In this document: positions 1 through 64,000 of the stretch, one piece after another
Layout of the letters: the number at the start of each line of letters is the position of its first letter
Position numbering within the stretch: the stretch's first letter is position 1
Origin: Terfezia claveryi
Lineage: Eukaryota; Ascomycota; Pezizomycetes; Pezizales; Pezizaceae
Assembly (NCBI GenBank): GCA_015179025.1
Contig: WHUX01000105.1
Span: forward strand, 1-64,000
DNA length: 64,000 nucleotides
Direction of reading: 5' to 3'
Program-made: the position numbers and the translations under genes
The notes under the pieces: generated by a model
What the model saw: only the letters and a program-made list of their open reading frames with translations
The model's database searches: none
Told to the model about the DNA's origin: nothing

Positions 1-127
1 GAAAAAGAAACACACGACCACACGCAAGCAAAAGAAATACAGCTAACGAGATAACATAACCCATAGAGAAAATAGCCTTGAAACTGACATAGAAAAACCC
101 ATTCCTTCAAATATCCGACTTCTTCAG

Positions 128-1548
128 TCACTTTCTGTATCCTCTTCGTCCATATCCCTGTCCTGTTAGTATATCATCAACCTCTGGGTTTAATGGTCCA
201 GCCAATTCTACTGATGAATCTCTCAGTAGACTCCCTGGGTGACAGTGCTTCTCCGCTGGCACCTCTAATCTTTCATATGAGTGCTCTAGCTCCTTTCTCA
301 ATTTCGCCTCATATTGTGCTTTATCTTTGACTTGTGGTGCATTAACTGGTTCTACTTCTACTATCCTTACCTGAGCTGCAATCCGACGTTCTAAGTTAGC
401 CTTAATGTTATTTACCATGAGGTCCTTTATTGCTTTTGGATGAATCTCCTATGTATTCATCAGTCTCTCATATGTGCCTGTTTTGCGTTAGTCCCTTGTC
501 CAATATTGTGCATCCATTTGTTGCTCTTCATTGGTTATTCTTAACTTATACCAGGCAGTTTTGTATTTGAACTCCTGTATGACTGGATTACAATCTCCTG
601 TCTTCTATGCTTTCAAACTGTGACGCATTGCTGAGGCCACAAAGCATATAAAGACACCATTGATTCTATCCAGAAGCCCGAGTACCTATTCCCCTTCATT
701 TTTGGGCCTTGGAAATACCGTTGATATATTATATTAACAATCTCCTCCACACAGAACTATCCCCTAAACTCCTTTTTGGACATCAATATTAGTGTCAGAT
801 ATTGGACTGGTGGTGTTTGCCATCTGACCAACTTACATCCCAACTGCTTTGCCTGCAGATAAATCGATCTTCATCTAGCAAGTACTCAACCTTTGTCTTC
901 ATACATTCCTTTGGTAACTGGCTAATACCATACACCCTCATGATGCTTGCCCAACATTCATATATTAGATGTGCCCTTATTCGGGAATAAATGCTTTTGA
1001 GCTGTTTCGAATTAGCAATCCAATGCCCCAAATTGGATTGGATATCATATAAATATATTAACCACTCTTACTCGTTCTATCTGGTGAGGCCCCGTTTGTG
1101 CCTTATTCTAGGCATGCTGTATGAACAGGAGTAATTCACCTGGTGTTAGCAGAGGTTTCCTATAATATGTGTATTTGTTCACAATCTTTTGTGTGGTACT
1201 CGCAAAAGGTTGTAAAATGTCGGGAATAGCTGAAAAGGATTGTGTTCCTCTTCCAATGCCTGGCACGAGCACAACAGTGTCAACGAAAGTTTCCACTTCT
1301 AATTCGGAATCACTTCTGCCATCCTATGTCGGAATTAGCTTACAATCTGACCAAAATATCATCTTCCTTATATAAACCTCATTATTGAATGTGATGTTAT
1401 TTGTAAATGCCGCCGCAGTTTCAACTGTTGGTTGTGGTTGAATCACAGTTGCTACAATTTGAGAGGCCTTATGTTTACGGCTTGCCTGCCTAGTTGGCGC
1501 AGTAGCTTGCTGAGAGGTAGCTTGCTGGGAAGATGTTTTATGAGGCAT
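128..1548 (-). pseudogene. Decayed protein-coding relic, function unknown
   Basis: Several coding-like stretches follow one another on the minus strand, separated by stops and frame changes. An ATG at 1548 opens a Ser/Thr/Gln-rich basic segment (MPHKTSSQQATSQQAT). Further pieces lie at 1296-1108 (ETFVDTVVLVPGIG), 1031-795 and 418-128. The last is charged and coiled-coil-prone (LRKELEHSYERLE). I do not recognise the family. It could be the gag-like or accessory region of an old transposon, or a dead host gene. The order of the pieces and the shared strand are what is seen; that they were once one gene is inference. Confidence 0.35.
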
Positions 1549-1683
1549 TCCGAATGAAAAAGACTTGCGCAGGATGTTTGTATAGAAATATTCCAACACA
1601 AAGCATCTAATCCATTTCTTTGAGCATACAACTTGCTAATTAAATCCCCCTCCAAAAAAAATTTAAAAATCCACCCCCCTTCC

Positions 1684-1842
1684 CAAAAAAAAAAAAAAAG
1701 AAAAAAAAAACAACGAACACAGATCACCTTGACCAAAAAAAAGGAGATAAAAATAATGAACACAGATCACCTAGACAAAAAAAAGGAGAAAAAAACAACG
1801 AACACAGATCACCTAAAAAAAAAAAAAAAAAAACGAACAGTC
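1684..1842. repeat. A-rich minisatellite, about three units
   Basis: A unit of roughly 40-55 bp is repeated about three times. It is built on the core AACACAGATCACCT followed by a run of 8-19 A with GGAG. The run lengths differ between units, as expected for slippage. The lysine-rich frames that cross it are simple-sequence artefacts. Confidence 0.8.
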
Positions 1843-3130
1843 CTCCGATACAGACCCTCTCCTTCCAATGTATACTGTCCTTAGATCAGATCTATCCAGG
1901 CCAAATTGGCTACATTTACTCCTACCTCGTGCATAGCTTGTTCTCTCATCCTGCGTGCAGCTGCGGAGCTCCCGGATCTTGTCTGGCTCTAGCTCGTGCT
2001 ACTGCTGTAGCACCTGTAGTGATTAGTCCCCTTGCTAGAAGTATTTCCCTGCCATTTTGTGGCTGGGGATCCAGTTCTTGCATGATATTCATGCTGGAGA
2101 ATCTGAATCATAAATTTCTCAGCTGGAACCTTTCCTCTACTTCTGCTTATCTGATGCAAAGCCCTCTACTGCCTCTTAATTTGCTTGCGGAGCTTTAGCT
2201 TCCACTCGTCAAATGCTTCATTGTCCCGGGAAGGTATGTTTGGCAAAGCTAGCAAGATTTTAACTCAATGAGTTGGAATCCTCGGTAGGGTCTATGTACT
2301 CCTCAGCTGCATCTAGGAAGTCAGCTGCAAAGTATCACCATCATCGGGGGTGGGCTGTCTACTACTACAGGCTCCAAAGCCGGATCCCTATACAGGATAA
2401 CTTGTATCCTAATGGTTTGGAGGAGCTTAGCTTTAAAAATGCTGCACCTCCTCATCGGTTTGCAGATGTGTGGTGAGAGGGATTGTATTGGGTGGGTTGA
2501 GGTTGTCTAGTGCTCGTAACAGCCCGCACTTTTCTCCTAGCTGGATCCTTTCCCGAATCTTATCCACAATCTGCAAAAGGGATGCAACTTCAGAATTGCA
2601 ACACAGTTGCTTGGTGCTTCATCCCACTTATATTGGCCATTTGCATCTTGTACCTCAGCTCCCAGGTTGGATCAATGAGGAATAACTTACAGGCTAATGG
2701 AAACCTTCCTCAACGTTCTGGTCTGCATTCCACCCCGATGCATTGGCCACCCCCCCTGCATTGGCCCCCCCCCTAAACTGGACATATGGAGCATTCGCAG
2801 CTAGGTTTGCTACTTGTGCTAATGCATGCCCGCTCTGTGTCTCTTGCCTTTTTAAGGACGTCTTGCAAAATCTTGTCAAGAGTAGTCTCGGCTACTCTTT
2901 TGATTGTGCTGCCCATTTTGGATGAACGCAATTCCAGATGCAGGGAGCCCAGTCTCCTGCTGGGCGTAGGTTTTGAATTGACCCCAGAGGGCATTCCCAG
3001 CCTGCCATTTCCCCGTTATCTCCTGTGTTCGTGCCCACCCCTTGACCCATTCCTCCAGTTTGAGTACCGGGATTATTCTCCCCCATCCCAATAGTGCCTT
3101 TGCTTAGCTAACTTCTTGCACTGCAGATGG
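1843..3130 (-). other. Unrecognised region with short minus-strand coding-like pieces
   Basis: No intact gene is visible. Short minus-strand stretches look protein-like, for example 3091-2876 ([16 protein letters not shown]) and 2994-2773, but none exceeds about 75 codons and none has a recognisable domain. They may belong to the same decayed unit as 128-1548, which lies on the same strand. Confidence 0.3.
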
Positions 3131-3544
3131 TATTTGGACAAACTACGTTGGAAATTTAGATACCCCATTGGAAACTATGCTTTAGAGATACTTACTTATG
3201 TATGTTAGGTGTTATTCAAATGGAAAGTTGTGATGGCAGGAATAATTGTGATGATAGTGGGAGGTATTATGAATAGCTGCTGAGAATAATTGATTCATAG
3301 ATCTATGGGGGTATTTATGGACTCTACAAGTTAGACATAAGAGTAGGCCATGTTTGCTTGGTCGGCAATCAACATAGCTAGTTACTCCAGTTCTGTATGG
3401 CCTGCATAAGGCCATGACCTTTATGTTAATTATTGGACATATTTGCTTCATGCGGTCGGCAATCCACATAGCCATCTATGCTTGCATAAGACTATGACCT
3501 TTGTGTTAATATCTAGCTCTGTGTAAATGACTTTCAAAAGCCCT

Positions 3545-3686
3545 CCAACCTTGTAAGTTGGAATTTGAGTGTACTACATACTTTCTGTTGTTGTAGATGT
3601 TGTTGTGACAGGCATAATAGCGAAATACAAATAACTATAGCACAATGGAAAGTATGCAATAAGTAGATTCCAACTTACGAGGTTGG
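3545..3686. mobile_element. Short inverted-repeat element (MITE-like)
   Basis: The left end, CCAACCTTGTAAGTTGGAAT, is matched in inverted orientation at 3667-3686, and similarity continues inward for about 40 bp to a shared TACTTTC. Each arm also contains its own small inverted repeat (CCAACTT/AAGTTGG). No clear target duplication was found. A single related end occurs at 5609-5635 and a weaker one near 6813, so this is a repeat family. It has no coding capacity. Confidence 0.55.
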
Positions 3687-3795
3687 GTTGAGTTATTTGG
3701 TAGCGCTATCCCAAATCTAAGCCTGTTTGGAAAGCAGCTTGTACCCCTTCTAGTAAATTTTCTAAGTCAAAAAGACTTAGAATATTGCATATGTA

Positions 3796-4421
3796 TGTAA
3801 AGTAAGGCGGCGTGCTTCATAACCAACTCTCTACTACCGGCGGCAGTACTAGAGTTTACTACAGCAAACTATAGGTGCACGGAACCTATAGCTTCTGTTT
3901 AAGTATATCTTGCTTGCATATATTCTATTGTCACTCTAGTTGTAAAAGGTAGGCCCGACTGGCCTATAACTTTTATTGAAACATAGAGAGAGATGGACCC
4001 AAACGGGCCCAGAATATAATAGCTCAATACTTTATTATTGGTAGATATCTACTACTCTGTTTCTGTCTCTATACTGGCTTGAATGCTCCTCCAACTGAGG
4101 GGAATTCAAGGGACTATATACTGTCCAGAGTGGGGCAGTGCTGGGGCAGTGCTGGGCAGTGCGCCATCATCTGACCCATTACATGATTTGAAATCAACAT
4201 AATAGAAACTTCCAGAAACTACTAGGAAATAGAACTACAAGTATCGCGTGACCCTTCCAGTAAGTCATGCTCATTACTATAATGAAATACATGAGTTACT
4301 ATACCTTTATTATCATCTGCCGGCTGATGCTGTGGCCTGATAATATCTTATTCCACTAGGTTAAAAGTTGTATGTAACGGGAGTTACATTTCATTGGGAA
4401 ATGGAATGTGACTTCCTTACA
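3796..4421. repeat. Left LTR of the TRIM-like element
   Basis: Direct copy of 4906-5536. It is bounded by TGTAA and TTACA and preceded by the target duplication ATGTA. Confidence 0.9.
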
Positions 4422-4905
4422 TGGCTCCCTCAAAAAAGAGAGTCCTACTCTTAAATATTAAAGTTTTATCCTGTCGCAAGGTGTTGTTTTTAAATATATG
4501 TTGTTATACTGATAAGATTTATTGATACCATACAATAATATATAACTGTTCGGTCAGGCCTCCAACCTTTCCAACACAAGTTATTAAGTTTGTCATACAT
4601 TACCAGAAAATGTGGGACCTTAAAATTGAGTAACCAATTCAATTGTACTGACTTTGGCAAAGAGGAACCAAGTCTTTAAATATATATCTAAATCTTAAAG
4701 TATAAGTTGTATACTTAATAACTTCCTATTGACAAGTACTTTTTATTGTAACCTTTAGCTATTATAATGAACTCTTTGTCTCGAGTTTAGTTATAATACT
4801 TCATACTATTGTAATAGAGGTAGATACATCTATTACTTTTCATAGAAGCTTGCTATTATTACCACTTGAGACTTAAATAATAAAGTAATATATCCTATTA
4901 AAAAA

Positions 4906-5536
4906 TGTAAAGTAAGGCAGCATGCTTCATAACCAACTCTCTACTACCGGGCAGCAGTACTAGAGTTTACTACAGTAAACTATAGGTGTACGGAACCTAT
5001 AGCTTCTGTTTAAGTATATCTTGCTTGCATATATTCTATTGTTACTCTAGTTGTAAAAGGTAGGCCCGACCGGCCTATAACTTATTATTGAAACATAGAG
5101 GGAGATGGGCCCAAACGGGCCCAGAATATACAAGCTCAATACTTTATTGTTGGTAGATATCTACTACTCTGTTTCTCTCTCTATCACTGGCTTGAACGCT
5201 CCTCCAACTGAGGGGAATTCAGGGGACTATATACTGTCCAGAGTGGGGCAGTGCTGGGGCAGTGCTAGGCAGTGCGCTATCATCTGACCCATTACATGAT
5301 TTGAAATCAACATGATAGAAACTTCCAGAAACTACTAGGAAATAGAACTACAAGTATCGCGTGACCCTTCCAGTGAGTCATGCTCATTACTATAATGAAA
5401 TACATAATTTACTATACCTTTATTATCATCTGCCGGCCGACGCTGGTGGCCTGATAATATCTTATTCCGCTAGGTTAAAAGTTGGTATGTAACGGGAGTT
5501 ACATTTCATTGAGAAATGGAATGTGACTTCCTTATA
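4906..5536. repeat. Right LTR of the TRIM-like element
   Basis: Direct copy of 3796-4421. Its terminal CTTATA carries a C-to-T change against the left copy and is followed by ATGTA. Confidence 0.9.
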
Positions 5537-5872
5537 ATGTATGTGATAGCGTTAAATATTAATAACTTATTTAGAGCCACTGTATCAAACCTCTGATACA
5601 GAAGTCATCCAACCACTTAAGTTGGAATCTAAGTGCGCTGCAAATATGCTGTTGTCCCATAGATCTTTATAATAATTAGCGGTATATACCACTCACATCA
5701 ATTCCTTCCCAATTGGGTATAAGACTAGCAGCCATACATATTGAGACCATAGCACTAACACGGGTTTGATTTGCTCCCCCCCTTACAAATCTTTTAATAC
5801 ATATAAACCTCAACTTCTACAATACATTAATTGCTATTATTGACTATTAGCTATTCTGCCACTACTATCATT

Positions 5873-6663
5873 ATGTCTTCACGTCAACCTCGCCAGAAAC
5901 AGATGTTTCTATCACCAGAACTATCTCCAAAAGATAGTACAAATAGGTATGTCCTATTTAGCTTAGCAAAGAAACCCCCTTTGGTTGAGAAAGCCCCCCT
6001 TTGGTTGAGAAAGCCCCCATTTAGTCGAGAAAGCCCCCTTTTGGTTGAGAAAGCCCCCCTTTGGTTAAGAGCCCCCTTTAGGAGACCCCTTTGGTGTGAG
6101 AGCCCTCCCATTAGATTAAGAGTCCTCCCATTGGAGTGAGAGCCCTCCTATTTGAGTGAGAGCCCTCCCATAATTGGAGTAAGAGCCCTCCCATAATTGG
6201 AGCGAGAGCCCTCCCATAATTGGAGAGAGAGTCTTAGTCCTAGCTAATATTTTCTTAGTATTAATGAAGACCTAACGAAGACATTATATAGAACACAAAG
6301 CTGGCATAAGCAGATAGCTCCTTCCCCAAGTGCCCTATCGGAATTAACCACTGCTATTGAGGATATGGAGGAGGATATAGAAGTACCACCTACGTCGCTA
6401 TCACTATATGGTAAGTGAGTAAAGAAATGTTTGGAGTCAGATTATCTAGGGTTATCTATAACTAGCAATGAATTAGAGAACCAAGAAAATATGCCATTCG
6501 TAGTCCTATTTCCACCCCCTCCCATGCCTCCGCTGACCCCAATCCCTCCCCTAACTCCGGAGGCTCTTCCAAATCTAGCACCTCCACTATCCGCAAAGTC
6601 AAATCAGAGGCAGAGGATAAGACAACGGCATGCCCATCATAAATATCTATGGAAACGTAGTTA
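5873..6663 (+). pseudogene. Gene-like relic of unknown function
   Basis: An ATG at 5873 (MSSRQPRQKQMFLSPEL) opens a frame that soon enters a minisatellite. After it, a second stretch at about 6300-6415 reads like protein (SALSELTTAIEDMEEDIEVP) and stops beside GTAAGT, which resembles a splice donor. A third piece at 6431-6663 is proline-rich and ends with a basic segment. A TATAAA-like site lies near 5808. It may be the start of a retroelement gag or a dead host gene. No domain is recognised. Confidence 0.25.
5968..6232. repeat. Minisatellite of 17-24 bp units
   Basis: About a dozen degenerate tandem units are visible. The first half is built on TTTGGTTGAGAAAGCCCCC and the second on GAGAGCCCTCCCATAATTGGA. 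The unit changes gradually from one form to the other, indicating growth by slippage or unequal exchange. Confidence 0.85.
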
Positions 6664-6862
6664 GAGGGAAAGGATGAGGCAGGAAAGGATTGATGATTTG
6701 GGGGATCGAAGAGTCAATATCAGGGTTTATGCAGGAAGTGATTCTTTTGTTCAGGTTGGAAATTGTAGTTTTATTAAAGGGGGAGAGCAAACATAATAAA
6801 CTATGAGAGTGTTCCAACCAGTGAAGTCGGAACTTATTGTAATAACTATGTATTCAGTTATC

Positions 6863-7032
6863 ATCACTTGCGATCGCAGGTGACGGGTCATTGCCATTAT
6901 TGTCTTTGTCTTTGTCATCACCTGCGATCGTAGGTGATGGGTTATTATTATTGTTGCCCTCAATATCACCTGCGACACAGGTGATGGGTTATTACCATTG
7001 TTGTCTCTGTCATCACCTGCAATCGCGGGTGA
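6863..7032. repeat. Four palindromic units (TCACCTGCGATCGCAGGTGA) in the Gypsy-1 LTR
   Basis: Units start at 6863, 6918, 6966 and 7013. Each is an 18-20 bp near-perfect palindrome, followed by a GGGTTATT- and TTGTC-rich spacer that is itself similar between units. The right LTR repeats the array at 23952-24119. The same palindrome occurs once in each Gypsy-2 LTR (9648-9667 and 19908-19927). A role as a U3 protein-binding array is inference. Confidence 0.85.
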
Positions 7033-7112
7033 TAGGTTATTGTTATTATTACCTTTTCCTTGGCTTCCGAGATAGGGAAGCTTATTTCCCCCATTGCCCT
7101 AATCGAGTTATG

Positions 7113-7120
7113 TATATATA
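7113..7120 (+). promoter_or_regulatory. TATA box of the Gypsy-1 5' LTR
   Basis: TATATATA lies downstream of the palindromic array and about 330 bp before the end of the LTR, where a U3 promoter is expected. The right LTR has the same site at 24201-24208. Confidence 0.55.
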
Positions 7121-7609
7121 GAGCCTGTCCCTCGTACTGTCGTTAGATCCCATCCAACGTCTTGTATATTCAATACAGGACCTTGCCTTTCCCAGCACTT
7201 GTGCACCTCCCTTGTGTACCCCCTTGTCTCGTAAACAGCTCTTAGCACAGCTGCCTCCCTCTGACACACGTAACAACTGTCTCCACGTATCTCTTGTCCC
7301 TTGTCCTCTGCCTCTCTTGCCCTCGCCCTTGCCCCCGTCCTAGTCTTTTCCCCTAGTCATACACGTTGCGTTCCTATGTATGTGTCACCCTAGCCTTGCC
7401 CTTGCCCCAGTGTACCTCTTGGTCGCCTTGTCTCCAGAGCCGTCATTACACTATGTTGGATCCTTTGGATCAACTGGTATGCAGTCATGTCAGGAGCAGC
7501 TCTCTTACCACCCGCCGTCAGGTTCCAGACCTGGAGAAGCTCCCCTATACTCTCAGGCCCGAACGAATTGAATGCCTATCATTGAGAAATTATCGACATC
7601 TTCGAGGCC

Positions 7610-8662
7610 ATGGATACCATCAGGGCTGAACTTGACAATAGCTTAGCCGTGGCTGAACGAAAACTGAGATCCACCAATGAAGAAATCATAGTACTCCAAA
7701 ATGACCTCGACAATGCCACCATCACTCTGGCCAGCGAGCGAACCATGATCCAGACCCTCAACTGCGCTATGGCCGCTATGTCGGCAACCCCAACCTCCAC
7801 ACTAACTGCCAAAACCGAAAGTATTCTAACCTCCCCCAAATTTAATAGGGATAGGGCTCGCCTCTGAGCCTGGAAGAACTCGGTAAACCTCAAACTCAAT
7901 AGGGACTCAGCCAGATTCCCATCCGAGCAACACCGATTGGCTTATGTCTTTGCCCTACTGGAAGGTAAGGCAGTGGATCAAATCCAGCCATATGTCTTTG
8001 AGACTGGGATTAAGCTGGACAGCATCTCGGCACTCTTCGCTATTCTAGACAGGGCTTTTGGGGACCCCGATGCTGTGGGCATGGCTAGCCAAGCCCTTTG
8101 AGCCCTGAAACAACGTAATTCGGATCTGTCCACATATGTGGCAGAGTTCTCTAGGCTGGCAGTAGAAGTATTATAGAACGACCAGTCAAAGCTCGAGTAG
8201 TTCTAGGAGGGACTGAATGACGAGCTTCAACAAGCCATGGTCACCCTCCCAGAGACCAAGAGTCTCAACGAATTAATTGACCAGGCATCCAGGGTGGAAC
8301 AACGGATGGCTAGGTTGAGACACCGCCTTACCTTCCGCCCTGCTACCCGCTCACCTCAGCAAACACAGCAACACCAACAACAGCAACCGACCCCCAAGCC
8401 TGCCCAACTTCCGGCCTCATCCAACAAACCCGCATATCCATCGTTGGTGGCAGAGGGGCCTGCCCCTATAGACCTGTCCTTGGCAAGACCTTGGCTAACT
8501 CAGGAGGAAAGGGACTGCCGCTGCACTAATGGGTTATGTATTGCATGTGGAAAAGGGGACCATTTCATCGCGGCCTGTCCCCTCTGCAAAAACCACTCCC
8601 TGCCCATACATGCAATATCCGAGACTCTGGAAGAGTCGGGAAAAGTGAAGTCCCTTGCCTAG
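7610..8662 (+). pseudogene. gag: Gypsy-1 gag with C-terminal zinc knuckle
   Basis: Capsid and nucleocapsid protein that would package the element RNA. The ATG at 7610 opens a coiled-coil-like N-terminus (MDTIRAELDNSLAVAERK). A capsid-like core follows (FALLEGKAVDQIQPYV, near 7950). A Gln/Pro-rich linker leads to a CCHC knuckle near 8540 (CIACGKGDHFIAAC). One reading frame runs throughout but is cut by TGA at 7865, TGA at 8099 and TAG at 8174, with more TAG just after. Each stop fits CGA-to-TGA or CAG-to-TAG. The protease frame overlaps the 3' end in another phase, as in elements using frameshifting, although an old indel would look the same. Confidence 0.88.
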
Positions 8663-9575
8663 TTGCTGACACTAGTAAAGGACCTATCCTGGGTCATTTG
8701 TCTTTGTCATCTTTCTCTATTCCTACATCTATTTCTGTTGATAAATCTCACTTGTTTAGCGAGCATTTTGTAATACCAATAACTGTTAAATTCAATGGTA
8801 AAACAGTGGTAATATCAGCTCTCATAGATTGTGGTGCTTTGGGAATAGCCTTCATTGATCAGACCTTTGTCAGTAAAAATTTGATACCAACAGCCAAGCT
8901 AAAAACCCCTCGCCTTCTCAATGTCATTGATGGCCGCCCTATCTCTTCCGGGGCTATTACCGACCTCGCGTGCCTACCTAGTGCCATTGGAGACCATTCG
9001 GAAAGCCTCCTCATATTTGTGACCAAGCTAAAATACCACATTGTTCTAGAGATCCCCTGGCTCCAAATGCATGATGTCTCTGTTAACTTTAGCTCTTACA
9101 TCTTGAACTTCAACAATGGGTATTGTGAGAGGCACTGTGGTGCCCCACAGACTGCCGTTAAAGGATTATATGCTCTACCACCCCCGATAGAGGACCCTAG
9201 CCAGGTGGTGGCAGAAATCCCCCCACTAAAACCCCTCAATATCAACTTCATTGGAGCAGGGGCCTTGTCTTACCTTACCAGAAGGCACAAACTGAAGGCC
9301 TATACTCTGTCAATCTGTGAAGTTAACCTAGAAATCAACAAGTTGCGATCTAAGGAAGAATGGAAGTCCATGGTGCCAGATAAATACCACGAATTCATCG
9401 AATTGTTTTCTGAAAAAGCCACGGAAAAACTAGCACCACACCGACCTTATAACTATACAATCCCCTTGGTAGAAGGAAAGACCCCACTGTTCGGCCCACT
9501 CTATGTAATGTCCTAACTGGAACTAGAGGCCCTGAAAAAGTACTTGGAGGAAAATCTCAATAAGAGCTTTATTGG
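8536..9575 (+). pseudogene. pol: Gypsy-1 pol, part 1: protease and start of reverse transcriptase
   Basis: An aspartic protease domain lies at about 8790-9110. Its active-site motif reads LIDCGALG where DSGA is usual, so the key Asp is kept and Ser is replaced by Cys. The flap and C-terminal part (IVLEIPWLQ) is recognisable. The linker to the reverse transcriptase carries the usual FSEKATEKLAPHRPYNYTI segment. A TAA at 9514 fits CAA-to-TAA. The frame ends at NKSFIG, where Gypsy-2 is inserted. It resumes in frame at 21011 when the insertion and one copy of ATTGG are removed. Confidence 0.9.
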
Positions 9576-10160
9576 TGTTATGGACGGAGGTTGGAAGGTA
9601 ATTCCCGCGTCGACTCGGTAAACAATGACTTATTCTGGTTCGGGGTATCACCTGCGATCGCAGGTGATGGATGCGAGTGTCGAGGTATCGCACACGTATG
9701 GAGCTCTACGTGTGTGATCAGGTGTCTAGGGACTTCGGGCGAAACCAAAGTCGAGCGAGGTATTGAGGTCAAGGTCGAGAAGGCGAGGTAGTCTGAGCTA
9801 CAGACAAGAACAGTAGTGCAGATATATTCGTATAACAACTAGGTACAGGAAGGTAGACAAGTTGTTGCGTGGAGAGGAAAGAAACAGAACACAGACGGCA
9901 AGGACAGGCTTCTTTTATAGAGATCCTATCTCTATCTCAAACAACACCCTTTTGGCTAACACAATAGTCTAGACAAATTATATCATCAGCATAACGGAAG
10001 AAGGACACGCAAGCCAGCTCATGGATACATGGATCCTGTGAGATCGTGGAGAGCGAGGCGTCTGGCAATAATGGATAACAAGTATGCAAACCGACTAACA
10101 AAAGATGAACGTGCAAGCCAGCTCATGGATACACGGATCCTGTGAGATCGTCAAGAATGA
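9576..10160 (-). repeat. Truncated 3' LTR of Gypsy-2
   Basis: Matches 19836-20420 closely up to GATCGTCRAGAAYG and then stops abruptly at the G-rich edge of the PLE. It contains the shared palindrome at 9648-9667 and an internal duplication of a roughly 45-bp motif (GCAAGCCAGCTCATGGATAC) near 10008 and 10112. Confidence 0.9.
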
Positions 10161-10694
10161 GGGGGAGGAAGAAAATTGTTAGAATTCCTGAAGAGTATCA
10201 CGAAGCAGACAACTTGACTTGTGGGTCACTGTTGGTTTCGTCTGGATTGACTCTTCAGTGCTTGATACTTATACCTTTTCCTACCTCTAATGTGACTCAC
10301 AGTAATTGTGATTATTTCCGTGGTGTGGGTGGGCTGACCACCCTCTTCTAAAAATCTAAATTAAAAGTGTGACTCGTTCATGCATAATGGAGTGACTCAT
10401 TAAACATGATTGCGTCATGCCGTCAGCAATACTAATTTGGGGGCGGTGTACTAATCTTACCTGCATGCATGACGCATGTGCGATGGGTGTGACTCCGACG
10501 TGCATGTGCATGCATGATGACTGCATTGCGCTAATGCAGGGTAAGCGCTAGTAATATACCCTTGCTAGCGGCTATGTTTCAGTGTGGCACACTAAAAACA
10601 TAACTGAATTCACCCAGAGTAAGCCGCAACGAGAGCGGTTACCCGGAGGGGCGAGCGAAGCGAGTAGCGGAAGTGGAGGGGAACGGAGGGTGAA
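10161..10694 (-). repeat. PLE pseudo-LTR copy A (downstream of the gene)
   Basis: Starts at a G-run (GGGGGAGGAAG) and matches copy B until the latter folds back at 14351, and copy C for its full length and into the loop. It contains hammerhead copy A and repeated TGACTC motifs. Confidence 0.9.
10195..10268 (-). ncRNA. Hammerhead ribozyme-like motif, copy A
   Basis: Read on the minus strand, the full core is present: CTGAAGA, a 3-bp stem II with a six-base loop, then GAAA. Stem I (10 bp with a 3-nt bulge) and stem III pair as in copy B. Predicted cleavage follows the GTC at 10208. The 74 bp are identical to copy B. Cleavage here would form the 3' end of the PLE RNA. Confidence 0.85.
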
Positions 10695-10811
10695 GCCTTC
10701 ATTTTCCCATTTCCTGGGTATTAGCGTATAGCCCAAACTAGTATTCTGACTCACTTATCCTGAAGTGGGAACTTACAGGTTATGTTTTTAGAACACGCTA
10801 CCATATTATTT

Positions 10812-13800
10812 TTACAGATGTAGACTTTCGAATAAGTCTCCGAGGGTGGTATCATCTGGAAATGTTTCAAGAAATTTAGCATTGAATCTTTGGCACAAGT
10901 CGCCGAAGTTAATAGTTTTTTTACGACTAATAATCAATGTTGCTTCGAGAAGTTTAGGAGGGATTTGGCTTCCCTGCCAGACTTCTTGAATTCCTTGTTG
11001 TACATTTCGTACATCTATAAAATCCCATATTGGATTAAGAACGGATTTAACTACCATGATGTTATCCACTCCCGCTGGTTTGACCATATGGTACCGGTTT
11101 TCCCATCTTGTATTGTAGTTACGGATAATCCATTCTTTGACCAAAACAAGTAGGTACTCTCGGCTGAGGTAAATAGAGGCAAGTTCCTCAACCGATTGCT
11201 TGTATATGTCTGCATTAGACGACAAGGCAGCGAGCCGACTCATCTCTCTGAGGAAAGTTCCTTTTTTCATCCATTTTGGATGCCCCGAAGAGAATGGGAT
11301 TCGTTCGAAATGGTATAGTGGTTTCCTGTATGGTCTGAAGTCGAACTTCCCTGTAGACGGGGTGTGCATAACTTCTAGATCCAAAAATATCATACGATAT
11401 TTATCCACTTCCCATTTGAGCTTAAGACCTGGGAATTTCAGGCGCTCTTTGGCATATTCCAGTGCTAAACTTTCGTTTGGCGCAAGGATTATAGTAAAAA
11501 TGTCATCGATATACCTTTTGTACAGAAGTACTTGAGGGTCTTTGATCATATGTTGTTCATATTTAGCCGCGTATAGATTAGCAATATGTGGAGAGCTTGT
11601 GACTCCCATTGCTAATCCATCCGTTTGCAAGAACAAATTACTACCATACCGAAAAACAAGGTAGTTGTTCACAATTGAACAGAGTTCTCGGGCAAGTTTG
11701 CCTTTGATCTCTCCGTGATGTTTAGAAGCCGCAGCTTCGACCACATCGTGGATGGCAGTAAGCGGGACATTCGGGTAGAATGCTTCTACATCCGCTGAAA
11801 GCATAAAAGCTTTCATACCAAATGGAACTTTAACCTTTAACAGTTCTTGGGCTAACGTTCTACTGTTAAGTAGAATCGTAGGTGATGTTTTGACTTCATC
11901 TTCCAAGAGGTTACATAACATGGACGCAGCAGTTTCACCCGTGAAACTGTGGCAAGGAATGATTGGTCTAAACTTGGTCGGTTTTTTATGGATTTTCGGG
12001 AGTCCACTAAAGCGTGGCAGCTTCCGAATATCTTCGTTCCAAGCTTTAGCCAGTAGGAAATTTTCCTCTTGTTCAGTCAGGGAATAGGTATCTGACTGAA
12101 CAATCTGGTCCAAGTGTGTTTGCAAGTTTTTCATAACTTCGTGACACTTATCAACGTTGATCTTGGTTATCGATCTATCATTGGATAAGTAGTCATTGCA
12201 TTGCATAATATACCATGTTCGGGATACTACAGCAGTACCAAGATTCTTGTACGTACTTGTTATGAACAAGTCGTGTTTTTTCAAGTACTCCAGCAGTTTT
12301 GCTGCATCTTTCATCCCTTGGTGATTGATGCCGGTTGTTTTAGGTGCTTCTTCGATCATTCGACATAATCGAGAACGTCCCTCGGCCAATCCTGCTTCGA
12401 CAGGTACTGACGCTTTAGGAGCTGATACTGGTATATCGGAACCTAAAGAGTAGCGGTGGTCATATGCTTTATTGTCTTTACCATTAAAATGACATTTCCA
12501 TCTAATGGTATTGCAAAAATATTCGTAATCACGTAAGACAATGGAAGAATTTATTTCAGTACTAAACATAAAATGGAAACCCTTGCTAATGGAATTCGCC
12601 ACGTCATGTGGCAATTCCACTCCTTCCAACAGATGTACTCCTCGCCGAAATCTAAGCGAGTCCAACAATGCCAGTGGCATACGCTGACGAATTTCCATCA
12701 CTGCTTGGTTGAAAGGGATGTTTAGTAAACGGTCTGGATAAGACGATGGGTTGGACCAGGTCCACATACCTTCTGAGTCTTTTTCTGACTCTTTGTCTTC
12801 TTCACTTTCGTCGCTGAAGTGGCGGCGTTGGATTCGGCTCGCTTCCTCTTCTTCCCGTTTGAAGTTTTTGAGGAGGTGTTTTTCGTTAGCTTTGCTGGCG
12901 TTTTGCCCTTTCCGTTGCCTTTTCTCTTCGAATCTATAATCGACACAATTTGAGTTAGATAATGATCTCTTTAGCCCTTTCAGAGGGATCGTACCTTTCT
13001 CTTTTCGAAGAGCATCTTGGACGGCTGTGTGAACTGTGTCAGCCAGACTATCTTGGGTGATAGCTGGACCCTGTTGGGGGTCTTTCGCAGCGTCCTTCAA
13101 CTTCATTTTATTCAGAGCTGTTTCCAGCTCTGCTATTGCCTTGCTTCCGGCAATATCTACTACTCGAGTAGCATAAGTGAAGATGTCTTGAGAAAGCAGG
13201 CCTTTTTCGTTGGCAAGAAATGATGTATTCTTGCCAGTGGAGGTAGTTGTATCCGTCGCGTTATGAAGGGCTACCAGTTCTTCATAACGTTGATCAATAA
13301 TATTGACCACGGTTTTTTGGATCGCGGGACGACGTAGTCTAGTATGGAGGAATGTCACTTCCTGTTCCCTTGCTGTAATAGCTTGGGAGAGCATTTCCAT
13401 ACGGAAGGCCAACACCTTCGATTCGACTCCTGCTAGGAATACCTTCGCAGTAGAGGTTTGATCAAGTAGATCATTCCCGTCATCTAAGTCTATTCCCTCA
13501 CGGGAGTCCTCTAAATATTCCTTAGAAAATTGAATTTTTGGAATATGGATGCCCTGGATTTCAGAGGGCCAGGTCCCTCGTGATTTGTGCTCCTCCAACT
13601 TTCTCAAAGTGGCTCGAGACCTGTAATAGGTCTAAGCCAGTTTGTAGTGTTGGACCAAAAAGAAACGGAGACATTCGCGATAGCTCGTCGGAATGAGGTC
13701 AATGACCTCATTCAACGACGTCGTGAGCGCAGAGTGGGTTGCTCGTTGGACAGATTGGTTCATCTGAACGTAGGAGGAGGAGGTGACGGCGAAGGCGGAC

Positions 13801-13835
13801 GGGGATGGGGAGCGGATGGCACGAAGGGAGGACAT
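10812..13835 (-). CDS. Penelope-like reverse transcriptase, one in-frame TAG
   Basis: Reverse transcriptase that would copy the element RNA. The ATG at 13835 gives 1007 codons, with a single TAG at 13632-13634 where CAG is likely. The 931 codons after it are open. The N-terminal 400 residues are charged, with basic and acidic stretches near 300-350. The PLE-type signature follows: NLGTAVV, LPKIHKKPTKFRPI, an AFYPNVP segment, GLAMG, catalytic YIDDIF near residue 775, FLDLEV, and then the SSGHPKWMKKG block typical of PLEs. No GIY-YIG motif is visible at either end. Cellular rvt genes have related domains, but the flanking repeats argue for a mobile element. Confidence 0.88.
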
Positions 13836-13894
13836 TGTTGTTTTCGTGGGTATGTATGGGTCGTTTGTGCAAAAAGAATTCGTCTTTGAAAGTC

Positions 13895-14351
13895 GGGGGG
13901 GAGGAAGAAAATTGTTAGAATTCCTGAAGAGTATCACGAAGCAGACAACTTGACTTGTGGGTCACTGTTGGTTTCGTCTGGATTGACTCTTCAGTGCTTG
14001 ATACTTATACCTTTTCCTACCTCTAATGTGACTCATGGTAATTGTGATTATTTCCGTGGTGTGGGTGGGCTGACCACCCTCTTCTAAAAATCTAAATTAA
14101 AAGTGTGACTCGTTCATGCATAATGGTGTGACTCATTAAACATGATTGCGTCATGCAGTCAGCAATACTAATTTGGGGGCGGTGTGCTAATCTTACCTGC
14201 ATGCATGACGCATGTGCGACGGGTGTGACTCCGACGTGCATGTGCATGCATGATGACTACATTGCACTAATGCAGGGTAAGCGCTAGTAATATACCCTTG
14301 CTAGCGGCTATGTTTCAGTGTGGCACACTAAAAACATAACCGAATTCACCC
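13895..14351 (-). repeat. PLE pseudo-LTR copy B (upstream of the gene)
   Basis: Direct copy of A. Its G-run at 13895-13901 faces the gene. The start codon lies 108 nt downstream of the predicted hammerhead cut in this copy, so the cut would define a short 5' leader. Confidence 0.9.
13931..14004 (-). ncRNA. Hammerhead ribozyme-like motif, copy B (type I)
   Basis: Minus strand, 5' to 3': stem I strand GTATCAAGCA (14004-13995), core CTGAAGA (13994-13988), stem II GTC/GAC around AATCCA, core GAAA (13975-13972), stem III with loop, GTC ending at 13944, then stem I strand TGCTTCGTGATAC (13943-13931). Stem I pairs 5+5 bp around a CGU bulge. Stem III pairs at its base with one bulged C and again internally (UGAC/GUCA). 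The G10.1-C11.1 pair, A15.1-U16.1 pair and C17 are all present. Hammerheads of this type are known in PLE pseudo-LTRs. The long stem III is unlike the very short one usual there. Confidence 0.87.
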
Positions 14352-14423
14352 TCCGTTCCCCTCCACTTCCGCTACTCGCTTTGCTCACCCCTCTGGGTAA
14401 CCGCTCTCGTTGCGGCTCACTCT

Positions 14424-14880
14424 GGGTGAATTCGGTTATGTTTTTAGTGTGCCACACTGAAACATAGCCGCTAGCAAGGGTATATTACTAGCGCTTACCC
14501 TGCATTAGTGCAATGCAGTCATCATGCATGCACATGCACGTCGGAGTCACACCCGTCGCACATGCGTCATGCATGCAGGTAAGATTAGCACACTGCCCCC
14601 AAATTAGTATTGCTGACTGCATGACGCAATCATGTTTAATGAGTCACACCATTATGCATGAACGAGTCACACTTTTAATTTAGATTTTTAGAAGAGGGTG
14701 GTCAGCCCACCCATACCACGGAAATAATCACAATTACTATGAGTCACATTAGAGGTAGGAAAAGGTATAAGTATCAAGCACTGAAGAGTCAATCCAGATG
14801 AAACCAACAGTGACCCACAAGTCAAGTTGTCTGCTTCATGATACTCTTCAGGAATTCTAACAATTTTCTTCCTCCCCCCC
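14424..14880 (+). repeat. PLE pseudo-LTR copy C (inverted)
   Basis: Inverted copy of A/B abutting the Gypsy-2 chromodomain at a run of seven C (14874-14880). Its G-rich edge supplies the last codons (EEENC) of the interrupted Gypsy-2 frame. Confidence 0.9.
14772..14844 (+). ncRNA. Hammerhead ribozyme-like motif, copy C (inverted)
   Basis: Same motif on the plus strand: CTGAAGA at 14782-14788, GAAA at 14801-14804, GTC ending at 14831. Stem II closes GTC...GAT, so position 11.1 is U instead of C. That is a single C-to-T change that should weaken activity. Confidence 0.8.
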
Positions 14881-16803
14881 GAATTTTTTCACAATACTAG
14901 GCGCATTCAAAAACAAATCGGCAGGTTCCCAAGTAAGCTCGTCGTAGCCCACCCAACGGGCAAGATATTCTAGTGTGCGACCGCGGAAACGAGAGTCGAC
15001 GATTTCGTCCACTTCCCATTCGGGTTCATCCTCAATGATCACAGGTGGTAGGGGTGGTTGGATTTGACCTGGAAGGGGGTCCGTGGAGGCAGGTTCGAGG
15101 AGTGAAACATGAAAAACAGGATGGATCTTCATAGATGTGGGGAGGTCGAGTTTATAGGCATGGGAGGAGACCTTCTGGATTATCCGGAATTTTCCCAACT
15201 TCTTGAAGTCGAGTTTTGTCGATGGGCGAGTTGTTTTAACATGTCGACGAAGTAACCACACTTGATCCCCTATTTCGAACTTAGGGGCCGGAATCCAAGA
15301 TTTATTAGCTTGCTCAGAGTAGGTAGCCTGTGCCCAAATCATTTCTGATCGGAGATGGGCATCCAGCTCAGCAAGGCGGTCCGTGTATTCTTTGATCACA
15401 TGGGGGGCAGGTAACTTGGTGGTGGGGTTCGCGGTGATCTGGTATTTAGGATTTTCGCCATACATAGCCTGAAAGGGGGTGATACCTAGGGTTGAGGATA
15501 AGGTATTGTTGTAGGAAAACTCGGCCATGGTGAGTAATTCGGACCAGTTGTCTTGTTGATAATTACAATAAGCCCACAAGTATTGTTCTGCAATGGCATT
15601 GATTCGTTCCGTTTGTCCATCAGTCTGGGGGTGGAAGGCTGTTGAAACATTCTGTTGAATTCCAATAAGGGAAGTCAAGGAGCAAGTGAATTCGGATATG
15701 AATTGAGTGCCACGGTCTGAGATGATCGAATCGGGAATTTCGTGTAAGCGGAAGACATTATCAAAAAAAAGCTTAGCAATCTGCTTGGAATTGGCGTCCG
15801 TGTTGGTAGGTATATAGTGTGCCATTTTTGACAATCGGTCAACTACAACTAATAAGGCATCGAATCCATTTGAGATGGGAAGGCCCGTAACGAGGTCCAA
15901 GGAGACAAATGACCACTTCCGAAATAGAACTTGAAGTGGTTTTAACAATCGATAAGGGGCATGGCGAGCTGGTTTAATCCGGGCGCAGGTATCGCAATTT
16001 CGAAGGTATCGAGCTATGGTCTGGCGCATTTTTGGCCACCAGTATTCTCGTGATACTAGTTCATAGGTGGCTGCTTGACTAGGGTGTCCCGCAGCTGGGT
16101 GGTCATGGTAGGTACGGAGAATGCGGAGGTGTATTTCCGGAGAGTCAGGAACATAAACCAGACAATTAACGAGTATAAGTCCTTCCGAGAGTTGACAATC
16201 AGCCAAAGGGATTATCGGGTGTTTTCTGACATCGTTTTTGAGGGCGTGCTTAATCTCGAGGGCGAGCTTGTCAGTCTTGAGGGCGGCAAGAATGTCTTCG
16301 TTATTAGCGATTGAGGCTGCAGAAAGTGAAAATTTCTTTGAGGCTGCAGAAAGCGAAAATTTCTCGGCGGGTATTAGGGCCTGTGTTGGGCGAGCACGAC
16401 CATCCCCTTCCTCAGGGAGGTCTCCAGATCTCCTGGTGAGTGCATCAGCTTTGGTGTTCTGGGTGCCGGGTCTGAAGACGATCTTGAAGTTATATTGGGC
16501 TATTTCCTGCGCCCAACGAGCTTGTCGGCGTGAAAGCAAGGCTTTGGAGGTGAAACTCTGTAGGTTGTGATGGTCGGTGAGGATAGTGAACGGTCGTAGG
16601 AGCTGGTGTAAGTAGATGTGCCACTTTTCAAGAGCTAACATGATTGCTAGCAATTCCTTATCTCCAATACCATAATTGCATTCAGCGGGTGACATTTTTT
16701 CCGAAATAAATGCAACTGGGTGCAGAACAAATTTCCCATCTTTTGGGTGTTTCTGTGACAGGACTCCGGAGGTGACCAAATCTGAGGCATCTGTTTCGAC
16801 CAA
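14857..16803 (-). CDS. pol: Gypsy-2 pol, part 2: RNase H, integrase, chromodomain
   Basis: This is an open 648-codon stretch. RNase H comes first (VETDASD, then LTDHHNLQSF). An integrase with an HHCC finger (CDTCARIK) and a DDE core follow: VVDRLSKM, SDRGTQFISEF and the Glu in TDGQTERINAIAEQYL. A GPY/F-like region and a chromodomain (WEVDEIVDSRFRGRTLEYL) end it. Chromodomains direct such elements to heterochromatin. The frame ends EEENC, and those codons come from the PLE edge, so the natural C-terminus is lost. It is in frame with the protease-RT part upstream. Confidence 0.93.
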   Translation of the reverse strand: MVETDASDLVTSGVLSQKHPKDGKFVLHPVAFISEKMSPAECNYGIGDKELLAIMLALEKWHIYLHQLLRPFTILTDHHNLQSFTSKALLSRRQARWAQEIAQYNFKIVFRPGTQNTKADALTRRSGDLPEEGDGRARPTQALIPAEKFSLSAASKKFSLSAASIANNEDILAALKTDKLALEIKHALKNDVRKHPIIPLADCQLSEGLILVNCLVYVPDSPEIHLRILRTYHDHPAAGHPSQAATYELVSREYWWPKMRQTIARYLRNCDTCARIKPARHAPYRLLKPLQVLFRKWSFVSLDLVTGLPISNGFDALLVVVDRLSKMAHYIPTNTDANSKQIAKLFFDNVFRLHEIPDSIISDRGTQFISEFTCSLTSLIGIQQNVSTAFHPQTDGQTERINAIAEQYLWAYCNYQQDNWSELLTMAEFSYNNTLSSTLGITPFQAMYGENPKYQITANPTTKLPAPHVIKEYTDRLAELDAHLRSEMIWAQATYSEQANKSWIPAPKFEIGDQVWLLRRHVKTTRPSTKLDFKKLGKFRIIQKVSSHAYKLDLPTSMKIHPVFHVSLLEPASTDPLPGQIQPPLPPVIIEDEPEWEVDEIVDSRFRGRTLEYLARWVGYDELTWEPADLFLNAPSIVKKFGGEEENC

Positions 16804-18600
16804 GGTCTCGAGTTCGGGGTCAAAATGGCGGAGGATGGGTGCGGAGGAAAAAGTTTCCTTGAGAAGTTTAAAAACCTCTTCACATGAAGAATTCCAAACA
16901 AAAGGAACATCTTTTCAAAGCAAGTTAAAAAGAGGTTGGCAAAGAGCAGAATACTTATTGATAAACCTGCGGTAAAATTTGGCAAATCCAAGAAAACACT
17001 AGATATCCTTAACAGAATGAGGGGTCTCCCAATTAAGAACTACGTTAACCTTCTCGGGGTCCATTTCCAAGCCATCCTCAAAGATGATAAATCCCAAGAA
17101 TGAGGTTTTCTCAACTGAGAATTCGCATTTTTCTGGTTTTATAAATAACCTAGATTCCTTGAGTTTTTGGAGAACCTTTCGCACCTGTTCCTTATGTTCC
17201 TTTAGATTTCTTGAGTAAATCAAAATGTCGTCGATGTAGCATACACAAAAGATATCGAGGTATTTACAGAGGGTATCATTCATGAATCATTGAGCAGTAG
17301 CAGGGGCGTTAGGTAACCCAAAGGGCATAACTAGAAATTCAAAAAGTCCGTACCGAGTGTGGAAGGCAGTTTTCCACTCATCACCTTCTTTAATTCGGAT
17401 TTGGTTGAAGCATGCACGTAAATCGAGGCGTGTAAAGTATTTGCATCCTCGAATCTGGTTCAGGCTTTCTTCGATGCGAGGTAGCGGGTTTCTATCCTTA
17501 ATCGTGATATCATTTAGAGCATGGTAGTCGACACATAGACATAAGGAACCATCCTTTTTTTTGACGAATAGGACTGGAGAGGCTGCAGAAGAAGTGCTGG
17601 CTCGTATGAAGGACTTAGATAAATTCTCGTAGATCCATTTGCGTACTTCCTTGAGTTCTGAGTCAGATATAGAGTACATGTGGCCAAAAGGAGGTTTGGC
17701 TCCTTCTTGCAAAGGGATAGCATGGTCAACGTATTGATGTGGGGGTAATATTCGAGCTTCTTTTTCTGAAAAGAGAGCGAGGTAATCATGATATTCAGAG
17801 GGAACTAGTTTGGCGTCAGGTTCAACGGACTCGTCTTCGTCGTCAGAGGCATATATTGCTGCGATACAGAGGCGTGCATCCAGGTCCTTGATAGCAACCC
17901 GAAAAGCTGCTCTGGAAATAATTGATATCCGAAATGGGTTAGTCCCTAGAGGTGTTTTAGGTAATGGGTGGGTCGGTAGGTAATGAGCGTGGCAAAATCC
18001 GGAAGCGAATGCAATAGTATTAACTGACCAATCAATTGTTGGGTTGTGTCGCCTAAGCCATGTTTTCCCCACAATCAAATCCCATCCAGCCAACTTGGTA
18101 ACATGGAATATGAGGTTTTCTTGATGTTGGTCGATAGATAGTTTCAAGGTACAAGTGTGTGTGATTTTCCCGATAGGTGAGGGTTTCCCATCGGCAAGTA
18201 CAAGATCTTCCGGCTTGTTTTTCACGTCCAATGGCAAGTTCATGTTTATGGCATAGTCAATATCGATAAACTGGGAGCTAGCTCCCGAGTTTACTATGCA
18301 CGTAGCAGAAAGCTCTTCATTGACTATACAAGGCAAAGCAAGTGGGTCTTAGGACCCCAAATCATGATAATCAGTAGAAAGCACAGCAATTCTAGAAATT
18401 CGCAACGCATTCGCAAGGCGCCGTTGACGAGCTAGTTGTTGACAGGACTTACAGGAAGCCATAGGTAATACATAACCAGTACCTTCTAAGTGGACTTCCT
18501 TCAAAACAGAAAATGAATTAAACACATGGACAGGGTCATGGACAGGATTGATGGCGCCAGGTTGCATCCTGGCACTCTCTGATCGGCCATCATTGATCAA
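16804..18600 (-). pseudogene. pol: Gypsy-2 pol, part 1: protease and reverse transcriptase
   Basis: The frame is shared with the RNase H-integrase part. The protease has the NSGASSQFID active site near 18280 and a WDLIVGKTWL block. The reverse transcriptase shows FVKKKDGSLCLCVDY, FTRLDLRACFNQIRI, MPFGLPNAPATAQ and catalytic YIDDILIYS near 17235. Stops interrupt it at about 18349 (TAA, likely CAA), 17284 (TGA, likely TGG) and 16996 (TAG, likely CAG), and once more near 16915. All fit C-to-T on one strand or the other. The element was probably active recently on this showing. Confidence 0.92.
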
Positions 18601-19798
18601 AGAGTACGTTCGTTTTTTGACAACTCAAAGAGGTTGTCGGGGGTGGTGTTAGGGGTCGTGGTATCAGGAGAGGCTGTGGGAGTAGTACCGGCTACAGCCA
18701 ACTTCTTATTTTTGGCCGCAACCGAGCAGACTGTTGCCCAATGACCTGATGCTTCACAATACATACACAGGTTATTGTCTCTGCGGTGTTTGTGGATCTC
18801 GGGGGTTAAGGGCGCACGTTTTTTCTTTGATGTGGTTGAAAGGTCCATGGGTCCAGCGGCAGTACCAACCGAAGTGGAAGGGGCTGGTGAACGGGTAGAA
18901 GTGGTGGATTGGTTGGAGCCGGAGGTTTTAAGAGGATGTTGGGTACAGAGAGTTTAGCGCGGTTGTCCAACTTAATGCAAAGCTGAACAAATTCATCGAA
19001 AGTTTCTGAGGAAGAGGCTTGATAGGAAAGGGCTGTTTTGAGCATGGTATTAGCCCCGTTGGTAAAGAAGGATATTTTAGTCCTATCATCATAGGCTAAA
19101 ATTGTCGCGTGAGTTGCAAAATCAGCATGATAAGAGGAACAATCGCGGTCTCCTTAGCGGAGATTAAGCAATTTGCGTTCTGCAGTGGCGTGAGCATCGG
19201 GATCGTCATAGGCATTTTTCAATGCCTTAGCGAAGGCTTCATAAGTAGGGAAATCAACGGTCCCACTCGTTTTGTTGAGGTGGGGATCAAACCAATCGGC
19301 GGCAGATCCGGAGAGGTAGGAAGCAGCATAGGCAATTTTGGCTGCTTCACTAGTATATCATGAGGGATTGGAGGAGAACACCAAAGAAAGCTTGGTGAGA
19401 AATCGAGTGAATTTTGATCGAGTGCCATCAAAATTCTCAGGCTCATGGACTTTAGGGGTACAAGTGGAGGTAGGCGCTGAAGCGCAGTCATGGAGGAGGC
19501 TTGGGAGGGTTAAGCCATACTGATATCTGCGGTTATAATAGATCCAAAGTGACTCAGTTGAGGTAGAAGTGCCTGTGAGTGGTTGAGTGAAAGTTGATGG
19601 TACTACGCGTGCTGACTGTATGCCGGCACCGTGGGCTGCATAAATGGCGGTAAAAAACGAGGCAGAGGTTCCTGCAGGAATATGTAGTAGAGCAGAAAGA
19701 GGAGTATTGTCAGTTCGGAAGGCAGAGACCAAGGTGCGCCACATAGCAATTTCAGAAGGTGGAGCGGAGGCGGAGGCCTCCATATGTGCTTCGGACAT
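18597..19798 (-). pseudogene. gag: Gypsy-2 gag with zinc knuckle
   Basis: The ATG at 19798 (MSEAHMEASASAPPSE) opens the capsid protein. The capsid core includes FDGTRSKFTRFLTKLSL and AASYLSGSAADWFDPHL near 19340-19290. It ends with a CCHC knuckle at about 18770 (CMYCEASGHWATVC). The first part is in one frame with stops near 19358 and 19150. The knuckle is shifted by an indel near 18850-18890. Pol follows in a third phase from about 18600. Confidence 0.88.
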
Positions 19799-19835
19799 AC
19801 TTATTTGTAGCAGAGACTTTGCGGATGCAACAAAA

Positions 19836-21010
19836 TATTATGGACGGAGGTTGGAAGGTAATTCCCACATCGATGCGGTAAACAACGACTTATTCTGGTT
19901 CGGGGTATCACCTGCGATCGCAGGTGATAGACGCGAGTGTCGAGGTATTGCACACGTATGGAGCTCTACGTGTGTGATCAGGTGTTTAGGGACTTCGGGC
20001 GAAACCAAAGTCGAGCGAGGTATCGAGGTCAAGGTCGAAAAGGCGAGGTAGTCTAAGCTACACTCAAGAACAATGGTGCAGATATATTCATATAACAACT
20101 AGGTACAGGAAGGTAGACAAGTTGTTGAGTGGAGAGGAAAGAAACAGAACATAGACGGCAAGGACAGGCTTCTTTTATAGAGATCCTATCTCCATCTCGA
20201 ACAACACCCTTTTGGCTAACACAACAGTCTAGACAAATTATATCATCAGCATAACGGAAGAAGGACACGCAAGCCAGCTCATGGATACACGGATCCTGTG
20301 AGATCATTGAGAGCGAGGCGTCTGGCAATAACGGATAACAAGCATGCAAACCGACTAACAGAAGATAAACGCACAAGCCAGCTCATAGATACACGGATCC
20401 TGTAAGATCGTCGAGAACGTGGCATTTGGTAAATAACGGATAATGCTGGTACGAACAGAAGGCCTGAAGAATTGTACATAAGCGAAGGTGAAATTTCTGA
20501 TAAGCTAAGGAAAGAGTTTTGAGCAAGAGCAGGTGGTTCCCAATCTGAGAGTCGTGCCAGTTTTGGTTCAACTCTCAAATAAGGTTTGGGTCAAAATAGG
20601 GTTCGAGGGTTTCCGGGGTATTTCCTAAATCGGAGAGTCGTGCCAGTTTTGGTTTGACTCTCAAATATCAACCCATAAGCGAGCGACTAGGACTTCCAGG
20701 ATGCGGTCGGATGTCGGCTAGCCAGGAGAGGCAGGGTCGAGAACATAGTCACGTAATATTCTTTTAGCAAGTGTATGGGTTGCCGGCGATATCACTCAAG
20801 GTTATGATTCTTAGGTTACCAGTCATAGTGCAAGGGCAAGGGCGAAGCCTAGGCTTCCAGGTGACGGGGATCCGGTAAGTATATTGGTTACCGGCGATAT
20901 GGATGGTATCGGCGGTACAAGGTCTGGGTGTTCATGTAGTTGGTATTGGTAAGTGTGTGGGTTGCCAGTGATACCGGGGTCAGGATCGTGATTCAGGAGG
21001 GTTCATAACA
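19836..21010 (-). repeat. Complete 5' LTR of Gypsy-2
   Basis: 1175 bp. The inner edge reads TATTATGG where the other copy has TGTTATGG. The outer edge ends CATAACA next to ATTGG. It holds the shared palindrome at 19908-19927. It also contains a twice-repeated AGAGTCGTGCCAGTTTTGGT block (near 20550 and 20635) and a thrice-repeated GGGTTGCCGGCGATA-like block (20770-20975). Confidence 0.92.
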
Positions 21011-22200
21011 ATTGGGCATAGCTCTTCCCCGGCAGGCGCCCCTGTACTGTTCGTTAAGAAATCGGATGGCTCCCTTCGATTATGCGTAGATTATTGTAGC
21101 TTAAATGAAATAACGGTCAAAAACATGTACCTCCTACCCCTGATCCAGGAGACATTAGCCAGACTTTCCAAGGCAAAATAGTTTACCAAATTGGATTTGA
21201 GAGGGGCGTACAACCTGGTATGGATTGCTGAGGGGGAGGAATGGAAAACTGCCTTCCGAACTCGTTATGGCCATTTCAAGTATAATGTAATGCCCTTTGG
21301 CTTAACCAATGCCCCGGCCTCCTTTCAACACTTTATTAACGACACCCTATGAGACTTCCTGGATGTGTTCTGTACGACTTACTTAGACGATATCCTAATC
21401 TATTCGGATACCCTAGTAGAGTACAAAATCCATGTCCGACAAGTCCTGAAAAAGCTGGAACAAGCAGGGTTGTACTTAAAGCCCGAGAAGTGCGAATTCT
21501 ACGTCTAAGAGGTGAAGTATCTGGGCTTGATAATCACAACGGAAGGCATCAGAATAGATGCTGCAAAAGTTGCGGCAATCTAGGAATGGGAAATCCCTGC
21601 CAATCTCAAGGACGTGCAGGCCTTCCTGGGTTTTGCTAACTTCTATCGCCAGTTCATTCTGGGATATTCGAAGATCATGGCACCATTGATAGTACTAACC
21701 AAGACCAAGGGCATTGAAAGAGGCCATCGCTTCCAGTGGAGTCCAGAAGCCCAGTCTGCCTTCGAGAAGCTCAAGGAAGCCTTGTGCTTAGCCCCGATCC
21801 TTGCCCACTTCGACCCTGACAGTGAGTGTATCATAGAAACAGACGCCTCCAATTATATGTCTGCTGGAATCCTGTCCCAGTATGTCAATAGTATTCTCCA
21901 CTCAGTGGCCTACTTCTCCAAAAAGCACTCCTCGGCGGAGTGTAATTACGAAATCTATAATAAGGAGTTAATGGCCATTGTGCGAGTATTCGAGGAATGG
22001 AGGCCCCACCTGGAATCAGCAAAGGGAATTATAGAGGTTCTCTCAGATCACAAGAACCTGGAGTACTTCACAACTACCAAATTGCTGAACCGCTGACAGG
22101 CTAGGTGGTCGGAATTCCTCTCTCGGTTTAACTTCAAGATCAGATACCGCCCTTAGAAGGCTGGTGGCAAGCCGGATGCATTGACCTGGAGATCAGGAGA
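21011..22200 (+). pseudogene. pol: Gypsy-1 pol, part 2: reverse transcriptase and RNase H
   Basis: Continues the frame broken at 9575. It includes [48 protein letters not shown], catalytic [10 protein letters not shown] near 21380, and the [12 protein letters not shown] connection. RNase H carries [11 protein letters not shown] near 21840 and SDHKNLEYF. At least six stops in this span fit CAG-to-TAG, CGA-to-TGA or TGG-to-TAG. No frameshift is needed. Confidence 0.93.
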
Positions 22201-22336
22201 CCTCCCTAAAGGAGGGGATGAAAGGCTGAAATACTAGAATCAGGTGGTACTGAAGCCGGAAAATCTCAATTTGGCAGCCAATAGTCTGGCTGATGCTGAT
22301 ACTGTTGCTGACGCCAGAGCTGGTCTCCAGCAATAG

Positions 22337-23785
22337 GTGCAACAAGCATATGAGGAAGACCCCCTGGCTAAAGACATCATTGCCGCATTGGAATCTAGAC
22401 AACATCATCATACTAAGATTTCTCTAGCCAAATGCACCACCCAGGATGGCCTCCTATACCACCTAGACCGTCTCTATGTACTGGATAGCGAACTGCAGTT
22501 ATGGCTTATTAAAGAACACTATGACACCCTAGCCACTGGGCACCCTGGAGGGGCTAAGACGTTAGAGCTCTTGAATAGGCAATACACATGAATTAACTAA
22601 CGGAAGGACGTGGAAAGGTACTTGCGGAACTGCCATGTTTGCAAGCGTGCTAAGCCTACCCGTCATGCTCCTTATAGGACCCTGAAGCCCTTGGAGATCC
22701 CAGACCAACCTTGGCAACACCTAACCATGGACTTTGTGACTGGGTTGCCGGAGGATTCAGGGTTTAATGCTATCCTTATAGTAGTAGACCGATTGACCAA
22801 AATGAGGTATGTTATACCTTGCCATAATACCTGTTCGGCCCGGAACCTCGCCGGCCTCTACCTCAACTATATATTCCGCTACCATGGTCTCCCCAAGTCA
22901 GTCGTCTCGGACCGCGGCCCCCAATTCGTCTTGGACTTCTGAAAGGTATTTTGCGAGCTTCTGGGAATCAACATACATCTCTCCACGTTGTATCACCCCC
23001 AAACAGATGGTCAGTCCGAGCGAATGAATACAATCATAGAGCAGTACCTGAGAGCATACGTCAATTACCAGCAAAACAACTGGGTTTCGCTGCTGACAAC
23101 CTGTGAGTTCGCCACTAACAACCATTTCTTAGAGACTCTGAAAACCTCCCCATTTCTGGCCAATTATGGCTGGCACCCTCGTTTTGTAGACTCCCTAGCA
23201 CCCCTATACAAGGCTAGGGAGAACACCCCAGCTAAGGAGTTTACCACAGAGATTGCTGAGCTGCACTCCACCCTAAGAGCCGAACTGGTATATGCTCAAG
23301 CCAGGCAAGCAGAGTATGCCAACAGATCATGGTTGCCAGCCCCCAGGTATCAGCTAGGAGACAAGGTGTGGCTCTCCAGCAGGCACTTGCGAACGGAACG
23401 GCCATCTCGCAAACTCGACCATAAGTTCCTGGGTCCATTCGAGGTGGTGGCTACTATGGGCACTCATGCCTATCAATTGAGGTTCCCCAAGGACATCAAA
23501 CGCCACCCGGTTGAACACATATCAGAAATTGAGCTAGCGGCTGACGATCCCCTCCCAGGGCAGAAACACCCCCCTCCCCCTCCTGTGGTGATCAAGAGTG
23601 AAGAGGAGTGGGAGGTCGAAGAGGTATTGGACTCAAGGAAGAGGTATGGTCATCTGCAATACAAGGTCAAGTGGTTAGGGGACAAGGAAACTACCTGGCA
23701 ACCTGGGGAAGACTTGGAAAATACACAGGACTTGGTCACTCTGTTCTACCAACGATACCTGAGGAAGCCTCACCCAGTTGAATGA
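22337..23785 (+). pseudogene. pol: Gypsy-1 pol, part 3: integrase and chromodomain
   Basis: A zinc-binding HHCC region (HYDTLATGH with CHVCKRAK) is followed by the DDE core: DFVTGLP, SDRGPQFVLDF and TDGQSERMNTIIEQYL. The GPY/F region (KLDHKFLGPFEVV) and chromodomain (WEVEEVLDSRKRYGHLQYKV) come next. The frame ends at 23785. Stops at 22589 and 22940 interrupt an otherwise single frame. The gag-pol order and chromodomain place it among fungal chromoviruses. Confidence 0.93.
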
Positions 23786-23925
23786 TGTCAGACCTTTTGC
23801 ATTCTTATTGTTGATTGGAGTTAGGGTTCTTGTTTCTACCATTGTTGTTGTCTTCTATGTTGATTTTGCCAGTTATCGTGCCCAGGCTTCCTAGTCGCTG
23901 GAGCTCCAGCCTAAAGGGGGGATAG

Positions 23926-25312
23926 TGTAACAACCATGTGTTCAGTTGTCATCACCTGTAATCACAGGTGACGGGTTATTGCTATTGTTGTCTTTGTCTT
24001 TGTCATCACCTGTGATCGCAGGTGATGGGATATTATTATTGTTACCCTCGGCATCATCTACGACGCAGGTAATGGGTTATTACTATTATTGTCTTTGTTA
24101 TCACCTGTGATCGCGGGTGATGGGTTATTGTTATCGTTACCTTTTCCTTGGCTTCCGAGATAGGGAAGCTTATTTCCCCTATTGCTCTGACCGAGTTATG
24201 TATATATAGAGCCTATCCCTTGTACTGTCGTTGGATCCCCATCCAATATCTTGTATATTCAATACAGGACCTTGCCTCTTCCAGCACTTGTGCACCTCCC
24301 TTGTGCACCCCCTTGTCTCGTGAACAGCTCTGCAGTATAGCTGCCTCCCTCCGACACACACAGCAACTGCCTCCGTGTGTCTCGTGTCCCTTGCCCTCTG
24401 CCTCTTTCGCTCTCGCCCTTACCCCCATCCTAGCCTTTTCCCCTAGTCACACACGTAGCATTCCTACGTGTGTATTACCCTAGCCTTGCCCTTGCCTCGA
24501 CATACCCCTTGGTCGCCTTTAGTGTGCGCACCGAGGGGATTTTTCCCCATGCCGCCTCGCCAAGACTCGCGCCGCCGGCCGAGTTTTGCCCAAGCCTCCA
24601 ACTCGGCGAGTCGGCTATATGTCGCTCTTAATTACTTGGGCAAGCGCCGAGTAGCCGTCGACTACTCGCCAAGCCTTAGTGTCATCTACTGATGCATATT
24701 GCTCGACTGGAGGACCAGTTTCTTATATAATTTGGTTCAAATTTAGCTGAACACACCACGTATTGCTTGGATTAAAGCGATTCATTTTATGAGAATCAGA
24801 GTGTGCAGAAATTGATGAGGTATCAATGAATGTAATTCACATTAGCACGCAAGGCAGGGTAAGATTATACAGGAGAACGATAGGAGAATGGAGGGAAGGT
24901 TAGCCACTAGTAGAACGCAGTTGAGAAATGGTGGTAAGGATTGAGCAGGAAGGAAAGGTTCAAGTTCGTAATAGGAGGAGGAATCCGTAAGAGGTGGGGC
25001 AATCCATGACAGGAGGATGGATCCGTGACAGGAGGATGGATCCGTGACAGGAGGATGGATCCATGACAGGAGGAGCGATCCGTGACAGATAATGGAGAAA
25101 ACACGAAACCAAGACCTAGGTGAAACATGGGTGACTAATTCTTGGCGAGGACTCGGTCGATCACCGAGTAGTCGCCGAGTTGGCGGCGAGTTGGCTTCAG
25201 AAGAATGGGCGTCGGTGCGAGTCAGTACCGAGTAGGAAAAATAGTAGTAGAACTCACCTCGACTCGAGCCGATGCGCACACTAGTCGCCTTGTCCCTAGA
25301 GCCATTATTATA
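23926..25312 (+). repeat. Right (3') LTR of Gypsy-1, with inserted MITE
   Basis: Begins TGTAACAACC after a purine tract and ends ATTATA before CTTAT. The palindromic array recurs at 23952-24119 and the TATA box at 24201-24208. The MITE at 24520-25283 interrupts it. Confidence 0.92.
24520..25283. mobile_element. Non-autonomous hAT-type element (MITE)
   Basis: Terminal inverted repeats TAGTGTGCGCA...TGCGCACACTA bound a 764-bp insert flanked by the 8-bp duplication GTCGCCTT (24512-24519 and 25284-25291). The empty site exists in the left LTR near 7425. An 8-bp duplication with short TIRs is typical of hAT. Sub-terminal CCGAGT/ACTCGG motifs (as in CAACTCGGCGAGTCGG) recur near both ends, and four GACAGGAGGATGGATCC-like units lie at about 25010-25085. 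There is no transposase. Confidence 0.92.
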
Positions 25313-25317
25313 CTTAT

Positions 25318-25767
25318 GTCCAATAGATAGGACCTTAACTAAGGATAGGAAGCACCCCAGCCTCATCTTGTTATTCTTGCCAGCATGATTATAGTGGCTT
25401 CAGTTGGCTAATCACAGTATTTAATTTAGATGCAATAAGATGAAAGTAAGGGCTCTCCCGACTCCCGAGGTAGAGGGCAGTCTCTATGGTAGAGGGAAGT
25501 AAGAAAGGATGTGAAGGTTGTATATTTGGTGTAGGATAGAAGAAAGAAAGTAAGTAGAGAGAAGATTAGGAAGGGGGGTGGGGCCAAGGGTATCGTGCAT
25601 AGTCGGTCTTTACAAAATCCAATGCATTACGTTAGATAGAATCCCTTATTTAGTGCGATCGGAACTTTGGCTCTTATGAAGCTTATTCCCTAAGATTCTT
25701 TTAATGAAAATATTACACCACAAAATCTGTCTTAAACAACATTTTACAACCTCCGTGATGTTTCAAA
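25318..25767. other. Geneless stretch between Gypsy-1 and the Plavaka relic
   Basis: Purine-rich around 25440-25580 (GAGGGAAGTAAGAAAGGATG). No open frame, repeat end or RNA gene was recognised. Confidence 0.5.
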
Positions 25768-27225
25768 ATGAACAGATACAAAACCCTATGCCAATGGTGT
25801 CTATGATTCTATACTTCAGCTGAAGCATATTCAAATCATCTGGCGAAGGTTCATCCTGAAAAAAACGTGAAGGATCTTAATGGGCCACTGCCACCATCTT
25901 GAAAGCATCGGTTCTCCAACACCAGAGATACTGTTGATTTAGATTATGATATAGATGAAGTCAATTTCACTGATATTATATCTACCAATGTTGATTACTA
26001 CTCTGATTTATGCCATAGCAAGGGATCTGATAGGTAGGCTTGAACTTTTTGTGTTGAACTAAAATCTGATAAGGGAAGTCAGCATACAATTACCTATCCA
26101 TGTGCAGGCAACCCAATACGTCAACATGTATTTCTGGAGGATGACCAAAACTTCAATTTGTTTGCTCTATTCCGCACCCCAATTGATTATCAACTGGCAC
26201 GCTTCTTCAATTCTACAAAGACCTTACAGTCAAAGATTGACCAGTTTTTCAAAGATAACCTTTTGAAAGGCATTAATCCAATGCACGAGATTCAATTTCG
26301 GTCAGCATATACAATATATAAGCTTATCAACATGGCAGCAAATAAACCTTCCTGGCACTCAGGAATAATAAACTACCCATTACTCAAGGGAATGGCCTTT
26401 TATTATCAGAATATTATTGCAGCAGTAAAGTACCTTCTACGTCAAAAGGTTTATGCCAGCGAGATGGCCTAGGGCCCACGGCAAGAATACGACAATGAAG
26501 GGAATAGGGTATATAGTGAAATCTATACTACAAAATGGCAGAAAGATACTCAGGTGAGCAATTTCTGTGTTCTATGTCAGATATCCAACTAACTGAAATA
26601 GATAGGCTTTGCTACCCGAAGGCGGGACACTTGTTCCGATTTTACTAGCATCAGATGAAACTCACCTAACGAATTTCTCTAGAGACAAAAAGTTATGGCC
26701 TGTTTATATGAGTATCAGCAATATCAGAAGCTCCATACGCAATACACATACGATGCATGCCTAGATACTAATTGCACTGCTACCGATTGGGCCAAAATGA
26801 ATCAACAAAATACCTAGGTATTGGGTAGAAATGTAAGAAATTCAAGCATTGTAAACCATAGATGATGTTTTGGCACATTTGCTGAAACCGCTATCTGACA
26901 CGAGATGTCAGAACTACGAAATGGTTTGTACTGATGGGAACATATACTTATGCTTTCCTAAGCTCTTTTGTTGGCTCGCTGACCATATGGAAAATACTAC
27001 AATCTATGGTATTATAAACAACTGCTGCTCTTCATACACAATCCCCGTCGAGAAGCTTAGTAAGTATTTAAGAAGTGGTTATCCAGCTCACTCATATCAA
27101 AATTATGCTGCAGAATACAACAATTCCGACGCTATCAGTTTGAAAGCAAACGGCGTTAAAAACATCAAAAATGCCTTGTGGTCAGTCCCAAATATATATT
27201 TTGGTAGAGTAAGGAGGTCTTAGGT
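25768..27225 (+). pseudogene. Plavaka-type (CACTA superfamily) transposase relic
   Basis: The ATG at 25768 opens MNRYKTLCQWC, continuing into an H-x4-H pair (HLAKVH). This is a C2H2 finger as found at the N-terminus of Plavaka transposases. Further on come FALFRTPIDYQLARFF, the GMAFYYQNIIAAVKYL segment and, in shifted frames near 26620-26720, the family block LVPILLASDETHLTNFS-KLWPVYMSIGNI. Near 26870-27220 a stretch reading DGNIYLCFPKLFCWLADHMENT matches the next block. Several stops and frameshifts show decay. It ends where Gypsy-4 begins. Confidence 0.75.
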
Positions 27226-27239
27226 CTTTGCAGGCATGA

Positions 27240-27377
27240 TGTTAGGGGCGAGCTAGCGATCACGGTGATATCTGTCGGAATATCGATATATAGAGTGCAC
27301 GAAGGCATAATCACTTGCTCGGGCCTAACTGAGTGCACAATGTGCGAAGAATAATAGCTTCATTCAAAGTAACCCAG
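27240..27377 (-). repeat. Gypsy-4 left LTR, first half
   Basis: Matches 37559-37696 up to the target sequence CCCAG, where Gypsy-3 entered. Confidence 0.88.
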
Positions 27378-28098
27378 TGTAATGGAGAACATTATTTCAT
27401 TGCTTATATAATTGATTACATACTTTTGTATTTCCTATATTACTACTATATTATGTAACTAAGCCTCTCGGTCGAAGGACTAGCCTTCTACCACCTCCTA
27501 TTGCTTTATAAGCGTCCATAGCATGCGGAATCTGCCATGGGAAGTTCCATGGCACTTGCCATATGAAGACACCCTCATTATGGCCGCGTGACCTCTGTTT
27601 AAAGGCGTGTGACTCATTACTATGGCCACATGACCATCGTTTAAGGCGTGTGACTCATTACTATGGCCACATGACCATCATTTATGGCGTGTGACTCATT
27701 ACTATGGCCACATGACCCCTTTTGTACAGTGCACCACCTTCTGGTGTGCCACCCTTTATTGTATTTATTTCCTTAGTAATCAGATCTCAGAGGAGTATAA
27801 ATAGGCCGCTGGATTCCCTCTGGAATCCACAAGAAAGACAAGAAGCAACCAAGCAAGCCTTCAGAGCAAGCAAGCCTATATTCCGATCAGATCAAGATCA
27901 TATAGCTTAGATAGCACAAATCATATAAGATAGATTACACCAGTTAATTACTGTTCCCTTCGGGAATATCCCACATAGTAATCTCCCTACCCTTCTGAGG
28001 TTTACCTCAGCAGAACCGAAATACACAAACGTCCGTGCCTACGGATATAGATTGTATAAACGGTACTGAATGAATACTGTCTAATACCATTCATTACA
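27378..28098 (+). repeat. Left (5') LTR of Gypsy-3
   Basis: Contains a 41-bp tandem unit with TGACTCATTAC at 27610, 27651 and 27692, and a TATA box at 27796. The right LTR repeats this layout. Confidence 0.93.
27590..27803 (+). promoter_or_regulatory. Gypsy-3 U3 promoter: three TGACTCA sites and TATA box
   Basis: TGACTCA, the binding site of Gcn4/Cpc1/AP-1 type bZIP factors, occurs three times at a spacing of 41 bp. These sites lie 98-186 bp upstream of TATAAATA (27796-27803). The right LTR has the same at 35919, 35960, 36001 and 36103. Regulation by amino-acid starvation is an inference from the site, not shown. Confidence 0.55.
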
Positions 28099-28911
28099 TT
28101 TTTTTTAACTTACTTACCTAATCTTTACTCTTAAATCCAAGGCCTGATCAACCTTCGGATACTTTTATTACACTCACGCAAGTGTATACAATTCAACACC
28201 CAAGTGCACATATAAAATCGATATCGTTATTCAACTAGCTAGCCAACAAAATATCCAACAAACGAGACATCAGACTCTCAACTGCAGTACATCAACAAAA
28301 GACTTAGAAGCAAGCTAAGCAGAGCTCTAACGGGCAGTGGTATCCCACATTAAACAATCCCACCCTCGTTCACAACACTTTTCCCAATAAGATCGACAAC
28401 TCATCTTGCACTCCTGGCAACCGCCATTACATCTGTACCTATAAATCCAGTACACCATTGAAAAACCGGCCCCCAGGTCCCAGGAATAATTGGTCTAAAC
28501 AACCAAGCGTCACAATCCCAAGGCTCAAATCTCGCTGCCTCCACTGCAGCCATTTCCTTCAGAAAAGAATTACCACCATCAGAACCTTCCTTAGGCCCAG
28601 ACATCTCTACTAATACCTCTGCGCCACCAACGTCTACCTCAACACACCAATCAGAAAACGTGACACTCTTGCCGGAATAACTAGAACTAGATTCTAGACC
28701 AGTAGACGAAGAAAAACCAGGACCATAAGAAACATCAGGATCCTGACATCCAGCCTCACCAGCCTCGTGAGCCACTGAGCCAATAGAACCGTTAGTCGAA
28801 CGGAGATCATAAGGATCATCAGCCACTACACCATCAGCACAGAAAAGTGCCAAAGAAGAAAAGTAACTCAACGATTGTATCGCATAACCAGCTGCATTTG
28901 GTTGCGGACAG
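28099..28911 (+). other. Gypsy-3 untranslated leader
   Basis: 813 bp between the LTR and the gag ATG. It starts with a T-run after the LTR, and no convincing primer-binding site was identified. A long antisense frame here (28401-29198) is judged accidental. Confidence 0.5.
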
Positions 28912-30487
28912 ATGACGAAATCAGACATAATGGCGTCTGAACTTAGTAAGAAGACTAAGAGGTCGAGACGGTTAACTATGTTACCCGAAGATATTAAGAA
29001 ATTAGTAGAAGAAACTCCCAGAAAGACCAGATTTATAGTTCCTAACACAGAAGGAGAAATAAATCTGCCCATGGATATAGAAATAGGAGAACCAGGCGGA
29101 GCTGGAATCAAACTATATTTTAGTATGGCTCTACCTCTCGCACCAGAAGAATTTTGGGATAGACATTTTCCAACAATTGAGGAGATTTTGAAATACACTC
29201 GCTCAATGGGACATGCCCAACAGTATCATCCTGATGATACTCGACTCTTAATGGAAGCCATAGTAAAACACTATTTATGGCTAACACCTTACCCATTCAA
29301 AGAAAAGGACTTAGAAATAATGCATTTTTAAGTAAAGAATTAAAGAAACCTGTTGTTCCACTTTAAGGAAACCGAATTGGGTAATACATAACTGGGAAGA
29401 AGTAATGGCATTCATGATGAGTGGCACTCATCTAGAAGAATCAGCACATACTGTGGAGGATTTTTTCAATCCTAGCAAAGAACTTCCAGGAGCGTTCCTG
29501 AGAACACCAAAAGATCAATCGAAAGGCAAAGGTCGAGCACCTGAGACACCAGAAAGGAGGACTGGGTCAGCCAAAGAACCAGATGATGAAAACAACCACT
29601 GGAAGATATAGAATTACCAGAAGACGATGATGATCTAGATACAGGACTAGACCAACAGAGTAGAAAACGCAAGGAGGAGGACGAGACCCTGATGATAGCG
29701 GAGATGATAGCTCGGACTCTGATAAGGCATCGTCAGTTGCAAGTCAAACTCTTAAAAGAAAACCCAAACGAGGAAATCAGTTGAACACCAGCAATGGGAA
29801 TCTACAACAGGAATGGTTACAAGGGTAACCATAAAGCAACAATACTTTAAAAGGAATAAAGATTGATATGCCAGAAAAATTAAGAGGAGAAGACAAAAAA
29901 TGGCAAGACTCACAATATTTTGACTCTTGGCCACAGCAATGCAACGTTGGTTTGTTCTCAAAAGAATAGATTTAAAGGTGCTTCAGCTCTAGAAATTGTT
30001 GGATTCAGAATGGAAGGGAGCCGCTCACTACTTATAATCAATTCCTAAGAGAAAAAGGAAAGAATGCGACATTCTTTGGATTCATACTAGCGCTAAGGGA
30101 TTTTCTGATACCCTCTACTAGTAAGGACATTCTGTGGAAACGATGGGAGACAGCCACACCATACAAGGACGGACGTCACATGGGAATCAAACAGTTTGCC
30201 AACTGGCTTACTGAAATGCAAATCAAATTGATTGACAAGGATGGCAAACAATCAATATCGCAGGAAGTAAAAAGAAGAAAGTTTCTTAATACCTGCCGCC
30301 ATACATGTCAGCTACATTAATTCCTTTAATCAAAGAAGAATGGTCATATGATCAGCTCGTACATCAAGCGGAGTCATATAAGCTTCCAAGAAGGATATTG
30401 CCCCACCATCCACAACATATACATCCCGACGACAACACCCTCGGAATGAAAATCAAGTCAGGTCCACGCAGGGACCAGAATCAATGA
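28912..30487 (+). pseudogene. gag: Gypsy-3 gag (degraded)
   Basis: The ATG at 28912 opens a basic N-terminus (MASELSKKTKRSRRLTML from 28930) and about 140 codons ending at 29331. Further pieces are at 29405-29611, 29860-30300 (PEKLRGEDKKW, near a capsid start) and 30305-30487 in changing frames. The capsid region is similar in layout to gag of other fungal gypsy elements, but homology by eye is weak. The zinc knuckle follows in the next open stretch. Confidence 0.65.
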
Positions 30488-30580
30488 CAAAAAACAGGAT
30501 TTAATCCTAGCAGCAATCCCAATACCAAACCCAACACAGAAAATCGGAAGGACTCAGATTGGGACACCATCACAAAAAAA

Positions 30581-31276
30581 TTGGATCAGAAGACGAAGAT
30601 GCAATTAATTAAAGACAAGAAATGTCTATGGTGTTGGAACCCTGGACACTCCTACAAGGACTGTAGGAAACGAAAAAATAAGGTACCCATGCGTACAGCC
30701 GCACAAGATTTAGCTATGCCAATAGCCACCAAGGATAAAAACAACAAGGATAAAATCAAGGAACGACCCTTGTCAAGACAGGTACCAGATTTTAGCAAGG
30801 TATTCGTTAAAGCTAACGAACACCCCGCACTAGCTTTAATTGATCTCCAAACGAAGGGAGGAGACTTAATCAATTCTCAATTTGTATACCTGTACAAAAT
30901 ACCGACTAGAAGTATCGAGAAGAGATCATTAAGTACTGCAATTAAAGGCTCAAAAGGAACGATAGACAAAGCTTGTACTATCAAACTTGATTGGATAGGT
31001 TATGTAGAAGAACGAACGTTCTATGTAGCTCATTTGACCGGATGGGACATGATACTAGGAGAACCTGCTCTCAGCAAAGTGCGAGCAATAATTCCTGCCC
31101 ATCAGGAACCAGTTACTATCCAACCGGAAAACATTCCACGATTCCAGCTAAGTGTATGGAAGGGATCTAGAACCATGGCGAATGGTATAAGATCAGCGTA
31201 TACACAGGTCAGCTGTGAATCAGTCACAGATTATAGTGAACCAGATAATTGGGAAAATATTAGTGACGCAGACTAA
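30581..31276 (+). CDS. Gypsy-3 zinc knuckle and protease region
   Basis: An open stretch of 231 codons. A CCHC knuckle (CLWCWNPGHSYKDC) lies near residues 17-30. A lysine-rich linker leads to a retropepsin-like fold with ALIDLQTKGGDLIN where AL(I/V)DSGA is usual, so the Asp is present but the Ser-Gly of the active site is changed. The C-terminal block GWDMILGEPAL fits gypsy proteases. The altered active site probably disables it. Confidence 0.8.
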   Translation: MDQKTKMQLIKDKKCLWCWNPGHSYKDCRKRKNKVPMRTAAQDLAMPIATKDKNNKDKIKERPLSRQVPDFSKVFVKANEHPALALIDLQTKGGDLINSQFVYLYKIPTRSIEKRSLSTAIKGSKGTIDKACTIKLDWIGYVEERTFYVAHLTGWDMILGEPALSKVRAIIPAHQEPVTIQPENIPRFQLSVWKGSRTMANGIRSAYTQVSCESVTDYSEPDNWENISDAD

Positions 31277-31379
31277 ACCAATTCAGAAAGAGAACTCGTG
31301 ACAGCTGTTTCTACGGTACAGAAACAATTCAACCCTGTAACGGAGTTTCCCTTATTATTTCCCAGACAATTCCACGGGA

Positions 31380-32700
31380 ATTACCACCACTAAGAAAAAT
31401 TAATCACTCTATCAAACCAAAAGCAGGAGCTACTTGGATACCAAAATGGCGACCCTCAGGACATCGATTTAGACAACAAATCCATGACAAATTAGTCGAA
31501 GAAGAAGCATCAGGTCGCATATATAGAGTAGAAAATGACACAAATGCTGTAGTCATGTTCACTATCCCTAAACGAGATAAACCGGAAGAAGCCAGACATG
31601 TCAATGACTGTCGAGACCGCAATTTAGCCGTCGAATCGGACCACACCCCATTACTAGATATCAATGAAGCTATTGAACTAGTAGCGGAGAATCCCATTTG
31701 GACTAAGGTCGACTTAGCTGACGGATTTTTTAATATCAGGAACGATGAAGAATCTGAGCAACACTCTACCTTTTTATGTCACATGGGATATTTCAGAAGT
31801 AGAGTTATGCAACAAGGGGATCGTAACGCACCTGCTACCATGGTTCGCGTTATGCATGAAATATTTAAGGACATGGTCTATAAAAATTTAATCATCTATA
31901 TCGATGATATTATTATATTCTCTAAAACGTATGAAGAACATGTAGAATTATTGAAGAAAGTACTTCAACGTCTACAGGATGAGAAATTCTATCTCAAAGA
32001 AAGCAAATGCCAGTTCTTTACTCCAAGATTGGAAATCTTAGGACACGTTTTGACATCAGATGGATTACATGTAGACCCGAAGAAGAGGACTACTATATTA
32101 ACATTTCCAACTCCTACAAGAAAAAAGGATCTTAGAGGATTCCTTAGAATCGTTAATTATCTCAGCAGATTTATTCCTGACTTGGCATCGTATGCAAGCA
32201 CCCTGTCAGAACTGCAAGGAGAAACAAAGAAATGGGAATGGACAGATACTCATAACGCAGCGTTTGAAAAACTCAAGGAACTCGTGAATTCCCCGCATGT
32301 TTTAAAACCCTGGAATAATGAATCTACTGAACCCAAATATTTAGTCTGTGATGCTAGTGATGTAGGACTAGGATCCTGGATAGGTCAAGGACCGTTGACG
32401 TATATCAGACCATCATGCTTCCACTCTAGAAAATTTAATCCAGCACAACTCAATTATCCTACCTTTCAAAAGGAATTATTAGCGATTATTGACTCATTGA
32501 AATTTTTTGAAGCACAATTGAGAGGTCACAAGTTCACTATCCTTACCGACCACAAACCGTTAGTAACCTTCCATACTCAAACGCCTGCAAGTTAAAAATT
32601 GAGGCGATCGCAAGATTACCTAATGGAATTTGATACAGACATACAGCATACCGCAGGAAAGGAAAATTTGATAGCAGATGCTCTATCAAGAAAGCATAAA
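31380..32700 (+). pseudogene. pol: Gypsy-3 reverse transcriptase and RNase H
   Basis: 346 codons are open from 31555 to 32595. Motifs are FTIPKRDKPEEARHVNDCR, WTKVDLADGFFNI, QQGDRNAPATM, catalytic YIDDIIIFSK near 31905, LGHVLTSDGLHVD and the FLRIVNYLSRFI connection. RNase H follows (VCDASDVGLG, LTDHKPLVTF). A TAA at 32593 and a return to the same frame (HTAGKENLIADALSRK) show a single stop before the end of RNase H. The upstream 170 bp continue the RT N-terminus in another frame. Confidence 0.92.
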
Positions 32701-32888
32701 TACTTGGACACTCCCACCACCGAGGACGATTATATCTCCAACAGCATCGATCCTCCTAACTATACCTACAACCGCAATATCTCTACCAACGCTTTAAGAA
32801 CTTTCCACTCACCAGAAACCTCTACTCAGAACAATATTGTTTCTCGCGGAGCTATCAATTTCAAGCATGTCAACTGCGACTTCAATAA

Positions 32889-34000
32889 GTGTCGCGGAAG
32901 AGCCAAGAACTTGGACACCATATCTTCTGTCCATACTTCGAGGGCATCCAGGATGAAGAAAGCGAATATGGCATGATGAAGGAAGAAGAGTCCTCAGACG
33001 ACAAGACTCTATCTACTATACCAGAAGAAGTTTTCAGCGGGTATGATCGTGTACCCAATATAAACAAGAACAAACCCTCAACAGTTCTTGGACTAAGATA
33101 TAGGCCTCCATCTTCTGAAAGCACACAACAAAATACCCTCGCTCCTGAAGAAGTGAAAGAAATTGCTATCGACTTGGCTCATAGCAATTGGCAACAATAC
33201 AAAAGGATGCACTGGTCCTTTTGCCGCGATTTTTACTGTCCAGTTCATGGCAGCTCCCACGCCATGAACAACCGCATGTTCACTGTCGAAACATATGCAA
33301 TATGCAACCACCACGGACATGGCAGTTTGAACTGTGACCTGATAGCCTCAGTTCTTAAGAAGGAGAAGGAATTCCTTACACTCGTATTGCGCATATCTTA
33401 GCCGCAAATGAGCCTCAAAAGGAACTAGCACCAGTACAACAAACGCCAGCTTATCCACCTCCACCAGCTCTCAGCCGTGAAGAAGCTATCTAGGAAATCA
33501 GAGAATGGGCAAAAAGATGGATTGCCAACAAGCCGACACAACCCACTCTCCAACCCAGCATTCAGTTCAGTAACCCTACCGAACAGATGACCAACCGACA
33601 AATGGAACAGGAGATCATGGATACTCCTGTTGCTCCACAACAACCATGGAATGCACCTCAACAACCAGCTGCAACTGCTAGCAGCAGTAACGCAATTCCA
33701 ATCAACACCGCCGCGTCACCACTCGTTCTAAAAAGCGAGTAGCCATTGACGAAGATCTACCCTCTTTCATTCAAGACACCAAGACCTCCAGACAGCGTTG
33801 TGATTTCTGTAAGTTTTCAGGACATAATGCTTCTACATGTAAGGAGAAGAAACCCACCATCAATGACTTCAACACAAGGATGAACCGACCCTCAACAAGC
33901 TCATTGAAGAGAAACACATCAGCGACGGATGGGTAGATGACAAGGACTACTTCATCACACACTGGCTTGACCAAGGAACAGGTATGAAAGCTGCATATCA
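32889..34000 (+). pseudogene. Extra region between RNase H and integrase, with His/Cys motifs and a second zinc knuckle
   Basis: A 170-codon open frame (32889-33401) carries FYCPVHGSSH and CNHHGHGSLNCD, a possible zinc-binding arrangement. After shifts, a proline/glutamine-rich stretch follows. Near 33800 there is a second CCHC knuckle (CDFCKFSGHNASTC). Ordinary gypsy pol has no nucleocapsid-like knuckle at this point. It could be a domain special to this clade, or part of a second gag caught by recombination. Confidence 0.6.
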
Positions 34001-34048
34001 ATTATGCATGAGAGTATGTCCTATCTGGAAGAACTATTATGATACTTT

Positions 34049-35130
34049 GTGAATTGTAAGGATCATAGAAGAAAAGACGGATTTTTGTATGTCAAGAACC
34101 GACAAGGACAATGGAGACTAGTCTTGCCCTCTACCTTTAACATCGATGGTAAGAACTATCTCGAATTGGTTATTAAAGACGCACATGAAGCAACCGCTCA
34201 TGGTGGCATTGAAAAAACAATGAAATATCTTACTGACCGATAGATTGCCAGTCCTTTGCAGAACCAACTAAGGACTATATCAGAAGTTGTGATACTTGTC
34301 AACGGACAAAGTATTTCAACAAGGCGCCACTTGGACTGTAACCCCATTACATGTACCAAGCAGGCCATGGACTGACATATCGATGGATTTTCTTAAAGTA
34401 GCACCTATGTTTACTAATGTTCAATTTTGTACCTGAATATTCCTGTTGAAGAAGATCATGTAGTTTGTATTTCATGACTTTGGACGATTGTCGATAGACA
34501 ATCAGGATTCAAGTTTCTTATTCCTGTCTCAGATAATTTCACAGCAGAACAATGTACTGCTACCTTTGATACTCATGTAGTCCCGACTATGGGATACCCT
34601 TTTTGTATTGTTTTTGACCGCGACACTCTTTTTATGTCAACGCACTTTCAAGATTGGGCTAGGAATAAAGGAATCAAGTTGGAACCGTCCACCGCATATC
34701 ATCCACGTGCAGACGGACAATCGAAATTGTGAACAAAGAAATTCTACAAGTAGCAAGAGCCTGTAAAATCGAAGGATTTGATTGGCTACAGAAACTACCA
34801 GAGATACAGTTGAAACTTAACTCTAGATATAATGCCGCTAGACAGAATAGTCCCTTTTCCACACTATTTGGATTTAATGCACATCTTGGCGTATCGATAC
34901 TTCCATACCCCATTAATGCATATGTACCAGCAAATGAACGTCATGAGGTAACGTCTAAAAACCTATATGATGCCAAGAAGACTCAAGTATCTCAAGCGAA
35001 CAACGACTACCCAATACAGCCAAATTTTCAGTCGGACAACAGTTATGCTTTCCTCAGAAAATATCAACCTATCGAATGTCTCACCCAAGCTCAAACCAAA
35101 ATGGCTAGGCCCATTTCCCATTATTTCTAG
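34049..35130 (+). pseudogene. pol: Gypsy-3 integrase
   Basis: The zinc-binding part (DAHEATAHGGIEKTMKYL, then CDTCQR) is at 34170-34310. The DDE core is broken over frames: VDRQSGFKFLIPVSD near 34490, VFDRDTLFMSTHFQDW near 34610, and STAYHPRADGQS before the Glu near 34725. A 133-codon open piece (34729-35130) gives the C-terminal part of the core (LQKLPEIQLKLNSRY). It has at least three frame changes. Confidence 0.85.
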
Positions 35131-35660
35131 TAATCGGAAACGCAATAACTATAGCCTAGACCTATCCAGTCAACCTGACCTCCACCTCATATATAATACT
35201 TTTCATATTAGCAAACTTAAACCCTACTATAAAAACGATCCCATCCAGTTCCTCACAGACAATCTCAGAACCAGGACCAATTCAAGATGATCGTTATGAA
35301 GTTGAAAAGGTATTAGAATTCAGAACAGCTCCTCGAACGGAGAAAGACAATATAAGGTCAGATGGCTAGGATATACTCCTAAATATGATTCCTGGGTAAA
35401 CGCCAAGGATATCACTACTGAAATTCTTCAAGACTTCTGGACGACCGGAAGTATGGAAGATACATTCAAGAGACGTCGAAGGACTAAAGGAAAACAAGGA
35501 CCACGAACCAGAGATGAGACCTGAGCTCTCATCCAACAAGAACGAGATAGAATCATGAGTCAAGGAAACACTAAGGATATTCATGTTAATGCTAATGTAT
35601 TAACAATGCATCAAATCTTAGGACGTATGGAAACCAATATGGCAGAGCGAAGGAAGTAAG
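34967..35660 (+). pseudogene. pol: Gypsy-3 integrase C-terminus and chromodomain-like tail
   Basis: KPKWLGPFPIIS near 35095 is the GPY/F-type module, and HISKLKPYYKND follows. From 35289, YEVEKVLEFRTAPRT and, in the next frame, YKVRWLGYTPKYDSWV resemble a chromodomain. An arginine-rich tail follows before the 3' LTR. Confidence 0.8.
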
Positions 35661-35697
35661 GATAGGAAATCCTTCTATGTGGGGAAGTGTAATGGAG

Positions 35698-36403
35698 AAC
35701 GTTATTTCATTGCTTATATAATTGATTATATACTTTTGTATTTCCTATATTACTACTATGTTATGTAACTAAGCCTCTCGGTTGAAGGACTAGCCTTCTA
35801 CCACCTCCTATTGCTTTATAAGCGTCCATAGCACGCGGAATCTGCCATGGGAAGTTCCATGGCACTTGCCATATGAAGACACCCTCATTATGGCCGCGTG
35901 ACCTCTGTTTAAGGCATGTGACTCATTACTATGGCCACATGACCATCGTTTAAGGCGTGTGACTCATTACTATGGCCACATGACCATCGTTTATGGCGTG
36001 TGACTCATTACTATGGCCACATGACCTCTTTGTACAGCGCACACCTTCTGGTGTGCCACCCTTTATTGTATTTATTTCCTTAGTCATCAGATCTCAGAGG
36101 AGTATAAATAGGCCGCTGGATTCCCTCTGGAATCCACAGAAAGACAAGAAGCAACCAAGCAAGCCTTCAGAGCAAGCAAGCCTATATTCCGATCAGATCA
36201 AGATCATATAGCTTAGATAGTACAAATCATATAAGATAGATTACACCAGTTAATTACTGTTCCCTTCGGGAACGTCCCACATAGTAATCTCCCTACCCTT
36301 CTGAGGTCTTACCTCAGCAGAACCGAAATACACAAACGTCCATGCCTACGATATAGATTGTATAAATGGTACCGAATGAAACTGTCTAGTACCATTCATT
36401 ACA
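35698..36403 (+). repeat. Right (3') LTR of Gypsy-3
   Basis: Direct copy of 27378-28098 with scattered substitutions and small indels, ending before CCCAG. Confidence 0.93.
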
Positions 36404-36408
36404 CCCAG

Positions 36409-36547
36409 CGATACAAAACTTCGCTCGAGTCTTAGAGAGCAATAGCTAGATACAAGAAGTTGGCATATATATAGGAAAGCGGGGTTGACACCTGGCCACC
36501 CACCATCGGGTGGCGCCGGCCCGGTCTGCATAATCTCAGCCGTAACA
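36409..36547 (-). repeat. Gypsy-4 left LTR, second half
   Basis: Matches 37697-37835. The first and second halves join at CCCAG without loss. Confidence 0.88.
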
Positions 36548-36590
36548 TTACTCCCCTCTGCTAGAGGTCGTCCCGACCGACCAACGTCAC

Positions 36591-36845
36591 TCACCCTACA
36601 ATGATTGTATCTTGGCATGTTGGGACATCCCTTGGCTCTCGGCGACTTGGGACTCCCGCAGCCTCACCAATCTTGCGGTTGTGCTCAAGTATCTGGCCTC
36701 TGCCTATTCCACGGTGGACCTCCACGCCGGACATAGATGCCTCACGGTGTTGCATAGTCTTGTTGGGTAGTTTGGAAGGAAGGAGTATTCTCTCAAACTC
36801 AGTGGCGTCATGCCAGTGCTCAAACATCAGACCGGGTGGCTTCAC
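36591..36845 (-). pseudogene. Possible C-terminal remnant of Gypsy-4 polyprotein
   Basis: This minus-strand open stretch ends DVPTCQDTIIVG just upstream of the purine tract and LTR, where a polyprotein would end. No family domain is recognised. The rest of the 1 kb interior has no convincing frame. It contains BamHI/BglII-like palindromes (GGATCC, AGATCC) near 36890-36970 and a GGCCTTATAGGCTCGTTCGG tandem near 37256-37300. Confidence 0.3.
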
Positions 36846-37558
36846 TTCTCTGGCGACTTGCCATCGATCTGCTTTCCGTGATATGGATCAACTGATCCAG
36901 GGTATCTCAAACATGAGGTGCAACATATATATGGATCGTAGATCCAGAACATCTGAAGGATCCACAGATCCGGTAACATCAGGTGGGGGGTATTCCCACA
37001 TGCCATTGCATTAAAAACCTCTGCGTGGCAAAACCCTGTGGGAAAAAGCCAGCACACAGGAAAAGGTTCAATGCATACTTTCCCAGCTATCCCAGCTATC
37101 CAACCCGACTTGCCAGTGCAAGGGGGGGGTCTTGTTTATTTGCACGCTCGGGGTGCTCGTTCATGTCTTTAGTGCTCGCAGCACTCGTTTGGGTGAGCTC
37201 GGAGGGCGATTTTGAGCTTTGAGCTCGTTCAGGGGCATGTAAGCTTGCTCGGCGGAGGCCTTATAGGCTCGTTCGGGGCCTTATAGGCTCGTTCGGGGCC
37301 TTAGAAGCCTAGCTAGGAGCAGGTCGCTCGAGATCTGAGACTTAGCAGATCCGGAGATCTCAATATAGGATTAGTAGGTCATTTAGAACAAGCTAATAAG
37401 TATATAGGAGGGGGAAATAATTATTTCCGACGTCGCTAATATAGCCAAATAATAGAGTGACATGACTTTAGCCATTTTCGAGCTGTCCGACAGTGTAGGT
37501 AGCGAGAAAGGGGTGATTTGACCCAGAATCACCGGTCCCTTTTGTCAAAGTGAAGTAA

Positions 37559-37835
37559 TGTTAGAGGCGAGCTAGCGATCACGTTGATATCTGTCAGAAT
37601 ATCGATATATAGAGTGCACGAAGGTATAATCACTTGCTCGGGCCTAACTGTGTGCATAATGTTTGAAGAATAATAGCTTCATTCAAAGTAACCCAGTGAT
37701 ACAAAACTTCGCTCGAGTCTTAGAGAGCAATAGCTAGATACAAGAAGTGGGCATATATATAGGAAAGCGGGGTTGACACCTGGCCACCCACCATCGGGTG
37801 GCGCCGGCCCAGTCTACATAATCTCAGCCGTAACA
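37559..37835 (-). repeat. Gypsy-4 right LTR
   Basis: The complete 277-bp reference copy used to recognise the split left LTR. Confidence 0.9.
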
Positions 37836-40140
37836 CATGGTATTTGCTAGTGCCTGTATTTTTTAGATGGCTAGGGCATGGTTAAGGTTCCGAATGGTTA
37901 GGTAGTCATTGGCCAGTTCCTCTCAAAGGAGAAGAATCTCATCTTTAGCATCCTTCAGTTTTTGTTCAGTCTTTTAGAGGTTTGCTCCTTATTCTTTGCT
38001 AATAGCATAGGTGGCTGTCAATATGTCGATGGCTCAGGTTTATTAGTATTCTATTAGTTGGGCTGGATTGGAGGGGATTGAAGTCTCCCTTCAAGTCTAA
38101 AATCTAGTAGTAGGTAAAGGAGCTAATAGAAGTAAGAGTGCTAATATGAGTATTATACTAGTTAGTCTATAAGGATCCAATGTAGTGTGACAGCAGTTCA
38201 AGGAACTAGTAACCAAAAGGTGCATTTTGAGGGTACAAAATATAGTAAGGGCTCAAAGGTAGCAAGGCTGCAGAGGTGGGGACAGATAGATAGGAACAAA
38301 CTAATAGAGGTATACTCTAGAGAGCAAGGCTGGGCGCATTCAAGAGGATAAAGCTAGACACACTTGAGGGAATAAGGCTTAGGAGGATCTATATATTATA
38401 TTAAACAAGATATTGGATAAGAATCTAACTAGATAGTGAGGGTAGTAAGCTATATATATAAAAGCTAAGGCTAATAGACTTCCTGATAATAATTAGAGAT
38501 AATAAGGGCAAGGAAAATGCTAGACAATGACAACCTAAAGGCCACCCAAAGGCTATAATTATTATCAGCTCCTATATATTAAATATTATCTTTCAATACT
38601 CTACTACTCTCAGTTTAAGAGGAAGATTTAGTGAGTGGTTGAAATAATTAAGACAATGCTTAAATGAGCTATGCAGAAGGTAGTTAAAGTTAAATAGATA
38701 GTTGATAATAGAGGTAGAGATAATAATATAATAGGCATTAGAATAGCTATTAATATAGAGGTGATTATGAAGATTAAAAATGATGAACTATAATAATAGG
38801 TAGAGATAGTGAATAAAATATATAATATAATAAAGGTTAAGAAGGCATACTAGGCTCTACTACTTTAGTCAGTATTATAGACCTATTGTAGTACTCTTTA
38901 TATTATTACTAGAATGTCTCTAATGATACTTATATTAGGTATAGAGCTGTATATAACTATCAACCTTACTATAGTTCCACTTCTTCAGACTGATAAAAAC
39001 TATAGGACTTTAATTACTAAATGTCTCCAATACCTATATAATATAATTCTAGGCCTTTGAGAGGTTAAAAAGTGAAGAATCTTAATATGTATATCTAGTT
39101 TCAATAGGATAATAAGGTATAGAAGTGGGAATCTAAATACAATATAAAAAGATTTATATTAGTATTTATCCCTCATTAGACAGGCCTTTTCATTATCTAT
39201 ATAGTCTGTAATAAGAATATCTATAAGTTATACATAGATCTATTAATCACAGAAAAAAAAGTTAGATATCTCAAGAATCCTATAAATAGATATTGGCTTA
39301 AGCTATATATTAAAGAAAAATTAGTTACTTAATTGTATAATATTGATAGAGGTATTATGAGTATTTATATTAATTTATATATTTTGTTTTCTTTCTTACA
39401 GCTAGATATAGGATAGATTAGCAAAGTAGGATTACTAGGTTTTCTTTATTAGCAGTTTAGCTAGTTCAAATAATATTTGTTAGTTGGGTAGTTCTATTTG
39501 TTATTGGTTGTTTTTTTTATTTTTGAAGCTATCTCTACCTTTTTTTAGAGAGGATATATAGTCTTATCTCTATAATTTTATAAGGTCATATACTAGCTAG
39601 CTTAGTAATAGGTTCTATAGTTGCTATTATATAGGTAGTAGAATATATACACTTCTACTATATTATAGAGTCTGCTACTATATTCTCTAAATAGTTTAGT
39701 GCAATTTTTGTGATTTGGGAAATAACTAAGACTACTGCATAATATTGCAACTAGCAGGACAAATTGGAGAAGGAACTATTGGGCTTAAAGCCTTTAAACT
39801 AGATTTTTAATACTTATATATAAGGTTAGTATACTTTTGGTGTTCAATTAAGACTTTATTAAGAGTCTGTATATAATAAGTGGTCTTTGACATAGCAGGT
39901 AATAACTGTAGGTACTCAAGCAATATATCCTAAGCTGCTATTAATGTTTGACTTTAATCTACTAGTAGTATAGCCTCTATCTAGATCTCAGACTTCCAAA
40001 TGCATATTAAGTCAGATTGATAGAACCTTTTGGGCTGCATGTCTGGAATTTTATGTTAGGTTTATATCATCTTAGTAGGGTTATAGTAGGAGATCCTAAT
40101 CACTGAGACATGGTTTTTGGTCAAATAGCACTTGACAACA
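37836..40140. other. AT-rich, heavily mutated relic DNA
   Basis: Very rich in TA, TATA and TAG, with stops in all frames. Short phrases such as NPINRYWLKLYIKEKLV around 39270 hint at an old retroelement, but no domain can be assigned. The TpA excess and loss of C are what heavy RIP produces. No gene was seen. Confidence 0.6.
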
Positions 40141-40352
40141 AACACGGCAAAATTAGGCAACCCCACCCTGGGTAATTCATCCAGGGTTTTGGATTACAGT
40201 GAGCTCCTTTGAAGAGGTTTTAAAAAGTTCTTTTCATAAAAGTAATCGATAGAATTGCGTCTCGCATGACTTTTTAATTTAATTTAACGTGGTGATTCGT
40301 ATGAGGTACGGGCCAGGAGGCAGGGTTCAAGATTCTGTCATAAAAATCTGTA

Positions 40353-40980
40353 GTGAATATACTCTCTGTTCTAATATCAGACATTCTTATGTCACGACAA
40401 GACTATCATGAATTCGATCGTGGCCAATTGACCAATCTTCAGAATTCGTACACCAATTGCATAGGCCAGCTGCCTATGCAGTGCTCTCAAAGAGGTAATA
40501 GGTATGTTCCAGGCCGGCCGCGGCCGGCCCGGAACAGATATAAGCAAGTGGCATTAGCTTCACCACCTCCGGAAGTACCTACAATCTCAGCAAATATTGT
40601 ACTGGACAGTTGGAAACAAAAGGGCACACCAAGAACTCGATATCAGGATGAGTTGGAAGTTTTCATATCCTTAGGAACTCTAGATATTGATAATCCCCGC
40701 GTATGGTGGATTCAGCATAAGGCGGACTTCCCTCAACTTGCTATAATGGCACTTGATATTTTGGCTATTCCAGCAATGAGTTCAGAGATTGAGTGTGTAT
40801 TCAGTAGTTCTGCATTACTGCTTACAGACCGTCACAATAGGCTAAAGGAAGATGTTATTGAAGCGCTGAATGTATGAAGTCTTGGAGTACCGATGGCCCT
40901 GGTGGATTGGTTTCTTTAAAGGATATTGATCAGGTACGGAAGATATTGCAAGGGCTGGAAAGTAATGCGACCTAACCTTG
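40353..40980 (+). pseudogene. hAT transposase, C-terminal fragment
   Basis: The last 80 or so codons of the frame ending at 40877 carry the hAT dimerisation domain: DELEVFISLG, then NPRVWWIQHKADFPQLAIMA and AIPAMSSEIECVFSS. This domain holds hAT transposases together as multimers. The catalytic part upstream is missing or unrecognisable. A 32-bp palindromic insertion lies at 40505-40536. LINE-a begins just downstream. Confidence 0.85.
40505..40536. mobile_element. 32-bp palindromic solo-terminus of a Ginger-like element
   Basis: Runs from TGTTCC to GGAACA with a GGCCGGCCGCGGCCGGCC core. The ends match the termini of the Ginger-like element at 41842-44201. The flanks GGTA and GATA are a near-match to a 4-bp duplication. 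It lies inside the decayed hAT gene. Confidence 0.6.
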
Positions 40981-40989
40981 TGAATGCGA

Positions 40990-41689
40990 CCTTCTTGTTT
41001 ATCGTGTATGCGGAAGGGAAGATCGGCAACGGATGCAATGATGTTAACCATATCATCAGCAGAAAAAGCCATCCAGGAAGGAAAGAAGGCGATACTGTTG
41101 GGAAAGGACATAGTCTTGGCTTTCAATAAGGTCCAAATGGACAGGCTAATACAGATTCTCAAAGAGACAGGTATATCACACAGACTAACCAAGTTCGTCA
41201 GTCAGTTTCTTCAACCACGCACCTTCCCTATCGTATGGGATAGCTCAATCAGAGGACAGGGGTGGATGGATCAGGGAGCACCTCAGGGTAGCCCATTGTC
41301 TCCCGTTCTTTGGCTAATCTACATTGGTCACACTCTCGGCAAAGTCACAAGGGAATGTGGGCAAACCCACACAGTTAGGTCAGGCAGACGCACCCAGCAC
41401 CAGGTGAGTCCCAGTTTGATAGAGGCACCGGCCATACAGTTCTTTTCCTACGTGGATGATATAAACCCTCTCATTGTGAGCAACCATAGTACTAGGGGAC
41501 ACAATCAACTAGTCCAAAGGGTTGAACACAACACTTGAAAAAGCAGCACAAGAGGAAAAGCTCCAATGGGACCCAAGCAAGGAAAAGAGACTAGATTTTC
41601 ATTCCAAATGGAAAATCCAGTACTGTACAACACTAGGTATCACAATAGCTAGCAATCTTTCATGGAAGGCACACATTGAATGACGAACC
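40990..41689 (+). pseudogene. LINE-a reverse transcriptase fragment
   Basis: Shows the RT blocks of Tad/I-type LINEs: FRKGRS-like RKGRSATDA, DIVLAFNKVQMDRL, QGAPQGSPLSPVLW and catalytic FFSYVDDI near 41450 (YVDD). The frame stops at 41538 and continues shifted (AAQEEKLQWDPSKEKRL) to RTAKAA, where LINE-b enters. The 5' half, including any endonuclease, is missing. Confidence 0.88.
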
Positions 41690-42469
41690 GCCAAAGCAGC
41701 TTTTTTTTTTTTTTTTTTTTTTTAAATACTTGTTACTCTTATTCGGTCCCAGAAAGGGGACCATGAAGAGCCACCCAGAAACCCGGGTGGGTTCAGGACA
41801 AGGCAAGTTAATCTGCGTGCAGAAAGCAATGAAGATAGATATGTTCCGGGCCCCCCGCGAGAAAATTAAACTCGCGAGAGGACCGGGCCCCCTAGGAGAC
41901 CACCCATCTCCTGGCTGGCCCGGGCCCCGCGGGAGAATACGGAATGGCTGGGCCAGCCGCGAGTAAGAGAAAAATGGTTCTTTATGATATCTTGATAATT
42001 TAGATAATGTGGCTATCGGGTGAGCTCATTACCCTCTGCAAGGGGTAGTACAATCAGACTAGGCCATACCTATACCACCACATAATGAACGTTCAGCGTC
42101 TGAGTTTATCTAATGTAATCCGGGTCCATTCTACTACGGGATATACACCATATGAGGTTGTATTCAAAATCAAGCTACGCACATTACCCCAACCAAGATC
42201 GCAACGAAATAAAGCAACTCTTAGTACTGAAAGTGGCAATGAAATTATGCTACCAAAAATAGCACATCGGTTAGATGGTCAGCCAGTCTTTAGATACTCA
42301 TCAGACAGTTCTACCGGTAATGATGGCTCCTTATTATTGACAAGAGACTCACTATGTTCTTCAGAGAGTAGTTCAAGTCCAGAAAATACACAAAAGATAT
42401 TTGGAGGAGTTAGGAGCAGATGCAGAAGTGTCCAAAGCAGATGGAGGGGAGTCAGGGGTAGAAGCGGAA

Positions 42470-42546
42470 TTTTTATTTTTTTTATTTTTTTTATAAATGC
42501 TTGTTACTCCTATGCGGCCCCATTAGGGGGCCATGAGGAGGTGGAT
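42470..42546 (-). mobile_element. 77-bp LINE 3'-tail insertion
   Basis: Minus strand: ...CTCATGGCCCCCTAATGGGG, CATAGGAGTAACAAGC, then a poly(A)-like run. GCGGAA is duplicated on both sides (42464-42469 and 42547-42552). It is extremely 5'-truncated. Confidence 0.7.
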
Positions 42547-42757
42547 GCGGAAGAGTCAGAGATAGATGTGGAAGAGTCAGAGGTAGATGCAGAAGAGTCT
42601 GGAGCAGATACGGCAGTCAGAAGTACATATCCCAGGTATGGATGCCCCATATCTGATATATTACTAACGAGACATTATATACCAGATTCCTCTATAATGT
42701 TGGCTAGAGTTCAGGCCAATACTGTGGAGACTCGTACTCAGATGAGTATAAAATATA

Positions 42758-43478
42758 CAGGCAAACCTCTATAATAGCATAACGTCGGGACCGGGGGGTT
42801 CAATGCTATTAGAGGAGTTATGCATTTATAGAGGATTGGCTTGACATCACATGAATCTGGTAATATAATGCTTGCACTTCCCCGCTCCCCCTGCTGCCCC
42901 ACTACCTCTATTTCCTCCGCTAACTCGGAATCGTTTAAATTCCCTGAGCTCATATATATTAGCTCTACACTTCATAGCTTCTGGACAAATAAAGGATATG
43001 AGATACAGTAGATTGATTGATTTCCTTTTTGAACTTAACATTAAACCACTGTGCCAACTCCCACTGTGTTTTTGCCTTTGGATGTTCTTGTGCATGCGAA
43101 AACAACTAGAAGCGCTCACTATCTGTTGGATCAATCTCTCGACGGTGGAGTGATTTGGGGTCTACTCTATATTGATCAAGCAGGCTAGGTTCGATTACAA
43201 TTGAACTGATAGATGTATCCATTATAGATGTAGAGATCAAAGTACAAATCTCCGCACTCTGCAAATTTTCATCAGTTGGGTTCCCGCCTATGCTACTATT
43301 GTAGGTAGATATGCAGGATATATTGTTAGCACTTTGCAGGATTGGGACCGGTAAACTGCAATGCATGCTATTACAGAGTTATGCTATTTTTGCCATAGTC
43401 CCAAGCTCAGGACCGGGGGTACTATGCTAATAGCCAAGTTATGCAATTATAGAGGATGCTATTATAGAGGTTTGCCTG
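42758..43478 (-). mobile_element. pogo-like (Tc1/mariner) deletion derivative
   Basis: Perfect inverted repeats of 23 bp start CAGGCAAACCTCTATAATAG and are flanked by TA. On the minus strand it keeps the N-terminal DNA-binding part of a pogo/Fot transposase. The catalytic DDE part is deleted. It lies within the Ginger-like gene. Confidence 0.9.
42940..43366 (-). pseudogene. pogo transposase N-terminal CENP-B-like helix-turn-helix
   Basis: The frame from 43366 (MHCSLPVPILQSANN) stops at 43106 (TAG, likely CAG). It continues in the same frame through HPKAKTQWELAQWFNVKF and INQSTVSHIL. This is the PSQ/CENP-B type N-terminal helix-turn-helix that binds the transposon ends. No second DNA-binding or DDE domain follows. 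Confidence 0.8.
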
Positions 43479-44463
43479 TAGCAAATCTCAACAAATTGCG
43501 CAATTTAATGTTGGCGATCTGGTATCACTTTATATTCCTAGAATTGACCGACATGCAACCAATGCACCTAGCCTGTTCTGCAAAATCACCCTTAAACCTT
43601 ATCCAGATCGATATCAGTTGCTCACTCTACATGGCATACTGAACCGTTATTATCACTCGTGAGCTACAGAAACTTCCGCCGAATTTTACTCATCCTGATT
43701 TAGATCGATTGCATGCATTATTCATATATAATGCAAACCACCTATCATTAAGAGAGGCTGCTTCCTTAAGTACATTGACTGAGCCTGAAACTACATGTAA
43801 ATGTAAAGACAAATGTCAAACCCGCTGCTGTTCCTCTTCGCGTTTAAGCCGAGAATGTACACCCGATGTCATCTGCAAATGTTATATGTAGCAACAAATC
43901 ACTTTCTAGTTCGTCCTCATCCGAATTCTCTAAAGAGGACACATTACATATTGCTGGCCCTTCTGCTTAATGTCCAATCTCATTTCTTACTTTACTCCCA
44001 CTTTGTAATCCCTTGCATGCTTTATTCCACCTTGTATCTACTATTTATCAAATTTTACTTATTTGGGTAATTATGTGCTCCCGTGTTCTCCCGCGGGGCC
44101 CGGGCCCCCCGCGAGACAACAAACTGTTCTCGCGGCAGGACCGGGCCAGCCGCGAGCCAGGCCTCTCGCGAATATTGCGTTCTCGCGGCTAGCCCGGAAC
44201 AGATACATGTGTGAAGGGAATTCGTAGGTCTGAGAGTGTGAAACAGCTGTAGAAAGGACTTAAAACAGACGTAAAGCAGAGACTCAAGTGACACGAAGCT
44301 CCCATGCTGTCATTAACCGCCTAAATGGCAGATGACCCCGAGGGGCCTGACTGAAGCCTGCGACAAAACAAAATAGACAAAACTGAACGTGTGAGATTAC
44401 CAACAAGAAATGACTTGAAGTGTGAGAGAGACATGTAGGGAACTCGTGAGTGCTACCAGCCAG

Positions 44464-45712
44464 CTAAGGCCAGCCCATCCTAGCGTGGATGGATGTTAGA
44501 AACGTTACCCCCTCCTGAATTTTATATATCCCGGTGCCTCCTTCCTGCCAACCACTTGTGCAGAAAGCCAAAAAAGCTTCAACCGCATCCCAATTGTCCT
44601 CCTCCTCTTCAATCCAGATCGGGTGGTCGAGGTCTTCCCAGTCTTTAATGCTGCCCAAAGCTTGTCTGTGGGCGTGTAAGAGGGGGCAATCAAACACCAG
44701 GTGTCGACCGTCCTGTAGGTGGTGTCCACAGGGGCAGGCGCTAGTGTCCGCCTTCCCGATCTTGTGTAGCCAGGCTTGTTGGGGCCCGCGGTCTGTACGG
44801 CACCAAGTATACTGGTAAGCTGAGAGGGCCTGGCGGTTCCAAGCTGTCCTTTTGATACCGAACCCTGTTGCTGTGCGAGATTGACTTCTGATAGCTTTCG
44901 AAGCCTGTCTTATCCCTCCTTCTGTCACGATTGAGGCTGAGCAGGAGAGGTGGCCGAGGGCAGAGGAGAATGCTGCTAGCCGGTCTGCCTTCTCGTTGCC
45001 TGGGATCCCAATTTGAGAGCGGACTCAGGAAATGGTAGTGTCATGGAAGTTCGCCTCCCTTTCTTTGAGTAGAGCAACGAGTTCACGCTCGATGCCACTG
45101 CGACAAGACCGGGTGCCTTGGGACAGGCTAATAGCTGGGGAAATGGCTGCGCTGGAGTCGGAAATGAGAGCAACCATTGGAGAGTCCCTACTTGCCTTAA
45201 GAGCTAGTACGATGACTTGTCTTTCGGCATCTGCAACTGTAGATTCTGTGCCCAGATATGAGTGGCCTGAGCTTGTGGGGTTACCCCTGCTATCTTCTGC
45301 GAAGAAAGCTGCTGCATGGTGTCCATTCCTGCCTGTGCCATCTGTGTAGTGAATACGCCAGCCTGTCTCCATCAAGCTGCCCAACTTGATGGCCCATCTG
45401 AACTTGTCTTTAGAGAGCGGGTCTGTAGGGTCGTAGAGGGTGACTTGGGTCAGTGCCCTTGGGGGGGGGGTGGGAATTCGTCTCCGAAGCTAAGTAGGGA
45501 GGGGTAGGATGTGGCGATTTTGAATGCCTGTGTTATGGGGGTAGAGGAGGTGGAGGGAGATGTGAAGGGGAAGGAGAGGAGGTCAGTGTTACCAAGTCGG
45601 GTTGCTCGGGCCGCCCAGCAGGCTGCTAAGTCATGTAGCTTGGACTTTAGTGGTTTTAGTGGTTCGACGTTTGCTATAAGAGCGAGCTTGTCCTTGGAGC
45701 TGCCATGATAGG
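44464..45712 (-). pseudogene. LINE-b RNase H and C-terminal zinc region
   Basis: RNase H begins near 45360 (GWRIHYTDGTGRNG, the first catalytic Asp) and includes VALISDSSAAI. A TGA at 45025 replaces Trp. In the same frame, IPGNEKADRLA and VTEGGIRQASKAIR follow. The C-terminal C-x-C-H region (CPCGHHLQDGRHLVFDC) is near 44730 and the stop at 44464. Upstream to 45712 is a proline-rich linker with stops. Confidence 0.88.
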
Positions 45713-45724
45713 GCCAAAGCAGCT

Positions 45725-46980
45725 AGCATGCTCAAGGCTTTAACTAATATGAATGGAGGAATGAGCCCTCTACAGGGGTTGTATACACAGTATCTTCACC
45801 TGGAGCGTGGAATTATTCAATGGCATACCTCGGCTTCTGCAGCCCATGTGGCAGCCGGAGCTAGTATCGGGCACTGCGGAAAATCACAGGAGGATTCCAT
45901 GGCAGCAACCACGAGACCCTAGGCCTGATCACCAACATCAAGCCCTTGCAAGACAAACTCGACGACATGCAACGATCGTGGGCAGCCAGAGCGATTAGAA
46001 CAGGCGACAGACAGATAAGAGACTATATCCAAAGGGATACCTCATCCTGTAGCACTACGGCAACGACCTGAATCGAGCAAGAACCCCTATCTCGAAAGCA
46101 TTTTTCTTGAGTGGAGCAAATCTGGAGGAAATGTCCTGGGGGGATAGGGAGGACACAACACCATTCCCTATAATGTACGAGGAAATACTGTACCCGAAAT
46201 CCGAGAGGTCCAAATTCCTAGGTGTCTGGGCAGCTAAAATAGGAACTATCCTGGAAGAAGGCTGGAGAGTCTACTATACGGATGGCACAGGGCGAGGAGG
46301 GGAGGTCGCCAGTGGAGTCTACAGTGAGGATCGAAGAGGTGGTGATCTAGAAGATTATGGCGGCTTTTTGGGAAATCGAGCCACAGTCGCTGACGGCGAA
46401 CTTTACGCTATGTATTTGGCCCTACAAAAAGAAGATTCAGTCATGCTGGCCATATTGTCAGACTCACAGGCAGCAGTCCAGGCAGTTCGAAACTTGAGCA
46501 CAGGCTCACCCCCCAGGTCCGGCATTGAAGGGGATATCAAAGCACTATTAGCCGGCAACGCACATAGAGACCTCAGGCTCTCATGGGTTAGAGGCCATTT
46601 AGGCATCGAAGGACATTCACGTAAGCCCCACACGGTAACCGAAGGGGGACTACGAGCGGCCTCCAGGGCATCACGAAAGGAGGCGAGAACGAGAGCGGGG
46701 TACGGGGTCAGGAGGGTAGAGTGGGACCGGCATGCCCTATCAGCCTACACCTGGCTGTGGACAAACTGAGGTCCTCAGAAAAGCTGGTTACATCATATTG
46801 GCAAAGCGGAGTCAGCAGAGTGTGCATGCGGCCATCCCTCAGAGACAGGAGAACATTTAGTATTCAATTGCCCACGGCTTCGACCGCCCTTGGAGAGTCC
46901 TTTTATGTGGTTCTGGCAGATTAACTAGCCTTAGCCTTGAATCCACCGGGCTTCTGGGTGGCTCCTCATGGCCCCCCTAA
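45725..46980 (+). pseudogene. LINE-a C-terminal half: thumb, RNase H, zinc region
   Basis: Continues LINE-a after LINE-b: SMLKALTNMNGGMSPLQGLY, then shifted NIKPLQDKLDDMQRSWAARA near 45930. RNase H is open at 46107-46769 (GWRVYYTDGTGRGG, AILSDSQAAVQAV, LSWVRGHLGIEG). A TGA at 46767 replaces Arg. The CACGHPSETGEHLVFNC zinc region and the start of the 3' tail follow. Confidence 0.88.
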
Positions 46981-46992
46981 TGGGGCCACATA

Positions 46993-48205
46993 TAGGTTCT
47001 ATTCAGGAAGAAGGCTGGAGGACCTGTTACACGGATGGCACAGGACGGAAAGGCATAGTAGCAAGCGGAGTCCACAGCGAAGACCGGACAGGAGGCAATC
47101 CCGATGACTATGGAGGCTTCCTAGGAGACCAGGCCACAGTGGCAGATGGCGAACTGTTCGCTATGCAACTAGCTCTCCACAAGGAAGACTCAGACATGTT
47201 GGCTATCTTGTCAGACTCCCAAGCAGCGATCCAAGCGGTCCGCAACATGAGTTTAGGTTCCCCCCCCAGATCAGGCATCGAAAAGAGAATCAAGTCCCTC
47301 TTGACAGTCAACCCACACAGGGACACGCAAATATCTTGGGTCAGGGGCCACCTAGGCATCCCAGGCAACGAGAAGGCAGACCGGACCGCAAACCTACAGT
47401 CGCATTTGGGGGACTGTACAGGCCAGAAGCGCACAGTAACGGAAGGGGCCTCCGCGCGTCCTCCAAAACCATACGCAAGGCAGCAAGAACGAGAAGCGGA
47501 TATGGCATCAGGAGGGTAGAGTGGGACCGACACGCCCTATCACCCTACACCTGGCTACGAACAAACAGAGGTCCACAGAAGAGCTGGCTCCACCACATCG
47601 GCAAAGCAGAGTCAGCAGAATGCGCATGTGGACACCCCTCTGAGACTGGAGAGCACATCGTCTTCAAGTGCCCACGCTTTGATAGACCCCGGAGAGTCCT
47701 GTTGGGGGAGAGGAGCAGCTGGGAGGAACTCGACAAACCGGAATGGAGAAAGGAGGAGGAGGAAACATATGAGGCCACGGAGGCCTTCTTCGGGCTATTA
47801 TTCCGAGAGCTCACCTAGTACACCATCAATATTCACGAGTCCCTTTTGTTCATTAGTCCATATTTATTAGTTCCGTTCATTTCAATCGGGGGCAGGCACA
47901 GTCCGTTATTTTACGAATTCCCTTTGATTCAGTTCCAGTTCATCTCTTTTCCGCAAATCTTTCAGTTCTTCAGTTTCAGTTCGGGGGGGTTGTGGCTCAG
48001 TCAGGCCTTCGGGTCATCGGCCAGTCCGTTAATGACAGCATGGGGCCTCACTCCGGGTTTCGCCAGTTGTGTACTTAGTCTGCGTGGGTCTGGCAGATTA
48101 ACTTGCCTCTCCCTTGAATCCACCGGGTTTCCGTGTGGCTCCTCATAGCCCCCTAACGGGGCTGCATAGGAGTATTAAGTAACTAAAAAAAAAAAAAAAA
48201 AAAAA
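46993..48205 (+). mobile_element. LINE-c: 5'-truncated LINE inserted in the LINE-a tail
   Basis: Flanked by the 13-bp duplication ATGGGGCCACATA (46980-46992 and 48206-48218) and ending in a run of more than 20 A (48184-48206). RNase H (CYTDGTGRKG to WVRGHLGIPGNEKAD) is open to about 47440. After a frameshift the C-terminal part (CACGHPSETGEHIVFKC) ends with a stop at 47816. The 3' untranslated part carries the family tail at 48105-48180. Confidence 0.9.
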
Positions 48206-48479
48206 ATGGGGCCACATAGGAGTTACAAGTATTTTTTTTTTTAAAGAAAAAGACCTTTTTTCTCGAAGTCTATATGCATCTATCAATCAATATGTTAGTT
48301 TTGTCGGCTGCTTTTATGAACTTAATCCGGTAATTCAGGGCATTCAGGCCATGCCGCAGGCGGCCTGAATCATGGCCAGCCCGTTGCGAACACTGCCGGC
48401 GGCGACAATTGCTTCTCTAAATGTTTCCCTCACTCACTCAATCTCGTTCAAATACTCAAGCTAGGATGAATATCTTGGG

Positions 48480-48772
48480 GCACTATATTGGGAACCGAAT
48501 TATTTGGCCCATAGGTCATCTTGCAAAATATTGATACGGGCCTCGATCCCTGAACTAATGAACTGTATGAAATGGTAAACTAAAAAAAGGGGGAACTGGA
48601 AAAATGAAACTCGAAACTGATGAACTAAGACAAGCGGGAGTACTGAAAATAAAGGAAACTCGTGATAACTGAGGCTGCCGCCTTATGACAAATGGGACTC
48701 TTTTGCCCTAGGTAAATTCACGGAATAGTAACCCGAAGAAGGCCTCCGTGGCCTCATATGTCTCTTCTCATG
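48480..48772 (-). mobile_element. LINE-d: inverted 3' fragment
   Basis: Minus strand: ETYEATEAFFGLLFREFT and a stop at 48708-48710, nearly the same as the end of LINE-c, followed by similar pyrimidine-rich 3' untranslated sequence. No poly(A) or duplication was identified. Confidence 0.7.
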
Positions 48773-49239
48773 TAGTTGCACCGTTTGGCCCCACACCTAC
48801 TTTTATTTGGGTAAGATTTTTAACTCTCTGCTACATCTGACCCATACGGCAATACGGGCCCATACAGCATCACACAGCCCAAACAAGTCGAGGCATGAAT
48901 GATATAATATATTGTATTAATACGAGTACCGATTCGCGCGACATCAACTCCCAAGGACTGAGTGATTACAGAAACTCAACAACCAGGACGCCTCTAATTG
49001 AGATAACGAGAGCAAGCAAAGGGGCGTGATCAGTTGGATGTGATCAGTTGTTGAGATAGACCCTCTGGTTGTACTATTCACAATATGCTTAGTTTTATCT
49101 GTATTACCTAATGGGGTCCTAAGCAGAAGGCCCTACGATATATTTAATATTCGCCTCTTCCCTAGCTTGATATACAGTCTATGGTACGTCCAGTATTCGC
49201 CCCTTCCCCAGGCTGCGATATATTCAGTATTCGCCCCTT
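48773..49239. repeat. Geneless stretch ending in minisatellite
   Basis: No gene seen. From about 49120, degenerate units (GCGATATATTCAGTATTCGCCCCTTCC) repeat. The array continues beyond the Copia element at 52835-52990, so Copia landed in it. Confidence 0.6.
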
Positions 49240-49511
49240 TCTTAGAATGTCGCAAATGTCGTTCCGCCCATACACCTTAAAGGCTCAACATATATATCCT
49301 TCATATGATATTCCATGTGAAGTCATGTGTCTCTAGATGTTCGTCCATGTATATATAGCTTGTGTATTTCCCACTTCACTGTGAATAATCAAGTCAACTC
49401 AGCGGCTCCATACAAAGCTATCTATTGCTTCGCTTCTCTCCGTGCACTCAGCTATTCCTTCGTATTCTCCTTCATTAGGAATCACGCTCTCGCTGCTCGC
49501 CTATTCTCATA
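49240..49511 (+). repeat. Left LTR of Copia
   Basis: Direct copy of 52551-52834. Its second base is C where the right copy has G. A TATA box lies at about 49349-49358. Confidence 0.9.
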
Positions 49512-49572
49512 GGTTATGAGCCCGGATAAAGCGCTTTGAGCCCCCTACGAAGAACAGAACACCAAAATCTCA

Positions 49573-50047
49573 ATGTTTTCCGAAGCTGGTTCTTCCAGAC
49601 CACGCACCCGCTTGAATCCAGGTTCGCGGGTCCCACAGAACCCTGCAGATGATGAAGAGGAATTACTGGCAGCACCACAACTACGTCAATCACCACAGGC
49701 ACCACTGGTCCCTTTTCAGCACCTCGAGACTTCAAGTCTAGTGTAAAAATCGAAAGACTCGCTGTCTTAGAAGGATCCAAAAACTACGATTTATGGTCAC
49801 AACAAATGCTGATGGTATTTGATGCACTTGAAGCTACCCAGGTGGTTGTTCATGGATACCAACCACCTACGGGTTCTTCTGCTGCAGATCTAGCTAAGCA
49901 TAAGCACATTGAAACAGAATCTCTACTTCTGATAATTCAAGTGGCATCCGACGAGATCATGCTGCAAATTGGGAGACACCGATCGGCACACAAAATATGG
50001 CAGTACCTACGTAAGACCTACTATAAGGACACCTCCTTATTCCCATG
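49573..50047 (+). pseudogene. gag: Copia gag, N-terminal part
   Basis: The ATG at 49573 (MFSEAGSSRPRTRLNPG) is followed by a frame change near 49740. Then come LEGSKNYDLWSQQMLM and ALEATQVV, the typical start of Copia gag, and KIWQYLRKTYYKDTSLFP. The capsid end, zinc knuckle, protease and most of integrase are deleted. The next codons are already integrase. Confidence 0.85.
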
Positions 50048-50670
50048 AATCCAACGGAACTGCAGAAAGGTATAACCGGACAATTCAGACAATGGTAAGA
50101 GGCATGCTCACTCATATATCCGATAAGAGACTATGGGCAGAAGCATGCGCAACTGCTGTTTATCTGAGGAACCGCCTACCTCATACCTATTTGCAGGGCA
50201 AAACACCCTATGAAGCCCTCTATAAGGCAAAGCCTTCAATAAGACACTTGCAACCCTTTGGACAGCAATGCTTCGCTCACATCTACGAGGAAAACAGACC
50301 TAGTGGCACCAAGCTTTTCCCAAGGGCAGAAAGTGCTATATTTATTGTCTATACGGACAGTACCTCCATATATAGAATACAGCTTCAAAATAAGCGTATA
50401 AAGACTATTAGAGCTACTCTTTGCTTCTTCTCACCCTCGAGCTTACCCCCGAGCTTACAAGCGAGCTCACCAGCGAGCTTACCAGCAACCTTACCCCCGG
50501 CCTCGAGCTTGCCAGCTAGCTTGCCAGCGACCTTACCCCCGGCCTCGAGCCCAGCGAGCTCGAGCTTGCCAGCTAGCTTGACCCGGCCTCGAGCCCAGCG
50601 AGCTCGAGCTTGCCAGCTAGCTTGCCAGCGACCTTACCCCCGGCCTCGAGCTTACCCCCGAGCTTGCTAG
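50043..50670 (+). pseudogene. pol: Copia integrase C-terminal fragment and repeat-encoded tail
   Basis: HESNGTAERYNRTIQTMVRG contains the catalytic Glu. AEACATAVYLRNRLPH and KTPYEALYKAKPSIRHL follow. From about 50440 the frame runs into a GC-rich tandem repeat coding Pro/Ser/Ala/Leu in every phase. Confidence 0.9.
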
Positions 50671-50740
50671 CGACCTTACCTCCAGCCTCGAGCCCAGCAA
50701 GCACGAGCTTGCCAGCAAGCTTACGCCCGGCCTCCAGGTC
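50440..50740. repeat. GC-rich tandem repeat inside Copia pol
   Basis: Units around GAGCTTGCCAGCTAGCTTG and CAGCGACCTTACCCCCGGCC alternate ten or more times. All three forward frames stay open through much of it, and the flanking integrase and RT frames differ. Repeat growth has therefore changed phase. Confidence 0.85.
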
Positions 50741-52403
50741 GAGCTATAATCTAAGACCCAGAAAGAAGGCAAAGATAGCTGTTATAGCTCAGGCTGAGAC
50801 TCCAAAGACGTCCAATCCCACCGAGCTTCCAAAGGCAATCCAATATGACCTAGCTTTACTTGCCGTTAATATTACCAAGGAGCCCAAAACATACCTCCAA
50901 GCAACAACGGGGCCTGAAGCCCCCAAATGGTTTACAGCAATGCAGGCGGAACTACAAGCATTGGCCGACCAAAACGTCTGGGATGTTGTTCCAATACCTT
51001 CAAACCGCAATATTGTTGGCTCCAAGTGGGTATACAAGATAAAAAGGGATGCAGCTGGCAATTTCAGTCGTTATAAGGGAAGGCTGGTAGCGCAAGGCTT
51101 TTCTCAACAGCCTGGCACGGATTTCGATGAGGTTTTCGCTCCAGTCGTCAGATATGACTCACTGCGCTTGCTTATTGCTCTCTCCATATCCTCAAACTGG
51201 CCTCGGCCAGACCAGCTTGATATCAAAGGTGCATTTTTATACGGCTACCTCAATGTAGAAGTATACATACGTCTACCTCCAGGTCAAGATAAACCTGGAG
51301 AATGCGCTCGTTTAAAGAGATCTATATATGGACGTAAGCAAAGTCTAAGAGCTTGGTATGGAAGGTTGACCGGCTTTCTTATACCACTTGGCTACAAAGC
51401 AACGAATTTCGACCCTTGTGTCTTAATTCATTCTACTCACAACATCATTGTCGCAATATATGTTGATGATATCTCTATATTTGGTGCCAGTCCACTTAGA
51501 CATGAACTAAAAACATCACTTAAGACAGAATTTGATCTCAGTGATATGGGTTCTCTAAATTGGTTACTTGGTATTCAAATAGAATGGCAGGAGAATTCGG
51601 TTTCCTTATCACAACAAGCATATATAGACCAATTACTGGTGAAATTCGGAATGGATACATGCAACCCAGTTGTTCTTCCCCTTAAACCTCATCATAATCT
51701 GATAAAGGCTAAGGAAGGAGACAACTTTGCTGATATCTCCCTATACCAGCAGATTATAGGCTCTCTTATGTACCTTGTCATAGGAACTAGACCTGGGCTA
51801 GCATTTACGGTCTCGGCCCTTTCCCAGTTCGCATCCAAACCAACAACAAATCATATGGGGGCACTTAAGCAAGTGCTGCGATACCTAAAAGGCACATACA
51901 ACCTCAAGCTTCTATACCGAACACACACACAAACAGCTATTCATTTAGCTGGCTACTCGGATGCTGATTATGCAGGTGACCGATCCGACCGAAAATCAAC
52001 CACGGGCTACATATATCAATTAGCAACAAACACTATTTGCTGGCGAGCTATTAAACAACGATGTACAGCTACTTCTACAGTCGAAGCTGAATATGTCGCT
52101 CTGTCAACAACCGCTAAGCACCATGTGTGGCTACAGCTTGCCTTGAATGAGCTCAGAATAACAATACCAGCTGCCCTAAGCACTGACAACAATGGCACTA
52201 TCGATCTGACCTCCAATCCTCGAATCAGCGATAAAAGCAAATACATCGACGTGGCATATCATCATGTACGAGATCTAGTAGAGACTGGGAAGATCACTGT
52301 TCTCTACATTTCAAGCCACGACAACTTAGCAGATTTATACACTAAACCAATGCCACACCCACGACTCTCTATATTAAGGGATATCGTGCTAGGCAACACA
52401 TAA
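50610..52403 (+). CDS. pol: Copia reverse transcriptase and RNase H, open
   Basis: 597 open codons. After the repeat and a basic linker (SSYNLRPRKKAKI), reverse transcriptase begins: WVYKIKRDAAGNFSRYKGRL, QLDIKGAFLYGYL and catalytic IYVDDISIFG near 51460. The FDLSDMGSLNWLLGIQI and GSLMYLVIGTRPGLAF blocks follow. RNase H (GYSDADYAGDRSDRKSTTGY, then STVEAEYVAL, and Lys-Tyr-Ile-Asp near the end) closes the frame. No stop interrupts it, so this Copia copy is younger or less mutated than the gypsy elements. Confidence 0.94.
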   Translation: MPASLPATLPPASSLPPSLLATLPPASSPASTSLPASLRPASRSSYNLRPRKKAKIAVIAQAETPKTSNPTELPKAIQYDLALLAVNITKEPKTYLQATTGPEAPKWFTAMQAELQALADQNVWDVVPIPSNRNIVGSKWVYKIKRDAAGNFSRYKGRLVAQGFSQQPGTDFDEVFAPVVRYDSLRLLIALSISSNWPRPDQLDIKGAFLYGYLNVEVYIRLPPGQDKPGECARLKRSIYGRKQSLRAWYGRLTGFLIPLGYKATNFDPCVLIHSTHNIIVAIYVDDISIFGASPLRHELKTSLKTEFDLSDMGSLNWLLGIQIEWQENSVSLSQQAYIDQLLVKFGMDTCNPVVLPLKPHHNLIKAKEGDNFADISLYQQIIGSLMYLVIGTRPGLAFTVSALSQFASKPTTNHMGALKQVLRYLKGTYNLKLLYRTHTQTAIHLAGYSDADYAGDRSDRKSTTGYIYQLATNTICWRAIKQRCTATSTVEAEYVALSTTAKHHVWLQLALNELRITIPAALSTDNNGTIDLTSNPRISDKSKYIDVAYHHVRDLVETGKITVLYISSHDNLADLYTKPMPHPRLSILRDIVLGNT

Positions 52404-52550
52404 CTATCGATTTCAGTACTCTTTTACCTATACATATTTTTTTTCCATTTTCATGGTTTTTTATAGGTTTATTAATGAGGCTGACTCGATAACGTACATC
52501 TTGAGAAAAGAGGAGGGGTCTCGTTCTAGCGAGTATGTGCTGAGGAGGGG

Positions 52551-52834
52551 TGTTAGAACGTCGCACATGTCGTTCCGCCCGTACTCAGCCATAACCTTAA
52601 AGGCTCAACATATATATCCTTCATATGATATTCCATGTGAACTCATGTGTCTCTAGATGTTCGTCCATGTATATATAGCTTGTGTATTTCCCACTTCACT
52701 GTGAATAATCAAGTCACATCTCAGCAGCTCCATACAAAGCTATCTAATGCTTCGCTTCTCTCCGTGCACTCAGCTATTCCTTCGTATTCTCCTTCATTAG
52801 GAATCACGGCTCTCGCTGCTCGCCTATTCTCATA
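52551..52834 (+). repeat. Right LTR of Copia
   Basis: Direct copy of 49240-49511 with a short insertion near the start, ending before CCCTT. Confidence 0.9.
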
Positions 52835-54278
52835 CCCTTCGTTGATATGCAGCCTAGAATATATTCAATATTGGACCCTCCCCAGCTTGATATTCAGCCT
52901 GCGATATATGCAATATTCACCGGTTGCTCAGCTTCCCGCCATACATGCAATATTCACCCATTCCACGGGTCTATGTTCAACTACCTAGCCATATGGCCAC
53001 TTTAATTTTTCATATCCACTATACCCGTGTTTACCCTGAACCCGCCAATACGGAGGCCTTGTTCCCCCTATCCTACGTTCACTTCCTTCTATCACACCGT
53101 TCACACCTATTTCCAAATGCACCTATGTAGGGAGGGAAAAAAGATATGTACGATTACTTACACATGTAGAAAGAATAGCAGAAAATTCCAGAGGGGAGGA
53201 GGAGATAGGGCAGCGCGAACCAGCCGCACCTCCGTGTATATATCCTCCGGGTTTGCTACCTTCTGTTAAATAAGCAAGCCATCATAATAAGATTTGTCTT
53301 CTTCGTGACGAGCCAACTTATGTCCATACGCGCTGCTATTCCCGATGAGATCCAGACTGCGTTCCTCAAATGGGACGCAGTCCAACCAGATCCGCACCAG
53401 GTTTGCGAAGAGCGGTTATCCTTCTCGAATAGAAACTCATTTTCAACCCTCTAGGGTAAGGGTGCAAAGCAAACAGTGGTTAAATTAGAATAATTGATCA
53501 GTGATTAGCAGGCCATAAACACAAGCTCAAATTTTCTTTTTGTTTCTCTCATCGCATAATATTTTAGGTTATTTATTTTATATTTTACCTTTTCCCTGTC
53601 ACATTCTTTTGTGTTTTTGCGGGTATTTTAGAATTTTTTGGTTAATATTATTGGTTTATTTGCTGGTGTGGTGATTCTTTCGCTCGTATTTTGGGCGGTA
53701 ACTGTTTTGTATGCAATGTGGATAGTGATAATTGTTTTGTATGCAACGTCTATAGTATATTTCGTGAGACTGATGCATGCGACAGTGAATTGGTGAATGG
53801 GGCTGGGGCCATGCACTTATCTTTGATATCACTCAACATGGAAATTAATTCAGTGCTCTGGTGGCCTGAGAGTGTTACGCCACTGTCAAAATCATGCCTG
53901 TTAAATTGCAGGTGCAAATGCCGAATATGAAGTGGCGTGAACATATATAAGTATGTACGCATCTAATTCAGCAGGTGACTGTGGTAGTGGCAATACAAAT
54001 CAGAGATCGCTAATCTGATAGCCTAACTATTAATCGGTCGATATGCCCGTGCTGTTCTTGTCGTACCTACTCCTCTAGTACTAGTTGTTTCCTCTATGCT
54101 TCACAGAACTATAAATCCCCAATATGTGTAAGGCCTACTTACAGGGTTGTATCTGTACCAAGAAGTAAAAGTGAAGAACAATGAGAACACTAAAAGACAC
54201 CCAACTTAAACTTTCACTCAACTCCGTTTGTAACGCGATCGAAACTCCTCCAATTTAAAGTAACAAAGAAAGATTATT
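52835..54278. other. Minisatellite remainder, then geneless DNA
   Basis: Units like those before Copia continue to about 52990. A 45-codon frame starting ATG at 53320 (MSIRAAIPDEIQTAFLKW) might be an exon. From 53520 to 53720 the DNA is T-rich. Nothing else is recognised. Confidence 0.4.
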
Positions 54279-54470
54279 CTAAAGCATGCCAAGGTACGGT
54301 CCCTCCGTCCAACACTGATTGCAAACCCCATGCCATAATCTATACTCTTTCTCCCACTGCAAAGCAGCCCGACAACAGCGTAAACAAACCCGGGTATACC
54401 GGAGCTTATCCGCCCATGTCTCACACCGTTTTGCTCCGCAGCTGATGCAGTCTAGTGTATAAGCTTGCAT
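54279..54470 (-). CDS. Small cysteine-rich ORF, possible zinc-binding peptide
   Basis: 63 codons from an ATG at 54470. Cysteines are paired: CISCGAKRC, VCLRCC, VCNQCW, with spacing that could bind two zinc ions. Tryptophan and tyrosine are frequent (WADKLRYTRVC, WEKEYRLWHGVC). It lies divergent to the frame at 54463-54780. I do not recognise a family. It may be a real short gene, an exon or a transposon fragment. Confidence 0.35.
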   Translation of the reverse strand: MQAYTLDCISCGAKRCETWADKLRYTRVCLRCCRAALQWEKEYRLWHGVCNQCWTEGPYLGML

Positions 54471-54780
54471 TGCTGGGGGTAAACAGCTTAACGTCCCCGT
54501 TGTGGAACAGGCCTACAGGTTTGACATTAGCAGCGGTGACACCCACGCGGAGTCAGGTACGACGCACGCTGCATATCCTCAGCTTACACACAAAACACAA
54601 GGTAATTTGCTCATCCTGCGCACACACAATGGTGGCTCCGCATGGTCCAAGCACGGCGATGACGAGGTGTTTAAGATCTATATGATTCACATGCTGCGTG
54701 AGGGATGTGTATATCGGGTAGCAAGCGAAAAGCTGCAATATCTTTTTGGAGCCGGTGGATTTCCGGCGCTGGCAATGTAA
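54463..54780 (+). CDS. Open frame of 106 codons, no ATG near its start
   Basis: Reads as ordinary globular protein (DEVFKIYMIHMLREGCVYRV) with GC-rich third positions unlike the surrounding DNA. An in-frame stop lies at 54460-54462. It could be a terminal exon. No domain is recognised and no splice partner is certain. Confidence 0.3.
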   Translation, partial: ACIAGGKQLNVPVVEQAYRFDISSGDTHAESGTTHAAYPQLTHKTQGNLLILRTHNGGSAWSKHGDDEVFKIYMIHMLREGCVYRVASEKLQYLFGAGGFPALAM

Positions 54781-54799
54781 ATCCCAGTCCATATCTTAT

Positions 54800-57410
54800 C
54801 CGAGAGACCAGTCCGGTTATGGTGTGGTGGTAGCTGCCAGCTCATGTCTAGACACAAATCTTAACAGATTGCGGGGTTTTGTGAACCAATGAGGACGGAG
54901 GGATTATGACTTGGCGTGTCCGTCATAGTCACAAAACTGCATAATGGACATGGAGGTCATGACGAGTTGATTACCCAATGAATAAAGTGGCTGTTGCAAA
55001 CGACTCCGTGAATATGAAGGACCTTCAAAATTACTGCTTGTCGAGTCGTGACTTTTCCTTATTTTATTTTATTTTTTTGAAAATATTGATGGTCGCAATC
55101 ATGATGATTAGCCAATCCGAATTCTCCACCTCAGCAATCGATTGGTAAATCATTCAAACAACCGATTCACCATATCTAGTTGCTCTTGGTGGGCGTAGTG
55201 GTGGTGCAATAGCAAGTTCTGTTTCTATTGTGAGAGAAGGTATTTTTCGCCAGAAAGTCGTATGTATGGCAGTGGGGCAGGGTTACCCATTCCTTTAATG
55301 TTCCCCCCCTATTGCAACAACGGGGGGTGACTTAAAGAGTACTTGTATGGGAATAACTGAGGTAACTTGTTTTGACATTGTTTCAACTACTTCTATATTG
55401 TCCATAGAACATGGACAGTATATAGAGTAGAACAGCGAGTGGCAGCGGCAGCAGCATCTATTATAATTGGTACCAATGGCAGTAGATATAATCGATATTA
55501 ACGTCAGCGGGAGTGACAGCCGCCTTCAGCAGCAAGAGTAGAGCTTAGAGCTACTTGGTATTTACAGCAGCAGGGCTCAGAAGTAGAAATTTCTGGACAG
55601 AATTTATATCAACCATTACTCGTATTCAGACCCTAGAACATGCTCTCGGTTCAGCGTTATGCTTTCTTGCTGGACCGTTCAGTTAAACGGTCTAATAATC
55701 TCCTTAACTACGGGATGATTTTGCTGAACAATTTAACAATCCATGTACCATTAATTTTTGGTAAAATTATGAAGCTATCGGCGGCGAGAGGTTCATAACA
55801 GCTCATATGCTCAGACGGTTTTTTAAACTATATACAGGGAATATCTTAGATGTTATAACAAGTATTATATGACTTCCTATAACAGGCTCTCACAAAGTCT
55901 TTTCTACTTCTCTCGTTTAGAGCACATGTTTGATATGTTGGTTGTAGCTGCAGTGCCTGATGCTCATAATTACGTCAATTCCAAATTTACAAATCATGCA
56001 TGCTTTGATAAAGATAAGCTAATAACATAAAACCTGGTCATGCTCTCTGTACGTCAAAATTTTTCCAGTGTATAACCCATGAGCAGCACGCATATCAAAT
56101 CTGATCAAACCAAAAGAAGTAGTTTGGGAATGCTTGCATTACGAGGTTCATGGAGCCTATCCACAAAAGTTTGGAATATATCTTACAATTAAATACCATG
56201 GACAATAGTTACACAAGTCAACAAGTACTAATGTCTAGACTAGTAGACCGTTCTATGCCAAACAGGTCTGCCATCAAGCAAGTAAGCATGTTACCAAGCA
56301 GTTTAACTGCAACCAGCATACTTACTTTATCTATGGTGGCTAATAATTATTGCACCCACATTGTGGAACTTGAGAGATGTAACCCTGTTACCATTATTGC
56401 TAATCGGTAGGTATGAGGGCAAAAATATTGTTGTATTCCTCCGTAATTACATACATATTCAGTCTTGCTCCATAAAGCGTGGGAATGCATAGGAGGAAAT
56501 CCAAACAAGCGAAAATTTAAGATAACACAGCACAATAAACTAGCGTAAAAGCTAAAGAAAGTCAAGGATTTACCTCAATTCCCTTACATTGTTCTGCTTG
56601 TTTCAGGTTGACAAGGTAGATAAGGGGGTATAGCACTGGAGGCGTATGCGGTCTTACACCTGTTAATTCTTCAAAACCCGATGATATACGGAGCCCGCCT
56701 CTAATTTCAATTTGGGGGGAGGAGCGCTCACCTCGTTCACATTCCGAGCAGCCGCATAACAAGCAGTCAACTTGTTACAGTTTATGGATAGCCTTATCCA
56801 CTATGATTCGAGGCATGACATTGGTCAGGCTCATCAGACTCTACACAATCCGGGGCGCAGGGCAACTTTTCGGAAGCAATACAACTTTTCGGAATCAGTA
56901 TCGATAACCGAGTCTGTGGCATCCGACTCTCCGGCATTGCCATAGGTATGCTCAGCTTGTTCCACCCCGAGCCTCGGTGGTAGGAGAGTCAATGTCGATG
57001 GGTTCGGCTTCAGTAAGGTGTAGAATCCAGGGTGGTAGTCTGAGTGAATTCTAATGTTGATCTCTCTTTTGGGAGTGGAAAAATATGTTGACGTTGAAGG
57101 ATTATTTGGCAACGTGAATCAGATAGGTTCATTAAAAAGCCTTCACATTGAAGAGAGATCGAAATTTATATATATATTCGATGTATGTGTTCAAGCGTAT
57201 TGAATTGCTCGAACTGCTTCAGCTTTCCGCAAAGTAAAGTAAGGCAGATTCAGCAGATATATATAAACATGAGGTCTCTATCCATGAGCACAAGTGTGCA
57301 AGTGATACGGTGTTATACGCTCACGTATGAGATCACATAAGTAGGGCGTAATGTGGAGCCCATATATGAAATAATGTGAAGTCGAGGTGGGCAGCTCGGT
57401 TATGACAGTA
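54800..57410. other. Unrecognised stretch with scattered short frames
   Basis: No gene supported. Between about 55660 and 56410 the plus strand has coding-like pieces in shifting frames (HMFDMLVVAAVPDAHNY near 55922; 56150-56410 is open for 86 codons). This may be a decayed transposon gene, but no domain can be named. Confidence 0.35.
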
Positions 57411-57416
57411 TAGCTA

Positions 57417-57490
57417 TTCTTAATTTTTATTTTTTCAAAACTCAGTACTCCTATCCCGGGACCACGAGGAGCCACCGGAAACCCGACGGC
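57417..57490 (-). mobile_element. 74-bp LINE 3'-tail insertion
   Basis: Minus strand: GGTTTCCGGTGGCTCCTCG, GTCCCGGGATAGGAGTACTG, then an A-rich run. It is flanked by the 7-bp duplication ATAGCTA (57410-57416 and 57491-57497). Confidence 0.75.
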
Positions 57491-57497
57491 ATAGCTA

Positions 57498-58635
57498 GGT
57501 ATGTGTGGAATGACATGCTACATTCTAACAAAATAGTGGGAGTAGCCATATGGAGGGGCTTGAATGTTATATGTGTAGATTGGTTTTCACTAAATTAGAA
57601 CTTTAGGTACCAGTCCTGGGGATAGATGTATTGCTAAGAATGCTGAATGACAGGAAATAGAGAGTTACACGGAGGATTATATCCGGCTGGACTATGTGGT
57701 GAAGAAAGAAATTTATGGCCATCATGCCACCTGGTCCACTACAGAGGGTTAGGAGTTTGTTTGGAAGTATTTCAACTGGAGTATGTATGTCACTTTTTGT
57801 ATTTATATGTCAAGTTATACTACATAGGTATGCTACCAGATTGTGTGAGTTCTGTACAGGTAACTATATGTATGTTGGTACAACAGTCACTGGGCCACTG
57901 GCCTTTAGCCATGTAATATGGGTGACGTAAATTTGATAGCGTAAAATAGACAAGGTACAAACAGAAATTGTGAAAAGGTATAGTATATGCCTGTTTATAA
58001 TGACGGTGTGGCTATGGTATGTTTATAATGTCCCAAGTAATCTATAGTAGGTATAAAACATCTCGTACCCGGATGTTTCTCATGAAAGGCTACTGGTATT
58101 TACGCTATCTACCCTACGGTGAGGGACCGCACTATAAGTCCTCTGAACCTCCCCCTACCCGGGTGGAGAGTGCTTGTTATTTCAATGTTACAACTCTTAC
58201 GATTTTTTTGTTGGAAATATACACGTCACGGGCGCCAACTATAAACCACCTAAGAAATGCCAACTTGGTAAAAATACTAAGGGCTATCAACAACATGCAT
58301 TAAACTCTACTGAAAGCTCCAAAATTTGAATACTCATGCGGTTCAAATGTACTGTAAAATGAAAATGTTCTCAGTGAAAATAAAGCTAGGACTTTGGAGA
58401 GTGCTTGCCAACTGCCTTTCCTATACAAATTTATATGATAAAACCATGTATCTATACCCCCGAATGTTTTAGGACTGCCAGCCGTTGAAACACCAGTTCA
58501 AGTGCTGTCTTTCTAGCTTTATTTTTTGGTGTTCAATACTCTGTATCTACTTACCGGATATCAGTGGAATATACTTGTGTTGTTGCTTTTTGACGCTCTA
58601 CCGGCCTGAGGTTAAATACGCCAAACGGCGAAGAC
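57498..58635. other. Geneless stretch
   Basis: No open frame above about 95 codons looks real. No repeats or RNA genes were recognised. Confidence 0.5.
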
Positions 58636-58760
58636 TTTTTTTTTTTTTTAAATAGTCTATACCCGCGATCAACCTAAGGTTATGACGGGTTCCCGAAGCC
58701 TCCCCTTAAAAAGTTCAACCTATGCCTTCGGTACAAGAAGCGAGTCCAGCCTACCGAGCC
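58636..58760 (-). mobile_element. Short poly(A)-ended insertion, second tail type
   Basis: A T-run at 58636-58649 and AATAGTCTATACCCGCG resemble the end of LINE-e next to it (AAACAAATGAATACCCGC). It is probably another strongly truncated LINE or a SINE-like copy. Confidence 0.55.
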
Positions 58761-59700
58761 TTTTTTTTTTTTAAACAAATGAATACCCGCAACAAAGATG
58801 ACTACAAACGTACAAAATTTCCGTCACAAACACCCCCGCCCCTTAAGTAGGGCTAAGATTGGAGAAAAGGTCCCAACCAAATCCTCGATTATCCCTGTCC
58901 TTCCCCTTCCGCAACCACCTTTCACTATAAGCCGCTTGCTCCCATGAGCTCCACCTCCTTCCGAGCCATTCACCGGCAATACAGGATGGGGCAACATGCT
59001 TTCCTGTTTCCGGCTCCTCCTCCTCACAAAACCTGCATTCCGGGTCCACTGTGGGGTCCAGGACATGTCTCACTTGCAGTTTTCCCTTTCCGGCCCTGCA
59101 TTGCGTATAGTTGACACGAGCTTTCTTGTTCCACTTTAGAACCCTCCCCATTCCCGGTTCCACTCGCCTGCCCTTCCTTGTTCCAGGCTTGCCTGACTCC
59201 CCCTTCTGTCATCAACCCCCCTAACCTGCTCCGTAGCTCTCTGCTTGGCCAATCTGTCGGCTTCCTCATTGCCGTAAATCCCGACATGAGCTTTAACCCA
59301 GCCGAACCTGACCGCCTGTTTTCCAAATCGCTCCTGCCTTTCCCTAATCTCATCTATCACCCACTTCAAGTCCTCTGTCCTCGCTTCTCCAGACTTGCCT
59401 GCAGCCGCAATCGCCAGAATTACTGCCTGCGAGTCAGTCATAATGAGGATCTCCTCTTCCGTCAGCAGCCCTCCAAAGCTCCTCTAGCCCTCGCAATTTC
59501 CCCATCCCAAATCGTCGCTACCTTCCCTAATTCCCTCTGCCCCTCTGCCCTCGCTTCCATGTCCACTGCAAACCATCCCGTCCCTACTAGTATACTCCTC
59601 CTTCCTCCGGTTTGATTCCATCGGTGTAGAAAATCAATGTACAAGATTAATACGCGTGGCCAATACCTAAAAGGGATCCTGTGATTATCATCCAAACCGT
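58761..59700 (-). mobile_element. LINE-e: 5'-truncated LINE
   Basis: The T-run at 58761-58772 is the poly(A) tail on the minus strand. Coding covers RNase H and the C-terminal region only. It differs in sequence from LINE-a to LINE-d, so it is a second LINE family. Confidence 0.85.
58843..59700 (-). pseudogene. LINE-e RNase H and C-terminal zinc region
   Basis: IFYTDGIKPE-like sequence near 59640 gives the first catalytic Asp. IMTDSQAVILAIAAAGKSG follows near 59440, then GWVKAHVGIYGNEEADRLAK near 59285. After a frameshift comes MTEGGVRQAW and, in the last frame, a CRFCEEEEPETGKHVAPSC motif near 59045, with the stop at 58843. This order is that of Tad-like LINEs carrying RNase H. Confidence 0.87.
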
Positions 59701-62690
59701 GGAAAGGGTCTGAGTCCGCAGAATTGATGAGTTATAAATCACTGAACCGTAATAATGCCTTTAGTGCGATACAGGGAGCTAATTGGCAGTTAGTTTGCTT
59801 TAAAAGAATCTGTTTGTAGATCCATCTGACCTTGCATGGGCCTGCCTTTCCCTGCATGAGTAAGTCTAAGGGTGCCTGAAGCAGCCTACAAAATCAGGAT
59901 CAGCCACGAACTTATTTGACCTTGCATGACCAATTGTGGCCGGTCAGGGCCCGTCTATACTTAATCTAGCCTGTAGTCCCCCATGAGCTTCCATGAAATT
60001 GTAGAAATCGTTCTACGCCATTCACCCATTCGCGAGGATAATGTAGTATGTTCGTATACTATATGAGAGAAGCCGCTTGCTTGATTGATACATGAAAGTA
60101 AGGAAATCCGTCCGTCTTAAACACCCCGCAGATGACCCTAGATACCTAAACAGAAAAATCCTTAAGCGCCCAAATCTCACGTGAGCACCACAACCATGCC
60201 CCTGCGTTGTCCTATTACCCTTGTTCCAACAGAAATAGCATGAGCGCTCCTGAACAAACATGAGCCTGCCTAAGTTATGATGATGTTGCCTGAAGCCGCT
60301 CAGGCTGGCCTGACTCAACCTGTACGGATACGCATGCCTGAACCTATTTAACCTCATTTCTGCTCTCCCCAGCAAGCCTGCGTAACTAGGCGAGCTTCAC
60401 AGGTAAGGTAGATTCAGGCAGCCAGGGTGGTCCAATCTTCAAATGAGCCCAAGGTTACTTCCGATGATCTAGGTATCGGTAGTTGAGATGGGCATATTCT
60501 GGCCCACAATAAGTCTTGTAAGGTCAAGCAAGTCCGGCCTGAGCCTACCCCTACAGGGCCAGACAGGCTCATGCAAGCTCAGGTGGATTTATAAACATAT
60601 CACCATTCAGAAACGCATAACTTATCAAGAGACTCTAGAATATGCTATTCGAACCTCAATTTGTGTATACAGTATTCCTAATACTCAATCCGGACTGACG
60701 GCCGGTGGCTTGTCTCTTTAATGCGCCTTCTTAGACTCGTTTGATCGGTGTCCTGCTGATATACCATATCAACTCAACTATCTAACATACTTAGCATGGA
60801 TACACGTGAATGATGCTACAATACAATCTGAATATATAGTATCATCTGGCGGGGGATAGTATTCCTGTGTCAAATATATATTTATAACAAATGGGGCTAC
60901 ATAATTGGTAGTCTAGTTTCTGCAAGTACGACGTTCGCCAAATGCTGTTAGAAAATAAGTATGCCAGGTGTATGGAGGAAGCTTGTCCCAATAGGTATGT
61001 TTTCATCATCGGAATCCTCGTGCAGTACTGAATTGCTACAATGCGTATATCCGGACTGTGTATTGAATGGTGCGTTTTCTTTATGAAGTTGCGGTCCTGC
61101 ATGGGGCTTAAACTGTGGAGGGGAAGTTCTTATTGATACGCCCCCTATTTTGACTACATATTTACCAACTATCCAAGTGGGTACTGTTGTTCCCTCTATA
61201 GATTTGGAATTATCTGCAGTTGAATCCAAAGATTCCCTCCATCGAACATATTATAATTTTGTATCGGGGTGCAGGTGAGGGCGGGGGTGTAGTCTTATAC
61301 CAGGAGAATCCTGTATCCTGCACCAAGCCTTCATTCTTCTTAGGATATGCCAAAAGTTGCTTTATTTCTTCTGTTATCAAGGAACATACTACAATAATAT
61401 CAATGACTGTTCAGTCACCAATCAATGCTACCTGGCTACTGCAGTATGTGGCACCATTGCAAAAGGGAAGGATCCTGTCTTGATGCGGATCGTCATTCTT
61501 GACGCCCTCGGAAATGATCCGAATCAATTCCATTGTCATATTGTGTCTGAAATTGGACCTCGATTACCAGCAAATCCACTGGCAAGGTTAGCTTTGACAT
61601 TCAGATAGAGGATAGAGGACATACGTTCTGGCTTTATAACCCCCTGGAATTCCATAGTAAAGGTCTAGTCATTAGCCCCGGACTAACCTGATTTGAGGCC
61701 CTTGATGTATTTACCATCTCCCCAATTTTCCTAGGTATCTCCGTGGCAAGAGGATGCCACCTGTATCCTGTCGGGTGCGTTGGCTGTGGAACTCTCTGGC
61801 GAATCTCCATGTCTTGCAATAATATTTTCATTCATATTTACAAGTCGGTCAGATACATGTTGGGATCATCGGCAAGGGTCAATTCGTATTCATTCATTAG
61901 ACCAATCTTCAACGCGCAGCTTAGATACCAATACCTAAGGGTCTGCTGCCCTGTGTTCTATGATGTAACCATGCAACGTGACTTGAATCATTTTGTGAGC
62001 CAACAGGATGACGAGCTTCGCAATTGCAGCCGGGGGAGCTGGCGGCCACGAGACAAAGAAAGTACAGCGGCTAAATCCAATGATGACTGCTGTGGATGAC
62101 ATAATCCACACCTTGGCAGGTTTGCCGTGGTGAAAGGCGGAGCGCTCCGGGGGGGAGCCGTAAATACAGTGCGCGGCGCAAGGACAACCACCACTACCGA
62201 TAGCTTTAGTGTGGGCGAAGGGCATGCGAAGGGCTTCCTTCACTTGCGATATAGAGATAACACGACGTGCGGTACTTGGCTCTGACGGAGACTTTGGCGA
62301 TATTTGTAGGCGGGGGCAGGCGGGGACGGCCTACATAGTACGTACATTACACTGCTGCGGGTTATATTAGGGTAACGAGGAACAACAACGCTGCAAGTAA
62401 CGCTAGTAGCCGGGCGGGTCCTGGGCTGCAAATATCGGTGCAGCGAGCGGGCAACGAGCGGGCACTCCGAGACTGATCAGGCGCGGATACTGTAGGTACC
62501 TGCGGGGAGTGGGATTCTAGTCGGACGACATAGCTGCTGCTGGTACGGCGGGTAACCAACTGCAACTGCAACTGCCCGCACAATCTTGTTTGTTCACCTC
62601 GCGAGTATTAATCAAATAGCTGGCCAGGCCTTCACTCCTCTGACAGCTGCAATCTCGGGCCTCACCGCTGACAGAAAGGCACATGGGAGT
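59701..62690. other. Unrecognised stretch with GCCTGA-rich segment
   Basis: 59820-60590 is rich in GCCTGA, CCTGCC and TCAGGC words, as in an old degenerate repeat. Coding-like pieces are 61229-60948 on the minus strand (TTVPTWIVGKYVVKIGG) and 61470-61608 on the plus strand (LDALGNDPNQFHCHIV), both unrecognised. 62100-62580 is GC-rich and may be the upstream region of the gene at 62895. Confidence 0.35.
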
Positions 62691-62693
62691 ACA

Positions 62694-62813
62694 GTAAGTA
62701 GGTACTGTACGACTGAATTATTCACAATACAACGAACGACTTTTCCTCCTTGTTCCTACATCCTTGGGCAGTTGTCTCCTCCTCCTTCGCCTCTTCATCC
62801 TCCTAAATTTCAG
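62694..62813 (+). other. Candidate 5'-UTR intron
   Basis: GTAAGT at 62694 and TTTCAG ending at 62813, with CTAAA shortly before the acceptor and a pyrimidine-rich run between, fit a 120-nt fungal intron. It would lie in the leader of the following gene. Confidence 0.35.
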
Positions 62814-62894
62814 ATATAACTGTTCCTGGCCAATTATAGCATTTCACAGTTTGTGCATCCCCTCACACAAGATCTCGACCCTCACGGGTAAACA

Positions 62895-64000
62895 ATGATA
62901 CACAAAAACTCATCACATCATAGCATGGGCCTCACCCCCCTTCCCACGACCTACTTCCTGCCTGCAACTCGCATGAGGAGTAGATCTAGGCCGTCTGCCG
63001 CACCACCAGCACCACCACCCTTGGCCATCATCTCCCCAACCTCATGCGCAGTGCTTCCCACAGACATAGCAACCATTCCAGAAACCGTCCCAGCTATGCA
63101 CACGGCTGGCAAACCCTACGCGCGCGCCCCTAGCAGTCCAACCAAGACTCGCTCTCGCTGTCGTCCAGGTAGCTGGCCATCAAGCCGACCCCGCTCCCAG
63201 TGGAAACCACTCCCTGACCCTGTAGCGCTTGAGCATGACCTCCAGCAGGGCCAGCCAGCGGGGGAAGATGCAGACTTATTGGACGTTATTGTTGTTAGGC
63301 CGAGGCCTCCGGGTGGGACTGTTGAAGGGACCGGTCAAGCAGAAGGCTATACATGTGGGAATGGGCAAGGAGTACCTATAGACATGCCATGGCCAGTGTT
63401 TACCCAAAACTCGAATTCGCCGCCAATGAGTCCATTGTCCCCACCGCCGTCGGAATTGGAGGATTATATTCCTAGCTTTGCGCCGCTTAAAACTAGGGTA
63501 GCTACAACTATTACGGTATCCACAAAAACCAAGGCAGCATATTCAGATATCAGTGATGCACGAGCACAAGTGGAGGCGCAAGTGGCGGAGAATTTGACTC
63601 GCTCTCCCACATCTACTTTTCCTGTCTCTTCTCTTCCTCCACAGCCCACATGTGTACGCAGCAGTAGTCCAACCCTTACCCGTCGCCCTGTGAACCACAG
63701 AGCCAAGCCCAGTTCTAACAATAATGATGATAATAACGAACCTACGACCACCTCGCGAGCACGAACCCGTTCCCGCACAGGGTGCATATGGCTTGGGAAC
63801 AGAGTGGATGATTCCACTCCCTCACCAACTCCGGAAGGCCTACCCAGCGGAAAATTCGCGAAGTGGACGCCATCCAAAAATACCACCGCGCTCTATAAAG
63901 CCGCAGTGAGGCTGCGGAAGAGCGGTGCACCGTACCCCAGAATCCCAGAGTGGTTGGGGATGTCTGAGGCGGTTGGAACGGTCGCGATTTTTGAGAAGGG
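62895..64000 (+). CDS. Probable host gene, 5' part; proline/serine-rich protein of unknown function
   Basis: Open from ATG 62895 (or ATG 62925) to the window end, at least 368 codons, with an in-frame TAA at 62889. Composition is Pro/Ser/Thr/Arg-rich and low in hydrophobic residues, suggesting a mostly disordered N-terminus. Features are a PAAPPAPPPL-like run, Arg/Ser clusters (KTRSRCRPGSWPSSRPRSQW), an acidic EDADLLDVIVV patch, MSPLSPPPSELEDYIP, and an Asn/Asp run. A more ordered segment (TALYKAAVRLRKSGAP) lies at the end. Base composition is GC-rich and there are no C-to-T stops, unlike the transposons. A CT-rich tract precedes it, as in many fungal promoters. No family is recognised. Confidence 0.7.
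   Translation, partial: MIHKNSSHHSMGLTPLPTTYFLPATRMRSRSRPSAAPPAPPPLAIISPTSCAVLPTDIATIPETVPAMHTAGKPYARAPSSPTKTRSRCRPGSWPSSRPRSQWKPLPDPVALEHDLQQGQPAGEDADLLDVIVVRPRPPGGTVEGTGQAEGYTCGNGQGVPIDMPWPVFTQNSNSPPMSPLSPPPSELEDYIPSFAPLKTRVATTITVSTKTKAAYSDISDARAQVEAQVAENLTRSPTSTFPVSSLPPQPTCVRSSSPTLTRRPVNHRAKPSSNNNDDNNEPTTTSRARTRSRTGCIWLGNRVDDSTPSPTPEGLPSGKFAKWTPSKNTTALYKAAVRLRKSGAPYPRIPEWLGMSEAVGTVAIFEK

Follow-up and report, generated by a model that had tools for sequence, protein, structure and literature searches.

Penelope-like elements (PLEs) are known to carry hammerhead ribozymes, as the preliminary description of the locus analysed here had noted. According to one review, all PLE sequences available at that time contain hammerhead motifs (PMC6155905). 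In this review and in a second one, the PLE ribozymes are mostly minimal forms that do not have helix III (PMC6155905, PMC7761336), and the second review terms the role of PLE hammerheads a mystery (PMC7761336). The Poseidon element of Anolis carolinensis (PAc) holds a hammerhead at its repeat-to-frame junction, and competent folding of this ribozyme appears to need help. The PAc hammerhead cuts only with the element's protein added, RNA with a dead ribozyme is still inserted in vitro, and the cut site coincides with no RNA-seq read end (PMC11167929).

Here we describe an element of Terfezia claveryi that lies in a 64-kb stretch of DNA analysed at its full length (the window). It shares with the published PLE hammerheads a hammerhead core in the pseudo-LTRs and the type I topology. 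The published motifs are described as mostly minimal, whereas stem III is present here and is long and bulged. A literature search, which covered titles and abstract openings, found no publication dedicated to PLE hammerheads of fungi. PLE repeats with hammerheads are already on record, and the fungal element would add another.

Architecture of the element and its family

A single retrotransposon insertion occupies positions 10161-14886 of the window. It is comprised of a direct repeat (A), a frame on the minus strand, a second direct repeat (B), and an inverted repeat (C), as follows:

10161..10694, minus strand: direct pseudo-LTR A, downstream of the frame (repeat search)
10812..13835, minus strand: frame of the element, reverse transcriptase; ATG at 13835, premature in-frame stop at codon 68 (13634-13632), then open to 10812
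13889..14351, minus strand: direct pseudo-LTR B, upstream of the frame (repeat search and copies in the genome)
14345..14886, plus strand: inverted pseudo-LTR C, head to head with B (repeat search, arms 14345-14878 and 14424-14886)

PLEs have direct pseudo-LTRs, often joined by an inverted one, and a telomerase-like reverse transcriptase. Both features are found here. Two direct pseudo-LTRs and one inverted pseudo-LTR were identified by repeat search and from copies in the genome, and the predicted fold of the reverse transcriptase is nearest to telomerase. Assignment of the element to the PLEs is supported by these features. Only one of 48 relatives of the frame is named; it comes from Rosellinia necatrix, with 39% identity across 99% of the region queried. 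The window also contains a Copia frame, and its first named relative is from Podosphaera aphanis. R. necatrix and P. aphanis are ascomycetes. No related loci were confirmed in viral contigs or in bacterial and archaeal genomes.

The arrangement is that of Pen2a_Av of Adineta vaga, in which the frame lies between two direct pseudo-LTRs and an inverted pseudo-LTR is placed head to head. Pen2a_Av is described as having an endonuclease and a 9-bp target-site duplication, whereas neither was found here (PMC3846280). The GIY-YIG endonuclease of canonical Penelope elements, which the PAc study also reports for that element (PMC11167929), was not detected. The frame has no Pfam match to it at E <= 0.1, and no match was found at E <= 10 with the whole frame and X placed at the stop. 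Ten spans were checked for target-site duplications; the candidate repeats measure 0-4 bp in nine of them and 7 bp in the span on contig C229, which covers two elements. The undetected endonuclease domain is a point of likeness to the endonuclease-deficient PLEs and Terminons, as is the position of the hammerhead, which lies near the repeat's 3' end and precedes a C-rich end. Unlike these elements, the present family shows no telomeric repeat arrays by eye in the 40-nt flanks of 16 places (PMC6431247).

The genome searched contains 72.6 Mb in 794 contigs. Among the best-scoring candidates of the search, the same kind of repeat is found at 48 or more places, on at least 15 contigs. A comparison was made of eight insertions in which all three repeats are present. 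In the insertion on C398, each pair of its three repeats differs at one position in ~460 nt, and judging from this sequence similarity the family includes at least one recent insertion. Sixteen other copies were aligned from the frame start. Ten of them are stop-free over the codon-68 stretch, which is interrupted in the window copy; the remaining six have frameshifts and/or stops of their own.

A hammerhead-like motif in the pseudo-LTRs

A hammerhead-like motif sits near the 3' end of each pseudo-LTR:

10195..10268, minus strand: copy A, predicted cut between 10208 and 10207; identical to copy B over 74 nt
13931..14004, minus strand: copy B, predicted cut between 13944 and 13943; found by descriptor, with a weak RAGATH-1 match at 13999-13939
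14771..14844, plus strand: copy C, antisense to the gene, predicted cut between 14831 and 14832; found by descriptor

The preliminary description had reported a hammerhead core with pairable stems in all three repeats of a fungal PLE, and our analysis bears this out. Its coordinates for A and B are right to the base, while copy C is one base longer than it had given. The identity of the two direct copies over 74 nt and their orientation in gene sense were recovered by computation. Copies A and B are 3736 nt apart, the predicted cut point follows GUC in both, and the first predicted cut lies 108 nt from the ATG at 13835, again as described.

In the direct repeats, stem I pairs GUAUC-AAGCA with UGCUU-CGU-GAUAC (5+5 bp). 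The core CUGAAGA is followed by stem II (GUC, loop AAUCCA, GAC; 3 bp), then by GAAA and a bulged stem III (CAAC, UGAC, loop CCACAA, GUCA, GUUG; 4+4 bp), and UC precedes the cut. Stem I is open while stems II and III are closed, which is the type I topology. In copy C, the stem II pair beside the core is G-U in place of G-C. All 12 invariant core letters and the pattern CUGANGA / GAAA / UH are present in the three window copies. The three helices are present as pairable stems, and the minimum-energy fold is a different one. The longer, bulged stem III had been called unusual, and it does depart from the minimal PLE forms in the reviews. Monomer-stable hammerhead variants were reportedly described in fungi and protists by Cervera and De la Pena in 2014, and for this reason stem III may not be unusual for a fungal element.

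A descriptor (CUGANGA, stem II of at least 3 bp, GAAA, UH, stem I of at least 5 bp) matches the 64-kb window at the places of A, B, and C only. A covariance-model search with Rfam had been proposed as a check, and the motif did not pass it: the window contains no match at the Rfam cut-offs, and at E <= 10 no hammerhead was found in 5.1 kb. Over the genome, neither RF00163 (73 of 8782 candidates scored) nor RF00008 (68 of 10195 candidates scored) gave a match at E <= 10. When 86 bases around copy B were compared with 4227 families, the sole match at E <= 10 was the RAGATH-1 hammerhead (RF03152; E 3.9), on the right strand and with core, stem II, and GUC in register. At 13.3 bits, against a cut-off of 56.3, copy B is no member of this family by the Rfam rule, and about four matches to some family are expected by chance at E 3.9. 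That the sole match should be a hammerhead in register is suggestive, no more. In the same test, copy C matched a microRNA family and no hammerhead.

Variation was compared in 42 copies of at least 93% identity that span the motif. Six of the 48 places were omitted: three that do not span it, two of which are the halves of a single interrupted copy, and three that have diverged. Decayed copies on C34 and C4 were excluded from the evidence, and in the C4 copy the resemblance stops where the motif begins. The 12 invariant core letters are intact in 40 of the 42 copies, the exceptions being on C724 and C549. Across all 74 nt, 17 of the 45 spanning copies match copy B exactly. All 32 genome occurrences of the exact core pattern fall in listed pseudo-LTR places, and the control gave 0. 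A wider core pattern (CTGANGAG, 4-30 nt, CGAAAC) has 66 genome matches, of which 36 by list count are in pseudo-LTR places of the element family. The 30 matches elsewhere give no sign of a second family with this pattern, because the reversed control has 52. The only core change common to two copies is at N7; the copies concerned are the inverted repeats of C78 and C167. N7 is a position left free in hammerheads, and the change was probably one event, since the B repeats of C78 and C167 are identical. The motif is not more conserved than the rest of the repeat (21/74 variable sites vs 102/344). Across the 42 copies, no covariation support was found for the hammerhead or for the hairpin described below, because the copies are too alike and the diverged ones have decayed. 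Variation within the family does not prove that the motif functions.

A predicted hairpin that would compete for the core

The direct repeats also contain a predicted hairpin that was absent from the preliminary description. Its arms in repeat B are:

13986..13994, minus strand: first arm, CUGAAGAGU, which is the hammerhead core plus the first letters of stem II
13924..13932, minus strand: second arm, ACUCUUCAG, which overlaps the end of stem I

The nine letters of ACUCUUCAG are the exact complement of the core-holding CUGAAGAGU. The predicted minimum-energy fold that includes both arms is a 26-pair hairpin of -22.4 kcal/mol, and 6 of 200 shuffles fold as well. The hairpin is predicted to outweigh the hammerhead state by ~8 kcal/mol. 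By prediction, 1.8% of the 74-nt RNA is in the hammerhead state, and the share falls to 0.06% for 86 nt and to roughly one in a million for 89-93 nt. These calculations leave aside tertiary contacts, by which hammerheads are favoured. The single unusual point of the element is the hairpin set against its core.

Proposed mechanism and alternative readings

We consider the locus to be, with somewhat better than even probability, a Penelope-like retrotransposon with no detected endonuclease and a type I hammerhead ribozyme near the 3' end of each pseudo-LTR. Transcription would run through both direct repeats, and cuts after each GUC (between 13944 and 13943 and between 10208 and 10207) would free a 3736-nt unit that starts 108 nt before the ATG. 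The preliminary description had proposed that this RNA holds the whole frame. Its cut points and spacing stand as predictions; RNA released from the window copy would not hold the whole frame, because the frame is interrupted at codon 68. Once complete, the RNA is predicted to favour the hairpin that locks the core, and cutting would therefore take place during RNA synthesis or with help of the element's protein. A ribozyme that acts before the second arm is made, or with help, fits what is described for PAc. The PAc cut lies 26 bp inside the frame, whereas the predicted cut here is 108 nt before the ATG (PMC11167929).

Three other readings were weighed. In the first, the long hairpin at the repeat's end (CUGAAGAGU with ACUCUUCAG, plus its extension) would be the working structure, for recognition or as a stop, and the core a non-cutting relict or by-product. 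The low energy of its fold, matched by few shuffles, and its predicted lead over the hammerhead state argue for this possible reading, which we nonetheless doubt. The hairpin pairs are broken in 12 of the 42 copies against 9 of 42 for the hammerhead pairs. A paired C-to-T and G-to-A change in copy C resembles hairpin covariation but is none: of the 42 copies, copy C alone has the two together, each is found singly in other copies, and both are also found in two decayed C34 copies. The hairpin may itself be an accident, because 192 of 2000 shuffled repeats hold a 9-bp inverted repeat within 80 nt, and a working hairpin leaves unexplained why GAAA and GUC are in place.

Alternatively, the ribozyme might be active solely in trans or as a dimer formed by two motifs, which has been suggested for the minimal hammerheads of animal PLEs. 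Dimers are regarded as the cutting form of PLE hammerheads without helix III (PMC7761336, PMC6466107), and a transcript of this element would contain several repeats. Here, stem III (4+4 bp) can pair within a single motif and a dimer is thus not required; we consider this reading quite improbable. The smallest probability goes to a chance resemblance. The descriptor was fitted after the motif had been seen, 25 of 1000 dinucleotide-shuffled windows and 13 of 100,000 shuffled pseudo-LTRs match it without stem III, and Rfam gives no match at its cut-off. Once a stem III of at least 3 bp is required, however, the shuffled sets yield matches in just 4 of 1000 windows and 5 of 100,000 repeats, although such figures flatter the motif because the thresholds were chosen with the motif already known. 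The motif also sits in a repeat of an element class known for such motifs. By this rule set after the fact, a chance origin is unlikely, and we regard it as very improbable.

One further case bears on the self-cutting ribozyme that we prefer. On C223 there is a fragment that begins 12 nt upstream of the motif and is similar to the element as far as ~384 nt into the frame. If this fragment arose by reverse transcription, its template was uncut at the ribozyme. Only one such fragment is seen, and it may be a remnant of DNA; its internal end recalls the internal initiation in PAc.

The hairpin might also act on the ribozyme as a built-in off-switch, in which the 9-bp downstream complement of the core would restrict cutting to the interval before this arm is made or to hairpins opened by the protein. 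We think this unlikely. If true, it would tie cutting to the supply of protein, and transcripts would be divided between messenger and processed template. With a full three-helix motif, at least one recent insertion, and a simple competing hairpin, the family offers a compact test system for asking if it is folding or the element's protein that switches PLE ribozymes.

Surroundings of the element in the window

The window holds a nest of transposons: Ty3-type frames with RNase H, integrase and chromodomain regions, and one Copia-type frame, which carries RVT_2. The end of one of these frames, 14857-16803, is the site of the Penelope-like element (PLE). The 3' end of the PLE is immediately adjoined by a direct repeat whose two copies have a spacing of 104 nt.

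Repeat and transposon frames (window positions)
9962-10162, 97-nt direct repeat, two copies
14857-16803, transposon frame
17287-18336, transposon frame
22988-23785, transposon frame
31555-32595, transposon frame
50610-52403, transposon frame

The segment 38001-40000 is strongly AT-rich (G+C 0.298); the remaining 2-kb steps of the window have a G+C of 0.37-0.55.

Decayed copies and a fragment in the same genome

C34:132485-136958, diverged, decayed PLE copy (L069)
C4:135609-137864, diverged, decayed PLE copy (L070)
C223:441722-442285, PLE fragment (L071)

C-to-T and G-to-A changes are numerous in both decayed copies, a sequence pattern reminiscent of repeat-induced point mutation. The fragment starts 12 nt upstream of the hammerhead-like motif and ends approximately 384 nt inside the frame.

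Two insertions with a shared flank

C78:89712-94432, PLE insertion
C167:45421-50145, PLE insertion

These insertions have one flank in common and their opposite flanks differ. Their B repeats, the direct pseudo-LTRs upstream of the frame, are identical. Together, these sequence features suggest that the two insertions are related through duplication or recombination.
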